NCBI GenBank assembly: GCA_903944085.1
Contig: CAJAQO010000094.1
Coordinates: 1 to 57,808 of the forward strand
Direction of reading: 5' to 3'
DNA length: 57,808 bases
Origin: an uncultured Verrucomicrobia subdivision 3 bacterium
GTDB lineage: Bacteria; Verrucomicrobiota; Verrucomicrobiia; Limisphaerales; UBA11358
Both the position numbers and the translations under genes were made by a program. Positions within the stretch are counted from its first letter, which is position 1, and the number at the start of each line of letters is the position of its first letter. This document shows positions 1 to 57,808 of the stretch, one piece after another. The notes below the pieces were generated by a model. That model worked only from the letters and a program-made list of their open reading frames with translations, made no database searches and was not told where the DNA came from.

Positions 1-43
1 AAGTGAGTTCACTGCCCCCAATCGGATTTTATTTGTGCAGCCG

Positions 44-71
44 CCTTCGCGGTGATTCCTTCGCGGTGATT
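44..71. repeat. 14-bp tandem duplication
   Basis: The unit ccttcgcggtgatt occurs twice head to tail without a mismatch. It is one of many short-period repeats in this window. No function is visible. Confidence 0.75.
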
Positions 72-367
72 TAGTGTTGCACGTCGGCCATACCGTAAAA
101 ATTTTAACCCAGTAAAAGCATCGCTTGCTCTGGACCGGCCCACGCCCGCAGCCCCTAGGCCTTCCGCGACGCAGTCGCCAAAATCAAATTCAAGGATATT
201 CCAAACTTTGCGAATAGTCGGACGGCCACATTTTGTGGCAGGAACATGGCAGCCAAGCATCCTTCTGCAACGTGAAATCTGCGAACTGCCGGCCAAACCA
301 TTCCAAAAATCCGCTAATGAATAGACAGTTGCCCGGCAGTTTTCTCCGGGCCGGCTACAGCAGTTTT

Positions 368-391
368 GTTGGTTTGTTGGTTTGTTGGTTT
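368..391. repeat. Octamer repeat, 3 copies
   Basis: Three perfect head-to-tail copies of gttggttt. Like other short arrays here it is intergenic and may vary in copy number by slippage. Confidence 0.75.
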
Positions 392-428
392 TACCGCTGC
401 CCCAAAAGTGTCCTTCTGACGACAAAAT

Positions 429-474
429 ACGCACTTATGCGTATTGTAAAGTTTTCTAACTCGTGTAAACTTGG
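429..474 (+). promoter_or_regulatory. Palindrome overlapping a candidate promoter
   Basis: aatacgca and tgcgtatt form perfect 8-bp arms around a 4-bp centre (429-448). A weak sigma70-like pair, TTGTAA (447-452) and TAAACT (469-474) with a 16-bp spacer, starts where the palindrome ends. A dimeric regulator bound at the palindrome would cover the -35 element of the gene at 558. The palindrome is certain; promoter and operator roles are inferred. Confidence 0.35.
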
Positions 475-557
475 AGCAATCAAGTTTTTGAGCAGTAAAA
501 CAAGGTGTTAAATAACAATCAGCCGGTCAATCCAGACTGTGAACAGCAACAAAGATT

Positions 558-3500
558 ATGAACATCCTCCATCCGTTTAAAACCTTTATGCTCACGGCGG
601 CGGTTTGCTGCCTATCCCTTCTCGGCTTTCGGCTTAACGCCTCCACCTACGTCTGGACCAATTCCAACGCGGGCAGTTGGAATACCGCAGAGCTCTGGAC
701 TCCGAACGGTGTGCCAGGGGCCACCGACACCGCCATCATCACCAATGCCACCTCAGCGGTTTACTTGAGTGGAGCAACTGCGGCAGGCAACATCATCCTC
801 GGCAACTCCGGCGGGGGCGCGGCCGTGCTTTCACTCAACGGCCAGACGCTTACGCTTTACGGGCCGCTGACCGTGAATGCCGGCGGCCAGTTTGTGATGG
901 ATAGTGGCACGCTGGCGGGCAACACCGATGCGATTTTGGGCGGACCGGGATTGATCAACTGCGTTGGCGCTTCCATGGCCGGCGTTTTAACGCTGGCATC
1001 CAACAGCACGCTGAACATTACCAGTGGCAATGACCACAACCTTTTCGGTTGCATTTTTACCAACAATGGCACGGTGGCATGGACCGGCGGACGCGTTCGC
1101 GGCGGCGGCACTCCGGGCACGACGATTCAAAATAACGGCTTGTGGAATGTGCAACTGGACAATGTGATCAATAATGATGGCGGGGGGATGGGAACCACCT
1201 TCAATAATGCTGGCACGTTTCGCAAATCAGTGACCACCGGGGACACAACCATCTACGGCGGTGTGTTCTTCAACCAGACCGGCGGTTCGTGCGATGTGCA
1301 AGGCGGCCGCGTGCTGTTGGCTAGCGGTGGCAGCTTCACGGGCGGCACCGCGACGAACACGGGCACGCTCGTGCTCAACGGTGGCGGCTTCCTGATTAAC
1401 GGCACTCTCACGACGACCAACGTCCAGCTCAATGGCGGCACCTTGGCGGCGGGTAACAGCGTGATCTATGGCGGTTTGAACTGGGTGGTGGGTGTATGGA
1501 ATAATGGAGGACCAATGACCATTGCCACCAACTCGCTCCTATTGATTACCAGCGGCAATGACCATGACCTTTACAACTGCGTCCTGACCAACAACGGCGC
1601 CGTGGCGTGGAGCGCCGGACGCATTCGCGGCGGGGCTGACCCGTCGGGCACGCAAATTTACAACTACGGATTGTTTGATGTGCAAAATGATGGTTATGCC
1701 ATCAACAATGACGGCGGCGGCAGCGAGGGCACGATGCTGAATAATTATGGCGATTTCCGCAAGTCGGTGGGCACCAACACCAGCAGCACGACTATTTATG
1801 GCGGCGTCGTCTTCAACCAACTCGCGGGAGTATTGGACACACAAAACGGAGTGCTGCTGCTGGCCAGCGGGGGAAATTTCACCGGCGGTTTCACCACGAC
1901 CAACGGCACGGGCATCACGTATCTCAACGCCGGGGGCTTCAACCTCAATGGCACGGTGACTTCCAGCAACGTGGTGCAAAATGCGGGCAACCTGGTCGGC
2001 ACAAACATCATTCGCGGCGCGTTGCAATGGCAGGCTGGCACTTGGGACAATGCGGGCGCGGTGACGCTGACCGCCGGCAGCACCTTGTTCATCAACAATA
2101 CTGCGGATCACGATTTGTATAATTGCGGATTCACCAACAACGGTTCGGTGATTTGGACCGCCGGGCGCATTCGCGGCGGCGCGGATCCGTATGGCACGCA
2201 GATTTACAACTACGGATTGTTTGATGTGCAAAACGACGGCTACTCGGTGCAAGACGATGGTGGTGGCAGCGAGGGCACGACCATTGATAACTACGGCACG
2301 TTCCGCAAATCCGTCGGCACCAACACGAGCAACACGCTGGTTAACAGTGGCGTCGTGTTCAATCAATTCGCGGGTGTTTTAGACACGCAAGACGGCGTGC
2401 TCCTGCTGGCGGGCGGCGGGAATTTCACCGGTGGCTACACGACTACCAATGGCACGGGCATCACTTATTTAAACGTTGGCGGCTTCAACCTCAATGGCAC
2501 GGTGACTTCCAGCAATGTGGTGGAAAATGCCGGCAATCTGGTCGGCATTAACAACATTCGCGGTGCCTTGCAATGGCAGGCGGGTAATTGGGATGGTGCC
2601 GGCCCCGTCACGGTGACCGCCGGCAGCACCTTGTATATCAACAACCCACCCGACCATGATCTGGCCAACTGCATTTTCACGAACAACGGCACGGTGCTGT
2701 GGACGGGTGGGCGCATCCGCGGCGGCGGCACTCCCGGCACACTGATTCAAAATAACGGATTGTGGAATGTGCAAAACGATGGTTACGGAATCAATAATGA
2801 TTTTGGCGGTGTCGGCACGACCCTCAACAATTTCGGCACGTTCCGCAAGTCCGTGGGCAACAACGCCAATAGCACACCAATTTACGGCGGGGTTTTGTTT
2901 AACCAACTTGGCGGTCTCTTGGATGTTCAGTCCGGCAATTTGTCGCTGCAAAGCAGCGGTAACTTCACTGGCGGCACAGCGACGAATATTGTCGGAACGT
3001 TGATTTTGAACGGCGGCGGCTTTTTCATCAATGGAACCATTACTTCCACCAACGTCCAGCTCAACGGCGGAACCTTGGCCGCAGGCAACAACGTGGTCAA
3101 CGGCGGCTTAAACTGGGTGGTGGGCAGTTGGAACAATGCCGGGGCGATGACCATTGCGCCAAGTTCCCTGTTGCTAGTCACCAGCGCCAACGATCATGAC
3201 CTGGCCAACTGCAACTTCACAAACAATGGCACCGTGCTGTGGCTGGCCGGGCGCCTGCGCGGCGGCGGCAATCCCGGCACGCCGATCTACAACAACGGCT
3301 TGTTTGACGTGCAATGTGATTTCGCGCTTAACGATGATTTCGGCGGAACGGGCACCACCTTCAACAACGCCGGCACCTTGCGCAAGGAATTGACGACCGG
3401 CAACACGGCTTTCACCAGCGGTGTCTTTTACAACCACACCGGCAACCTGGATGTGCGCAGCGGTGCGGTCTATCTGCAAGGTGGCGGCGCCTTCACCGGC

Positions 3501-4523
3501 GGCACGGCGACCAATTCCGGCGCGATCATCCTAAATGCCGGGAGCTTCCTGATCAATGGCACGGTCACGAGCACCAAAGTCTCTCTCAATGGCGGCACCT
3601 TGGCGGCCGGCAATAGCGTGATGAACGGTGGTCTGAATTGGGTGGTCGGTGATTGGAACAACGGCGGACCACTGACCATTACCCCCGGCTCGTTGTTATT
3701 GGTCACGAGCGGCAATGACCATAATCTGGCCAACTGTGCATTGACCAACAATGGCACCGTAATGTGGCTGGGTGGGCGCCTTCGCGGTGGTGGCACGCCG
3801 GGCACGCCGATCTACAACAACGGCTTGTTTGATGTGCAATGTGACAGCTCACTCAATGATGATTTCGGCGGGACAGGCACCACGTTCAACAACGCCGGCA
3901 CCGTCCGCAAGGAATTGACCTCCGGCGTCACCGCTTTTACTGGTGGCGTTACTTTCAATAACACCGGCACGATGGATTTGCAGAACGGCAACGTCGCCTT
4001 GCAGGGCGCATATACCCTGGCCAATGGCACCAAGATGGGCTTTGGCCTCGGCGGTTCCGCCGGCAACGGTTCGATCTCGCTTTCCGGCGCGGCGTCTTTC
4101 GCCGGCAGCGCCAGCGTCAATCTCAACGGCTTGTTCTGGCCGGCAGTTGGCAGCTCCTTTAGCCTGCTCAACTATACCTCCGAATCCGGACTGTTGTTCA
4201 CCAACCTGGCCCTGGCTGCGCCTGGCTATATCTCTTGGCAGACAAATTACAGCGCCACGGCGTTCGTGCTCTCGGTCGTCGCGCACATTGCGACCAATAC
4301 GACGCCCACCAATTTGTTCATCTCAACTTTGAACAGCAGCAACATCTTCCTGCAGTGGTCCGGCGACCATACCGGCTGGAGTGTTCAAGCGCAGACGAAT
4401 CCAGTAACAGCGGGTATCCGCTCCAACTGGGCAGCCATTGCGGGGACTTCACTGACCAACCAGTTCGTGCTACCTATTGACAAGGCTAACGGCACCGTAT
4501 TTTTCCGGATGATTTATCCGTAG
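558..4523 (+). CDS. Secreted beta-strand repeat protein with six ~180-aa repeats
   Basis: 1,321 aa. An N-terminal signal peptide (basic start, hydrophobic stretch to about residue 27) is followed by a Trp/Asn/Gly-rich entry segment of the kind that opens many verrucomicrobial secreted proteins. Six repeats follow, each anchored by a [NAP]DH[DN]L..C motif (DNA 1029, 1557, 2104, 2648, 3190 and 3715). Each carries FTNNG, GGR[IVL]RGG, NNGL[WF][ND]VQ and F.GG.TN stretches, a composition expected for a parallel beta-helix or beta-solenoid. The last ~65 residues form a compact C-terminal domain (QWSGDHTGW...FFRMIYP) seen at the end of many exported proteins in this phylum, perhaps a sorting or anchoring signal. 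No catalytic motif is recognised. An adhesin, surface-layer or polymer-binding role is inferred. No good Shine-Dalgarno site precedes the ATG; the start is supported by the signal peptide. Confidence 0.85.
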   Translation: MNILHPFKTFMLTAAVCCLSLLGFRLNASTYVWTNSNAGSWNTAELWTPNGVPGATDTAIITNATSAVYLSGATAAGNIILGNSGGGAAVLSLNGQTLTLYGPLTVNAGGQFVMDSGTLAGNTDAILGGPGLINCVGASMAGVLTLASNSTLNITSGNDHNLFGCIFTNNGTVAWTGGRVRGGGTPGTTIQNNGLWNVQLDNVINNDGGGMGTTFNNAGTFRKSVTTGDTTIYGGVFFNQTGGSCDVQGGRVLLASGGSFTGGTATNTGTLVLNGGGFLINGTLTTTNVQLNGGTLAAGNSVIYGGLNWVVGVWNNGGPMTIATNSLLLITSGNDHDLYNCVLTNNGAVAWSAGRIRGGADPSGTQIYNYGLFDVQNDGYAINNDGGGSEGTMLNNYGDFRKSVGTNTSSTTIYGGVVFNQLAGVLDTQNGVLLLASGGNFTGGFTTTNGTGITYLNAGGFNLNGTVTSSNVVQNAGNLVGTNIIRGALQWQAGTWDNAGAVTLTAGSTLFINNTADHDLYNCGFTNNGSVIWTAGRIRGGADPYGTQIYNYGLFDVQNDGYSVQDDGGGSEGTTIDNYGTFRKSVGTNTSNTLVNSGVVFNQFAGVLDTQDGVLLLAGGGNFTGGYTTTNGTGITYLNVGGFNLNGTVTSSNVVENAGNLVGINNIRGALQWQAGNWDGAGPVTVTAGSTLYINNPPDHDLANCIFTNNGTVLWTGGRIRGGGTPGTLIQNNGLWNVQNDGYGINNDFGGVGTTLNNFGTFRKSVGNNANSTPIYGGVLFNQLGGLLDVQSGNLSLQSSGNFTGGTATNIVGTLILNGGGFFINGTITSTNVQLNGGTLAAGNNVVNGGLNWVVGSWNNAGAMTIAPSSLLLVTSANDHDLANCNFTNNGTVLWLAGRLRGGGNPGTPIYNNGLFDVQCDFALNDDFGGTGTTFNNAGTLRKELTTGNTAFTSGVFYNHTGNLDVRSGAVYLQGGGAFTGGTATNSGAIILNAGSFLINGTVTSTKVSLNGGTLAAGNSVMNGGLNWVVGDWNNGGPLTITPGSLLLVTSGNDHNLANCALTNNGTVMWLGGRLRGGGTPGTPIYNNGLFDVQCDSSLNDDFGGTGTTFNNAGTVRKELTSGVTAFTGGVTFNNTGTMDLQNGNVALQGAYTLANGTKMGFGLGGSAGNGSISLSGAASFAGSASVNLNGLFWPAVGSSFSLLNYTSESGLLFTNLALAAPGYISWQTNYSATAFVLSVVAHIATNTTPTNLFISTLNSSNIFLQWSGDHTGWSVQAQTNPVTAGIRSNWAAIAGTSLTNQFVLPIDKANGTVFFRMIYP
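1029..3999 (+). repeat. Six ~525-547 bp coding repeats
   Basis: Anchor motifs at 1029, 1557, 2104, 2648, 3190 and 3715 give unit lengths of 528, 547, 544, 542 and 525 bp, about 176-182 codons. Units 2 and 3 are especially alike at nucleotide level, suggesting recent duplication or gene conversion. Confidence 0.85.
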
Positions 4524-4832
4524 CTGGCGTTTTGATTGAGCCAAATCCTCTGCGCCTGACACATTCAATTGCCGGGCGCAGCCGGTGTTTCATTCTCCGG
4601 TGGCGGAACTGTCTCCGGTCGCCGTGGAAATCGTTTCCTGTCTCAGGGAATCAAGTTTCTCGGTGTCGGCAGACTCTTCCCGCCGGGGCAATGGCACCGG
4701 GGCCATCCATTGGTTATTCAAAGTTAGTATGAAGCCCGCTTTGAATCCTATGAACTGACCACGGCAAAAAAACTGCTAACTGAAACCGCTGTTCACCACC
4801 TGCGGGCCTCGCCTGGCGGAAACCGGCTTGAT
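4524..4832. other. Intergenic region between convergent genes
   Basis: About 310 bp separate the plus-strand repeat protein from the minus-strand cytochrome gene. I see no gene, no strong terminator and no recognisable RNA. Confidence 0.5.
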
Positions 4833-5642
4833 TTATTCAAAGATGCTTTTGGCGGCCGGGGCGGCGGCGGGCTCGGCGGGCAGCGCACGTTGCCCTTTGA
4901 CTTCTTCCGGCGTGACTTCCAGCCCGGAGTTGCCAAAGGAGTTATAAACGAACGTCAGCACGTTCGCGACATCCTGGTCGCTTAGCGGGAATGACGGCAT
5001 GTTGTTGTTGTATTTCATCCCGTTCACCACCACTTCGCCTTGGCGGCCATGCAGGATAAGTTTGATCGCGCGGTTCTTGTCCGCATTCAAAAAATCCGAT
5101 CCGGCCAGCGGCGGGAACAAGTTTGGCAGGCCGCGGCCGGTGGGCTGATGACACGCCGCGCAAATCGCGAACAATCGCCGGCCCAGCGCGATGCGCTCGA
5201 CTTTGGTCTTGGGGCCGTCGGCGGACGGTTCCACGCCGCGCAGGCCGCCGCCGTTCACCCAGTTGCGGATGGTCAGCCGATCTTCGTCGGTGAGGGCCTG
5301 GGATTCCGGGCTGTTGGCAATGGGCATGGCTTCCTTGTAATACGAGCCTTGGTAACTGTCCCACACGCGCCGGCGGATTTCCCAGCGGTCGGCAAAGGCG
5401 GTTTTGTAATCCAGCCAATTGTAAACAAACCGGGATTGCTGGTTGTGGCAGCGGGAGCAATTGCCCATGAAGATGGGCAGGATGTCGCGCAGGTAAGTGG
5501 GGCTTTGAACCGCTGCGCCGGCTGCCGGTGTCGCGGTCTGGGCCACCGCGCTGGCCAACGCCAGGCAGCCGATCACCGCCGTGAGAGCTGGCCAAAGCAA
5601 TCGCCCCGGACGCCGCTGGTTTAAAAATTGGAATGTAGGCAT
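4833..5642 (-). CDS. Exported dihaem cytochrome c
   Basis: 269 aa from the ATG at 5642, chosen because a longer frame adds 40 residues of low-quality sequence and would overlap the upstream porin gene. A hydrophobic signal segment (about residues 13-35, ending ASAVAQ) precedes two haem-c sites: CSRCH (62-66) and CAACH (161-165). The second lies in a class I cytochrome c fold with a GLPNLFPPLAGSDF stretch and a MPSF segment (Met 215) as likely axial ligand. The first half resembles the planctomycete/verrucomicrobial cytochrome-like segment DILPIFMGNCSRCH. It lies 46 bp downstream of the porin gene and is the third gene of a probable operon. Likely a periplasmic or outer-membrane-associated electron carrier; partner and donor are unknown. 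Confidence 0.85.
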   Translation of the reverse strand: MPTFQFLNQRRPGRLLWPALTAVIGCLALASAVAQTATPAAGAAVQSPTYLRDILPIFMGNCSRCHNQQSRFVYNWLDYKTAFADRWEIRRRVWDSYQGSYYKEAMPIANSPESQALTDEDRLTIRNWVNGGGLRGVEPSADGPKTKVERIALGRRLFAICAACHQPTGRGLPNLFPPLAGSDFLNADKNRAIKLILHGRQGEVVVNGMKYNNNMPSFPLSDQDVANVLTFVYNSFGNSGLEVTPEEVKGQRALPAEPAAAPAAKSIFE

Positions 5643-5688
5643 GGCTGCAAATGGGTTGTGGAATGAGTCTTGATGTTCACCGGTGATT

Positions 5689-7095
5689 TTAAAACCCGTA
5701 GGAAATCTGGAGGATGAACTGGGTCGCGGGCTGGGTCGGGTCGGTGCTGTTGATGAACTCATAATCGCCTTCGAGCAGCAGCGCCCCGGTGAGATAATAA
5801 ACGCAGCCCACGCTCGTCCGCCGGGTGGTCATGCCCATGCCGTCGCGCAACGAATCGTAACGCCCGAGCAACTCCAGATTGTTGATGCCCGGCAGTTCCA
5901 GGTTCAACCCGGCCAGTTTGTAGCCGGCCTGCACCCACCAGCCTTGCTGATGGACCATCCCCAAATCGTCGCTGCCGAAGCGGCTCACAATATACTCGCC
6001 CTTCGCCTCAATGTTCGGCCCCAGGTGCAGGGACGCATCCAGCACTCCCGCCATCCAAAGATGTGTGCCCGCATTGTCCCATTCGCCCGCTTGGCCGGAG
6101 ACGCCCATTTCCAAATCGTAATGCGGCTTGAACGGAAAGAAAACTCCCAGCCGGCCGCCGCCGGACGGATTGTCATGCAGGTTCGCCATGACGCCATCAG
6201 ACCGGTAACCCACGTTGCCGCCCGCAATATCAAGCGCGCTGGCGCTGCCGGTGCCGTCCGCCGAGCCGGGTCCGTTCACGCCATAGATGGAATAGTTGAA
6301 GATTTTGCCGGCATCACCCAGCGGCACTGCGCCGCGTAATTCCGCACCCACACCGGTGCCGGGAACCAGGCCGCGCGCCAGCGGACTGTCGGGAAATTTG
6401 TTCAACCAGCCGGCGCTGCGCTCGCTGTAGGTGCCGAGCGGCAGCAGCAGATTGCCCGCGCACAAGGTCAGATAATCGTTCATCACATAATCCAACTGGG
6501 CAAAACTCAAATTGATGGTGGTCGTGTAACCCGAACTGTTGCTGGTCGGCAGCGTGTCGCCGTGACTGTCGGTGAGCGTCCCCGGCGTGCCGCCATTGTT
6601 CTGGAGAATGAAATCAAAGCCCGCTTCAAACAAAATGTTGTCCCCGCCGCGATACAGAAAAATGGGGGCGAAATCGGCCAGCATGAAGGAACCGTATTGT
6701 TTGTCGGCGTTGCCATATTGAAACTCCGCGTCGCCGAGAATCTGGAAGTTATGGTTGACCGTCGCCTCGTCAATCGGCGTCCGCGGCAGCGTTTGCGCCT
6801 GCGCCGCAGCGGTGCTTTTCTGTTCCGCATCATCGGCGGTCTGCTGCGTGTGGTCCACCTTCGCCTCCAGTTCCTTGATCTTTTGCTGGTCCTGCTCGTG
6901 CAATTGCTGCACCAGGAGATTCGACTGCGTCAGGCTCTGAACCTGGTAGTTCAGTTTCTGCACCATCTCTTTGACGGCGTTGAAATCCGCCGCGCTGACT
7001 TGGGCGGTCGCCTGCGACGGCCGTGCCAGCGCCAGCGCGCCGAGGGTGACGGCCAGCCCGAAAAGGCAGCGGCGGGGGAGGATGATTTTTTTCAT
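5689..7095 (-). CDS. Outer-membrane porin-like beta-barrel protein
   Basis: 468 aa. A signal peptide (about residues 1-30, ALARPSQATA) is followed by a coiled coil (about 38-95: Gln/Leu/Lys heptads such as QDQQKIKELEAKVDHTQ), then a long beta-rich region with alternating aromatic and polar residues, ending in ISYGF. A terminal Phe is typical of the outer-membrane insertion signal. The coiled coil before a barrel recalls porins that attach to peptidoglycan or trimerise. The gene lies between two cytochrome c genes on the same strand (27 bp after one, 46 bp before the other). Either solute transport or a barrel that houses or contacts the cytochromes is possible; the sequence alone does not decide. 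Confidence 0.8.
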   Translation of the reverse strand: MKKIILPRRCLFGLAVTLGALALARPSQATAQVSAADFNAVKEMVQKLNYQVQSLTQSNLLVQQLHEQDQQKIKELEAKVDHTQQTADDAEQKSTAAAQAQTLPRTPIDEATVNHNFQILGDAEFQYGNADKQYGSFMLADFAPIFLYRGGDNILFEAGFDFILQNNGGTPGTLTDSHGDTLPTSNSSGYTTTINLSFAQLDYVMNDYLTLCAGNLLLPLGTYSERSAGWLNKFPDSPLARGLVPGTGVGAELRGAVPLGDAGKIFNYSIYGVNGPGSADGTGSASALDIAGGNVGYRSDGVMANLHDNPSGGGRLGVFFPFKPHYDLEMGVSGQAGEWDNAGTHLWMAGVLDASLHLGPNIEAKGEYIVSRFGSDDLGMVHQQGWWVQAGYKLAGLNLELPGINNLELLGRYDSLRDGMGMTTRRTSVGCVYYLTGALLLEGDYEFINSTDPTQPATQFILQISYGF

Positions 7096-7122
7096 GCGAG
7101 GTTCAAAGGGTTGGTGAGCCGC

Positions 7123-7482
7123 TCAACGACCGCTGTTCTCCTGGAGATATTTCAAAATCAGCCGGGCCTGCTTGCCGGGAATGCTCGCGCGCACCTGCAT
7201 GTGCAGCATGATGGTTTTCCATTGCGCCGCCGTCCGCTCGGTGGGATAGCGCTCCGGATGGCACCGGTTGCAGTGGATGGAGTATAATTCCGCCCCGGTG
7301 ATCTGCGGTTTGGCCGACGTGGGCGAACTAGCTTTCGGATCCACGGCGTTCGTTGGCGGCGGCGACGCGGCGGCGGGTTCGGCACCGGCGAGAGTGGTCG
7401 CCAGCCCGGTGGTCAACAGGATGGCGGTGAAGGCGGCGAATGCCGATGGCACCAGCGCTGGGAACGGTTGGAATATATTCAT
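7123..7482 (-). CDS. Small exported monohaem cytochrome
   Basis: 119 aa from the ATG at 7482, where a typical signal peptide begins (hydrophobic residues about 10-33, LAGA). In-frame upstream ATGs at 7551 and 7569 would add a charged leader before the signal peptide, so 7482 is preferred. A Pro/Ala/Ser-rich linker (34-60) leads to one haem site CNRCH (71-75), followed by HPERYP and a helical tail with HMQVRASIP and ARLILKYLQE. Single-haem proteins of this size usually pass electrons between larger complexes. It is the first gene of the cytochrome-porin-cytochrome group. Confidence 0.75.
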   Translation of the reverse strand: MNIFQPFPALVPSAFAAFTAILLTTGLATTLAGAEPAAASPPPTNAVDPKASSPTSAKPQITGAELYSIHCNRCHPERYPTERTAAQWKTIMLHMQVRASIPGKQARLILKYLQENSGR

Positions 7483-7819
7483 GGGTGATCGGGGTTGCCG
7501 AAACGAACCGGCAGAATTCGGTTGATTGGCTTGGATGACTGTTTTTGACATAACAGGTTTTAATCTCACAAATTCAAATATGTTTTGAAACGCGCAAAAA
7601 AACTCTCCCTAATTTGTCATTTTAGAATCTTTTATTGCCGTTCGTTTTACTGAAAACCTATTCAGTCCCCTGAAGACTGCCATGGCTTCTTTTTACATGC
7701 CGGATACGCTACATGCTTTATGGCAATGCTCTAATCCAATTGATTCAAGCGACGCAGAACGGTTGGGTCATGGACGGTGGAGAAGCTCACTTTCCAAAAT
7801 ATCTGCAATACCAGCCATG
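7483..7819. other. Intergenic, AT-rich upstream region of the cytochrome operon
   Basis: About 340 bp between the start of the monohaem cytochrome and the end of the prepilin-like gene. The part 7560-7680 is clearly richer in A/T than its surroundings and should hold the minus-strand promoter of the cytochrome-porin operon. I cannot pick one -10/-35 pair with confidence. Confidence 0.4.
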
Positions 7820-8541
<722 letters not shown>

Positions 8542-8545
<4 letters not shown>

Positions 8546-11500
8546 TGTTGCAGAATACGGTAGTAGCGATATGGGAAATTGGTCGCCTTTGGGTCCAAAA
8601 AGTTGAAGGCATTGGTCATGGCGATGTTGGTGCTGATCGGCGTCCACGTCGTGAAATTGGTCGTCGCCTGCAGCACATAATTGCTGCTGGTCACGCCGAC
8701 GAAGCCGAGCTGAAGCTGCTGGTTGGTCAGGAAACCGACCGAACTAAAATAGAGCGGCTGCACCAAAAACAGCGAGCTGACCGCGATGCTGTTGTTGAAG
8801 TTCGTTTCCAAGGCAAAGGCGGAAACCGTCACGTTGCTCATCAAATTGAACGTGCTGGAATAACGGAACGCATTGGTGGTCGGCTGCGAGCCGTCCAGCG
8901 TGTAAAAAATCGTCGCGTTGGTGTCCGGTGATGACAGCGTCACGTTCACTTTTGAAAAGAATGAGCCGCCGTTGGGCTGGATCGCCGGCGGTGCCAGCGC
9001 CGGTGTGCCGGGCAGGCTGTTGATCCAGGCCGTGATCACCGCCACCGCGTTGGTGTCAATTAGATTGCGGAAATCCGGCATCTGAATGTCCTGGTTCAGC
9101 GTGTTGATGCGCGACACCAGCACGGAACGCCAAATGTCCTTCGCCTTCACGACGCACGCGCCATCGGATATTCCCAGCGAAAACGCCGCCGGGAAATTCG
9201 TGATGTCCTGCTGCACCAGCGGCGTATCGTAACGCGCATCCCAGGTGATGCCCTGGCCGCCGGGCTGATGGCACTGCTCGCAATTTGCATCCAGATACGA
9301 ACGGACCCGCTCCTGCAGCGGCGCGCTTGAATTCGTCATCGCCGAGAGTTTGGAATAACCACCGATGGCCGCCTCGTTGAAAGCCGGATTGAACAGTCCC
9401 AGCCGGTTCAGCGTGCGCAGTTGGTTGTCCGTCACGCCGGTGGCGGGATAAGTCTGGCTGCCATTGAGCTGCCGCGCGTTGACACCGAGCACACTGACGC
9501 CAGAAGCATTGCCGGCAATGGCCGTGTTGTGGCATTCCTGGCAATCCGACGGGCTAGCGTAATACCAAGTCTGCGTCCGCATGCCGGTCGCGTTGGTGAT
9601 CAAAATATCTTCCGACAAACTGCCCGGAAGCAGATCCGCGTCGCTGTTGTCCGTCCGCCATTTGTAATTCACGCCATAGACCGAGCCATTATTGTCGCGC
9701 ACCAGCAACTCTGTTTCCAGCCGTCGCACCGTCGCATTGGTCTCGTTGACGATCAAATCAAAGTTTTTCACGAACACGCTGCCCGCCGGGAAGGTCCAGT
9801 AATTCGTCGGCTGAAATTGAATTTGCGCGCCGGGCGAAATGACGCCACCGCTGTTCGGCACCGCCATGAGCCAACTGCTCACCGCGTTGTCCTTCCACTG
9901 CGGCACGTTGGGCGCATACGGAATCAAGCCGGCCGCCGGCGTGCGATTGGCCGTGTTGCTGAACGCGCCGGTGCCCGACAACACGGCTGGCAGCGCGCCG
10001 TTGTAAGTCGTCGGCATGTTTAAGAACGCACTGACTGTGGCATTACTCGTCAAGCCATAGGCCAGTCCGCTGCCAGCAACCACCGTGATGTTGACTGGTG
10101 CCGAAGTGCTGCTCAATCCGCTGCCGTCCACGGCCACCGCCGTCAAAGTGTCATTGCCCTCAGCGATGCCGGTCACCGTGATGGTGTAAGGCGCATTCGT
10201 CACGCTGCCGAGATAGATTCCATTCAAATAGAAACTCACGAAGTTGATCGGATTGTAAAGCGCGTCGGCCTCGGCGCTGACGGTCACGCTCGCGGCGGCA
10301 GTGAAATTGGTTGCGCTGCCGGCCGGCACAATCAAGACGACGGCCGGTGGCGGATTGGTGAAGGGATAGAGTTGCGTCTGCGGCACAATTCCCTGCGGCG
10401 TCGAAGGACTGCCCCACGACAAGGATACGGACGCATTATTGGTCTTCTGGTAATAATCCAGTTCAAGGTTGTAGAGTTGTTGCGCGACGAGTGAAAGGCT
10501 ATTCGTGTGTAAAGTGGCATTGGTCTTGTCCACCCAGTCATTAATAAGCAACTGCCCGTTGATATAAAGTCGCACGCCATCGTCAGCGGTGGTGATGAAA
10601 TTGTAAATCTCGTTGTATTGCGGTTGAACGCAGCCGGTCCAGCGCGCGGTGAAGTTGGTGGTGCCGACGAGTGGACTTGGCCCGGCCGTGCCCCAGTTGA
10701 AATTGATCGTGGCGTTGGTCTGCACCACAGTCGGCGTGCCCGTGAATGGATTCGCGCTGGTGTGGTTGGCAAAAAACGCGCCGGTTAGCCCAATGCCATT
10801 GCCCGCTGCGGCGGAATTGATGAACGACGCGCTGGCGACGGCGCTGTTGACTCCGCCGGGCGCAGCGGCAATGGCTTGAACCAAAGCGTTGCTCGTAAGG
10901 TTGAACGGGCCGGAGTAAAGCGTCGAACCCGAAGTCGGCGTCGTGCCATCCAGCGTGTAATAAATCGAAACGCCCGCCGTCGTGTCCGCGAGCGAGATCA
11001 GGACAGAATTGGTGAAGGCCCCGCCGGCCGGCGAAATCGTCGGCGTTGGCAGAAAAATCGCCAGACCAAAAACGGACACGGCATATTGCGCGCCGACATA
11101 GACTTTGCCGCCGGCGATTACTGGTGGAGTCATCTTCACCGCACCGCCGGGATTGTCGCGCGCGAGATTCATGCTGGAGTTATAGAGTTCAATGGCGAGG
11201 TTCGTCGCGTTGTAGGCGTGCAACACGGCCGGGCCGCTGCTTAGATAGGCGTCGGCTTGAATAATCCAAGCGATGCCGTTGTTGGTGCCGTTTGCGGATA
11301 GCGTCGGCGTGGCACCCGGAAAACCAAAGCTGGTCGGGGAGCGCGAATCCGGCGTGGCCACAATGACTGCGTTCGTGATCAAAAATGCTTTCATCACGTC
11401 GCCGTTGCCCTGGTAATAAATCCGATGATTGAAATAGGCGGGCGAACTCCAGACGCCGCCGATCGCGCCCGGCAGTGACTGCACGATTTGACTGTCGTTT

Positions 11501-14500
11501 CCATTGATGCCATCGGTGCCGTTGTAATGCCCCATGTTGTCGCGATCCACCAGATAAATTGTTCCCTGCTTGCCCGCACCCACGATGAGATGCGGATGCG
11601 CCGCGCTGCCGACGTTATCCGGCAGCAATAACGGCCCGCCGGAGCCGAGATCCGCGTCGCTGTTTTGCAAACTAAGTTGGTTGTAAGGCGTAAAATAATC
11701 CGCGACCTGCAACTTATTGGTCGTTGAAAGTTTGACAAAGCTGTCAGCGTAGTCGCCGCCATTGGTATTGGCGCTAAACGAACCGTTCCCGGTTTCAAAA
11801 TATAAATTCGTGTTCGCGTCCACGGACAAGCCATTGCCGCCCATCCACAGCGAACCTTCACCGGCGTTCGCGCCAAACGCGGCTATGGTGGCGTTCGGCG
11901 TGGTGTTAAAAATATAGTTGGTCAGTAGGACGAGATTGGTCGCGTTAAAACCAATGACCCAGCCATGATAAGGATCGGTGTCGTCATGGCTCCCATAGGC
12001 GGCATATAGAATCCCGCCGGCGAGCGTCAGTGCGGGTCGCTGCATGTGTTGAACGGCTGAAAAGGTTACATTCGATCCGTTGCTGGTTTCCACGTAATTG
12101 TTTCCCGAAACGCCGGTGCCAGGCACCGAGGCCACGACTGGAACCGGACTATAAGGCTGCTCGTAACCGTTCGTAATGTTCAACGCATGTATGCGGTGAA
12201 AATAATTTGTGGAAACCCCGGCCACGACTTCGCGCGTGAAGGCGTCCACGTAAATCGTGCCGCTGACCGGATCAATCACCGGCGCGCTGGCCGCGCCTTC
12301 TTCCGGCACCACGTCGAGGTTGCCGACGCCGGGATGATACCGCGCACCGTATTCGAGACTCGGCGAAGGTGAAGATATGCCTAGGTTAGTCTTCCACAGC
12401 AAGCCGCCATTGGTGTCGCCGTTGCTGTCGGCGTCAAAGGCATAAACCGAGTCGTGCATGGTGGAGACAAACATGACGTTGCGCACGCCTCGGCCGGCGA
12501 TATTCACATTCGTCATGATCAACGGCTGCGCATAAACGTAGCCGTCCACGGAGTAAGAAAATAATTTGCCGAAGTCGTTGACGTTGACATTTGCCGGGGA
12601 AAGCAGTGTTTCATTTGTGTTCTGCCCTTGCCGCGTGTTGTCGTAATGATACGTCAGCACCGGAATCCGTGTGATTGTCAACGTGGTGAAAGTCTGGGAA
12701 GGTCCGCCCCACGTGACGCCAGCGGCATTCGAAACAGACGCGGCAAAATAATAGGTGGTGTTCGCGCTCAACGCGGCGACCTGCGCGTTGAAAGCTCCCG
12801 TTTGTGCGCCGAGGAAAACCTGTTTCGCCCACGCGGCTGGATTCATGCCACCATTGGACGGACCATAATAAAAGCTGGCCATTGGAGTCTGGTTGCCAGC
12901 GGAGATGATCTGGCCGTTCAGAACGGCGGAATTGGCTTGGACATTTGCGGCCGGCAAGTTTGTAACTGTCGCCACGACAAAGGTCGGCGTGGTAAACGAC
13001 AGCGCTGGCGTGGCCCAAGCCGCGCCGATGGAATTTGTCGCAAAGGCGGTAAAGTAATAAGTGGTATTTGCCGTCAAATTGGAAACACTCGCGGCAAATG
13101 ATCCGCTCCTCAAACCTAGTGACACAGAAGCTGGCCAAGCCACCGGATTTGTTCCGCCATTGCTGGTTCCATAGTAAATCGTCACCGCTGGAAACTGGCC
13201 GCCAGCGGAAAGCAATTGACCATTCAAGTTAGCGGAAGTGGGCAAGATGTTGGAAGCTGGGAGATTCGTCACCGCCGGAAGATTCGTCGCTCCAAGTGAA
13301 TTGTTGTGGAGGACAACCTCATTGGCCAGGCTGACGATGGAGTAAGAACCCGCATTCGCCGGCACTGCCCCCAGCCAGACCGGCACGGGATTGAAACTTC
13401 CCGAAACACTGCCGCCTCCGGTTAGTTTGAAAAGCACATAATCATTCGTCTGGTCCAGGCTTGCACCAGTTAGAAGAATGCCGACATTGATGCCGCCGCA
13501 AGTCAAAATGTTGCCCGCGCCAATCAAGGCAACCTGGTCGTTGCCGCCGCCGATGCCGTTGGTGTTGAGATTAAAATTTGCAGCCGCGCCGGCGGTGTAA
13601 GTAAGATTGCCGCTAATCATGTTAGTTGCACCGGTAAGCAGCATCCCATTCACGATTACGTTGCCCAAAATTAATCCATTGCCGCCCAAAATCTGGCCCG
13701 CGCCAACAACAAACGAACTTCCCAACTGGGATACGTCGAATGTCGCACCATGATTCACGGTTATATGCGGAGTCGCGGCTAGCGAACCGGCGCCGATAAG
13801 TTGGAGCACGCCGCCGTTGATGGTCGTGTTGCCGGAGTAAGTCTCGGTAGCTGTAAGAATGTTTGTGCCGCCGCTCACTAACAACGAGCCGCTGCCATTG
13901 ATGATATTGGAAACAACAACTCCTTTGCCGCTGCCAAAATTTAGGAAGGAATTATTGGTGACCAATCCAGTGCCAAGCGTCGCTGTCAGCACGGTATTGT
14001 CGTTTGTTGTGCCTAATTGCAGCGTGCCACCACTAATGATCGTCGCGCCGGTGTAAGTGTTGTTGGCATCCAAAGCCATGAGGCCCGATCCGGTTTTGAC
14101 CAGCACTCCCGGACTGCTGCCGTAATCGCCGGATGCGTCCGTCAATGGCGCTGAAACCGTGAGATCAGGACCGCCCACGCCGGTGAGCGCGACATTAAAC
14201 GTGGTGCCGCTGCCAAGCAAATGGTTGGCTTTGCCGTTGCCGGTGCTAACGGCAGAGGCTGAAGTTCCGCCAACCGTGACACTGCCAAGGAATTGGTAGC
14301 CTTGATAGTTGCCGCTGTCGCTTGCGCTTTGATTCAGCGTGCCGCCGTTGAGAATCATGTTTGGAATCGCATTGTAGCGCGAGGAGAACAATAGTCCGCT
14401 GATCACCATCGTCGGCAACGTGGCGGCGCTCATGCCGCCGCCGCCAAGGACATTGTTGACGGTAAAATTCAACGTCGCGTTGCTGCTTACCGTGATAGAG

Positions 14501-17139
14501 TTGCTCGCGACTTTAGCCCCCAAAGTGCAGGTGGCGCTGCCCGACGCCGCGAGCGTCGGAGCGGTCACGGAAACGCCGTTCAAAATCAGATTGCCGGTGA
14601 AGCTGTTGTTCACGCTGCTCAATGTCAACGCACCCGCGCCAGAAACACTCAGACCATTGGTGCCAGCGATTGTCGCGGAGAGATTGAGGCTTTGATTGCT
14701 GATGACAAGACTCGGCATATTGGTTCCGGCATCCACCGTCAGCACCCCACTGCCATTTAGCGTCCAGCCATAAGTGTTGCCTTGGTCTTTAAATAACATC
14801 TTGCCGATAGTCTCTGGACCGTTCACAGTGACGGTGGTGTTTACCGGCAGCGTCAACGTGCTGAAATCAGCGATGACACCGCTGCCGTTGCCCACTGCGC
14901 CAACATTCCAGTTGGCGGGAACGGACCAGGTTCCGCCTGCCGTGTTGGTCCAAATCGCGCCGGGAATAATGATATAGGTTGCACTGGCCACCGGGCTGAT
15001 GAGCGCGCTGGAATTGGTGGCATAAGCTTTGAGTGTCTCGGTTGTGCCTGCCGGGATGATGACGCCGCTGATCGGACTGGTTCCGGAAAAGCGCGTAACT
15101 GAGTTCGTCGGATTGCTGCCGTCCGTGGTATAGAAAATTGTTGAGCCCGCGTCCGCGCTGATCGTGACCGACTGCGCGCCGACATAAGTTCCAGCGGGCG
15201 GATTAAAGGTCGGTGCCGCCACACCAGAAATGACGCGGATGGAGCCATTAACGAGTAACTGCGATTTGTCCCAGCTTAAACCTGCGGCCAGCGGCGGAAG
15301 GTTATAGCTGGCAAAGCTACCGCTGTAGCTGGTTGAACTAAATAGCGTGAACGTGTCTCCCGTCGCGAGGCGATTGGTGTCACTCGTCAAATTGCTCACA
15401 ACGAGCGTGCCCGCGTAAGTTGCTGAAGTCATTCCTTGAAGCAAATCGCCGGAAATTATTCCGCCGGTTTTGTTAAGGCGCATCGCATTGGTGCTGCCTG
15501 AACTTAATGTCAGAGAATTGCTGATGGATAGCGTGCCCATGTTCGCGAAGGTGCCAGCCATGATGATTGCTCCTGGCTGAATTGTTGTTGCGCCATTGAT
15601 TGTGCCGGTGCCGTCCAAACTGCCGCCGCTGATCGTGACCATGCCGCTGCCTATCGAGCCATCAACCTCCAAGTTGCCGGCGCTGACCGTTGTGGCTCCG
15701 GCATAAGTGTTGGTGGCCGTCAAAATCAACGTGCCGGAACCGAGTTTGGTCAAAGGGGCTGTGCTGTTGCCGTTACCATTTTCTTCCACCACACACGCTA
15801 TCGTGAGCGTGCTGTTGGGCGCATTGCTGAAATAGCAGGACGCCGTGCGCAAACCGAACGGGCCGGAGCCGGTGATCAGATTGGTCGTGCCGGCGGCGGT
15901 TGAAATATAGTTCCCGAAAAAATTATACGCTTCGGCCGAGATGGTTGAGGTGATCGTGCCATTGGTCAGAATGATCGGGCGATAAAGCGTTTCCGACTGG
16001 TTGTTGATCTTCTTGAGCGTGCCGGCAATGGTCAGCGGGTTGGCGAGGGTGTAGCCGAGCGCGTCGTTGACGTTGCAATCCAGTTCCGCGCCGTTCAACA
16101 CGGTGATGGCGGAATTGCCGATGGGGCCGGTCGCCCCGCCGCTACCGGACAATTGCAGCACGCCGCCGCTCACGATCGTCGCGCCGCTGAAAGTGTTTGC
16201 TCCGGTCAGGCTCAGCACGCCCGCGCCGGTTTTGATGATGCCCACGCCACCCAGGTTGTTGTTGATGACGGCGCTGACGAGCAGATCCGGAGACGCCGTG
16301 CCGGCAGCGACGTTGAACGGAATCTGGTTGTTCGGTTGTCCGTCGCGCGTATTGAGTGTGCCCGTGATGGTCGAGGTGACATTGGTGGCAAACGTGTTGA
16401 TCGCCCAGCCGCCGCCCACGGCAAAGTGCGTGCCTGTGCCCGAGGTCGCAAGCGTTCCGCCCATCAGATTGACGGTCAGCCCCCAGCCTTGATCACCGTT
16501 GGCCGTGGTGGTGAAAGTTCCGCCAAAGAGGTTGAGATTAGTTACCCACACGCTGCCGCTGTAGCCTAGGGCATTGACGGCGGTGGCCGTGACCGACGCG
16601 CCCGGATTGACGGTCAAGGTGCCGCTCGAAAGCGTGCCGCTGCCGCCGTTGTTAGCAGATAAAATAAGGTTGCCTGCATTGACAGTGGTGACGCCGGAAA
16701 AAGTATTCAAGCCCGCGAGCATGAGATTGCCAGCGCCGGTTTTGGTCATGCCTGCCGTTCCGGCAAGCACCAAGCTGATAGTGTTTGTCTGACCGTTCAC
16801 CGTAATGGTCGGCGAACCACTGCCCACGGCCAAAGTCAGTGGTCCACCACTGCCCGTGCTGAATGTCCAACCATAGGTGTTGCCGGCATCGCCGAAAATC
16901 AGATTGCCGATGGTCCGCGCGCCATCCAGTGTCACCGTGGGTGCGGAACTCAAGGTCAGCGTGCCGAAGTTGGCGGTATTGCTGCCGGCAGCGACGATGC
17001 CGCCGTTCCAGTTGGTCGGGGCTGACCAACTGCCGCCAAGGGTATTGGTCCAGACAAAGTTGGTCTGCGCGTGAGCCGCCAGCCCGCAGACGAAAGCAGA
17101 GATCAGTGCGGATTTTCTGAGGAATGAAATGGTTTTCAT
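8542..17139 (-). CDS. Giant secreted multidomain protein: beta-strand repeats, PQQ-type propeller, PA14, dihaem cytochrome
   Basis: 2,865 aa from the ATG at 17139, where a signal peptide starts (MKTISFLRK...AAHAQ); the ATG ten codons upstream is less likely. Positions below count from that upstream ATG. Order: autotransporter-type beta-strand repeats (about 35-640; motifs such as KTGAG.L.L.G.NT[FY]SG), a chitobiase-C-like domain (about 650-730, YTTDGSNPT), a second repeat block (735-1290), two FN3-like domains (1300-1490), a PQQ-type beta-propeller (1500-2036, starting [11 protein letters not shown]), another chitobiase-C-like domain (2040-2113), PA14 (2127-2267, [14 protein letters not shown]), an Ig-like domain (2273-2367), a dihaem cytochrome domain (2369-2716; CQECH at 2543, CEQCH at 2630), a third chitobiase-C-like domain and a C-terminal domain. 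No autotransporter barrel is present, so another export route is needed. The cytochrome part is paralogous to the 18472-19854 product. Function unproven; a secreted redox/polysaccharide-binding protein is inferred. Confidence 0.9.
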
Positions 17140-17382
17140 GGCACCAGACCACTTATGCCGCCGGGACATTTTTCTTGAAGAAAGATCGTCCGCGCCGGGC
17201 TTTACAGATCGGAGCCGCTGGCAAATTCGTTTCGGAAATAATCACGTTTGTCGAATTCAGAAATTTCGTCGCTTGAAGGCGAAGCTGCCATATTTTGAAT
17301 AGTAAAGCAACGGATTAGATGGGCTGACAATAGTTCATCGTTGGAATTGTGTTCTGCACCCGGCTGATTTAAGCTGCGAAAC

Positions 17383-18468
17383 ATGCAGCCAAATTTTCGA
17401 CGGGCGCTGTCGGGCGCGTTTATTTTCGGCGTAATGCTCTTGGCGGCGGCTCCGGCCCAAAGCCAGCCGGGCGGCTATCAGGTTTTTGTCTCCAACGAAA
17501 AATCCGGCGACCTCACCGTCATCAGCAGCGGCGATTTCAAAGTCACCACCACTATTCCCGTCGGCAAACGCCCGCGCGGAATCCACGCGAGTCCGGACGG
17601 CAAGACGGTTTATGTCGCCTTGAGCGGCACGCCCGTGGAACCGCCGCCGCAGCTTGACGCCAACGGCAATCCCATCCTCCTGAAAAATCAGGCCAACGAT
17701 GACGACAAAGCTCCGGCTGACAAAGCCGCCGACGGCATCGGCTTGGTGGCTGCCGGGCAAAAAAAATTCCTGCGCAAAATCCCCGCGGGCTCCGATCCGG
17801 AACAGTTTTGCTTGAGCCCCGACGGATCGAAGATTTACATCGCCAACGAGGATGTCAGCGCCGCCACCATTCTGGACGCGGCGACCGGCAAGGTGGTCAC
17901 CTTCATTCCCGTGAGCCGCGAACCGGAGGGCGTGGGCGCGAGTCCTGACGGAAAATTTTTCTACGTCACCTGCGAAACCGCCGGCGATGTATTTGCGATT
18001 GACGCGCACACCTACAAAATTATTGGCCACGTCGTCGTGCATCCGCGTCCGCGCAGCGTGGCGTTTCTGCCTGACGGTTCGCGCGCGATCATCCCCTCGG
18101 AATCCGTCGGCGAGTTGAACGTGATTGACACGGCAAGCCAGTCGCTCGCCAAAGTCATCACGCTGCCGAAAGGCTCGCGTCCGCAGTGCGTGCTGGTTTC
18201 CCCGGACGGCAAAAAAATTTATGCCAGCACCGGACGCGGCGGCACGGTGGTCGTGGTGGATGCGAAATCATTTGAAGTGTTGAACACCATCTCCGTCGGC
18301 AAACGTCCGTGGGGCATCACCCTTTCGCCGGATGGAAAATATTTATTTTCCGCCAACGGCCCGTCGGACGATGTTTCCGTGGTTGACCTCGCGACGGAAA
18401 AGGAAATCGCACGCGTGAAGTCGCCCGGCAGCCCGTGGGGCATTGTTGCCGTGCCGGACCCGAAATAA
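17383..18468 (+). CDS. Exported YVTN-type beta-propeller protein
   Basis: 361 aa with a clear signal peptide (MQPNFRR...AAAPAQSQ). The mature part is made of YVTN-like propeller repeats of about 40 residues, each with an IPVG[KR].P[RW]G-type strand followed by SPDGK..Y (for example SPDGKTVYVALS, SPDGKKIYASTG, SPDGKYLFSANG). An acidic/lysine insertion near residues 105-125 interrupts the repeat rhythm. Such propellers are binding scaffolds or quinoprotein-like modules; no catalytic residues can be assigned. It is transcribed divergently from the giant gene across a 243-bp spacer that should hold both promoters, and it meets the dihaem cytochrome gene tail to tail with only 3 bp between stops. 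The position between two dihaem cytochrome genes suggests a shared process. Confidence 0.85.
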   Translation: MQPNFRRALSGAFIFGVMLLAAAPAQSQPGGYQVFVSNEKSGDLTVISSGDFKVTTTIPVGKRPRGIHASPDGKTVYVALSGTPVEPPPQLDANGNPILLKNQANDDDKAPADKAADGIGLVAAGQKKFLRKIPAGSDPEQFCLSPDGSKIYIANEDVSAATILDAATGKVVTFIPVSREPEGVGASPDGKFFYVTCETAGDVFAIDAHTYKIIGHVVVHPRPRSVAFLPDGSRAIIPSESVGELNVIDTASQSLAKVITLPKGSRPQCVLVSPDGKKIYASTGRGGTVVVVDAKSFEVLNTISVGKRPWGITLSPDGKYLFSANGPSDDVSVVDLATEKEIARVKSPGSPWGIVAVPDPK

Positions 18469-18471
18469 TTT

Positions 18472-19854
18472 TCATCTGCCGATCAGGAAAATTTCCTGCG
18501 TCGTAATGCTTTTGGTAAAGCCCGGTTTGAACGCCTTCGCGCGCAAGATGGTTGGGCTGGCCAGCAAGATCGGTTTTTCGTAAAGCAAATCCTCCGCGCT
18601 GGGCACGGTTCCATCCACGGTGTAACGGATGGTTGCGCCCGGTTCGCTTTTTAAAACGACAACGACAGGTTGGGCGAAGGTTCCACCGGGTGGCGAAATT
18701 TCCGGCGGCGGCAACACCGGCGGGCCGGGCTGGCTGTCAATCCATTCCTGCAACAACTTCATGCCGCGCCGGTCAATCGTGTTCCGCGCGAGTGGCGGCA
18801 TCTTGAAAGCTTCGACGGTGTTCGCCCGCAAAAAAAGCAGCGAACGCCAAATGTCGTTCGGCGCAATGATCCGCGCCCCGTCAATCCGCTCATTGATCAG
18901 CACGCGGCCTTGGATCAAGTTTTGTTGCGCCAGCGGCGTGTCATAACGCGCGTCGAAATTGGCGACCGTGCCTTCGGGCCGATGGCAGTGTGCGCAGTTG
19001 GCATCGAGATAGGAACGCGCGCGGTCCGCCAAACTGCGCGCCGGGTCGTCGAGCGAAGCCAGCTTTGGCAGATTTTCCAAATCGGCTTCGGCCAGATTGG
19101 TGGCGAACATTCCGATGTGGTTCCAGGCACGCAGTTCGTTGTCGGCGACACCGGAAGGAAAAGTGAATTCATGATTCAACTGCCGCGTCTTGACGCCCAG
19201 CACATAACCCGCATTGGCGGTGTGGCAGGTGAGGCAATCCTGGCGGCTGGGATAATACCACATTTGCGTCCGCACGCCGGTCACGGTTTTGATTAAAATG
19301 GACTCGGTCAAATTCGTGGCCAGCAGATCCGCATCGCGGTTGTCGGCGCGCCATTTGTAAGCGACGCCGTAAACCCCGCCGCGGTCATCGCACACCAGCA
19401 GCCGCGTTTCGAGGCGGTGCCTGACTTCGGGATGGGTTTCATCGGTTGCCAGTTCAAAATGTTTCACGAACACCGTGCCTTTGGGAAAAACCCATTCGCC
19501 GGCCGGCGCGAATTTTATTTTTTGATTTTCCGGCACGGACAGCCAGCGCGATTTTTCCGCGCCGTCGGACCAAAATGAAACGATGAGATCGTAAGGAATC
19601 AAACTATCGCTCGGCGTCAGCCGGGCCACGTCCTTGAACGCGCCGGTTTGCGAGAGCCGCGGCGGCAAAGCCCCGTCGGCGCGTGGCGGCATGGATAAAT
19701 AGGCCTTTGCTTCCGGCCGGGAACTCAAGACGTAAGTTGCGGCAAGTCCCGCCGAGGCGGGCTGCCAAAACTGAAGCGCCAAAAATAACCGCGCGGCCAA
19801 GGCCACCGTTTGGCCGCGAAAAAGTCGTTGGTGAAAGCGCGGCGCGGACGTCAT
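18472..19854 (-). CDS. Exported dihaem cytochrome with chitobiase-C-like domain
   Basis: 460 aa. The signal peptide covers about residues 1-38. The body aligns by eye with the cytochrome domain of the giant protein along its whole length: [82 protein letters not shown]. Haem sites are CLTCH (207-211) and CAHCH (287-291). After the haem domain comes ISPPGG.F...V.V.L.S..GATIRYTVDGT.P, the chitobiase-C-like fold that also follows the haem domain in the giant protein. The ATG overlaps the stop of the upstream gene by 4 bp (19851-19854), so the two are coupled. Likely an exported electron carrier or surface-associated redox protein; donor and acceptor unknown. Confidence 0.85.
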   Translation of the reverse strand: MTSAPRFHQRLFRGQTVALAARLFLALQFWQPASAGLAATYVLSSRPEAKAYLSMPPRADGALPPRLSQTGAFKDVARLTPSDSLIPYDLIVSFWSDGAEKSRWLSVPENQKIKFAPAGEWVFPKGTVFVKHFELATDETHPEVRHRLETRLLVCDDRGGVYGVAYKWRADNRDADLLATNLTESILIKTVTGVRTQMWYYPSRQDCLTCHTANAGYVLGVKTRQLNHEFTFPSGVADNELRAWNHIGMFATNLAEADLENLPKLASLDDPARSLADRARSYLDANCAHCHRPEGTVANFDARYDTPLAQQNLIQGRVLINERIDGARIIAPNDIWRSLLFLRANTVEAFKMPPLARNTIDRRGMKLLQEWIDSQPGPPVLPPPEISPPGGTFAQPVVVVLKSEPGATIRYTVDGTVPSAEDLLYEKPILLASPTILRAKAFKPGFTKSITTQEIFLIGR

Positions 19855-20390
19855 TTTGCTCCGTCCATGGCGGCGGCGGGCTGGCTTTCCAGAGCTTTTA
19901 AATTCAAGTCAACGGCTTTGAGCAGATTGGCGGAAAAATGGCGGACGGTCTTTTGGACGGTTCCCACCGAGTTATAGGTGTGTTGGCCGGCCGGATAGCC
20001 CAGCAGCACCACATAATCGTAAAGTTTCGGTTTGCCCCCGCGCAACTTCGGAAGGTCGGTGAGAAAAACCACGCCGACGCAAACCGAATCGGGCTCGTGA
20101 TTTTCGACCATGCCGGCGTCCCGATGCGCGGTCACACTGCCGGCAATGAGCCACGAACGGTTCAGCGGTGGCCGCAACAAATCGGTAAAGCCGCTGTCCA
20201 CCACCAGGCCGCCCGGCAACACCTTGAGAATTTTCCCGCAAATGAGCCGCCGGCCTTGCAGACATTCCGCGCGGATTTGCTCGGTGCGGTGGAGCGTTGA
20301 AACGGGCGCGTTGGTGGCCGGCAAATCAGCCGCCTGCGCCAGCCAAGTGAACGCGAGAAAAAAAATCCAGATGAAAAATTTGGCGCACAT
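19851..20390 (-). CDS. Small exported protein coupled to dihaem cytochrome
   Basis: 179 aa with a strong signal peptide (MCAKFFIWIFFLAFTWLAQA). The mature part is beta-rich, with two nearby Cys (AECLQGRRLICGKI) that could form a disulphide, a LVVDSGFTDLL strand, and VCVGVVFLTDLPKLRG and YDYVVLLGYPAGQHTY stretches. It resembles OB-fold or SH3-like small secreted proteins but I do not recognise the family. Its stop overlaps the ATG of the dihaem cytochrome gene (4 bp), so it is probably an operon partner such as a maturation or scaffold factor. That role is only inferred. Confidence 0.7.
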   Translation of the reverse strand: MCAKFFIWIFFLAFTWLAQAADLPATNAPVSTLHRTEQIRAECLQGRRLICGKILKVLPGGLVVDSGFTDLLRPPLNRSWLIAGSVTAHRDAGMVENHEPDSVCVGVVFLTDLPKLRGGKPKLYDYVVLLGYPAGQHTYNSVGTVQKTVRHFSANLLKAVDLNLKALESQPAAAMDGAK

Positions 20391-20551
20391 TTTTTTGCCG
20401 TCCGACTTTTAAAAACTCCGACGATTACATTTATCGGCGGGAAAAGCCGGACGGTTGAAAGCTAGTGGGTTCTGCCGCCTTTGTCCACGGCCACAACCAT
20501 GACAAAATTCACCGCGGCTTTGATCGCCCCGGACTGGCGCCACCGACGCCG

Positions 20552-23500
20552 TCATAATTTCAAGCGATAGAAACTAGTCGGCCGCGTCGCCGGCACCGTG
20601 ACTTGGTAAACGCCGTTGGTTGCGGCGACACTATTGGTGACGGCAACCCAAGTTCCGATCACCAAGTTAGTGGTGGATTGCAGAGTGTAGCTGGCCGGCG
20701 TGTTGGTCGGCCAAGTGATGGCAAGGTTGCCGCCGGACACCGTGATGCTCACCGGCGGCGGCGGCTGCAGCCCGTAAACATTCAACCGGTTGGCAAAGGT
20801 GGCCATGTAAACTTTTCCGTTCGCCACGGTGGGCGCGGCAAACTTGGCAAACTTGCCGACGGTGTCCCGCGAGCTGATTTGCTCTGAATTCCAAAGCTCG
20901 GTTCCCACATTCTGGGCGTTGTAGGCATGCAGAATTCCGGGCAACACCTGCTGGTTGGCATCACCGCCGACCTGATGCACGGCCCAAATGATGGCGCTGC
21001 CGGCATTGGTGCCATTGGCTGAAAGCGCCAGAATGCCGCCGGGCTGCCCGGTGGGAGCCGCCGTCGGGCTTTGGGCGAAAGCGGGCAGCGTGAATTTGCC
21101 GGCGCCTCGGTTGAAAACGTATTGTTGCAAATACACCGAGGACGGCCAAAGGTAGCCATACGAAACTCCCGGTCCGTCCCACCAAACCGCACCGCCGTGG
21201 ACTTCATCCGTCGTCACCGGGAAACTCTGAAGGACGTTATTGTTGGTAGTCGTGGAACTAGTCAAGCCGCCCATGCTGTCGCGGTTTACCAAATAGACCA
21301 TGCCTTCTTTGCCGCCGGAGAAAGCGAGCGTGGTGCCGGGAATCAGCAGCAACCCGCCGCAACCGAGGTCAATGTCGCCATTCTCCAACGTCTGCCAGTT
21401 GTAAGGCGTGAACCAGCTCGCGACGGTCAAATTGGTGCCGCTGCGGGCGAGCTTGAGGAAACTCTCGCCGCGATTGGGGCCGCCGTTCGTGTCCACCGTG
21501 CCGTTGCCGACCACCAGATAAAGATTTCCGCTCGCGTCAAACGCCGGAGCCTGGCCGCTCATCCAAATGCCGCCGTCGGAGCCATTGGGCGTATCATTGA
21601 AAACGGCGACGCGTTGCAAAGTGGTTTGATCGTAACCAATGACCCAGCCGTGATACGGACCGTTGTCGCAGTGCGAGGACCAACTAATGTAAACCGTGCC
21701 GTTCGCCAGCACCAAACCCGGCCGCTGATTTTGGCGAATCGGATCAAAGGTGATGACGCCGCCAACATTGCCGTCCCCCGTGCCCGGATAGGTTGCGGTG
21801 ATGATCACCGGACTGTTGGGCCGTTCGGCGCCGCTGGACACGTCCAGCGCGTGCAGCCGCTGCACAAAACTGGTGCCGTTTTCTTTCGTGCGTGCCACCA
21901 GATAAATCGTGCCGGCCACCGGATCGATGACCGGCGTGCCGACGATGCCAATGTTCCCGCTAAAATCCTGGTAATTCCCGCCACACGCGCCAATCGCGCT
22001 CATGTCCGTGTTGGCCGGGGCCACGATGTTTGGCGGATTAATAAAACTGGTGGTCCAATACGGCGTCGCCACCAAGGCATTGTCCGCGTCAAACGCGTAA
22101 ACGCTGTCGTTGACGGTCGCGACGATGACGAGGTTGTGCGTGCCCCGGCCCAAAATATTCACGTTCGTCATCACCAGCGGCTGGGCGTAAATCTGATCGT
22201 CCACATTGCGGCTGAAGATCAGGCCGAACTGGTTGGTGTTGACATTGGTGACGTTGAGAAAACTCTCGTTCAAATTCATGCCGGTGCGGCCACCGTCATT
22301 GTGCTGGGTCAGCACGGCAACGAAGGACGACGGCGAATTTGTCGCCTGCGTGGTGAAAATTTGCGATGGCGCAGCCCAGGCGAGACCAGCGGAATTCGTT
22401 GCCGCAGCCGTGAAGAAATAGGATGTGTTGGGTGAAAGTCCGGTGACGGTTTCCGCGAAAGCGCCGGCCTGCTGTCCCAACGAAATGCTGTGCGCCCAGG
22501 CGCTGGAATTTGTCCCGCCATTTGCGGTGCCGTAAAACATCGTCACGGTTGGCGTCTCGCCGCCGGTCAAAATAATCTGGCCATTGAGCGTCGCGAAATT
22601 TGCCTGGATATTGCTGGCCGGCGCGTTCGTCACCACCGCCGCCGTCAACGACGGCGTCTGAAAAGCGGCCGTCGGCCTGGCCCAATTGGTGCCGGCACTG
22701 TTGACCGCCCGGCTGGTAAAATAATAAACCGTGTTGGGAGTCAGCCCGGAAACGGTTTGGGTAAAACTACCGACCTGAAAGCCCAGGGCGATATTTTGCG
22801 CCCAGGCGGAGGCATTGGTGCCGCCATCCGCCGTCCCATAATAAATGGTGATGGCGGGAGTTTCTCCGCCCGTGGCCGTGACTTGGCCACCAAGCGTGGC
22901 CGCGCGTGCTTGAATGTTGGTCGCGGGCAGATTGGTCACAGCGGCGAGGGCAATTGCCGAGGTTGGCAGTCCGCTCACGGCGTAAATGGCGGTGGCGTTG
23001 GCCGAGGAAGCTTTGCCAAAAGTAAGGCTGGCCAGCGGCTTGTTCGTCGCGCCCAGCGCCGCCGCCAGATTAATCGTGGTTTGATAAAAACGCGGATCGC
23101 CGTTGGGACCGCCGCTGGTGGCACCGCTGCTGATGTTGATGCGGTCCACTCCCTGCAACGCGAAGCCCGGATTGAAAAACCAGTCTTGCGCGTTGTAGTT
23201 GGTGACATACGAACTGCCGTCGGTGAAGTGCAGCGTCAAAGTGCCGGTGCTCGTCGAGGCGGCGGCTCCGGAGTTGGCGAGGACGGCAATGCGGCTGAAG
23301 GTGTTCGGTGCCAGCAATGTCAGGGTGCCGGAAGTCAGGCCGGTTGCACTGCTCAACACCAAGGCATTGCTGCCGGTATAAGGCTGAAACTGAAAAACCG
23401 TGCCATCACCGAACGCGCTGGTAAATGAGCCCGACGCGGGCAAGCCGTAGGATTTGCCGGGCAAGCCACTTTGATAAAACGCCGTGCCTTCGCCCGGATT

Positions 23501-23662
23501 AAATTCCACGGCGTAACTGCTGTAAGACGGACCAGCGGCGGTCTTCTCAATCACCAGATCGCGATTAAAACCAGTGACCGCGACCGGCGTCATATTGGTG
23601 ACAGCAAACATGGGGCTTGGCAAAAAAAAACCTAACACAAATCCCAATCGGAACGTGTTCAT
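20552..23662 (-). CDS. Secreted protein with FN3-like domains and PQQ-type propeller
   Basis: 1,036 aa from the ATG at 23662, chosen because a signal peptide begins there (MNTFRLGFVLGFFLPSPMFA). Order: an unnamed ~215-aa beta-rich module (20-235; FYQSGLPGKSYGLP, NAQDWFF, FYQTTINLAA) also found in the 24734-27754 product; two FN3-like domains (about 241-440; VTNLPATNIQA, YYGTADGGTN, NTVYYF); a PQQ-type beta-propeller (448-965; [48 protein letters not shown]); and a C-terminal domain ending TSFYRLKL. The FN3-propeller pair is paralogous to that of the giant protein at 8542-17139, but no haem domain follows. No quinoprotein catalytic residues can be assigned. Likely surface or extracellular. Confidence 0.85.
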   Translation of the reverse strand: MNTFRLGFVLGFFLPSPMFAVTNMTPVAVTGFNRDLVIEKTAAGPSYSSYAVEFNPGEGTAFYQSGLPGKSYGLPASGSFTSAFGDGTVFQFQPYTGSNALVLSSATGLTSGTLTLLAPNTFSRIAVLANSGAAASTSTGTLTLHFTDGSSYVTNYNAQDWFFNPGFALQGVDRINISSGATSGGPNGDPRFYQTTINLAAALGATNKPLASLTFGKASSANATAIYAVSGLPTSAIALAAVTNLPATNIQARAATLGGQVTATGGETPAITIYYGTADGGTNASAWAQNIALGFQVGSFTQTVSGLTPNTVYYFTSRAVNSAGTNWARPTAAFQTPSLTAAVVTNAPASNIQANFATLNGQIILTGGETPTVTMFYGTANGGTNSSAWAHSISLGQQAGAFAETVTGLSPNTSYFFTAAATNSAGLAWAAPSQIFTTQATNSPSSFVAVLTQHNDGGRTGMNLNESFLNVTNVNTNQFGLIFSRNVDDQIYAQPLVMTNVNILGRGTHNLVIVATVNDSVYAFDADNALVATPYWTTSFINPPNIVAPANTDMSAIGACGGNYQDFSGNIGIVGTPVIDPVAGTIYLVARTKENGTSFVQRLHALDVSSGAERPNSPVIITATYPGTGDGNVGGVITFDPIRQNQRPGLVLANGTVYISWSSHCDNGPYHGWVIGYDQTTLQRVAVFNDTPNGSDGGIWMSGQAPAFDASGNLYLVVGNGTVDTNGGPNRGESFLKLARSGTNLTVASWFTPYNWQTLENGDIDLGCGGLLLIPGTTLAFSGGKEGMVYLVNRDSMGGLTSSTTTNNNVLQSFPVTTDEVHGGAVWWDGPGVSYGYLWPSSVYLQQYVFNRGAGKFTLPAFAQSPTAAPTGQPGGILALSANGTNAGSAIIWAVHQVGGDANQQVLPGILHAYNAQNVGTELWNSEQISSRDTVGKFAKFAAPTVANGKVYMATFANRLNVYGLQPPPPVSITVSGGNLAITWPTNTPASYTLQSTTNLVIGTWVAVTNSVAATNGVYQVTVPATRPTSFYRLKL

Positions 23663-23812
23663 CAGCACAACGGTCGCCCGCAGTGCCCGGTTCGGAGTCC
23701 GGCATTCGCTGACTGACTGCCCGGCAAAATTCATGCAATTCATTGGCGCAAACCAGTGTTTAAAAGAGCTTAAGCATTGCATTAGCCTAACCGTTGGTAA
23801 AGCGTATAACGC

Positions 23813-24488
23813 TCAACTTGTGAACGTGCCCGCCCCGCTCTCCCAATTTGCCGCCGGAACGGTCGCCAGATAGCCGGCGCTGGCGCGATAATTTCCCAGT
23901 CTGAACATGAGGAGATTCGTGCCCGAATGACCGAGGGCCGTCAATAAAATGCCCGCCGTTGGTCAGCGAAGATATCGTGCGGCCGGGTGCAAACGTCTGG
24001 TTCGTCTCGTCGAAACGCACGAGCAGTGAATAATCGTTCGTGTTTCCCGTGGCGGTGGTGTGGCCGGTCTTGCAGACGATGTAAAAATTGCCGTTGTTGC
24101 TGCCTCCGGCGGCGGGGACGTTGAACGGACCCATATCCACATTGGCCGGCACGATGGTCAGCGCAACATTCGGACCGCAGCTGTTGGTGAAAAAGTTCAG
24201 GATCAGGCCGGTCAACGGGTTGGTGCTGGTGCGCCACGCCATCGTGTCGCCGAACAGGAAATTGACCCGGCCGTCATGCTCAAACGAACAGCCGAGGTCC
24301 GTGCCGCCGACTTGATAGCGGCTAAAAGTCTGGTTGAGCAACGGCAGGCCGGTTTGCCGATCCGTGTTGGTGGCGAAACTGGCGGCGCCGTAGTTCGTCC
24401 CCTGTTCGCCGATGAGTGGCTGGAGTTTGATCGAGGAATTGGTAATCCAAACGAGCGCCAGCTTGAAAATCAGGTTTGCGGAACGCAC
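23813..24488 (-). pseudogene. Frameshifted, truncated DUF4185-like gene
   Basis: The GTG-started frame reads VGGTDLGCSFEHDGRVNFLFGD-type sequence (the entry blade of DUF4185 domains) through GGHFID, then becomes low-complexity. Directly at that point (about 23937) another minus-strand frame continues sensibly as ALGHSGTNLLMF, GNYRASAGYLATVP and WESGAGTF before a TGA at 23813. A 2-base loss (or 1-base gain) restores one reading. Even so corrected, the product lacks the second half of a normal DUF4185 domain, and no signal peptide is visible at the N-terminus. It sits just upstream of the propeller gene at 20552-23662. An assembly error could explain the frameshift but not the missing C-terminal half. 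Confidence 0.7.
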
Positions 24489-24733
24489 CGGATAACATAG
24501 CAGTTAACCGCCCGCCTTAAATTACTGACAATGTAATGAAACTGAACGGGTCTTTATTGCCGTGCTTTTATTGGATCATTCTGAATCGAAACCGCCAATG
24601 ACCGGAAGTTAGCTTACCGACACAATTTTTGCGTTTGGCAAACCCCCATTTATAACAACTCTGTTGTTTGCTTGTCGAAGAAGGCTCACGTTGACGAGCA
24701 AAATAACAAGGCATGCAAACGCAACCCCGCACT

Positions 24734-27700
24734 CTATTGCGTGCGGATGCGGTAGAATTTTTGCGGCTGGTTGGGCGTCACCGTGGCGGGCGAGGCGGAA
24801 ACATTGGTGCTCCACGGGCCGGCGAGATTGGTTGCTTCGAGCAGTTTGCCATTGCCGGGCCAGCTTAAAACGAGGTTTGCCCCGCTGACTGCATTGGTCA
24901 GCGTCACGTTGTAAAAGATGCCGGTGGCCGCGCTGTAAAGCGTGGCGATCTGATTCGTGCTCAGAACCTGCTGATACAGGGTCACGTCCGAAATGCTGCC
25001 GCTGAAAAAGCCGGTGCCGGTCTGGATGCTGCCGATGCGCAAAGCCGGTGGGTTGGTGCGCACGCCGGTCGGGCCGGTCGTGCTGGTGTCAAATTTGCCA
25101 TCAATGCAGATCGTCATCGCGCCGCTGCCGGCGTCGCGGGTGACCGCGACTTGATGCCAGACATTGTCGCTGATGTTTTTGACGGACGGCAGCGTGGTGT
25201 CGGGATTGCCGACGCCGAATCCAACTTTGGTGCCCACGAGCGCCACGCCGAAATCGCCGGTGGTGCCGCTCACTTCGCCGTCCACCAAACCTTCGCCGTT
25301 ATACCAGTTAGGCGTGCCGCCGCTGGCAGTCGTCCGCACCCAGAAGACGATGGAGAAATTGGTGTTGCCGATCAACCGGGGAATCTGCGTGTAGCCGGAG
25401 GAGCCGTTGAAAGTGACGATGCGATGCGGATTGAAAAATCCCGCGCCCACCGCCCCGCCAGTGGTGAGCGTGCAGCCGCTGGCATAAACGCCATTGCTGC
25501 CTTGGACGAGTTCATTCGCAATCGTGCCGGAAGTTTCGTTCAACGGCCAGTAAGCCAGCGGATTCGCGGCGAACGCCCAGCCCAAATACGAACCAGGCAT
25601 TGCGCTCACCTGGGTGGTGTTGGGGCTTTCATTGGCAACGCCGACTGCGGAAACGACGAAGTAATAAACTGAGCCGTTGGCCAAATTGCTGACCGTGCAA
25701 TTTGTGCCGGGCACACTGGCGACCGTGATATAGCCGCTGCCGCTGACGGAAGATTGTTTGAGGTTGTAATTCGTCGCGCCGGCGGAAGCATTCCAAACCA
25801 AGCGCACGGTAGCATTGGTTCCGGGAATCGCGGTTAAACCCGTGGGCGTTTGCACCGGAATGCTGGTGGGCATTCCGCTGACGGCAAAGATGGCCGTGCT
25901 TTCCGTCCCACCGGCACCCGCACGATTGGAAAATGTGATGGAAGCAATCGGCTGAGCCAGACCGAGCGCGGCCAGATTCACCGTCGTCTGATACAGATTG
26001 GGATTGGAACTGCCGTTGTCCTCGATGGTCAGGCTGGTGCCAAGCTGGAGCCGCCCGAAGCCTTGGATGGCGACGTTCGTGACCACATAAAACCAGTCCT
26101 GACAATTGAACGCGAACGCCTGGCTCCTGGTGCCGTTGGTGAAATTCAAAACAAATGTCCCTTGCCCGCCACCATTGGCGGAAGCGGCGAGGATCGTCAG
26201 CGAATTCAACGCATCTTGATTGGGCAATGTCAGCGTGCCGGACTTTGCGTAAGTGTCGCCCAGGATCAATGCGTCCGCGGCGCCGTATGGACCTAATTGA
26301 AACGCCGTGCTGCTGTCGGCCAAGCTGGAAAAAACACCGTTCAATGGCAGGCCGCGCGTGCTGCCGCTCAAACCCTGTTGGTAGAAACAATAATTATTAG
26401 GGAGGTCGAACGCCGTCGCGCCGGGACTTCCCGCAGTGGCATTGTTGCTCGCCAGCAAGGCCGCGTTAAATCCACTCAAAGCGACGGGCCAGTTCGCGAC
26501 GGCGGTGTTCAGCGTGAAAGTGCGCGGGATGGGAACGGCCGTCGTCTTGTTGCTGAAAACAATGCTGGCGGAATAATTGCCCAACGCCAGATTGGTCGCA
26601 ATCGCCGGATTCAAACTGACGCTGACATTCGTGGCAACGCCGGCGGCATTCGTGCCGAGCGTGGTGGAAACGGTCAGCCAGCTTGAGGTGTTGATCACGC
26701 TCCACGAAATCGCGCTGGCGCTGGCGTTGGAGAGCGTGAACGGAGTGCGCATCGGCAGCGAACGCAAGTTGAAGGCGGTGACGCCGGAAAAACCCGTCGT
26801 CGGCGTAATCACCAGCGGGTCCACCGCGCGATTGATGGCCAGCGCATAATCGGCCGGCGTGCCGCCGCTGGTGTTGGCCGCGATGTTGTCATACAGCCAC
26901 ATGAAACCGCCGGGAATACCATACGCAGCACGCCAGGCGGTCATTTGCGTCTCGACCTGGCTGGCTGTGCTGCCGGACGGATCGGAGGCGACACCCCACA
27001 TGCCGGGCATCACTTTCAATCCGCTAAAATAACCGTTCCAAGTGCCGGGATTGTTTCCCGCGCCGCCGGCATAACATTGGAGATACACGCGATCCACGAG
27101 ATTGCTGCCGAGTTGATTATAGACGCTCTGCCAGAAACTGGGATTCGTATAAGGGCACAGCGTCACTTTGTAGCCGATGGAAGAAAGCATCAGGCCAAAT
27201 TTCACCGACGTGGTCACGTCGTATTGGGTTTCGTCGTCGTAATCAACCGCATCGGCGCCCGTGGCATTTTTCAACGCGAGAAAATTTTTATACAAAATGC
27301 TGTCGGTGTTCGTGCCGTAGGCGTTCATCAATGTCAGCAGGTTGGCAAAATCATTTCCACCGCTCGGCGCGGAGCCGACCGACCACTCAATTCGATTCAC
27401 CGTCGTCGGCGCAGTTTTCAAAGTGGCCAGTTGCGCGGGCCACGAGGAATTGCCGACGTAAACTCCGTTGGATACCACCAACTGATCGTTATAGATCAAG
27501 TTACCTGAAGTCGAATCCACATGAATCGTCCAAAGCATCACCGTCGTGTAGCCAGATGCGCGCAACGTGTTCATCGTGGCCGTGCCGCCGGTGTAAAACG
27601 GGCCGCCGCCGAAAATCGTGGAGGCAGCCACCGCCGCCGACGGTGCCGCAAATAACCAAATCAGACCTAGGAGCAAAAGCGGATGGCAAACTTCATCCAG

Positions 27701-27754
27701 TAACTTAAAGCTCCGTCTATGCCACCGGGTAGGTTTTCGATTAAGTTTGTGCAT
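24734..27754 (-). CDS. Secreted GH18-like protein with BACON-like, FN3 and LamG domains
   Basis: 1,006 aa from the ATG at 27754, after which comes a long signal peptide (hydrophobic LLLLGLIWLFAA, cleavage near AVAAS). An N-terminal domain (about 44-310) opens with IFGGGPFY and contains D168-A-V-D-Y-D-D-E175, a full match to the chitinase GH18 signature DxxDxDxE with Glu 175 as the predicted acid. Strands such as VMLWTIHVD and GGFMWLYDN fit a TIM barrel. Then a BACON-like domain (about 313-410), the unnamed ~200-aa module shared with the 20552-23662 product (421-630), FN3 (633-715), LamG/concanavalin-like (about 723-935; YWPLNETSG, FSIVFWVRTT, WHQVAVTRD) and a C-terminal domain ending FYRIRTQ. 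Likely a secreted chitin- or peptidoglycan-type glycan hydrolase or binder. The catalytic call rests on one motif. Confidence 0.8.
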   Translation of the reverse strand: MHKLNRKPTRWHRRSFKLLDEVCHPLLLLGLIWLFAAPSAAVAASTIFGGGPFYTGGTATMNTLRASGYTTVMLWTIHVDSTSGNLIYNDQLVVSNGVYVGNSSWPAQLATLKTAPTTVNRIEWSVGSAPSGGNDFANLLTLMNAYGTNTDSILYKNFLALKNATGADAVDYDDETQYDVTTSVKFGLMLSSIGYKVTLCPYTNPSFWQSVYNQLGSNLVDRVYLQCYAGGAGNNPGTWNGYFSGLKVMPGMWGVASDPSGSTASQVETQMTAWRAAYGIPGGFMWLYDNIAANTSGGTPADYALAINRAVDPLVITPTTGFSGVTAFNLRSLPMRTPFTLSNASASAISWSVINTSSWLTVSTTLGTNAAGVATNVSVSLNPAIATNLALGNYSASIVFSNKTTAVPIPRTFTLNTAVANWPVALSGFNAALLASNNATAGSPGATAFDLPNNYCFYQQGLSGSTRGLPLNGVFSSLADSSTAFQLGPYGAADALILGDTYAKSGTLTLPNQDALNSLTILAASANGGGQGTFVLNFTNGTRSQAFAFNCQDWFYVVTNVAIQGFGRLQLGTSLTIEDNGSSNPNLYQTTVNLAALGLAQPIASITFSNRAGAGGTESTAIFAVSGMPTSIPVQTPTGLTAIPGTNATVRLVWNASAGATNYNLKQSSVSGSGYITVASVPGTNCTVSNLANGSVYYFVVSAVGVANESPNTTQVSAMPGSYLGWAFAANPLAYWPLNETSGTIANELVQGSNGVYASGCTLTTGGAVGAGFFNPHRIVTFNGSSGYTQIPRLIGNTNFSIVFWVRTTASGGTPNWYNGEGLVDGEVSGTTGDFGVALVGTKVGFGVGNPDTTLPSVKNISDNVWHQVAVTRDAGSGAMTICIDGKFDTSTTGPTGVRTNPPALRIGSIQTGTGFFSGSISDVTLYQQVLSTNQIATLYSAATGIFYNVTLTNAVSGANLVLSWPGNGKLLEATNLAGPWSTNVSASPATVTPNQPQKFYRIRTQ

Positions 27755-27970
27755 CGAGATAATATAACCGTGAACACTCATCACAGAAAGCGGCAATTCG
27801 TTGGGGCAATTCCTTATTCGCTTCGGTGGATGGCGAGTTGATAAATGCGCTTGCAAACTCCGCACAACCATCGAAGGTATGCCAGTCCGAATTGAAGGCA
27901 AAATTGGAAATACTTGGATGCCGTTTTCGCCATGACCTATTTGACACTTCAGGATACGACCTGTAATAAA

Positions 27971-28237
27971 TCAGAAGAGCAGGTCAACCGGGTAATCCAG
28001 CGGAAAAATATCTTGCTGGTCAAGCAAGCCCACAATCGTTTTCAAAGCCTGCTTGGCTTCCTCAAAAGAAACCTTCGCCAGACTCCGATTCATCTCGTAG
28101 CGTTCGCGCGCCTGTGGCCAATTTTCCATGAACGATTCTAGGCCGAGGCAATCCACCAGACGCGATTCACAGGCCAGCCGGAACTCTTGGCCAGCCTCGG
28201 CCCAAAACACGGCATTCCCAGCGGGACGCGCCCGCAT
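27971..28237 (-). CDS. Small hypothetical helical protein
   Basis: 88 aa from the ATG at 28237; a longer frame to 28306 would run through a perfect 15-bp inverted repeat, so the shorter start is preferred. The sequence is helical and charged (AVFWAEAGQEFRLACESRL, SFMENWPQARERYEMN, VSFEEAKQALKTIVGLLDQQD) with no signal peptide or membrane segment. I do not recognise a family. Codon use looks normal and no overlapping gene competes. It stands alone between the GH18-like gene and a repeat-containing spacer. Confidence 0.5.
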   Translation of the reverse strand: MRARPAGNAVFWAEAGQEFRLACESRLVDCLGLESFMENWPQARERYEMNRSLAKVSFEEAKQALKTIVGLLDQQDIFPLDYPVDLLF

Positions 28238-28247
28238 AATTCGCGCC

Positions 28248-28279
28248 ACTGTCCTGCCGCCTACAGGCGGCAGGACAGT
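28248..28279. repeat. Perfect 15-bp inverted repeat
   Basis: Arms actgtcctgccgcct and aggcggcaggacagt are exact reverse complements separated by 2 bp. It lies just upstream of the small ORF at 27971-28237. No T-tract follows on either strand, so it is more like a REP/palindromic unit than a terminator. Confidence 0.8.
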
Positions 28280-28822
28280 CCCATCTTCCCATGCCTTTAC
28301 GGACAAACAAGGTTAGATGGCAATTCAGATACAAGACGAGGTGACGAGGCTCATTTTAATTTCGGATTGGCGATTGCGAATTGCAGATTTTTAGTCAGAG
28401 ACTCCTCACGTCGCCGCCTACGAGCTTGGAATGGGGAGCGCGCCCGTCCCGGTTGCCGTTTTCGGCCACGCGCCAAAAACCGTTTCCCAAAACCGAATGG
28501 TTCCAAGCGTATCCTTCAAAGGTCGCCGGCCAACCTTCAAAGGGAACCGGAGGATTGGGACATGGCAGCGCCGCCCACAGAACCCCAAACCAAAATGAAT
28601 TCCACCCCATCGAGGCGGCACATTCCGCCTGCAAGCCAGACGATGTCGCTGCTGACGGAGCTTGATGCGTTGGCGTTGCCGATGCTACAACGATGCCAGT
28701 TCTACGGTCTTGAAAAATCCCGGTTCCCGCCGGGAGTTCAACCATCCCAATATCATCACCTATTTTGCGATCCGGGGCCAAAGTGATTGCTCAATTTTAA
28801 TTTTCCGGTATAAACCCGCGCG
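28280..28822. other. Spacer with heptamer array and possible dispersed repeat
   Basis: About 540 bp without a convincing gene. It holds a degenerate 7-bp array (28363-28390: cggattg, gcgattg, cgaattg, cagattt) and a stretch at about 28430-28620 open in several frames, with ccttcaaagg repeated 21 bp apart (28513, 28534). The opposite-strand 128-aa reading (28395-28781) has no recognisable domain. I consider it repeat DNA rather than a gene. Confidence 0.45.
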
Positions 28823-29479
28823 ATGTTGAAACACCTTTTTCAGCCCTTGCTCGATTGGTATCAAACCGCGCTCGAAACCGGCGGCTATTGGGTTGTCGGC
28901 CTGCTGATGACGTGCGAAAGCTCTGTGCTGCCGTTGCCGAGCGAAAGCATCATCCCGCTCGCGGCGAGTTGGTCGCACACCGGCAAAATCTCCATCGGCC
29001 TGCCGGGCATCGTGCTCGCGGGCGCGCTTGGCTCGTGGCTCGGCGCGACGATGGTTTATTGGCTGGCGCGGCTGGCCGGGCGGCCGCTGCTGGAACGCTA
29101 TGGCCGTTTTATTTTGATCACGCCGGAAAAAATTCGGAAAAGTGAAAACTGGATGTCGCATTACGGCGCGGCGGGCGTGTTCGTGGCGCGGCTGCTGCCG
29201 GGCGCGCGGCAACTGGTCGGTATTCCCGCCGGCATCGCGCGGATGAATTACCTGACGTTCGCCAGCTTCACGCTGATTGGCTCAGCGATTTGGTGCGCGG
29301 TGCTTTGCTATGTCGGCATCAAGGCCGGTCAGGACGAAAAGCTGATGCACGGCGATTTGCAGCGCATTGTCGTCTGGCTCGGCTTGGCGATGATCGTGCT
29401 GGGCGGACTGTATTATTTCTTCGTCCACCGGCACTTGGCGGCGGGCAAAGCGGAAAGCGGAAAGCGGAAAGCGGAATGA
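28823..29479 (+). CDS. DedA family membrane protein
   Basis: 218 aa. A typical DedA/VTT protein: an N-terminal helix, the ESSVLPLPSESIIPLAA re-entrant segment, a Gly-rich helix LAGALGSWLGATMVYWLARL, the conserved R.LPGARQLVGIPAG motif (about 132-147) and two C-terminal membrane helices. DedA proteins act in the inner membrane, several as undecaprenyl-phosphate or phospholipid flippases. The last eleven residues (GKAESGKRKAE) are encoded by four copies of the heptamer aaagcgg and are unlikely to belong to the family fold. It stands alone on the plus strand, with a convergent DUF4870 gene downstream. Confidence 0.9.
   Translation: MLKHLFQPLLDWYQTALETGGYWVVGLLMTCESSVLPLPSESIIPLAASWSHTGKISIGLPGIVLAGALGSWLGATMVYWLARLAGRPLLERYGRFILITPEKIRKSENWMSHYGAAGVFVARLLPGARQLVGIPAGIARMNYLTFASFTLIGSAIWCAVLCYVGIKAGQDEKLMHGDLQRIVVWLGLAMIVLGGLYYFFVHRHLAAGKAESGKRKAE
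29447..29474 (+). repeat. Heptamer repeat aaagcgg, 4 copies, in the dedA 3' end
   Basis: Four perfect copies read through the last codons of the DedA-family gene and end 5 bp before its stop. The same heptamer, also four copies, lies inside ribD at 53139-53166. Confidence 0.85.
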
Positions 29480-29497
29480 TTTTTCGCCGCGCCGCGC

Positions 29498-29950
29498 TCA
29501 CTTAACAAATTCGAAGCTGTAAGGATATTTGTAATCCGCGCCGTTGTTGGCCTTGATGCCGGCGATGATGGCGAAAACCAGTCCCGCGAGAGCGATCAGC
29601 ATCACCACCGGAAACAGCAGATAGCCGACGCAGAAAAACGACAACACCACGGCAGCGGCGCCGCCCACAAGCACGGCGAGCGGCACGGTGATTTGAAAAT
29701 TCAACGCCGCCTTACCGTGAATGTCCACGGATGGAAACTCGTTTTTCTTGAGCTGCCAAACGATTAGCGGTCCAAGAATATTGCCGAACGATGGAATGAC
29801 GAAACCCGCCAGCGCGCTCAAATGGCAAAGCCTGTTCCACATGCGCGCCTGGTTTTCGGGGCTGGGCGGCGGCGGGGGCGGCGAGCTTGCCGGCGTGGCG
29901 GGTGGCGGCGGCTCAATGGGCGGTGGCATTTGCGTTTGATTTTCAGCCAT
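29498..29950 (-). CDS. DUF4870 membrane protein
   Basis: 150 aa from the ATG at 29950, preceded by an AAAGG Shine-Dalgarno match about 7 nt upstream. A Pro/Gln-rich cytoplasmic tail (1-38, with PPPPPP) is followed by the DUF4870 (Tic20-like) core: MWNRLCHLSALAGF, then IPSFGNILGPLIVWQLKKNE and HGKAALNFQIT, and two or three membrane helices. It ends ADYKYPYSFEFVK, the typical family end. The function of this family is not established. It converges on the DedA gene with an 18-bp gap. Confidence 0.9.
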   Translation of the reverse strand: MAENQTQMPPPIEPPPPATPASSPPPPPPSPENQARMWNRLCHLSALAGFVIPSFGNILGPLIVWQLKKNEFPSVDIHGKAALNFQITVPLAVLVGGAAAVVLSFFCVGYLLFPVVMLIALAGLVFAIIAGIKANNGADYKYPYSFEFVK

Positions 29951-30025
29951 CAGTTGCCTTTCGCAAAGTTTCCCTTGAATACGCCGGTTCAAATTTCAAG
30001 GCAAGCTTTTTAACCGGTGAAAATT

Positions 30026-30049
30026 CCTTTGCGCCTTTGCGCCTTTGCG
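30026..30049. repeat. Octamer repeat cctttgcg, 3 copies, upstream of uvrC
   Basis: Three perfect head-to-tail copies ending 15 nt before the uvrC ATG, where a Shine-Dalgarno sequence would be expected. A related octamer array (gcagagac) sits 14 nt upstream of trpC. Confidence 0.85.
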
Positions 30050-30064
30050 TGAAACTTTTAAGCC

Positions 30065-31555
30065 ATGTCTGTCTCGGAACATATTCGGAAAAAATTGGGG
30101 ACCGTCCCGCACAAGCCCGGCGTGTATCTGCACAAGGACCGCTTCGGCACGGTCATCTACGTCGGCAAGGCGCGTGATCTGCGGAAGCGCGTGAACCAGT
30201 ATTTCCAAGCCAGCCGGCGGCTGGGCTGGGATTTGAAATTCAATGCGCTCGTCGAGGCGATTTGCGATTTTGACGTCCACGTTGTCCGCAGCGAACCCGA
30301 AGCGCTGCTGCTCGAAAGCAAGCTCATCAAGGATTTCAAGCCGCGCTTCAACGTCAGCCTGCGCGACGACAAACGCTACCTCATGCTCAAGGTCAACTTG
30401 AACGACCCGATTCCGAATTTCATTTTCACGCGGCTGAAAAAAGATGACGGCGCACGCTACTTCGGGCCGTTTGTAAATTCCACCGCGCTGCGCAATGCCG
30501 TGGCCCTGGCGCGCAAGCAGTTTAATTTGCGCGGCTGCCGCGTGTTCACGCCGGGCGCGGCGGATTACAAGCATTGCCTTTATGCGCATTTGAAATATTG
30601 CACCGCGCCGTGCGTCGGCAACGTCACGCGCGAGCAATATCTGGAACAAGTCAACGCCGCGTGTAATTTCCTCGAAGGCCAGTGCCGCGAAATGCAGGGC
30701 CAGCTCGAAGCGGAAATGAAAAAAGCCGCCGCCGCGCATGAATTCGAGAAGGCGGCCGACCTGCGCGATCTTCTGCGCGACTTGCAGGACACCTGGAAAC
30801 GCACGGAGAAATTTGCGCGCGTGCCTTACAATTTACCGCTGGCCATCAATCCGGCAAACGATTTGGTTGAACTGGCGAAGGTGCTGGATTTGTCCGCGGC
30901 ACCGGTGCGGATTGAAGGCTTTGACATTTCCAACATCAGCGGCACGTTCGCCGTCGCGTCATTGGTGAGTTTCAAAAACGGCCGGCCGGACCGGGCGAAT
31001 TATCGCCGGTTCAAAATCAAAACGGTCATTGGACAAGATGATTTCGCCAGCATGGCGGAAGTGGTGCACCGACGATATTCACGGCTGAAGCGCGAAGCCA
31101 AGCCGATGCCGGATTTGATTTTGGTTGATGGCGGCAAAGGGCAGCTTGGCATGGCCTGCGCGGAGTTGAAAAAACTCGGACTTGAAAAAACTCCTGTCAT
31201 CGGCCTGGCGAAGGAGTTTGAGGAAATTTATCTGCCGGAAAAAAGTCTGCCGCTGCGCCTCGGCCTCGATCATCCGGCGGTGAAATTGTTGCAGCGGTTG
31301 CGCGACGAATGCCACCGCGTGGCGAACAGCTACAACGCGCAGCTCCGGCTCAAGAAAATTTCCGAGAGCGTGCTGGACGAATTTCCCGGCATCGGCGAGC
31401 GGCGCAAGGCGGCGCTGCTGAAAAAATTCGGCTCGGTGCAGCGGCTCAAAACCGCAACGCTGGAGCAAATCGCCGCCGTGCCCGGTTTCGGCGGCAAGGC
31501 GGCGGAAGAGTTGAAAAATTTTCTGGCCGCGCGTTCAACGCCGGCTGGCGGATGA
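30065..31555 (+). CDS. uvrC: Excinuclease ABC subunit C (UvrC)
   Basis: 496 aa. UvrC makes the dual incisions of nucleotide excision repair with UvrA and UvrB. Visible domains: GIY-YIG nuclease (about 12-95; GVY at 19-21, IYVGKA at 31-36), a four-cysteine region (C158, C171, C179, C183) matching the iron-sulphur site described for UvrC, a UVR motif binding UvrB (about 220-245, AHEFEKAADLRD), an RNase H-like second nuclease (about 282-420; FDISN with D287, LILVDGGKGQL with D355, RDECHRVA) and tandem helix-hairpin-helix motifs (from about 440, FPGIGERRKAALL, VPGFGGKAAEEL). It is shorter than the ~610-aa E. coli protein but all functional parts are present. No Shine-Dalgarno is visible; an octamer array occupies that place. 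The 3' end overlaps the convergent membrane-protein gene by 21 bp. Confidence 0.97.
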   Translation: MSVSEHIRKKLGTVPHKPGVYLHKDRFGTVIYVGKARDLRKRVNQYFQASRRLGWDLKFNALVEAICDFDVHVVRSEPEALLLESKLIKDFKPRFNVSLRDDKRYLMLKVNLNDPIPNFIFTRLKKDDGARYFGPFVNSTALRNAVALARKQFNLRGCRVFTPGAADYKHCLYAHLKYCTAPCVGNVTREQYLEQVNAACNFLEGQCREMQGQLEAEMKKAAAAHEFEKAADLRDLLRDLQDTWKRTEKFARVPYNLPLAINPANDLVELAKVLDLSAAPVRIEGFDISNISGTFAVASLVSFKNGRPDRANYRRFKIKTVIGQDDFASMAEVVHRRYSRLKREAKPMPDLILVDGGKGQLGMACAELKKLGLEKTPVIGLAKEFEEIYLPEKSLPLRLGLDHPAVKLLQRLRDECHRVANSYNAQLRLKKISESVLDEFPGIGERRKAALLKKFGSVQRLKTATLEQIAAVPGFGGKAAEELKNFLAARSTPAGG

Positions 31556-32197
31556 ACCCGCAATCGTGGCTTCTTTTCGCGCGGTGGCAACAAACCCCCA
31601 ACTCCAGCCAATCAGGATTCCCAAGGGAGGCAACACCCAAAAAAGGGAAACCACGCCCATCTTGGCTTCGGTAAAGTTGCAGCGCGGCAAAATGAGGATG
31701 CCGCCGATCATCACGAGCAGCACCGGGAAAAGAATGGCATCGCGCATTTGGCGGGTGCGGAGGCGGGGAAATCGTTCAAATCCGAGGCGCAGGCTCCAGG
31801 CAAGCAGGGAAAAAGTGAAGGCGGCGGCCAGACTCGCGGTTCGCTGCCCAAACGTCATGTCTGAGAAAGGACCGTCCTTCATGAAAAAAGCCTGGCTGAC
31901 TCCCACCAGCGGAATCACGAGCGTGCTCGCCGCAAACCAGATTTCCAGGAATAAATATTGGTGCCGGCTTCCCCGGGCTGGTTCAGTTTTCCGGAATTCA
32001 TTCCGGAGCGTGCATCCCGAACCGATTTGTTGAACCGCCGCGGCAAAAGCCGTTTGTTCATCCGATCCGGATTTTGTCCGTCGCTCAATGTCCTCGCGCA
32101 GGTGAATCTCCAATTCCTCCAGCGGCACGGGCGTTTGGATGCCCGCAGCGAGCATTTTCTGCCGCCAATCTGCAATGGCTAGTTCGAGGTTGAACAT
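31535..32197 (-). CDS. PadR-operon membrane protein, paralogue 3
   Basis: 220 aa from the ATG at 32197, preceded by a good AAAGGA Shine-Dalgarno site. The N-terminal soluble segment (about 1-65) opens MFNLELAIADWRQKMLAAGI and contains TPVPLEELEIHLRED, shared almost unchanged with the two upstream genes; it resembles the prefix domain found before permease-like proteins. Four predicted membrane helices follow (for example LEIWFAASTLVIPLVGV and DAILFPVLLVMIGGILIL). No transporter motif is seen. It is the last gene of a four-gene minus-strand unit led by padR. Its final 21 bp overlap uvrC tail to tail. Confidence 0.8.
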   Translation of the reverse strand: MFNLELAIADWRQKMLAAGIQTPVPLEELEIHLREDIERRTKSGSDEQTAFAAAVQQIGSGCTLRNEFRKTEPARGSRHQYLFLEIWFAASTLVIPLVGVSQAFFMKDGPFSDMTFGQRTASLAAAFTFSLLAWSLRLGFERFPRLRTRQMRDAILFPVLLVMIGGILILPRCNFTEAKMGVVSLFWVLPPLGILIGWSWGFVATARKEATIAGSSASRR

Positions 32198-32211
32198 GGT
32201 ATCCTTTCGAT

Positions 32212-32865
32212 TTAAACACCCGCCGACGCGGATTTTTTCCGAGCAGCGGCTTCGATGCCCCAAAACAAACCGATCCAGACTCCGGCCGGCGAAAGAAACG
32301 CCCAGACGAATGCCACCACAAATTGGCTCATGGTGAAATCGTGTTGCGGCACGAGCCGGCGCAAAAAGATAATCCACCACAGCGCCAGCAGCAGACCGCC
32401 CAAGGCACCGATGGCGTCGCGGATTCGCCGGTTGGCAATGACCGGGAAGATTCCGCAGCTCAATCTTCCGGACCAGGCGAGCAAGGAAAACGCGGCCAGC
32501 GCCGCCAGGCTGGACAGTTCCTCGGCGGCAGTCATGTCAATAAAACTCGCCCTTTGGAGCAGGACGCCGCCCATGACCAACGGCAACAGAATCGTGAGCA
32601 GCAGCAAGCCGATTTCCGTCAGCCTCCACTTGCGAACGTCCTGGGTTTGGTCAGCTTTCATAAATTCATTGTGGACCGTGTGCGCCGGTCCGAGTTTCTG
32701 CACGGCAGAAGTGAAGGCGGCTTGTGGGTTCAATCCGGTTTTCATCTGTCGCTCAATTTCCTCGCGCAGATGAATTTCCAATTCTTCCAGTGGCACGGGC
32801 GTCTTGATTCCGGCGGCAAGCATTTGCTGTTGCCATTCCGCGATGGATTGTTCGAGGTTGAACAT
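32212..32865 (-). CDS. PadR-operon membrane protein, paralogue 2
   Basis: 217 aa. The same N-terminal segment as its neighbours (MFNLEQSIAEWQQQMLAAGI then TPVPLEELEIHLREEIERQM) precedes membrane helices including LTEIGLLLLTILLPLVMGGV and FSLLAWSGRLSCGIF, with RRIRDAIGALGGLLLALWWI and a C-terminal SPAGVWIGLFWGIEAAARKK. It starts 3 bp after the stop of paralogue 1 and ends 14 bp before the start of paralogue 3. Tandem duplication of an ancestral gene is the simplest origin. Function unknown; PadR-controlled membrane proteins often answer envelope stress or toxic compounds. Confidence 0.8.
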   Translation of the reverse strand: MFNLEQSIAEWQQQMLAAGIKTPVPLEELEIHLREEIERQMKTGLNPQAAFTSAVQKLGPAHTVHNEFMKADQTQDVRKWRLTEIGLLLLTILLPLVMGGVLLQRASFIDMTAAEELSSLAALAAFSLLAWSGRLSCGIFPVIANRRIRDAIGALGGLLLALWWIIFLRRLVPQHDFTMSQFVVAFVWAFLSPAGVWIGLFWGIEAAARKKSASAGV

Positions 32866-32868
32866 TTT

Positions 32869-33693
32869 TTACGAATCAATAAGGGTGCGCTCTTGAGCGG
32901 CTTTTTCCAATCCGTAGCCCGCGCCGCCCAAGACTGATGCCATGGCCAAAGTCCACGAGCCCAAAATTATGCCAATGGAAAAAGGTAACGGCGTCATGAA
33001 AAAGCATAGGGCTATTAAAAGAATCCCCAAAAGGCACCCGGCGATTCCCACCATCGTTCTGGTTCGCCGGTTGGGGACGACGGGGAGAATCTCCCGACAT
33101 TTTTTCCAGCCTAGAACGGAAAGCACACTCACGGCCAGGGCGGCAAACACAAAAACTCGTTCGATCACGCCAACCGCAGCGCTGAATTTCGGCACGGTGA
33201 GAAACAATAAAATCGGCAGCGTCGTAAGCCAGACGGCAAACGCGGAATAGAAGATTCCGATGATTTTCCACCGTCTAACATTCCGGCTGTCGTTCGATTC
33301 AAAATAAAAAAATGCGTTGCTCAAACCGAAGAAGACAATTGCGCCGCCGGCGATCAACCATTCCACCTGCTCGTTTTTCCGCAGGTGCGCTGCGTCAGGA
33401 TGCTCCGTTAAAATCCGCAGAATGATGACTGCGCCAATGGCCACGGCAAAGATTCCAATCTTTTTCATAGATGTCCTTTCTGCTTTTTTGAATTCACACT
33501 TGAGGATTTCAGGCGAACCGATTCGCCGGGTGGAAATTTCAAAGGCCTTTTGCCCGCTCAACCCCGCTTTCATCTGCCGCTCGATTTCCTCGCGCAAATG
33601 AATTTCCAATTCCTCCAGCGGCACGGGCGTTTTAATTCCAGCAGCCAGCATCTGCCGCCGCCAGTCGGCGATGGCTTGTTCTAGATCAAACAT
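32869..33693 (-). CDS. PadR-operon membrane protein, paralogue 1
   Basis: 274 aa, the longest of the three. N-terminus MFDLEQAIADWRRQMLAAGI with TPVPLEELEIHLREEIERQM, then a short linker with FEISTRRIGSPEILKCEF, and about six membrane helices (KIGIFAVAIGAVIIL, WLIAGGAIVFFGLSNAFFYF, GIFYSAFAVWLTTLPILLFL and others). Its ATG lies inside the end of padR (8-bp overlap), so translation is coupled to the regulator. An in-frame ATG at MKKIGIFAVA could suggest a shorter form, but conservation of the first 40 residues with the paralogues supports the full length. Confidence 0.8.
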   Translation of the reverse strand: MFDLEQAIADWRRQMLAAGIKTPVPLEELEIHLREEIERQMKAGLSGQKAFEISTRRIGSPEILKCEFKKAERTSMKKIGIFAVAIGAVIILRILTEHPDAAHLRKNEQVEWLIAGGAIVFFGLSNAFFYFESNDSRNVRRWKIIGIFYSAFAVWLTTLPILLFLTVPKFSAAVGVIERVFVFAALAVSVLSVLGWKKCREILPVVPNRRTRTMVGIAGCLLGILLIALCFFMTPLPFSIGIILGSWTLAMASVLGGAGYGLEKAAQERTLIDS

Positions 33694-34018
33694 ACTGTTC
33701 CTTTTTCAAGCCGGCCAAAACCGAATGCACCAGCGACCATTGTTCGTGGTGTTTGACCATCGCCGTCTTTCCGTCTTTTTTGAGCGAGTAGTATTTGCGC
33801 TTCCGCCCGGTCTCGCTTTCGCCCCAGCGCGACTTGATCAAGCCCCGGTGTTCCATCCGGTGCAGCACCGGGTAGAGCATCCCGTCCGTCCATTGCAGTT
33901 TGCCGTCGGAGCGGGCTTTGACCTCTTGGATGATGGCGTAGCCGTAGCTTTCACCCTGGGCGAGCAACGCCAAAACCAGCGGTTCCGCCGAGGCGGCAAC
34001 GAGTTCTTTGCGAATCAT
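33686..34018 (-). CDS. PadR family transcriptional regulator
   Basis: 110 aa from MIRKELVAASAEPLVLALL at 34018; an ATG five codons upstream (34033) lies within the inverted repeat and is less likely. The winged-helix PadR domain is complete: LLAQGESYGYAIIQEV, LQWTDGMLYPVLHRMEHRGLI and ETGRKRKYYSLKKDGK. PadR proteins are small dimeric repressors, often autoregulated and relieved by ligand binding or loss of an inducing signal. An inverted repeat 10 bp upstream of the ATG is a good autoregulatory operator. Its 3' end overlaps the first membrane-protein gene by 8 bp. PadR plus prefix-domain membrane proteins is a recurrent regulator/effector arrangement. Confidence 0.93.
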   Translation of the reverse strand: MIRKELVAASAEPLVLALLAQGESYGYAIIQEVKARSDGKLQWTDGMLYPVLHRMEHRGLIKSRWGESETGRKRKYYSLKKDGKTAMVKHHEQWSLVHSVLAGLKKEQYV

Positions 34019-34027
34019 AGGGACACT

Positions 34028-34048
34028 ATACATAGCCGTGATATGTAT
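34028..34048 (-). promoter_or_regulatory. Candidate PadR operator
   Basis: atacata and tatgtat are exact inverted 7-bp arms around gccgtga, ending 10 bp upstream of the padR start codon. The core ACATA...TATGT resembles the ATGT/ACAT-type dyads bound by known PadR proteins. The repeat is seen directly; binding is inferred. Confidence 0.6.
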
Positions 34049-34098
34049 GTCAACCGGAAAATTTCGAGCGCAGCCACGGCGGTTTTCAAGCCGGGCGA

Positions 34099-34920
34099 TT
34101 AGAAGAACGGATTGTGCGCCTTTTCCTCCGCGACCGTCGTGAGCGGGCCGTGGCCGGGGCAGAGCAAAGTTGCCGGCGGCAAGGTTAAAATCTGTTCGCG
34201 GATTTTCTGCCGCGCCAAATCCCAGGCGCCATTCCCGTTGCCCATCGAACCGGCGAAGAGCGTGTCGCCGACGATGGCGGCGTGTGGCGCATCCTCCTCC
34301 CAGTTGCCAACGAGGTAGGTCACACCGTCTGCGGCGTGGCCGGGCGTTTCGCGGTGGGTCACGCGCAAGCCGCCGAGGTGGATGATTTCGGAATTTTTGT
34401 TGCGCTGATCCACGGGCGCATTTTGGGAGCCGGAATGCAGACGCGCTTTGGGCCAAGCCGCGCGGATTTGCGGCAGCGCCTCGACGTGATCCCAATGCGA
34501 ATGCGTGATGAAAATATGTTTAAGCTGAAGCTGCTCGGCGGCAAGACAGTCGAGAATTGGTTGCGCATCGAGGCCGGTGTCGAAGAGCGCGGCGGCGCGC
34601 GTGACTTCGTCCCAGACGAGATAACAATTCACGGTTAGTCCGTCGCCTGCCGTGGTGAACACGCGCAGCTCGCGCCATGCGGCCAAATCTTTCGGCGTCG
34701 GCAGCCAGCCGTCGGCGATGCCGGCCAGTTTCGCGGCGTTCAAGCCGAGCAACGGCGCGAGCGCGGTGAAATTTATTTTTTGAGCGCCTTGGCCGGCTTG
34801 CTCCAGCGCGGAAAGTTCGGCCTCAGAAATTCCCGCCGCCGCCGCCGCTGCCGCCGCAGAGACGCCGCTCATGGCGCGAGCTTTGCGGAGGATGTCGCCG
34901 AGATGATCTTCAAGTTGCAT
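34099..34920 (-). CDS. HTH-metallo-beta-lactamase fusion hydrolase
   Basis: 273 aa. The first ~75 residues look like an XRE-type helix-turn-helix (LGDILRKARAMSG, AAAAAGISEAELSALEQ, LAPLLGLNAAKLAGI). From about residue 85 comes a metallo-beta-lactamase fold of the glyoxalase-II group: THSHWDH (H140, H142, D144, H145), ETPGHAADG, VGDTLFAG and LCPGHGP, which together give the dinuclear metal site. The enzyme part should hydrolyse a thioester or similar ester; the substrate is unknown. The N-terminal domain could bind DNA or serve only as a fold. It is transcribed alone. Confidence 0.82.
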   Translation of the reverse strand: MQLEDHLGDILRKARAMSGVSAAAAAAAAGISEAELSALEQAGQGAQKINFTALAPLLGLNAAKLAGIADGWLPTPKDLAAWRELRVFTTAGDGLTVNCYLVWDEVTRAAALFDTGLDAQPILDCLAAEQLQLKHIFITHSHWDHVEALPQIRAAWPKARLHSGSQNAPVDQRNKNSEIIHLGGLRVTHRETPGHAADGVTYLVGNWEEDAPHAAIVGDTLFAGSMGNGNGAWDLARQKIREQILTLPPATLLCPGHGPLTTVAEEKAHNPFF

Positions 34921-34971
34921 GGTCTGACGTTAACGGAAAGGTCGGGGCGGCGGCAAGCGGGGTCATAATTT

Positions 34972-35032
34972 TAATCGTGATCGTAATCGCAGTAGCAGGG
35001 TTGATTAAGATCACGATTAGGAATTGCGATTT
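34972..35032. repeat. Mirror-image hexamer array
   Basis: taatcg, tgatcg, taatcg (34972-34989) is followed after a short gap by gattaa, gatcac, gattag, gaattg, cgattt (35003-35032), the reverse-complement type of the same 6-bp unit. The two halves can pair as a hairpin. It lies upstream of the 58-aa membrane protein gene. Confidence 0.7.
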
Positions 35033-35090
35033 GAAGACCGTGGCCAGCACCTGGCTTGTGGCCGGATGTTCGGTGTGGTAAAACTGGGGC

Positions 35091-35267
35091 GTGTTCTTCC
35101 GCAAAAAAGACAAGCCGCGCGAGCGGTTTTACCTGCTGCCTGGCCAGGGCGGAAGAAATTATCACCGCAAGCAACAGTTTATCATGCGGTGGACGATCGC
35201 GGTGGCGCTGCTGTTCGGCCTGGCGGTGGCGGCGGTGATGTGGTGGCTGTCGCGCCCAAAACTGTGA
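35091..35267 (+). CDS. 58-aa single-pass membrane protein
   Basis: A short frame starts with GTG at 35091 behind a G-rich stretch and ends with TGA at 35265-35267. The product has a basic N-terminus (FFRKKDKPRERFYLLPGQGG, then NYHRKQQF) and one membrane helix (about 32-53, MRWTIAVALLFGLAVAAVMWW) ending SRPKL. Lys/Arg before the helix predict an inside-facing N-terminus. Composition and codon use look like a real gene, and the overlapping alternative frames do not. It sits 48 bp upstream of the SurA-like gene on the same strand and may be co-transcribed. Family not recognised. Confidence 0.6.
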   Translation: MFFRKKDKPRERFYLLPGQGGRNYHRKQQFIMRWTIAVALLFGLAVAAVMWWLSRPKL

Positions 35268-35315
35268 GCGGCGCTTGACCGCGCGAAAGTGGTTGTTACC
35301 ATGCGGGAGAGTCAA

Positions 35316-36272
35316 ATGAAATTTTTGCGCTTCATTCCGGTGCTGGCCGTGACGCTCTGCGTGCCGGCGGGGTCGCGAGCCGAGATGGCCGACGGCATCA
35401 AAGCCGTGGTCAACGACCGCGCCATCACTTACGCCGAGGTGGAGGATTCCGCCCGCGACGCCGCGAATGCCCTGCGGCAGCAGTTCGCGTCGCAACCGGA
35501 GGTTTTCCAGCAGAAGCTCAACGAACTGCTCAACGACAGCCTTGACCAGCTCGTCGAACGCCAGCTCATTCTGCACAGCTTCGACACCGAAGGCTACAAG
35601 CTGCCCGACAGCGTGATTGATGAAATGGTGCAGGAACGCATCCACGACCAGTTTGGCGACCGGGTGACGCTCATAAAAACCTTGCAGGCCAGGGGCATGA
35701 CTTTTGAGCAGTTCCGCAAACAGGTCCGCGAGCAATACATTGCCACGCAATTGCGCCTTCAAAACGTCCAGCGCGAAGTCATCATCTCCCCCACCAAGGT
35801 CGTGGACTATTATCAAGGCCACCAGGATAACTTCAAAATTGATGACCAAGTCAAACTGCGCATGATCGTGCTGAACAAAAGTTTGGCGGACGACACCAAC
35901 GCCATCAAGTTCGCCCGCGAAATCCAGGCCAAAATCAAGGAGGGTGCCAGCTTCACCGAAATGGCCACGATTTACTCCCAAGGCTCGCAATCGCATCAGG
36001 GCGGCGACTGGGGCTGGGTCGAGCGCCCCGTTCTCCGCAAGGAACTCGCCGACGTGGCCTTCACGCTCGCCCCCGGCCAGACCAGCGATGCGATTGACAC
36101 CGCCGACGCAATTTATCTGATGCAAGTTGAAGACAAAAAGCCGGCGCACGCCAAGCCACTCACCGACGTCCGCGGCGACATCGAAAAAACGCTCCGCACC
36201 CAGGAGCAGGCGCGGCTGCAAAAACAGTGGATCGAGGGGCTCAAGAAAAAAACCTTCATCCGCTACTTCTGA
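35316..36272 (+). CDS. SurA-like periplasmic peptidyl-prolyl isomerase
   Basis: 318 aa from the ATG at 35316, chosen for its GGGAGA Shine-Dalgarno match and because the signal peptide starts there (MKFLRFIPVLAVTLCVPAGSRA). The N-terminal chaperone half contains GIKAVVNDRAITYAEVE, a SurA_N-like opening, and long helices (LLNDSLDQLVERQLI, QFRKQVREQYIA). A parvulin-type PPIase domain follows (about 180-275; VKLRMIVLNK, AREIQAKIKEGASFTEMA, QGGDWGWVER, VAFTLAPGQTSDAI). SurA escorts outer-membrane beta-barrels and isomerises prolyl bonds in the periplasm. pdxA follows 12 bp downstream, the same neighbour as in E. coli surA-pdxA. Many secreted and barrel proteins in this window are possible clients. 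Confidence 0.88.
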   Translation: MKFLRFIPVLAVTLCVPAGSRAEMADGIKAVVNDRAITYAEVEDSARDAANALRQQFASQPEVFQQKLNELLNDSLDQLVERQLILHSFDTEGYKLPDSVIDEMVQERIHDQFGDRVTLIKTLQARGMTFEQFRKQVREQYIATQLRLQNVQREVIISPTKVVDYYQGHQDNFKIDDQVKLRMIVLNKSLADDTNAIKFAREIQAKIKEGASFTEMATIYSQGSQSHQGGDWGWVERPVLRKELADVAFTLAPGQTSDAIDTADAIYLMQVEDKKPAHAKPLTDVRGDIEKTLRTQEQARLQKQWIEGLKKKTFIRYF

Positions 36273-36284
36273 AAATTACGTGGG

Positions 36285-37328
36285 GTGAGTGAGGTGAAAG
36301 CCGTGGAAAAACCAATTCGCCATCCGCCATCCGCCATCCGCCATTTCATCGGCATTTCCCTCGGTGATGTCACCGGCGTCGGCCCGGAAGTTGCCCTCAA
36401 AGCCATCGCTGCCGAAGCGGCGGCGGATGAAACCAAATATCTTTTGCTTGGCGAAGAGAAAATTCTTCACCAGCTCAATGAGCGGCTGGCATTGAATCTG
36501 CCGCTGCAGACCTTCTCCAACTACACAGCCAGCGGAAGATTTTTTGTCTTCAACCCACTCGCCGAACCGTTGCCGGAAAAACTGCCCGCCGGCTCACCGC
36601 TCGCCGCCAATGCCGCCGTGGCCGCGCTGCGCGAGGGCGGACAGCGCTGCCTGCGCGGCGAATTGGACGCGCTGGTCACTGCGCCGGTGAACAAGGAATC
36701 CATCATTCGCGCCGGCCACAAATTTGTCGGCCAGACGGAATTTCTGTCCGAGCTTGCCGGCACGAACCGCACCGCGATGATGCTGCTCGGCACGGACGAA
36801 CGCGGACGCTGGCTGCGTGTCGCGCTCGCCACGGTTCATATTTCAATAAAATCCGTTCCTGAAAAACTGACAGCGGAAAAAATCACGCTCGCCATCGAAC
36901 TCGCCGCGCAAGCCTGCCGCGACCTCGGTTTGCCGCGCGCCAAAATCGCCGTCGCCGGCCTAAACCCGCACGCCGGCGAAGGCGGCGAATTCGGCGACGA
37001 AGAAATCAAAACTATAGCGCCAACGGTTCTCGCCATGCAGAAACGCGGCTTTGATGTCGTCGGACCTTTGAGCGGCGACACCGTTTTTCACTATGCGCTG
37101 AAAGGGGATTTTGATGCCGTCGTGGCGATGTATCACGACCAGGGACTCGCGCCGCTGAAAGCCGTCGCGTTCGACAGCGGCATCAACTGGACGCTCGGCC
37201 TGCCGTTCATCCGCACCTCACCCGACCACGGCACCGCCTACGACATCGCGGGCAAGGGCATCGCCAATCCGGGCAGCATGATCGCGGCAATCCGCCTGGC
37301 GAAACAGTTGGCGAAGAACCGGAGTTAG
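36285..37328 (+). CDS. pdxA: 4-hydroxythreonine-4-phosphate dehydrogenase
   Basis: 347 aa, GTG start. PdxA oxidises 4-phosphohydroxy-L-threonine in DXP-dependent pyridoxal 5'-phosphate synthesis. Family motifs: ISLGDVTGVGPEVALKA (residues 23-39), LVTAPVNKESI, GHKFVGQTEFL, AGLNPHAGEGGEFGDEE, GPLSGDTVFH, MYHDQGLAPLKAVAF and RTSPDHGTAYDIAG, which include the metal-binding His/Asp residues. The first 22 residues are not family sequence; part is encoded by a catccgc heptamer array. GTG codons at 36294 and 36303 are alternative starts and no start codon follows the array, so the array is translated. The stop overlaps the convergent trpC stop by 4 bp. Confidence 0.95.
   Translation: MSEVKAVEKPIRHPPSAIRHFIGISLGDVTGVGPEVALKAIAAEAAADETKYLLLGEEKILHQLNERLALNLPLQTFSNYTASGRFFVFNPLAEPLPEKLPAGSPLAANAAVAALREGGQRCLRGELDALVTAPVNKESIIRAGHKFVGQTEFLSELAGTNRTAMMLLGTDERGRWLRVALATVHISIKSVPEKLTAEKITLAIELAAQACRDLGLPRAKIAVAGLNPHAGEGGEFGDEEIKTIAPTVLAMQKRGFDVVGPLSGDTVFHYALKGDFDAVVAMYHDQGLAPLKAVAFDSGINWTLGLPFIRTSPDHGTAYDIAGKGIANPGSMIAAIRLAKQLAKNRS
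36321..36344 (+). repeat. Heptamer repeat catccgc in the pdxA 5' end
   Basis: Three full copies plus three bases, translated as part of IRHPPSAIRH at the PdxA N-terminus. The same unit, with one variant copy, is in frame in ribD (53342-53369), giving IRHSPSAI. Confidence 0.85.
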
Positions 37329-38110
37329 CCGATCAGCTCACGGACTTTTGCGCCGATGTCGCCTTGTTTGACGAGCGATTCGCCGACCAAGATTGCGCCG
37401 GCACCGCATTTTTTCAACCGCACCACGTCCGCGCGCGAATGAATTCCGCTTTCTGCGACGAAGATTTTTTCCGCGCCGATTTTGTTCGCCAGTTTTTCCG
37501 TTGTCCCCAAATCCACCTGAAAAGTTTTTAGATTGCGGTTGTTCACGCCGACGAGCTTTGGTGAGATTTTCAGCGCGCGTTCCAATTCTTCTTCGTCATG
37601 AACCTCGACGAGCACGGCGAGTCCGGCTTCGGTGGCGAGCGCATGGAATTTGGCCAGTTGCTCGTCCGTCAAAACGGCGACGATGAGCAGGATGGCATCC
37701 GCGCCCCATTCGATGGCTTCGAGAATCTGGCGCTCATCAATGATGAAATCCTTGCGCAGCAGCGGCAGCTTTACGGCGGCGCGAATCTGGCGGAGATATT
37801 CGAGCGAGCCTTGGAAAAATTTTTCATCCGTCAAAACGGACAGGCAGCTCGCACCGGCCGCTTCGTATTCTTTGGCGATGCGGACGGGATCAAAATCTTT
37901 ACAAATGACGCCCATTGACGGCGACGCCTTTTTCACCTCGGCAATCAGGCCTATGTCGCCAGCGCGCGGATTTTTCAGCGCGGCAATGAAGTCGCGGCGT
38001 TCGCCGTGCTCCAGCATCGCATCGCGCAAATCACCGGCGGCGATGAGGCGCGCGGGCAGTTGCGCAACTTCGCGTTTCTTTTGCCCAACGATTTTGTCGA
38101 GAATGTTCAC
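37325..38110 (-). CDS. trpC: Indole-3-glycerol-phosphate synthase
   Basis: 261 aa with a GTG start at 38108-38110. TrpC closes the indole ring in tryptophan synthesis. TIM-barrel motifs of the family are present in order: LIAEVKKASPSMGVI (catalytic Glu/Lys), FDPVRIAKEYEAAGASCLSVLTDEKFFQGS, LPLLRKDFIID, GADAILLIVAVL, VLVEVHDEEELERAL, VGVNNRNLKTF, FVAESGIHSRADV and ILVGESLV. It stands apart from other trp genes. An octamer array (gcagagac) lies 14 nt upstream of the GTG. Confidence 0.96.
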   Translation of the reverse strand: MNILDKIVGQKKREVAQLPARLIAAGDLRDAMLEHGERRDFIAALKNPRAGDIGLIAEVKKASPSMGVICKDFDPVRIAKEYEAAGASCLSVLTDEKFFQGSLEYLRQIRAAVKLPLLRKDFIIDERQILEAIEWGADAILLIVAVLTDEQLAKFHALATEAGLAVLVEVHDEEELERALKISPKLVGVNNRNLKTFQVDLGTTEKLANKIGAEKIFVAESGIHSRADVVRLKKCGAGAILVGESLVKQGDIGAKVRELIG

Positions 38111-38124
38111 AAATTTATTTTACC

Positions 38125-38148
38125 GCAGAGACGCAGAGACGCAGAGAA
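38125..38148. repeat. Octamer repeat gcagagac upstream of trpC
   Basis: Two perfect copies and a third with one change, placed 14 nt upstream of the trpC start. The matching arrangement at uvrC uses cctttgcg. Confidence 0.85.
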
Positions 38149-38287
38149 ATATAATTGTCGCACGAAGAATGCAAAGGTTTCAAATATGCGGCATCTGTTT
38201 CTAAAGTTGTCAAGCATTTTCTTAATTTTTCAAAAACCAATAAAATCAATGGTTTTTGAGCGCTCGTTTTCTCCGATTGTTTTTAAT

Positions 38288-38335
38288 GGGTCTTTAACGA
38301 CCCGTTAAACCCCCTTTAAATGCCCGTTAAACGGG
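38288..38335. promoter_or_regulatory. Cluster of CCCGTTAAAC-type palindromes
   Basis: cccgttaaac occurs at 38301 and 38323, 22 bp apart (two helical turns). The second copy extends to cccgtt-a-aacggg, a perfect dyad (38323-38335), and gggtc...gaccc (38288-38303) overlaps the first. Regularly phased dyads in an A/T-rich spacer suggest a regulator-binding cluster. No target gene is certain; trpC starts 180 bp to the left and a small ORF at 38396 to the right. Confidence 0.4.
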
Positions 38336-38395
38336 AAAGTTTTCGCCGAAAATCCCGTGCTATTATTCGTTCGCGTCTGCGCGCAAATGAACCGG

Positions 38396-38554
38396 ATGAA
38401 AATAAACGCAAACAAAATGAGATTGCTAGCATCGGTGGTTTTTATTTTGACCACACCGATGAGCATTTTGTTGCACGCTGCATGGCAATGCCAAGTTGCA
38501 CTAATTTCGGCTGTGTGTTTATTGCTCGGAAAAAAACTTACAAAGCATTGGTAG
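38396..38554 (+). CDS. Possible 52-aa membrane peptide
   Basis: The frame from ATG 38396 gives a short basic start and two hydrophobic stretches (LLASVVFILTTPMSILL and VALISAVCLLLGKK). No clear Shine-Dalgarno is present and no family is recognised. It lies downstream of the palindrome cluster at 38288-38335 and converges on prfB. It may be chance; an A/T-rich spacer can produce such frames. Confidence 0.25.
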   Translation: MKINANKMRLLASVVFILTTPMSILLHAAWQCQVALISAVCLLLGKKLTKHW

Positions 38555-38581
38555 CTTGCGCAAAAGTTTATCCGGCAAAAT

Positions 38582-39731
38582 TTATTCCTCATCATCTTTG
38601 ACGCCCTGCATTCGCTTGAGCGGGCAGCCGGCGCGGAGCCAGGCGTTTACGAACGGATCGAGCCGTCCGTCCATCACGGCCTGAACGTCGCTGGCCTGTT
38701 CGCCGGTGCGCAAATCTTTGACCATGCGATACGGCTGGAAAACGTAGCTGCGAATCTGGTTGCCCCACGAGATGCTGCCTTTGTCGCCGTAAAAACGTTC
38801 CATCTCGCTTTTTGCCTGGTCAAGCTTGAGCGCGTAGAGCTTGGAGATAAGCATCGCCATCGCGGTGGCTTCGTTCTGCACCTGACTGCGCTGGGCTTGC
38901 GACGCGGCGACGAGGCCGGTCGGCAAGTGAGTGAGGCGCACGGCGGTTTCGACTTTGTTCACGTTCTGCCCGCCCTTGCCGCCGGAACGAAATGTGTCGC
39001 GCAAAATTTCCGTCTTGGGAATGACGATGTCCGTCTCCAGCAAATCGCTCAATTCCGCGACGATGTCCACGCTGGAAAAACTCGTGTGCCGGCGCTTGTT
39101 GGAATCGAACGGCGAAATGCGCACGAGCCGATGCACGCCGCGTTCGGCCTTGCAAAAGCCGTAGGCGTTTTCGCCCTCGACGCGGAAGGTCACGCTTTTC
39201 AAACCGGCGGAATCGCCGGCGAGCGCGTCAGTGATTTCCCATTTCCAGCCGCGCGAATCGAACCAGCGGCCATACATGCGCGAGAGCATTTCTGCCCAGT
39301 CCTGCGCCTCGGTGCCGCCGGCGCCGGCGTTGATGGTGAAAATGCAATTGCACTTGTCGTGCGGGCCGTTCAGGAAAGTTTTCAGCTCGAACGTGTCGAG
39401 ATCGGCGAACAGCTTTTTTGTGTCCGCTTCCATTTCGGCTTCGAGTTTCGCTTGCATCGCTTCCGGTTCAGCGGCGGCGAGTTCGAGCATCACCTGCAAA
39501 TCCTCCACCTGTTTGCCGAAGCGCGCGAGCGGATCGAGTTTGCCGCGAATGTCATTCGTCTCGTTGATGACTTTTTGCGCGGCTTCCTGATTGTTCCAGA
39601 AAGTTTCGCCGGTCATCTGCGATTCCAGTTCGGCGAGCCGTTGGGTCAATTTGGCGACGTCAAAGAAACCTCCGCAGATGCGTGAGCTTGTCGGCGGCGG
39701 TGGCGATTTGCGGTTTGACGATGTCGAACAT
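38582..39731 (-). CDS. prfB: Peptide chain release factor 2, programmed +1 frameshift
   Basis: RF2 terminates translation at UGA and UAA. The first 23 codons (ATG at 39731) run into CTT TGA C at 39665-39659, preceded by an internal AGG (39669-39671) three bases upstream of the CTT. This is the standard RF2 recoding site. Skipping base 39662 joins them to the long frame (39661-38582), giving 382 aa. The body has INAGAGGTEAQDWAEML, the SPF anticodon-like tripeptide (RISPFDSNKRRHTSF) and GGKGGQNVNKV with the catalytic GGQ. Low RF2 lets the ribosome pause at UGA and shift, so the protein controls its own level. A prepilin-like gene ends 47 bp upstream on the same strand. Confidence 0.96.
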
Positions 39732-39778
39732 GGCGGCGGAGCATACCGCAGCGCCGGGCCGGAATCCAGCAGCGAATC

Positions 39779-40867
39779 TCAAGGTTTTTGCCGCTGCGAC
39801 CGCTGCCACCGCCGCCAGATCGTGAAGCCCAGCCACGTCAAAAAAAACAGCAGCAGCAGCGAATATCCGATGCCGAAAACATTTCGGAAAATTTTCGCCA
39901 TCCGCCGGTCAAAGAACGACATGCCGGATTCGTCGTCTGCGGTTGCGGTTAGGTTTGTGGAAATCGGAACGACTTGGGTGGCGTCATTCGTGGGCGGCAG
40001 ACTCACAGCCGAGGTCGTCGCAGAACTCGCCGAGAAAGAATTTTTAGCGATGTTCTGACCGCCGAAAACCACCGGCTGCGGACGCGCGGGCTGATTCGTC
40101 TTGGCCGAATTGTCCGGCTGGGTGCCATTGCTGCCGGCTGTGCTGACTTGATTGGAAAGTGCCGGGCTGGCGGAAACCGGTTGCGCCGAAGCGCCCTCCG
40201 CTTTCACCGACGGAATGAAAAAATCATTTTTCAAGTTCGCGCCGCCATTGCCACCCGCCAGTGAAAATCCTTTGGCCTCCTCCACATGGCCGTCGGCGAA
40301 CAGCAGATTGCCCTTGAAATGGTGCATGGTTTCCGACCAGCGCAAGAGCTGTCCGCCCGCCGGATAAATGCTCTCCCCCGCGCCAGCGCGCAGATTGCGG
40401 TCGCCCGCCAGGACGGATTCCGGCTGGTTGTAATCCGCGTTCACGCCGACGAAGTAGCTCACGTTTTTATTGCGCACGCTGATGAAATTGGTCGCCGGCA
40501 GGCGGGTGTCCGTCGGGCAAATCAAAATGTTCGGCGTGACCAGATCGTCCGCGAGCGACTGGAAATTGCGGTAAGCAAAATAAAATTCCCCGTTGATCAG
40601 GTAACCGTTTTGCACCAGCTCTTGCGTGCCGCCCTGCGCCACGGAAACCTGCATGGGAAACCGGCTGTTATGCTCGTGTGCGAAGGAATGGAACGCGAGG
40701 CCCACTTGCCCCAAATTGTTCTGGCACCCGACGAGCTTGGCCCGGGCCTTGCCGCCTTCCAGCGCCGGCAGCAGCAGCGCCGCCAAAATGCCGATGATGG
40801 CGATGACCGTCAACAACTCCACCAGCGTGAACGCTCCCGTTCCGCGATGGGAAAGTGGATTTTTCAT
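39779..40867 (-). CDS. Prepilin-like protein with C-terminal membrane segment
   Basis: 362 aa from the ATG at 40867; an upstream in-frame ATG at 40894 is possible. The N-terminus MKNPLSHRGTGAFTLVELLTVIAIIGILAAL is a pilin-type signal with Glu at +5 after A12/F13; Ala rather than Gly at -1 is a minor departure. CQNNLGQVGLAFHSF and HHFKGNLLFADGHVE match the H-X9-DG pseudopilin family. Then comes a Ser/Thr/Gln/Asn-rich low-complexity linker (about 230-310) and, unusually, a second membrane helix (GYSLLLLFFLTWLGFTIW) with a basic tail. A pseudopilin head followed by a tail anchor would hold the protein in the membrane after processing. No other secretion genes are adjacent. Confidence 0.83.
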   Translation of the reverse strand: MKNPLSHRGTGAFTLVELLTVIAIIGILAALLLPALEGGKARAKLVGCQNNLGQVGLAFHSFAHEHNSRFPMQVSVAQGGTQELVQNGYLINGEFYFAYRNFQSLADDLVTPNILICPTDTRLPATNFISVRNKNVSYFVGVNADYNQPESVLAGDRNLRAGAGESIYPAGGQLLRWSETMHHFKGNLLFADGHVEEAKGFSLAGGNGGANLKNDFFIPSVKAEGASAQPVSASPALSNQVSTAGSNGTQPDNSAKTNQPARPQPVVFGGQNIAKNSFSASSATTSAVSLPPTNDATQVVPISTNLTATADDESGMSFFDRRMAKIFRNVFGIGYSLLLLFFLTWLGFTIWRRWQRSQRQKP

Positions 40868-41020
40868 GGTCGAGAGGAATTTAGCAGAAGCCATGCCGTC
40901 GCAATTTGCCCGTAAAACGTGGGCGGCCGTTTGGAAAGCGGCGTGAAGCTGACGCAAAGTGCGTGAACTTCACGCGGCGAAAGCTGAAAGCGGGTGCCGA
41001 TTTTAACCCCAACTTCTAAC

Positions 41021-41041
41021 TGCCATCTGCCATCTGCTATA
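41021..41041. repeat. Heptamer repeat ctgccat
   Basis: Two perfect copies and one variant (ctgctat) reach into the stop codon of the gene ending at 41037. The unit is one base from the ccgccat heptamers of pdxA and ribD. Confidence 0.7.
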
Positions 41042-41246
41042 ATTCATCTTCGCGCTCGGCGTAGAAAAGCTGCCAGGCGCGGTCAAAATCCGGCTCCGGC
41101 ACGAACACCTGGGCGGACCGGCTCAAGTCGCCGTCGTCCGGCGCGGCGGGGTCCGCGAACGCCTGCGTGGCGGCGATGCCGTGCCGCTCCAGCATCGTCA
41201 CGAGCATCTCGGCGTTGACGAGCGGGCCGGTGTAAAAGAGTTTCAC
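41037..41246 (-). CDS. DUF2007-like small protein
   Basis: 69 aa from the GTG at 41246 (VKLFYTGPLVNAEMLVTMLERHGIAA); an ATG at 41273 would add nine unconserved residues. The pattern of a short strand, then a helix ending in HGI.A, and a late acidic strand (AQVFVPEPDFDRAWQLFYAE) fits DUF2007, small proteins proposed to bind or signal through a compact alpha/beta fold. Function unknown. It is divergent from the nusA operon and occupies the place where rimP would commonly be found. Confidence 0.7.
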   Translation of the reverse strand: MKLFYTGPLVNAEMLVTMLERHGIAATQAFADPAAPDDGDLSRSAQVFVPEPDFDRAWQLFYAEREDEL

Positions 41247-41325
41247 GCGGGAAGTTTGGCACGGATGACGCAAATTTTCACGGATTCAAATTGAAAAGGC
41301 CAATTGCCGGTGGTGCCATTTGGGC

Positions 41326-41354
41326 TTGACGCGGGTTGCGGGAATGGCTATTTT
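41326..41354 (+). promoter_or_regulatory. Sigma70-type promoter of the nusA-infB operon
   Basis: TTGACG (41326-41331) and TATTTT (41349-41354) are separated by exactly 17 bp. Transcription from about 41361 would give a ~110-nt leader before the nusA ATG. It is the best promoter match in this window. Confidence 0.7.
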
Positions 41355-41395
41355 GCGTCCACAAAGCGGTTAAATTGCTGGCTCACCAGCGCGCG

Positions 41396-41428
41396 AAAGT
41401 CGGAGACGCAGGTCTTTCCGACTTTTTT
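41396..41428 (+). terminator. Terminator-like hairpin in the nusA leader
   Basis: aaagtcgga and tccgacttt form a perfect 9-bp stem around a 12-nt loop, followed by further T residues (to 41428). It lies between the promoter and the nusA ATG, so it would stop transcription before the gene unless read through. A smaller hairpin (gctgg-ctca-ccagc) lies upstream and might compete. Attenuation of the nusA operon is inferred. Confidence 0.65.
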
Positions 41429-41470
41429 GTTCGCCGGATGTCGCCACGTCTTTGCCGTTTTTACTAGCGT

Positions 41471-42757
41471 ATGAATGCCGATTTTATTGCCGGACTGGAA
41501 TTTTGGGAGCGCGAAAAAGGCGTCAGCCGTGAAACCCTCATGGCTGCCGTCGAGGAGGCATTGTTGCAGGCGGCCAAGAAAGCCGTCGGCCCGGCGCGCG
41601 AATTGCGCGTGGTGATGGATTCCAAATCCGGCGACATCAAGGCCTTTGCCAAGCTCATCGTGGCGGACAAAGTGATTTCGCAGCACGACCAGATTTCCGT
41701 GTTTGACGCGCGCCGGCTCAAGGCCGATGCCAAAGTCGGCGACGAACTGGAAAAGGAAGTGACGCCGCAGGGTTTCGGCCGCATCGCCGCGCAATACGCC
41801 AAACAGGCGCTGATGCAAAAGGTGCGTCAGGCTGAAAAAGCGATGCTGCTCACGGAATATAAGGACCGCGTCGGCGACATCGTCAGCGGCACCGTGCGCC
41901 GGTTTGAGCGCTCGGACGTGATTTTGGATTTGGGCAAATATGAGGCGCTCATGCCGAACAAAGAGCGCGTGCCCACGGAGGAATATCAGGTCGGCGAACG
42001 CATCCGCGCCTACGTCAAAGCTGTGCAGGAAGGCCCGCACGGGCCCGAAATCATTTTGTCGCGCGCCGACACGCGGTTCATCGTGAAACTGTTTCAACTG
42101 GAAGTTTCCGAGATCAACGACGGCACGATTGAAATCAAGGGCATCGCCCGCGAACCCGGTTTCCGCACGAAAATGGCGGTTTATTCGCGCGACCAAAAAG
42201 TGGATCCGGTCGGTGCGTGCGTGGGCATGCGCGGCCAGCGCGTGAAAAATATTGTTCGCGAATTGAACAACGAAAAAGTGGACGTGATTCCGTGGTCCTC
42301 GGACATCAAGGCATTCGTCACCAAGGCGCTGGAACCGGCGAAAGTCCGCAGCATCGAAGTGAACGAGGCGCGAAAAGTCCTGCACATTCTCGTCGGCGAA
42401 GACCAGCTTTCGCTGGCCATCGGCAAGCGCGGCCAGAACGCGCGGCTCACCGCGCGGCTCACCGGCTGGGAAGTGGAAATTGACGCCGAGCACATCGTCA
42501 CCAAAGGCTTTGAAGAAAAAGTCGCGGAAGCGGTCGAGTTGATTGCCGCGATTCCGGGCATCACCCGCGAACAAGCCGACGCGCTGGTTCACGCTGGCGT
42601 GACGCGGCTGGAAGATTTATTGTCGGCGGAAGCCGGCGACTTGGCGGACATCCCGGAGATTGGCGCCCAGGCCGCGGCAGTTTTGGCCGCCGCGCACGCC
42701 GAGGCGGAGCGCAAAAAAATCAAGCTGAACGGGGACGACTCGTCAGCCGGCCGTTAG
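41471..42757 (+). CDS. nusA: Transcription elongation factor NusA
   Basis: 428 aa. NusA binds RNA polymerase and nascent RNA and tunes pausing, termination and antitermination. Domains: polymerase-binding N-terminal domain (1-125; MNADFIAGLEFWEREKGVS, VTPQGFGRIAAQYAKQAL), S1 (about 130-200; VGDIVSGTVRRFERSDVILDLG, LMPNKERVP, ILSRADTRFI) and two KH domains (about 200-345; DPVGACVGMRGQRVKNI, LAIGKRGQNARLTARLTGW). The C-terminal part (from about 350) has a helix-hairpin-helix (IPGITREQADALVHAGV) and a short acidic/basic tail. It heads the nusA-infB-rbfA operon. rimP, often the first gene of this operon, is absent here. The leader carries a terminator-like hairpin, so NusA could regulate its own synthesis. 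Confidence 0.97.
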   Translation: MNADFIAGLEFWEREKGVSRETLMAAVEEALLQAAKKAVGPARELRVVMDSKSGDIKAFAKLIVADKVISQHDQISVFDARRLKADAKVGDELEKEVTPQGFGRIAAQYAKQALMQKVRQAEKAMLLTEYKDRVGDIVSGTVRRFERSDVILDLGKYEALMPNKERVPTEEYQVGERIRAYVKAVQEGPHGPEIILSRADTRFIVKLFQLEVSEINDGTIEIKGIAREPGFRTKMAVYSRDQKVDPVGACVGMRGQRVKNIVRELNNEKVDVIPWSSDIKAFVTKALEPAKVRSIEVNEARKVLHILVGEDQLSLAIGKRGQNARLTARLTGWEVEIDAEHIVTKGFEEKVAEAVELIAAIPGITREQADALVHAGVTRLEDLLSAEAGDLADIPEIGAQAAAVLAAAHAEAERKKIKLNGDDSSAGR

Positions 42758-42854
42758 TTGGAATTTATGACGCAGACCGGAACAGCATTGGTTGGCGCGA
42801 TTTGAGCCATGCAGGCGCATCGCACATACCGGTCGGCGGCAGTTGAAAATAATT

Positions 42855-45374
42855 ATGCCCGTTCGTGTTTACGACATTGCGAAGAAACTTGGTCTCGAGA
42901 GCAAAGAAATTCTCGTCTTGGCCAAGAACAGGGGCATTGCTGCCGCCAAGGTCCCGTCCAGCTCGCTCGATAAAATCACCGCCGAGTGGCTGGAAGAGGA
43001 AATCATCAAGACCAACCCGGCGGTCGCTGCGCGGCTCGCGCCCAAGCCCGTTGAGGAACCGCCCAAGCACGCACCCGCCGAGGAAAAACCCGCAGCCATT
43101 GTCGAACCGCCGCCACCCGTGCCCACGCCCGCGCCCGCGCCGCCGGTTGAAGTTAAGCCGGAGCCGATAGTCGAGGCGAAAGTGGTCGAAGTGAAAGCCG
43201 AGCCGCCGCCCGCGCCGGTGGTCATTGCCCCGCCGCCACCGCCAATTGTCCCGCCGCCGGCACCAAAGCCCGTTGTTCCGGTCATTCCCGTCGTGCCACC
43301 GCCGCCGCCCAAACCACAGATGGGCGAGAAAGTCGGTTTCATCCAGTTGCCCACGCGGCCCGGTTCCGCGCGGCCCGGCGAACGGGATCGTGGTGGTTTG
43401 TCCGCGCGTCCACAAGCCGGCGCTCGTCCTGGCCAGCCACCGTCCGGCGGCCGACCCGGTCAACCGCAGCGCGGCGATGGCCGTCAACAATTTCAGCGCG
43501 GCCGCGATGGCCGTCCGTTGCAAAATCAGCAGCCGGCCAAGCCCGCCGCGCCGCAGCAGCCGAAACTGAACCTGCCGTCCGACGCGCAGGTCATCACCAT
43601 CAAGCCGCCGATCATCGTCCGCGCGCTGGCGGATGCGCTGAAGCAAAAGCCATTCGCCATCATCGCCGAGCTGATGAAGCTGCGCGTCATGGCGACGGTT
43701 AACCAGTCCATTGACGAGAAAATCGCGCAGCAGGTTTGCGCGCATTACGGCTTTAAATTCGAAGCGGAAAAACGCGCCAAGGGCGAAGGCATCGTTCACC
43801 AGTCGGAGAAAAAGGTTGAACTCGACGTGGACGACAAGCCGGAAGATTTGAAGCCGCGTGCGCCGGTCGTGACCATCATGGGCCACGTGGACCACGGCAA
43901 AACGTCGCTGCTCGACGTCATCCGCAAGGCGAACGTCGTCGCGGGCGAAGCCGGCGGCATCACCCAGCACATCGGCGCCTATACCATTGCCGTGCCGCAT
44001 CCGGAACGCAAAAACGATCTCGCGCAAATCACGTTTCTCGACACGCCCGGCCACGCGGCGTTCAGCTCCATGCGCGCGCGCGGCGCGAACGTCACGGACA
44101 TTGTCGTTCTCGTCGTCGCCGCGAACGACGGCGTCATGCCGCAAACTTTGGAAGCACTCGCGCACGCGCGGGCAGCGAAGGTGCCGATTTTGGTAGCGGT
44201 CAACAAAATTGACCATCCGAACGCGAACTCCTTGAAAGTCCGCCAGCAGTTGCAGGAAAAAGGTTTGGTGCCCGACGATTGGGGCGGCGACACCATTTTC
44301 GTCGAGTGTTCCGCGCTGACGAAGCAAGGCATTGATAAACTGCTCGAAATGATTTTGCTCCAGGCCGACTTGCTGGAGCTGAAGGCGAATCCCGACCGCA
44401 ACGCCAAGGGCAACGTCATCGAGTCCGGCGTTTCGCCCGGCGGCCCGACCGCGACGGTGCTGGTGCGCAAAGGCACTTTGCATCTCGGTGACGTGGTGAT
44501 CTGCGGCGAATTTTACGGCAAGGTTCGCGCGCTCATCAACGAGGAAGGCCAGCGCTTGAAAGTAGCCGGCCCGTCCGTGGCCGTGAGCGTGCTGGGTCTC
44601 AATGGCGTGCCGGAAGCCGGCTGGGAATTCAGCTCGGTGGATGATGAAAAGGCCGCGCGAGTTTTGGCCGAAGAGCGCGCGATGGAGGCGAAAAGCCAGG
44701 AATTGGAAAATCGCTCCAAAGTCACGCTGGAAAATCTGTTCCAGACGCTTGAAACCGCCCAAAGCAAAGTGTTGCGCGTGGTCGTCAAGGCTGACACGCA
44801 AGGTTCCGTCGAAGCGATTGTCGAGGCGCTCAAGAAAATCGAGTCGGACAAAGTCACGCTCGAAGTTTTGCACAGCGACGTCGGCACGATCACGGAAAAC
44901 GACGTGGCGCTCGCCTCGGCGTCCAAGGCGGTCATCCTCGGTTTCCACACGCGGCTCGACAGCACGGCTTCTGAAAAGGCCAAGCATGCCGGCGTGCAGA
45001 TCAAGCTTTACGCGATCATTTACGAATTGATTGACCAGGTGAAAGATTCGATGGCCGGCCTGCTCGATCCAGACCTCAAGGACACCGTGGTTGGCTCGGC
45101 GGAAGTGCGGCAGATTTTCGAGCTATCCAAGGGCATTCCCGTGGCCGGCTGCATGGTCACGAGCGGACGCATCGTGCGCGGCAAGGTGCGCGTGCGCCGC
45201 CGCAAGGACATCATTTACGAAGGCGTCACGCAATCACTGCGCCGGTTCCAGGATGAGGCCAACGAAGTGCGCGCCGGCATGGAATGCGGCATCCGCATCG
45301 AAGGTTTCGGCGAATTCCAAATCGGCGACGCCATCGAATGCTACGCGGTGGAAAAGGTCGCGGCGAAATTGTGA
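42855..45374 (+). CDS. infB: Translation initiation factor IF-2
   Basis: 839 aa from [20 protein letters not shown] at 42855, the standard IF2_N opening; frames upstream are not conserved. IF-2 is the GTPase that places initiator tRNA on the 30S subunit and promotes subunit joining. After the N-terminal domain comes a Pro/Ala/Val-rich linker (about 75-165, runs of Pro and EVK) and an Arg/Gly/Gln-rich stretch (about 170-235). A second IF2_N-like domain precedes the G domain: GHVDHGKTS (343-351), [18 protein letters not shown] (396-403), NKID (450-453) and SALTKQG. C-terminal domains contain [17 protein letters not shown] and [20 protein letters not shown]. The 97-bp nusA-infB gap fits a single transcript. 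Confidence 0.97.
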
Positions 45375-45402
45375 ATTGAAATCTGAAAACGGATTAAACT
45401 AA

Positions 45403-45461
45403 GGATTACGAGCAAGATCAGGATTGAATTCATTTCGTAATCATAATCCTAATCTCAATCA
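45403..45461. repeat. Mirror-image hexamer array upstream of rbfA
   Basis: ggatta, cgagca, agatca, ggattg (45403-45426) is mirrored by taatca, taatcc, taatct, caatca (45438-45461). The halves are reverse-complement types and could form a hairpin. The array ends 3 nt before the rbfA ATG, covering the expected ribosome-binding site. Confidence 0.8.
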
Positions 45462-45464
45462 AAC

Positions 45465-45842
45465 ATGCCAAATCTCCGACAAGAACGGGTGCGCGAACTT
45501 TTGCGGCGTGCGATTGGCGAGGCCATCCGCCGCGAGTTCCACGTCAACGACGTCGGCCTCATCACCGTCAACGACGTGGAAGTCGGCGGCGATCTCAAAT
45601 CCGCCGTGGTCTTCATCACCATCCTCGGCAACCCGGAGCAGCAAAAGCACGGCCTGCAGGTGCTGGAGCAAAACCGCATTCGCATTCAGAGTCTGGTCGC
45701 CAAGTCCGTCGTCCTGAAATACACGCCGACGCTGAAATTTGTCGTGGACGATTCCATCGTGCGCGGCAACCGCGTGTTGCAGATCATTGAGGAGTTGGAA
45801 AACGCCCAGCCCGAAACCGGCGGGCCGACCGAAGCGCCGTGA
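45465..45842 (+). CDS. rbfA: Ribosome-binding factor A
   Basis: 125 aa. RbfA binds immature 30S subunits near the 5' end of 16S rRNA and helps late maturation and cold growth. The KH-like fold is clear: QERVRELLRRAIGEAIRREF, VGLITVNDVEVGGDLKSAVVFI, RIRIQSLVAKSVVLKYTPTLKF and DDSIVRGNRVLQIIEEL. It follows infB in the usual operon order. The 5' untranslated gap is filled by a mirror-image hexamer array. Its TGA overlaps the GTG of the next gene by 4 bp. Confidence 0.95.
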   Translation: MPNLRQERVRELLRRAIGEAIRREFHVNDVGLITVNDVEVGGDLKSAVVFITILGNPEQQKHGLQVLEQNRIRIQSLVAKSVVLKYTPTLKFVVDDSIVRGNRVLQIIEELENAQPETGGPTEAP

Positions 45843-46822
45843 AAAGCCATCCGAAAATCATTGATCGGATCGTCGAAATCATCCGCGACCACCAAACGTT
45901 TTGCATCGTCGGCCATGTCCGGCCCGACGGCGATTGCATCGGTTCGCAGCTCGGCCTAGCCCTCGCGTTGCAGAACGAAGAAAAAAAAGTCACGGTTTGG
46001 AACGACGACTTGGTGCCGCAAAAATACAAATTTCTCAACCTCGACGGGCTGTTTCAAAAACCGAAGCCGGGCGAGCAATTCGATTGCGTCATTGCCACCG
46101 ACTGCGCGAGCTTCGAGCGGCTCGGCAAAGCCGGCGAGTGCATCGGCGAGCGGAAGATTTTCATCAACATTGACCATCACGAAAGCAACACCCGCTATGC
46201 CGACGTGAACTGGGTTTCGCCGCGCGAGCCGTCCTGCGGCGAACTGATTTATCGTCTGCTCAAGGTCGCGCGCTGGCCGATCACGCCACCGATTGCGGAT
46301 CTGCTGTTCACCGGCATTTCCACCGACACCGGCTCGTTTCAATATGCGACGACGCGGCCCGGCACGTTTCACGCCGCCGCCGAACTCGTCACGCGTGGCG
46401 CGAACCTGGCGAAGATTTGCGACGAAGTTTATCAATCGTATCCGCTGTCGCGCGCGAAACTGCTCAAACACGTTTACAGCAAATTCCGGCTGGCGGACCA
46501 TGACCGCATCGCCTGGTTCTGGCTGAAGAAAAAAGATTTCAACCGCACCGGCGCGGAAAGCAACGACACCGAAGGCTTGATTGATCACATCCGCGCGATT
46601 GAACCGGTCGTGGTGGCCTGCGTGTTCGAGGAGCTGGAGCCGGAACTCACGCGCATCAGCTTGCGCTCAAAAAATGCGAAGGTGAACGTGAACGAAATCT
46701 GCGCCCAGTTTGGCGGCGGCGGGCATCCGGCGGCGGCGGGCGCGCGCATTCCCGGCACGCCGCTGGCCACGCAGCGCAAAGTCATCGCGGCCGTCAAACG
46801 CGCGTTGAAGGCCGCGAAATAA
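45839..46822 (+). CDS. DHH-family phosphoesterase (NrnA-like)
   Basis: 327 aa, GTG start overlapping the rbfA stop (GTGA), so translation is coupled. DHH/DHHA1 enzymes of this group degrade nanoRNAs or cyclic dinucleotide products, and some dephosphorylate pAp. Metal-binding motifs: GHVRPDGDCIGSQLGL (H26, D30, D32), ATDCAS, INIDHHESN (the DHH triad), TGISTDTGSF and the C-terminal DHHA1 motif FGGGGHPAAAGA. The same gene follows rbfA in many bacteria, where it is called nrnA or recJ-like. Length fits NrnA rather than the larger GdpP or RecJ proteins. The exact substrate cannot be told from sequence. Confidence 0.92.
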   Translation: MKSHPKIIDRIVEIIRDHQTFCIVGHVRPDGDCIGSQLGLALALQNEEKKVTVWNDDLVPQKYKFLNLDGLFQKPKPGEQFDCVIATDCASFERLGKAGECIGERKIFINIDHHESNTRYADVNWVSPREPSCGELIYRLLKVARWPITPPIADLLFTGISTDTGSFQYATTRPGTFHAAAELVTRGANLAKICDEVYQSYPLSRAKLLKHVYSKFRLADHDRIAWFWLKKKDFNRTGAESNDTEGLIDHIRAIEPVVVACVFEELEPELTRISLRSKNAKVNVNEICAQFGGGGHPAAAGARIPGTPLATQRKVIAAVKRALKAAK

Positions 46823-46835
46823 TTTTCATTTTCCC

Positions 46836-47549
46836 ATGCAAGAATTTTCCGCGCTCGACGGCGCCATTCTCGTTGATAAACCGGCCGGCCCGACGTCGCA
46901 CGATGTCGTGGACGCCATCCGTCGCCGGTTCGGCATCAAAAAAGTCGGTCATTGCGGCACACTGGATCCGAACGCCACCGGCCTGCTCATCATCGTGCTG
47001 GGGCGCGGCACAAAATTGTCCGAGCGGCTCATGGGCGACGACAAAGTTTATGAAGGCACGATCAAGTTTGGCGAGTCCACCGACAGCTACGATTGCGACG
47101 GCGAACTGACCGGCTCGCTGCCGGTGATGCCGATGACGCTGGAGGAATTGAACGAGGAAGCCGCCAAATTCATCGGCGACCAGATGCAGCTGCCGCCGAT
47201 GGTTTCCGCGATCAAAAAAGACGGCGTGCCGCTCTACAAGCTCGCGCGCAAAGGCATCGAAGTCGAGCGCGAGCCGCGCCTGATTCACATTTATAATTTT
47301 CGTTTCACCGATTACACCGAGCCGCTGGGAAAATTCCGCGTGGCTTGCACGAAGGGCACTTACGTCCGCAGCATGGCGCACGATCTCGGCCAGAAACTCG
47401 GCTGCGGCGCGCACCTGACGACCTTGCGGCGCAGCGCGTCGGGAAAATTCGACGTGGCGGATGCGCTGCCGCTGGATGCAATTTTGAAACTCTCGCCGGC
47501 GGAACTGGAAAAACGCGTGCTGCCGTTTTTGAAGCTGGCCGCAGCTTAA
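46836..47549 (+). CDS. truB: tRNA pseudouridine(55) synthase TruB
   Basis: 237 aa. TruB makes pseudouridine 55 in the T loop of tRNA and acts as a tRNA chaperone. Motifs: LVDKPAGPTSHDVV, KVGHCGTLDPNATGLL with catalytic Asp 44, LMGDDKVYEGTIKFG, QLPPMVSAIKKDGVPLYKLARKG and RVACTKGTYVRSMAHDLG. The C-terminal PUA-type extension of E. coli TruB is missing; only a short LKLAAA tail follows, as in many short TruB proteins. It lies 13 bp after the DHH gene in the conserved nusA operon order. Confidence 0.95.
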   Translation: MQEFSALDGAILVDKPAGPTSHDVVDAIRRRFGIKKVGHCGTLDPNATGLLIIVLGRGTKLSERLMGDDKVYEGTIKFGESTDSYDCDGELTGSLPVMPMTLEELNEEAAKFIGDQMQLPPMVSAIKKDGVPLYKLARKGIEVEREPRLIHIYNFRFTDYTEPLGKFRVACTKGTYVRSMAHDLGQKLGCGAHLTTLRRSASGKFDVADALPLDAILKLSPAELEKRVLPFLKLAAA

Positions 47550-47564
47550 ATGGCCGCAGCTGCA

Positions 47565-47613
47565 CACAAATGAAACACAGATAAAACCATTTTGAATTTG
47601 TGTTTCATCTGTG
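47565..47613. repeat. 18-bp imperfect inverted repeat before ribF
   Basis: Arms 47565-47582 and 47596-47613 are reverse complements except at two positions; both mismatches become G-U pairs in RNA. The 13-nt loop gives a strong hairpin ending 7 nt before the ribF GTG. The motif mix (acacaga, tttcatctgtg) looks like a dispersed intergenic repeat. Confidence 0.75.
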
Positions 47614-47620
47614 AAAATCC

Positions 47621-48559
47621 GTGGCTGAAAAATTTGTGAAAATAATTCACGCCGCCAACGAGCTGGGCCACGGCAGCCGCAAGGTTTGCGTGGCCATCGG
47701 CGTTTTTGACGGCGTGCATCTCGGCCACCAGCAAATCATCCGGCAGACCGTTGCCGACGCGCGCCAGCACGGGGCCGTGGCGCTGGTCATTACGTTCGAC
47801 CGGCATCCCCATGCCATCGTCGCCCCGGACAAAATTCCGCCGCAGATTTATTCCCGTTCGCAAAAACTCCGGGCGGTCGAAGCGCTCGGCGCGGATGCGC
47901 TATTGGAAATTCCGTTCGACCAAACTTTCAGTGAAAAGACCGGCGAAAATTTTATCCGTGAGCTGGCGCGCGATCTGGGAAGAATCCACAGCGTTTGTGT
48001 CGGCGCGGATTTTGTCTTCGGCCACAAGCGCAGCGGCAATGTCGAATTGCTGAAAAAACTCGGCGCGGAACTATTTTTTCAAGTTCACGGGCTCGCCGCC
48101 GTGGCGTTGGATGGCCAGGTCGTGAGCAGCACGCGGATTCGCGAGCGGGTTCGCGCGGGGAATTTGGACGCGGCGAGCCAGATGCTGGGGCGGCCGTATG
48201 CGATTTGCGGCCGCGTCGTCGCCGGCGACCGGATTGGCCGGACGCTCGGCTTTCCCACCGCGAATCTGGACGCGACGCAGTTGGTGCTGCCGCCGAACGG
48301 GGTTTATTCAGTCGGGACAAAATGGAACGGACAATTTTATCGCGTCGCGCTGAACATCGGTTGGCGGCCGACGGTGGCGGCGGCGAAACCGCAGTTGCGC
48401 GTGGAGGCGCATCTGCTCGACTTTGGCGGCGAGCTTTACGGCGAGGAACTGGAGCTGGAAATCGGCTTGAAATTGCGGGACGAAATGCGTTTCAGTTCGG
48501 CGGCGGCGCTGCGCGAACAGATTATCCGCGATGTGGCGGCGGTGCGGGCGGCGGAGTAA
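47621..48559 (+). CDS. ribF: Bifunctional riboflavin kinase/FAD synthetase
   Basis: 312 aa, GTG start (a second GTG lies at 47636). RibF phosphorylates riboflavin to FMN and adenylates FMN to FAD. The N-terminal nucleotidyltransferase half has VAIGVFDGVHLGHQQII, TFDRHPHAIVAPD, VGADFVFGHKRSGN and VVSSTRIRERV. The C-terminal riboflavin-kinase half has GRPYAICGRVVAGDRIGRTLGFPTANL, NGVYSV, ALNIGWRPTV, VEAHLLDF and LRDEMRFSS. It closes the nusA-infB-rbfA-nrnA-truB group; ribF next to truB is a common order. The start region lies in a strong hairpin, so translation may depend on its opening. ribD and ribE are 4 kb away. Confidence 0.95.
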   Translation: MAEKFVKIIHAANELGHGSRKVCVAIGVFDGVHLGHQQIIRQTVADARQHGAVALVITFDRHPHAIVAPDKIPPQIYSRSQKLRAVEALGADALLEIPFDQTFSEKTGENFIRELARDLGRIHSVCVGADFVFGHKRSGNVELLKKLGAELFFQVHGLAAVALDGQVVSSTRIRERVRAGNLDAASQMLGRPYAICGRVVAGDRIGRTLGFPTANLDATQLVLPPNGVYSVGTKWNGQFYRVALNIGWRPTVAAAKPQLRVEAHLLDFGGELYGEELELEIGLKLRDEMRFSSAAALREQIIRDVAAVRAAE

Positions 48560-48643
48560 TTGCAGTTTGCAACCGACTGTGGTGGAGCTTCTTATATTCA
48601 TATTTTAGGCGGGCATCCCGAGCTGTGCAAGGAAAGATTATGC

Positions 48644-48671
48644 TTGAATTTTTCCGCAAAGCAGTTACTAT
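48644..48671 (+). promoter_or_regulatory. Candidate rpoD promoter
   Basis: TTGAAT (48644-48649) and TACTAT (48666-48671) with a 16-bp spacer lie about 135 nt upstream of the rpoD ATG. The match is moderate. Confidence 0.35.
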
Positions 48672-48772
48672 GGACAAGCGTCAGTCTTCTGGTGTTCGCA
48701 GTTCCAGCTTCACAGCCGAACGCGGGTATTTCGTCAGAAGCCGCATGTTCGCGGTGGTTTGTTGATTTTTCT

Positions 48773-48790
48773 GAACCGGCAAGCCGGTTC
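48773..48790 (+). promoter_or_regulatory. Hairpin in the rpoD leader
   Basis: gaaccggc and gccggttc are perfect 8-bp arms with a 2-nt centre, ending 17 nt before the rpoD start codon. Only a weak T-rich tail follows. It could shape translation initiation or be a weak terminator. Confidence 0.5.
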
Positions 48791-48807
48791 GTTTGTCTGA
48801 TTAATTT

Positions 48808-50685
48808 ATGTTGAAACGCAAAGCTACGGCGGCCAAGAGCGCGCCGCGCACCAAACTTGGCAGCAGTCCGAAAGCCCCGAAATTGAAAGCCCCACCGGCC
48901 CGGCGGCGCTTTGTGATTTCCAGCAAGGCGGTGAAGTTGGACGCGGCCAAGGCTGATCCGGCTCCGGTGTCCCCGGCAAAAACTGCGGCGGCAAAATCGC
49001 CGGCCAACGGCCAGCCGCCGATGCCCATGCCCTCGGCTTTGGCCAATTCGGTGGATTTGACCGAGACGATCAAGACGCTGCTGCATCTTTCGCAGGAGCA
49101 CGGCTACATTACCTACGACGACATCAACGACATTCTGCCGGACAACTTAAGCCCGGAAGATCTCGACGCGGTGCTGTCCAAGCTGCGCGGTTTGGACGTG
49201 GAAATCGTCATGGATCAGGCGGAGGCCGAGCGCGCCGAACGCAAGCAGCCGGAGCAAGCCCAGGCGGAGGAAGCGGACGAAGACGCACGGCTGGAAATTC
49301 TGGACGACCCGGTGCGGATGTATATGAACCAGATGGGCAAGGTGCCGCTGCTCACGCGCGAACAGGAAGTCGAGATCTGCAAAAAAATCGAGGACGCGGA
49401 AGTGGAGATGAAGGCCATCGTTTACAGCCTCGGTTTCACGGCCAAGGAACACATTGCCATTGCGGAAAAACTGTTGTCCGAGCCGCCCAAGGAACGTTTT
49501 GACCGCGTCATCGTGGACAAAAAAATCGCCAATCGCGAAGGTCATCTCAAGGATTTGCGCAAGCTCATCAAAAAGGTGCGCGACATGGACCACAAGGTGG
49601 ACGAAAAATATTTCGCCTGGCAGAAGGCGCAGCAGAAAGGCCGCAAGGAGGCGCTGGAACGCGAACTGAAAAAGTTGAGCACCAAGCTCCAGGAGACCTT
49701 CACCAAATTTTATTACAAGCAGAAAGTCGTCGAGGAAATGATCGTCGTGGCCGGCAACATCCACGAAAAATTCCAGGCGAGCCACCGCCGGCTGCAGGAG
49801 CTGGAAACGCACCGCGCCGGTTCGGAAAAACGCGAGGCGACCGAAGCCGAACAGCAGAAAATCCAGACGCTGGAACTTTTTGGTCGCATGCCGCGCGAGG
49901 AGTTTTTGAAGGCGTTCACTTCCTTGAAAGCCGCGGCGGATCGCGGACTAAAGGCCAAGACGCATATGGCCGAGGCGAATTTGCGCCTCGTGGTTTCCGT
50001 CGCCAAAAAATACACCAACCGCGGCCAATCATTTCTGGATTTGATTCAGGAAGGCAACATCGGTTTGATGAAGGGCGTCGAAAAATTTGAGTATCGCCGC
50101 GGCTACAAATTTTCCACCTACGCGATTTGGTGGATTCGCCAAGCGATCACGCGCAGCATTGCGGATCAGGCGCGCACGATCCGCATTCCGGTGCATATGA
50201 TCGAAATCATGAACAAGCTTTGGCGTGCGCAGAAGCAGCTCACGCAGGAGCTCGGCCGCGAACCCACGCCGGAAGAGTTGGCCGACGAAATGCACATGCC
50301 GGTGGCGCGCATCCACGCGCTGCTCAAAATGGCGCAACAGCCGGTCTCGCTCCACGCGCCGGTGGGCGACGATGGCGACGTGAGCGTCGGCGATTTCATC
50401 GAGGACAAATCGGCGGAAAATCCGTCCGACGTGACGAGCTACAGTCTGCTCCGTGAAAAATTGAGCGACGTGCTGACGACTTTGACCGAACGCGAACGCA
50501 AGATTCTCGAAATGCGGTTCGGCCTCGCCGACGGTTACGAGCGCACGCTCGAAGAAATCGGCAAGATGTATAACGTCACCCGCGAACGCATCCGTCAGAT
50601 TGAGGCAAAAGCGTTGCGCAAGCTGCGTCACCCGACGCGCGTGCGCCATCTGCAAGGCTTCCTCGAAGGCGCCGAGGTTCAGTAA
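48808..50685 (+). CDS. rpoD: Primary RNA polymerase sigma factor (RpoD/SigA)
   Basis: 625 aa. A Lys/Ala/Pro-rich N-terminus (1-75) is followed by region 1.1 (about 80-140; [24 protein letters not shown]), region 1.2 (about 165-195; [24 protein letters not shown]), a non-conserved helical insert (about 200-360) rich in Lys/Glu, and regions 2-4: [48 protein letters not shown] (2.1-2.4), IRIPVHMIE and [12 protein letters not shown] (3), [12 protein letters not shown] and [30 protein letters not shown] (4). The mix of regions 1.1 and 1.2 identifies the housekeeping sigma. A candidate promoter, a leader hairpin and a good terminator surround it, so it is probably its own transcription unit. Confidence 0.97.
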
Positions 50686-50705
50686 CCAGTGGAGTTTTCA
50701 AACCG

Positions 50706-50741
50706 CCGCCCGCGACTTCAAGCCGCGGGCGGTGTTGTTTT
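50706..50741 (+). terminator. Rho-independent terminator of rpoD
   Basis: ccgcccgcg and cgcgggcgg form a perfect 9-bp GC stem with a 9-nt loop, followed by tgttgtttt. It starts 21 bp after the rpoD stop codon. Confidence 0.8.
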
Positions 50742-50928
50742 GGTGACCAGCGCGGCCAATGCGTTCACCGGCCGAAAGGAAAACCGCCTACGCGCGGGCT
50801 GCCAGTGATTTGCCGCGATAAAATTTCCGGTTGGGATTCGTCGCTCTGGATTCGTCGAAGCTGAAGAACATTGTCGCTGCAGGACAGACTTAAAATTAAG
50901 TCGCGCCGGCCTCGCTCACGAAAAGGCC
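50742..50928. other. Short spacer after rpoD
   Basis: No gene or repeat is evident between the rpoD terminator and the small minus-strand frame ending at 50929. Confidence 0.4.
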
Positions 50929-51144
50929 TTAAACCGCGCCGGCTTCAGGACTGGCAGACAAACCCGGCGATTCCAGCATCAGACCCGCAACCTCCTGGGT
51001 AATGGCTGGAGCGTCCTCGCACAACCAATTTTCAAATGATTCCGGAACACTGCTGTGGGGCGAGGAAACGGATGCCGCTGACCGGGCGCTGGCACCGGCG
51101 GTTTTGGCGTGGGCGGTAGATTTTGATCGGTGGCGTTTGTTCAT
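50929..51144 (-). CDS. Possible small Ser/Ala-rich protein
   Basis: 71 aa. A basic, Ser/Ala-rich N-terminal half (KRHRSKSTAHAKTAGASARS) is followed by a more ordered segment ESFENWLCEDAPAITQEVAGLMLES. No family is recognised and no Shine-Dalgarno site is visible. The frame lies between rpoD and a 500-bp spacer. The second half looks coding, but chance is possible. Confidence 0.35.
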   Translation of the reverse strand: MNKRHRSKSTAHAKTAGASARSAASVSSPHSSVPESFENWLCEDAPAITQEVAGLMLESPGLSASPEAGAV

Positions 51145-51679
51145 GGGCTGACGACTGGTTTTGCTTTGATGTTGGTCGCGGCCAAACTCAAAGCATAATT
51201 ATTCACTTAAACCGTTAAAAGCTCAATCCACAGATTTTGCTTATGTTTGGCAAAAAAAGGTTTCAAATCTCTCCGCCGTTTCCGGCTTGTGGAAATGGTT
51301 GGCTGGCTCAACGGCCAGATCGTTTCCGGCGCGAAGCCGGGAGAGTTGACAAAAAAGAGCCTGGCCACCTCAAATAGCCAGGCTCTCCCACTCATCCAAT
51401 ATGAAAACCAACGTCTGTTCAGACACGGCGGCGGCCAATCTGTTCAATCACGGATTTTAAATTATCGCGGCCGGGCCACGCCGTTTAGCCGCCGGCTGGT
51501 TTGCTGGACTGATTCGCGGATTTGTCCAGCCGCGCGTTTGCCTTTTGACTTGAACTGTGCCGCCGGTATTGCCACAAATGATGTGCCCACCCGCTCAATC
51601 CGTGCCGCGTTGCCAAAGGCTGCCGGCTCGCTGGCGCTTGGTGCGGCCAGACAAACAATTTAAAGCACTAGAAAATTAT
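51145..51679. other. 535-bp spacer with one strong hairpin
   Basis: No convincing gene. The frames across it change character mid-way and lack start signals. It contains the hairpin at 51351-51386 and probably the promoter of the DUF1080 gene at its right end. Confidence 0.45.
51351..51386 (-). terminator. Minus-strand terminator-like hairpin
   Basis: agagcctggc and gccaggctct are perfect 10-bp arms with an 11-nt loop. Read on the minus strand, the stem is followed by a run of T, the form of an intrinsic terminator. No minus-strand gene lies directly upstream (to its right), so it might end an unannotated small RNA. Confidence 0.6.
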
Positions 51680-52408
51680 ATGAAAAATTTGCTGACCTTC
51701 GCTGGAATCCTGCTGGTGGCCACCGGCGCTTTGACCGCCGCTCCGTCGCCGGCGGAACCGGGTTTTGTGAGTCTCTTTGACGAACAGACGCTGACCGGCT
51801 GGAAGGTCGGCGAGAACGCCGGTGTCTTTCAGGTTCGCGATGGCATGATTGTGATGGAATGTCCGGCCACCAATCATTCGCCCGCGCACCTGTATTATGT
51901 CGGGGACGTGAACGGTCACCAGTTCAAGAATTTTGACCTGCGGGTGGATGTGCTGACCTTTCCGGGCGCGAACTCGGGAATTTATTTTCATACGAAGTAT
52001 CAGGAGGCTGGCTGGCCCAAGTGCGGCATCGAATGCCAGGTTGACAACAGCCACAGCGACTGGCGCCGGACTGGCAGCCTGTGGGGCATCAGAAACATCT
52101 CGTGGGGACCGGAGGCTCCGCCGGCGGACAACCAGGAAGTGGTGACCATTTTGCCGAAGCCGGAAGTGACGGACAATGTCTGGTATACTCAGGAAGTCAT
52201 CTATCAAAACGGATTGGTGACGGTCAAACTCAACGGCAAGACCATGTTCACCTACACAGTTTCAACGGCTGAGGCTGAACATGCGTTGCCGACGGGAGGA
52301 ACCTGGCTGCCGCGCGGCACCTTTGCCTTGCAGGGGCATCCGCCGATGCCCGGCCGGATCAGCAAGGCCTGCTTCAAAAATATTCGCGTCAAGCTTCTGC
52401 CGGACTAA
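51680..52408 (+). CDS. Exported 3-keto-disaccharide hydrolase (DUF1080)
   Basis: 242 aa from the ATG at 51680, where a signal peptide begins (MKNLLTFAGILLVATGALTAAP). The DUF1080 concanavalin-like fold is recognised from FVSLFDEQTLTGWKVGE, FQVRDGMIVMECP, FDLRVDVLTFPGANSGIYFHTKYQ, GIECQVDNSHSD, GSLWGI, VIYQNGLVTVKLNGKTMF and the C-terminal GTFALQGHPP.PGRISKACFKNIRVKLL. Characterised members hydrolyse 3-keto glycosides made by oxidoreductases; many others are uncharacterised glycan-binding proteins. No partner oxidoreductase is encoded nearby. ribD begins 100 bp downstream, but a functional link is unlikely. Confidence 0.9.
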   Translation: MKNLLTFAGILLVATGALTAAPSPAEPGFVSLFDEQTLTGWKVGENAGVFQVRDGMIVMECPATNHSPAHLYYVGDVNGHQFKNFDLRVDVLTFPGANSGIYFHTKYQEAGWPKCGIECQVDNSHSDWRRTGSLWGIRNISWGPEAPPADNQEVVTILPKPEVTDNVWYTQEVIYQNGLVTVKLNGKTMFTYTVSTAEAEHALPTGGTWLPRGTFALQGHPPMPGRISKACFKNIRVKLLPD

Positions 52409-52509
52409 ATAAATTTTCCCAAAAAACCGGGCACGCATGGCACGGCTGCGCGGTTTGAATTCTGAAATCTCTTTTGGATTTTTTCCGGCGGCGGCTATGC
52501 TGCGTGGCG

Positions 52510-53646
52510 ATGACTGACGCCGCATTCATGCGCCTTGCTCTCCGGCTTGCCCGGCGCGGCAACGGCACCACTTCTCCGAACCCGCTGGTCGGCGCGGTGC
52601 TGGTGAAGGGCGGCCAAATCATCGGGTGCGGCTGGCATCGGCGCGCGGGTTTGCCGCACGCGGAAATCGAGGCACTCCGCGACGCACAAACACACGGATA
52701 CTCGCCGCGCGGCGCGACGCTTTACGTCACGCTTGAACCTTGCTGCACGCACGGTCGCACGCCGCCATGCACGGACGCGATTATTTCCGCCGAAATAAAA
52801 AAAGTTGTCATCGGCGCGACCGATCCAAATCCCAAACATGCGGGCAAAGGTTTCAAGATTTTGCAACGCGCGGGAATTGAAGTGGTTCATGGAATCTTGT
52901 CCGATGAATGCACGAGGCTGAACGAAGCATTCAACCACTGGATTATTCACCACACACCGTTCGTCACGGTCAAAGCGGCGATGACGTTGGATGGAAAAAT
53001 TGCCACGGCCGGCGGCGAATCCAAATGGATCACCGGCGAAAAAACCCGCGCGCACGGCATGAAATTGCGGCAGGCATCAGACGCCATCCTCGTCGGCATC
53101 AACACGATTTTGGCGGACGATCCGAGTCTGACCTTTCGAAAGCGGAAAGCGGAAAGCGGAAAGCGGAAACAACTTCGCCGCATCGTCCTCGATTCGCGCG
53201 CACGGACGCCGCTGGAGGCGAAAGTGGTGAGCGATGAATTTGCGGCGCTGACGACGATTGTGGTCGGCAAACTGGCGCCGAAAAAACGCGTCGCGGCCCT
53301 GGCAAAAAAAACGAATGTCGTCATCGCGCCGGCAAAAAAATCCGCCATCCGCCATTCGCCATCCGCCATTGATCTGCGCTGGCTGTTGAAAAAGCTGGGC
53401 GCGGAAAACGTCACGAGCCTGCTGGTCGAGGGCGGCGGCGAGGTGAACGCCTCATTTCTGCTCGGCGGTTTCGCGCAGCGGGTGGCATTTTTTTACGCGC
53501 CGAAAATTCTCGGCGGTCGCGCGGCGCGCAAGGGCGTGGCCGGTGACGGCGCGAGGAATTTGAGCGAAGTTGTCCAGCTCCACGACGTCGAATGGCGCAA
53601 ACTCGGCGAAGATTTGCTGCTGACGGCGCGGGTGGTTGCAGGTTGA
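52510..53646 (+). CDS. ribD: Bifunctional riboflavin biosynthesis deaminase/reductase RibD
   Basis: 378 aa from the ATG at 52510. RibD deaminates the pyrimidine intermediate and reduces its ribosyl side chain. The deaminase half has SPNPLVGAVLVKGGQIIGCGWH, the zinc ligands HAEIEAL (H50) and PCCTHGRTPPC (about 77-87), and GATDPNPKHAGKG. The reductase half has PFVTVKAAMTLDGKIATAGGESKWITGE, SDAILVGINTILADDPSLT, RRIVLDSRART, LLVEGGGEVNASFL and APKILGG. Two stretches are foreign to the family: RKRKAESGKRK, after DDPSLTF, encoded by aaagcgg heptamers, and SAIRHSPSAI, encoded by ccgccat heptamers. Both leave the frame intact in loop positions. ribE follows after a 66-bp gap filled mostly by a third array. 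Confidence 0.95.
   Translation: MTDAAFMRLALRLARRGNGTTSPNPLVGAVLVKGGQIIGCGWHRRAGLPHAEIEALRDAQTHGYSPRGATLYVTLEPCCTHGRTPPCTDAIISAEIKKVVIGATDPNPKHAGKGFKILQRAGIEVVHGILSDECTRLNEAFNHWIIHHTPFVTVKAAMTLDGKIATAGGESKWITGEKTRAHGMKLRQASDAILVGINTILADDPSLTFRKRKAESGKRKQLRRIVLDSRARTPLEAKVVSDEFAALTTIVVGKLAPKKRVAALAKKTNVVIAPAKKSAIRHSPSAIDLRWLLKKLGAENVTSLLVEGGGEVNASFLLGGFAQRVAFFYAPKILGGRAARKGVAGDGARNLSEVVQLHDVEWRKLGEDLLLTARVVAG
53139..53166 (+). repeat. Heptamer aaagcgg x4 inside ribD
   Basis: Four perfect copies within the reductase half, translated as a Lys/Arg-rich loop. Identical in unit and copy number to the array at the dedA 3' end. Confidence 0.85.
53342..53369 (+). repeat. Heptamer ccgccat x4 inside ribD
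   Basis: Four copies, the third with one change (tcgccat), in frame in ribD. The same heptamer is in the pdxA 5' end. Confidence 0.85.
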
Positions 53647-53704
53647 ACGTTGAAAGTTATAGGTTGGAAAAACTTGCAACCTTCAACCGTTAACCGCCAA
53701 CATT
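53635..53704. repeat. Mirror-image heptamer array between ribD and ribE
   Basis: Strict period 7 across 70 bp: gttgcag, gttgaac, gttgaaa, gttatag, gttggaa, aaacttg, caacctt, caaccgt, taaccgc, caacatt. The second half is the reverse-complement type of the first, so the RNA can fold as a hairpin. It starts inside the last codons of ribD and ends 8 nt before the ribE ATG. Confidence 0.85.
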
Positions 53705-53712
53705 ACGTTTCT

Positions 53713-54321
53713 ATGTTCACAGGCATTGTCGAAGAAGCGGGCGTCATTGAAAAAATCACGCCCACAAAAAAATCCATTGAACTGACCGTGCGTGCCAGCG
53801 TCTGCGGGCGCGGCGTCAAAATCGGCGACAGCGTGGCCGTCAACGGCTGCTGCCTGACGACGGTGAAAGTCGCCACGCGCGGCCGGGCGAAGCTGCTGCA
53901 ATTTGATCTGCTGCAGGAAAGCTGGCAGCGGACGAATTTCCAATTCGGCCAGCCGGGTTCGCTCGTGAACCTCGAACGTTCGCTGCGCGCGAATGGCGAG
54001 CTGGGCGGCCATTTCGTGACCGGCCACGTGGACGGCCTCGGCAAAATCATCAAGTGGGAACGCGCGGGCAAAGATCACTTGCTCGACATCGCCGCGCCGG
54101 CGGACGTGATGAAATATCTGGTTTTCAAAGGCTCGGTGGCGGTGGACGGCATCAGCCTGACGGTGGCGGCGGTGCAGAAAAAAAGTTTCCGCATCTGGAT
54201 CATTCCGCACACGTTTGACGTGACGGTGCTGCGCGAGCGGAAGGTGGGCGACGCGGTGAATCTGGAAGCGGATTTGCTCGGCAAATATGTGGAGCGGTTT
54301 CTGGCCGGGCGCAAGCGTTGA
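53713..54321 (+). CDS. ribE: Riboflavin synthase alpha chain
   Basis: 202 aa from MFTGIVEEAGVIE at 53713, the family's invariant start; upstream in-frame codons come from the repeat array. Riboflavin synthase dismutates two lumazines to riboflavin. Two similar lumazine-binding halves are visible: GDSVAVNGCCLTTV in the first and GSVAVDGISLTVAAV in the second, with LERSLRANGELGGHFVTGHVDG between them, and IPHTFDVTVL, VNLEADLLGKYVERF at the end. It forms an operon with ribD. ribF is elsewhere in the window; ribA/B and ribH were not found here. Confidence 0.96.
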   Translation: MFTGIVEEAGVIEKITPTKKSIELTVRASVCGRGVKIGDSVAVNGCCLTTVKVATRGRAKLLQFDLLQESWQRTNFQFGQPGSLVNLERSLRANGELGGHFVTGHVDGLGKIIKWERAGKDHLLDIAAPADVMKYLVFKGSVAVDGISLTVAAVQKKSFRIWIIPHTFDVTVLRERKVGDAVNLEADLLGKYVERFLAGRKR

Positions 54322-54397
54322 TGCCAGCGGGTTTTAAGGCTTGAAAAATTAACCCGCCCGACACATGATCGCCATATAATTTGAGCAAGCTATTGCC

Positions 54398-55156
54398 GTG
54401 AAACTGTCCAAAGAATCCGTCCGTTTGCTGGTGAGCGCGCCGACGCAATACGCGGTCCGGCTGGCGGGTTCGCCGGCGGAAATTCGCGCGGCGCAGGCGC
54501 TGCGCTTTCAGGTTTTCAATCTGGAACTGAACGAGGGGTTGGCGCAGTCCTATGAAACCGGGCGGGACGCCGATCCGTTTGACGCCGTGTGCGATCATCT
54601 GTTGGTCGAGCACACCCCCACGCGGCAGATTGTAGGAACTTATCGCCTGCAAATGGGCGCGAGCGCGGCGAAAAATCTGGGCTATTATTGCGCGCAGGAA
54701 TTTTTCTTCGCGGTTTATGAACCGTATCGGAAACAGATCGTGGAGCTGGGTCGCGCCTGCGTTGACCGGCACCACCGCAATCTGGTCGTGCTCGGGCTGC
54801 TGTGGAAAGGCATCGCTGATTATGCGCGCGAACGCGGCGGACGGTATCTGATCGGCTGCAGTTCGCTTACCACGCAGGAGCCGGCGGCGGGCGCTTCCGC
54901 CTACTCCGAGTTGTGCCGCAAAAATTTGGCGGACACGCCGTGGCGGACCCAGCCGCTGCCGACGCATGAATGTCCGCTGGAAACGATGACGGAAGAAAAA
55001 GTGTCCATCCCCAAACTGCTGCGCGCCTACCTCACCGTCGGGGCGAAAATCTGCGGGCCGCCCGCGCTCGACCGGCATTTTCAGACGATTGATTTTCTCA
55101 CGCTGCTGGATCTGGAAACGCTTTCGCCGCTGACGCGCGCGCGTTTTCTCGGTTGA
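54398..55156 (+). CDS. OlsB-like ornithine N-acyltransferase
   Basis: 252 aa, GTG start. A GNAT-fold acyltransferase of the OlsB/hemolysin-related group: AAQALRFQVFNLELNEGL, DPFDAVCDHLLVEH, VGTYRLQM, YYCAQEFFF, QIVELGRACVDRHHRN, LLWKGIADYARERGGRYLIGCSSL and the C-terminal LLRAYLTVGAKICGPPALDRHF, DFLTLLDLETL. OlsB transfers a 3-hydroxy fatty acid to ornithine to make lyso-ornithine lipid. An acyltransferase of the OlsA type follows 31 bp downstream, which supports the assignment. Related enzymes make other aminolipids, so ornithine is likely but not certain. Confidence 0.85.
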   Translation: MKLSKESVRLLVSAPTQYAVRLAGSPAEIRAAQALRFQVFNLELNEGLAQSYETGRDADPFDAVCDHLLVEHTPTRQIVGTYRLQMGASAAKNLGYYCAQEFFFAVYEPYRKQIVELGRACVDRHHRNLVVLGLLWKGIADYARERGGRYLIGCSSLTTQEPAAGASAYSELCRKNLADTPWRTQPLPTHECPLETMTEEKVSIPKLLRAYLTVGAKICGPPALDRHFQTIDFLTLLDLETLSPLTRARFLG

Positions 55157-55187
55157 CCTCGGCGCGCTTCGCGTTTGAAATCTGCGG

Positions 55188-55925
55188 ATGACATTGCGCG
55201 CGGCGGGAAGAATTTTCTGGTTTGCCTTCGAGGCGCTGGTGATCGTTTTGAATTATTTTTTCACCGCCGCCTTCGCGCCGCAAAAATCCAGGCGCGTGGC
55301 CCGCGCCGCGTGGTTGAGCCGCTCGTCGCGCCGGCACCTGAAAATCTTCGGCTACTCCGCCGATGTCGCCGGCGTGATTCCCCAAAGCGGGCTGCTCATC
55401 AGCAATCACTTGAGCTATCTCGACGTGCTGGCGATTTCGGCGGTCACGCCGGCGGTGTTCGTGTCCAAGGCGGAGGTGCGGCGCTGGCCGCTGTTCGGCT
55501 GGTTTGCGGCCATGGCGGGAACGGTGTTTGTCCAGCGCGAACGCCGCCTGCAGGTCGGCGACGTGAACCGCGAAATTGAAACCGCGCTGGCCGCCGGCGC
55601 GCTGGTGGTGGTGTTTCCCGAAGGCACGAGTTCCAACGGCGAAATCGTTTTGCCCTTTCGCACCTCGCTGCTGGAACCGGCCGCGCGCGGCGGACATGAA
55701 ATTTTCGTCGGCTGGCTGCATTACGAACTGCCCGGCGGCGATGCCGGCAACGAAGTTTGTTACTGGGGCGACCACGCTTTTTTCCCGCACCTGCTCAATC
55801 TGCTCGGAAAAAAATCCGTCCGCGCGACCCTGCGTTTCGGAAAATTTCAGCGCACCACCGACGACCGCAAGGAACTGGCGAAACAACTGCGCGCCGCTGT
55901 TTTGGAATTGCCGGCGAAAGACTGA
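55188..55925 (+). CDS. 1-acyl-glycerol-3-phosphate/OlsA-like acyltransferase
   Basis: 245 aa. A PlsC-type acyltransferase: an N-terminal membrane helix (FWFAFEALVIVLNYFFTAAF), the catalytic NHLSYLD box (HX4D, about residues 73-79), VSKAEVRRWPLFGW, GTVFVQRERR and FPEGTSSNGEIVLPF (the phosphate-binding FPEGT box). Placed directly after the OlsB-like gene, it fits OlsA, which adds the second acyl chain to lyso-ornithine lipid at the inner membrane. A general phosphatidic acid synthesis role is the alternative. It ends 4 bp before the convergent exonuclease gene. Confidence 0.87.
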   Translation: MTLRAAGRIFWFAFEALVIVLNYFFTAAFAPQKSRRVARAAWLSRSSRRHLKIFGYSADVAGVIPQSGLLISNHLSYLDVLAISAVTPAVFVSKAEVRRWPLFGWFAAMAGTVFVQRERRLQVGDVNREIETALAAGALVVVFPEGTSSNGEIVLPFRTSLLEPAARGGHEIFVGWLHYELPGGDAGNEVCYWGDHAFFPHLLNLLGKKSVRATLRFGKFQRTTDDRKELAKQLRAAVLELPAKD

Positions 55926-55929
55926 CGCC

Positions 55930-56466
55930 TCACCACTTCACCGGCACGATCGTTTTTTTTCCAAACTTGTTCGCGTAGTGCAGCTGTTTGTGGTGCGCGC
56001 CGTATTCGTGGACGAGCTTGGTGATTTTCACGTCGTAGCAGCAATATTCCGCGATCTCCGCGAGCTTGCCTTCCTTCCACCAGCGGATCGCCTGCAAGCC
56101 TTCCGCCGTTTTTTCCACGCCGAACGTCGCCGTGGCAATCGAGTCGAGCGAGAGCCGGTGGCCGAGCGTATTCTGCAATTCCACCAGCATGTCGAGCGTC
56201 GGCACCTGGCTCAAATCAAACGTCGTGTAGGCGTGCAGCACCTCGTAGTCAAAGCGCAAATTGTTGAAGCCCACCACCAGATCGGCGCGCTGCAACTCCG
56301 TGATCAAGGCGTTGACCTGTTTCTCGCCATAAATCGTATATTCGCCGCGCGCCGTGTTGTAAGTAACGCCGACGCTCATGCCCATCTTGGAAATGTTGTT
56401 CCAACCGCCGACTTCATCGGCGGACTTCTGCGTTTCCAGATCGAAATAAACAATGTTCTTGGCCAT
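55930..56466 (-). CDS. DEDD-type 3'-5' exonuclease-like protein
   Basis: 178 aa from MAKNIVYFDLETQ at 56466; upstream codons lie in repeat DNA. The RNase H-like exonuclease fold shows the D-x-E motif (YFDLET), a second motif GFNNLRFDYEVL with Asp, and YCCYDVKIT with Tyr and Asp in the place of the third motif, consistent with a DEDDy-like arrangement. VPTLDMLVEL, LGHRLSLDSIATATFG and AIRWWKEGKLAEIAEYC also fit proteins annotated as ribonuclease H-like or YprB-like. It acts alone or with a helicase not encoded here. A heptamer array lies 13 nt upstream of its ATG. Confidence 0.82.
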   Translation of the reverse strand: MAKNIVYFDLETQKSADEVGGWNNISKMGMSVGVTYNTARGEYTIYGEKQVNALITELQRADLVVGFNNLRFDYEVLHAYTTFDLSQVPTLDMLVELQNTLGHRLSLDSIATATFGVEKTAEGLQAIRWWKEGKLAEIAEYCCYDVKITKLVHEYGAHHKQLHYANKFGKKTIVPVKW

Positions 56467-56479
56467 CGGCCACAATTTA

Positions 56480-56507
56480 CGATTTGCGATTTGCGCTTTA
56501 CGAGCTT
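56480..56507. repeat. Heptamer array upstream of exonuclease gene
   Basis: cgatttg, cgatttg, cgcttta, cgagctt: two perfect copies and two degenerate ones, 13 nt upstream of the exonuclease start codon. Confidence 0.65.
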
Positions 56508-56595
56508 TTTCACAAACCGCGTTGGCCGCCGGTGGCCGTCCGCAAGAATTCCTCGAGACCGGATTTCGCGCGTTGAAATCCTGAACCGGTGCCAA

Positions 56596-56700
56596 CGTAG
56601 CGCGGCCGTCCCCGGCGGCGAGTGTCGGCGGCGTCTCGCCGCCAGTTCTTTCACCGGGCGAGACGCCCGGCCAGCCCGCCGACGGGCCGCCGGCGCTACG
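56596..56700. repeat. GC-rich cruciform repeat with terminal inverted repeats
   Basis: A 105-bp block bounded by cgtagcgc and gcgctacg. Inside are further dyads such as cgggcg-aga-cgcccg and gcccg-ccga-cgggc, and several cggcg/cgccg segments. No coding frame is supported. It resembles a REP- or MITE-like non-autonomous element. Confidence 0.65.
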
Positions 56701-56765
56701 AGGTTTAGGGAGAAAACCATCATAACATTGACGGGAATTTCATTTTTGGGTATGCAGGGGACATT

Positions 56766-56861
56766 ATGCAGATGGAAACCTTGAGGATTTTCTGCGATGT
56801 GGCGGTGACTCAAAGCTTCACCGATGCCGCCCGCCTTCATGGCTGCACCCCGGCCAGATAG
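56766..56861 (+). pseudogene. Truncated LysR-family regulator
   Basis: The frame from ATG 56766 reads METLRIFCDVAVTQSFTDAA then RLHGCTPA before a TAG at 56859. This is the N-terminal helix-turn-helix of a LysR regulator (IFCDVA...SFT.AA...G.TP), cut inside the recognition helix. After codon 31 no frame continues the family (expected AVSQ...L). The break at about 56837-56855 coincides with the end of a minus-strand coding remnant, so the regulator was probably disrupted by insertion or recombination. Confidence 0.65.
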
Positions 56862-57025
56862 TTCCAGATGGCCGTGGTCAGTGCGTCAACGCTCGTGAAA
56901 CTGCCCGGCAATAATACGTCCTGGCCCAGATTGTCGAAGGCAGCCACGGTGGATCCGTTGAGTCGGTTGTGAGAAAGATCCGAGCAAAGAACACCAAACA
57001 CTTTTTTTACGTAAAATTTGCCTGA
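56837..57025 (-). pseudogene. C-terminal remnant of an unknown protein
   Basis: An open minus-strand frame of 62 codons without a start codon ends in TGA at 56837. It reads CSDLSHNRLNGSTVAAFDNL, then VLLPGSFTSVDALTTAIWNY and LAGVQP. LSHNRLNG recalls a leucine-rich repeat, and the rest looks like a natural C-terminus. It is preceded in frame by TAA. Probably the tail of a decayed gene brought in with the material that interrupts the LysR gene. Confidence 0.3.
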
Positions 57026-57498
57026 TTATACATGAACCACATGACAGGAGCCCGTAAATTAGTCCGGACCACAACCGCGCCATGAGCAAACAAGAAACCG
57101 ATGGCCTGATCCAAGATCGGACCGACAGGCCCGACACCGGGTGACCGTCTACGCGGAGAAAGTCGCGAGCTGGACTGCTGGCTCCTCAACCGCCACTGGC
57201 TAATGAAACGTGGACCCTCGCAGCGGATGGCATGTGTTGGTGTTCGGCGGAGTGCCGTGTCGCACGAAATCAACTGGAGGTTCGCGTCTCAATGTTACAT
57301 TAAAGGTTGAAAGAGCTGATTTACAACCTGCAATCTTTTGGAACTTCTACGATCGGACGAGGAATGGGAAAAATGAACGCGCGCTTGAGCGAGGTTCAGC
57401 AAACTCACGCAGAGCGAAATTGCAAGGCCGTGAGAAAGACGCAGACAAAGAAAACCGAAGGATGAAATCGCAGTAGGAGGTTTTGCGCTAAGGCCGTT
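57026..57498. other. Decayed region without a recognisable gene
   Basis: Several short frames (for example 57210-57476 plus, basic and Arg/Lys-rich) have no family features and are broken by stops. Composition is closer to neutral GC than the housekeeping genes to the left, suggesting foreign or non-coding DNA between the LysR break and the tRNA fragment. Confidence 0.45.
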
Positions 57499-57519
57499 TG
57501 GCACAAATCTGGCACAAAT
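57499..57519. repeat. Direct repeat tggcacaaat, 11-bp period
   Basis: Two exact copies start at 57499 and 57510. One helical turn apart and about 100 bp from a tRNA 3' end, they could be arm-type sites for a tyrosine recombinase, which is inference. Confidence 0.6.
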
Positions 57520-57620
57520 GGGAAAATGGAGGATACCAGAACCCAAAACCCCCAAATTAAAGGTCGCAGGAAAGCCTTGATTTGAAAGTGGTTCAATGGG
57601 GTTCGAACTAAGACAAAAAA

Positions 57621-57647
57621 TGGAGCGGGTGAAGGGATTTGAACCCT
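57621..57647 (-). other. 3' fragment of tRNA-Gly (probable attachment site)
   Basis: On the minus strand the segment reads a T loop (GGTTCAAATCCC), then acceptor strand CACCCGC, discriminator T and CCA. The 3' strand and UCCA end fit tRNA-Gly (5' acceptor GCGGGTG). No D arm, anticodon arm or 5' acceptor strand is found on the adjoining side, so it is a fragment. Tyrosine-recombinase elements commonly leave such 3' tRNA copies at their ends. Confidence 0.6.
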
Positions 57648-57667
57648 ATAATTACACAACGAAATAA

Positions 57668-57808
57668 GGACCTGTCTGGGATTTTTGTGTGTGAGGCATA
57701 ACCAAGAAAGTAAAGTGAGTTATGTCTGCAACGAAAATGAATGAAGTGGCGGAGTCGCAGCGCGGGTCCGCCGTGTTGGATCAACTGCTGGAAGGCTGCG
57801 AGAAGCCG
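57668..57808 (+). mobile_element. Left end of an IS256-like insertion sequence (partial)
   Basis: A terminal sequence of the ggacctgtctgggattttt type, followed by gtgtg, resembles IS256-family ends. A short leader and the start of a transposase-like frame follow. The window ends 141 bp in, so the right end and target duplication cannot be seen. It adjoins the tRNA fragment by 20 bp. Confidence 0.5.
57722..57808 (+). CDS. IS256-like transposase, N-terminal part
   Basis: 29 codons from ATG 57722 to the window edge, with an AGTGAG stretch upstream as a possible ribosome-binding site. The reading MSATKMNEVAESQRGS, then AVLDQLLEGCEKP, resembles the LDQLL.GC.TPEDLLGE entry of many IS256 transposases. 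The catalytic DDE region is outside the window, so the call rests on this segment and the upstream terminal sequence. Confidence 0.5.
   Translation, partial: MSATKMNEVAESQRGSAVLDQLLEGCEKP

Follow-up and report, generated by a model that had tools for sequence, protein, structure and literature searches.

The right end of an assembled contig from an uncultured Verrucomicrobia subdivision 3 bacterium carries a fragment of a tRNA-Gly gene, a pair of direct repeats and the end of an insertion sequence (IS) side by side. The question raised by this locus is whether an integrated element once had its boundary here and, if so, on which side the element lay. The DNA analyzed, termed the window below, is the whole of contig C94 (57,808 nucleotides) of a draft genome of 5.79 Mb in 335 contigs, and the site adjoins the right contig end at 57808. 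The locus is probably a relic attachment (att) site, left by a mobile element that targeted tRNA-Gly by means of a tyrosine integrase. The scar itself is of an ordinary kind for a genome.

A tRNA-Gly tail lies between phased repeats and an insertion sequence

Read on the minus strand leftwards from the contig edge, the end of an IS256-family element is followed by a short AT-rich stretch, a tRNA-Gly tail ending in CCA, a T6 run, a spacer and two copies of the motif TTTGTGCCA (Table 1).

Table 1. Features at the right end of the window.
Feature	Position	Strand	Basis or content
Left end of IS256-family insertion sequence, truncated at the contig edge	57668..57808	+	
AT-rich non-tRNA DNA (GC 0.20), 20 bp, where the tRNA 5′ part would be expected	57648..57667	.	
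tRNA-Gly 3′ 27 nt (T-arm, acceptor 3′ strand, CCA), candidate att core	57621..57647	-	Matches to intact tRNA-Gly
T6 run directly after CCA	57615..57620	-	Within a 33-bp match to relatives' tRNA-Gly(GCC) 3′ ends
Spacer separating the candidate core from the candidate arm sites; no gene found	57520..57614	.	
Two TTTGTGCCA copies (57510-57518, 57499-57507), lag 11 bp, candidate integrase arm-type (P′-side) sites	57499..57519	-	Repeat and motif recurrence
Lineage-specific debris left of the repeats	56513..57498	.	Dispersed repeat 56531-56713, LysR 5′ fragment 56728-56856, no other recognizable genes

The 27-nt tail differed at two positions from tRNA-Gly(CCC) on contig C6 and from tRNA-Gly(GCC) on contig C269, which are two of the three intact tRNA-Gly genes of the genome (anticodons GCC, CCC, and TCC). 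The second-best ungapped match in the window to the tRNA-Gly(CCC) tail had 10 mismatches, and no tRNA gene was found in the window by ARAGORN. The first-pass annotation of this DNA had described a 27-bp tRNA 3′ copy, direct repeats one helical turn apart and an IS256-like end within 20 bp, and all three were confirmed. It had also proposed looking for an intact tRNA-Gly and for a second copy of the 27-bp sequence. Three intact genes were indeed present on other contigs, but none with the exact tail, and a genome-wide search gave no second exact copy of the 27-mer, the copies with two mismatches lying in intact tRNAs on other contigs. Among the 320 genomes of the order sample, the exact 27-mer was found in one, the genome studied here, in single copy. 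The two-base difference from the local tRNAs counts against the reading as a relic att site, as does the position of the site at the end of a draft contig.

Matching IS ends were present on contigs C97 (100% identity) and C17 (99%). When translated, the beginning of the longer IS copy matched IS256-family transposases by tblastn (58% over 47 amino acids of the N-terminal part), and in this N-terminal similarity the IS of the window resembles the family. Some of the genes matched are annotated as IS256 family transposase; no transposase match was obtained for the 64-amino acid IS stretch in Pfam or NCBIfam. Members of the IS256 family have terminal inverted repeats and an 8-9 bp target duplication. 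Searches of the genome recovered three left ends of the IS and no right end. Since the IS and the tRNA fragment are neighbors, one might suppose that the IS had simply inserted into a tRNA gene, and the first-pass annotation had set a complete tRNA spanning the IS against its own interpretation. However, tRNA identity ends at 57647, and the tRNA tail and the IS are parted by 20 bp of AT-rich non-tRNA DNA; therefore, the tRNA was not disrupted by the IS, and this explanation is extremely improbable. The IS256-family element would have inserted later, 20 bp away from the core.

The phased repeats are candidate arm-type sites

The repeat pair, TGGCACAAATCTGGCACAAAT, is identical over 10 bp at a lag of 11 bp and lies 101 bp beyond the CCA end of the tRNA tail. 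Two perfect repeats (lag 10-12, at least 10 bp) were present in the window, as compared with a mean of 0.17 in Markov-simulated windows. The other perfect direct repeat is found at position 42439 and has a 12-bp lag and a length of 14 bp. Most likely, the phased repeats are paired candidate arm-type sites of a tyrosine integrase. With the tRNA-Gly tail serving as att core, the N-terminal domain of the integrase would bind the pair 3′ of the core on one face of the helix.

Phased repeats were also counted beside the tRNAs of the same genome. At lags of 10-12 they were found 15-130 bp 3′ of 8/45 tRNAs and at 1.2% of 4000 random places (binomial P about 5e-8), at a score threshold that was set after a first look at the repeats. 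The corresponding count for tRNA 5′ flanks was 1/46, a difference from the 3′ flanks that is weak in numbers (Fisher P 0.014). The repeat sequences vary from tRNA to tRNA, and the one at tRNA-Gly(TCC), which belongs to the eight, falls at the beginning of a coding frame, and chance probably accounts for it. When 67 distinct tRNA 3′ flanks from the genome and its relatives were compared, an integrase ORF was located downstream in 4 of the 10 flanks with repeats and in 3 of the 57 without. Two same-genus tRNA-Gly(CCC) loci (L255 and L260) displayed the order tRNA, perfect 11-bp-lag pair, integrase. At tRNA-Val(GAC) (L043), the phased repeats on the 3′ side preceded a fragment resembling an integrase N terminus, detected with a home-made profile, and at tRNA-Arg(ACG) (L045) they preceded a frame that appeared integrase-like by eye and gave no confident Pfam match.

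The motif pair recurs beside tRNAs and integrases

The pair was searched for as TTTGTGCCA-N2-3-TTTGTGCCA, with the 9-bp motif given twice, and the reversed pattern served as control. At least 118 stretches of the genome collection contained the pair. It was found in 8 of 293 order-sample genomes, including the one studied here, and the control in none; in viral contigs, 77 stretches matched, against 7 for the control. The genome loci yielded 132 pairs in 127 loci, with that of the window included, and 30 of these pairs were placed 3′ of a tRNA or tmRNA at a distance of up to 300 bp; 25 of the 30 shared its orientation. An integrase ORF was detected within 1.5 kb of 34 of the 132 pairs and for none of the remaining 98, counts that are partly circular because the integrase profile, built from the integrases of the genome itself, was grown with matches from the same 127 loci. 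The viral counts rest on new loci: an integrase was present within 600 bp of 46/83 viral pairs (control 0/7), and a tRNA was present within 300 bp for 14/83, with the pair on its 3′ side (control 0/7). The link between the motif and integrases is a statistical one; this, and the 98 pairs for which no integrase was detected, weigh against the att-site reading.

A further reading of the site is that the tail stems from a tRNA-Gly gene of phage or other foreign origin, that the phased repeats nearby are due to chance and that no att site is involved. The 26-nt tail did occur exactly inside viral contigs (five stretches of three contigs), always at the end of a tRNA gene. Nevertheless, repeats of such a score are seen at only about 1% of random places and the motif is tied to integrases, and this reading is very unlikely.

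The 3′ placement of the pairs is not an absolute rule, because nine TTTGTGCCA pairs sit on the 5′ side of a tRNA. At eight loci (L086, L101, L130, L173, L174, L199, L202, and L206), the pair is about 45-80 bp upstream of the tRNA 5′ end; these 5′-side loci involve mostly tRNA-Leu, and also tRNA-Arg, with an integrase beyond the pair in most. It looks as if some integrases work on the 5′ side of their tRNA.

Several tRNAs keep a pair with no integrase found nearby, and for this reason tRNA-side pairs may be either fossil stubs or docking sites. At tRNA-Gly(CCC) on contig C6 (L010:7172-9910), Wadjet-like JetA, JetB, and JetC genes, identified with PADLOC profiles, start about 300 bp or less 3′ of the tRNA, behind a perfect 11-bp-lag pair, and no integrase was found within 2 kb downstream. 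As a speculative and rather doubtful generalization, tandem TTTGTGCCA-type arm sites spaced by one helical turn on the 3′ side of tRNAs could be a motif class used by unrelated integrases across phyla. Pairs lacking an integrase could be remnants of old att sites, or sites still used by elements that depend on an integrase acting in trans; the Wadjet-like island would be one such element. A mildly useful by-product of the analysis is that phased arm-type repeats 3′ of tRNAs can flag integration sites after loss of the integrase, and a phylum-wide scan for such repeats could count the islands lost from tRNA genes.

The left flank and the probable direction of the putative lost element

Same-genus relatives were collinear with the window up to about 56512. 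Past this point, 25 of the 28 same-genus loci with downstream DNA carried a peroxiredoxin-like gene, and no tRNA was found in the same-genus stretches retrieved. In the window, about 1-1.1 kb of lineage-specific debris separates the conserved chromosome from the site, and GC content falls towards the core, from 0.58 (50001-56512) to 0.44 (57481-57620). The GC-rich intergenic repeat within this debris has five more similar copies in the genome and related pieces in relatives. A Pfam search of the frames left of the phased repeats gave a LysR helix-turn-helix fragment as its sole match. Rfam gave no credible match, and a DNA-level search of the plasmid and phage collections with 56700-57808 found no relative. 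The first-pass annotation had also called for an integrase gene; neither an integrase nor a remnant was detected in the window end, either with Pfam or with the integrase profile at E <0.1. The lack of an integrase within tens of kb, which that annotation had named as evidence against its own interpretation, therefore holds on the left up to the limit of the contig, the right side lying beyond it. All 14 Phage_integrase matches in the genome were on other contigs.

Another interpretation of the site is a chromosomal rearrangement that split a tRNA-Gly locus and brought its 3′ end here together with an old att flank. The exonuclease-peroxiredoxin adjacency of the relatives is broken in this genome, where the peroxiredoxin-like gene is found on contig C83 near 88455, and this would fit such an event. 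However, intact genes for each of the three tRNA-Gly anticodons exist elsewhere and none matches the 27-mer exactly, and the interpretation is unlikely. Because the displaced gene on C83 adjoins other chromosomal genes and has no tRNA copy beside it, it does not bracket a possible insertion.

To return to a relic att site, the arms of lambda-type att sites are element DNA, and at an attL-type end they are found beyond the 3′ end of the restored tRNA, on the side of the integrase. The comparable repeats found near tRNAs were mostly on the 3′ side and, in cases with a detected integrase, lay between it and the tRNA. Since the candidate arm sites in the window are on the tRNA 3′ side, which here is the left, the integrase end of the element would have faced left. 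The earlier proposal that the element body continues to the right of the window was therefore left unsupported. The integrase-proximal end probably lay on the left and would since have been lost by deletion or by decay, with about 1 kb remaining.

The 20 bp to the right of the core could be the opposite arm, which would make the site attP-like or a tandem junction, or they could be host DNA if the core sits at a secondary site. It is possible, though not favored, that the locus is a junction of two tandem elements or a captured attP, with another element continuing to the right beyond the IS. Non-tRNA DNA abutting the core on its 5′ side would be expected at a P-core-P′ junction, and an integrative island has been reported to form tandem arrays, including at a secondary site (PMC2297512). 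However, just 20 bp are readable to the right of the core, and no TTTGTGCCA-like site (two mismatches or fewer) was found from the core up to the contig end.

The first-pass description of a partly destroyed boundary of an integrative element thus holds in part: the tRNA tail, the arm-like repeats and the lineage-specific DNA support an att-type boundary, while an integrase, a second core copy and an intact tRNA with this exact tail were not found, which weighs against it. Because the integrase and the second copy were not found, membership as an element is not claimed; the site probably works, or once worked, like the att site of a tRNA-targeting integrase element.

Comparison with known systems

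When set against tRNA-targeting tyrosine-integrase att sites, the probable relic in the window differs in that it lacks an integrase, a second att copy and the 5′ half of the target tRNA. In the literature on arm-type sites and tRNA-integrated islands, surveyed mostly at title level, no title presents phased repeats as fossil marks at tRNAs.

In ICEMlSymR7A, according to the sections of PMC11963761 on its attP, several P/arm-type motifs are needed for integration and the integrase gene adjoins attL. The arm motif given there, TGKTGGTATC, differs from the TTTGTGCCA of the window. In mycobacteriophage att sites, as described in PMC3203893, the core lies in a tmRNA or tRNA and has paired 11-bp arm-type repeats next to it; the window resembles these lambda-type P-core-P′ sites, as in the K1/K3 attP, in its candidate core running from the tRNA T-arm to the 3′ end and in the paired 11-bp repeats beside it.

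For the motif together with an integrase, one relevant literature match was obtained. A table in PMC5431838 lists TTGTGCCAAATTTGTGCCAAA as the ‘att core’ of prophage b of Lactococcus garvieae IPLA 31405. That table has the pair as the core rather than as arm sites and gives no tRNA for the prophage; the motif pair and its 11-bp lag are the same as in the window.
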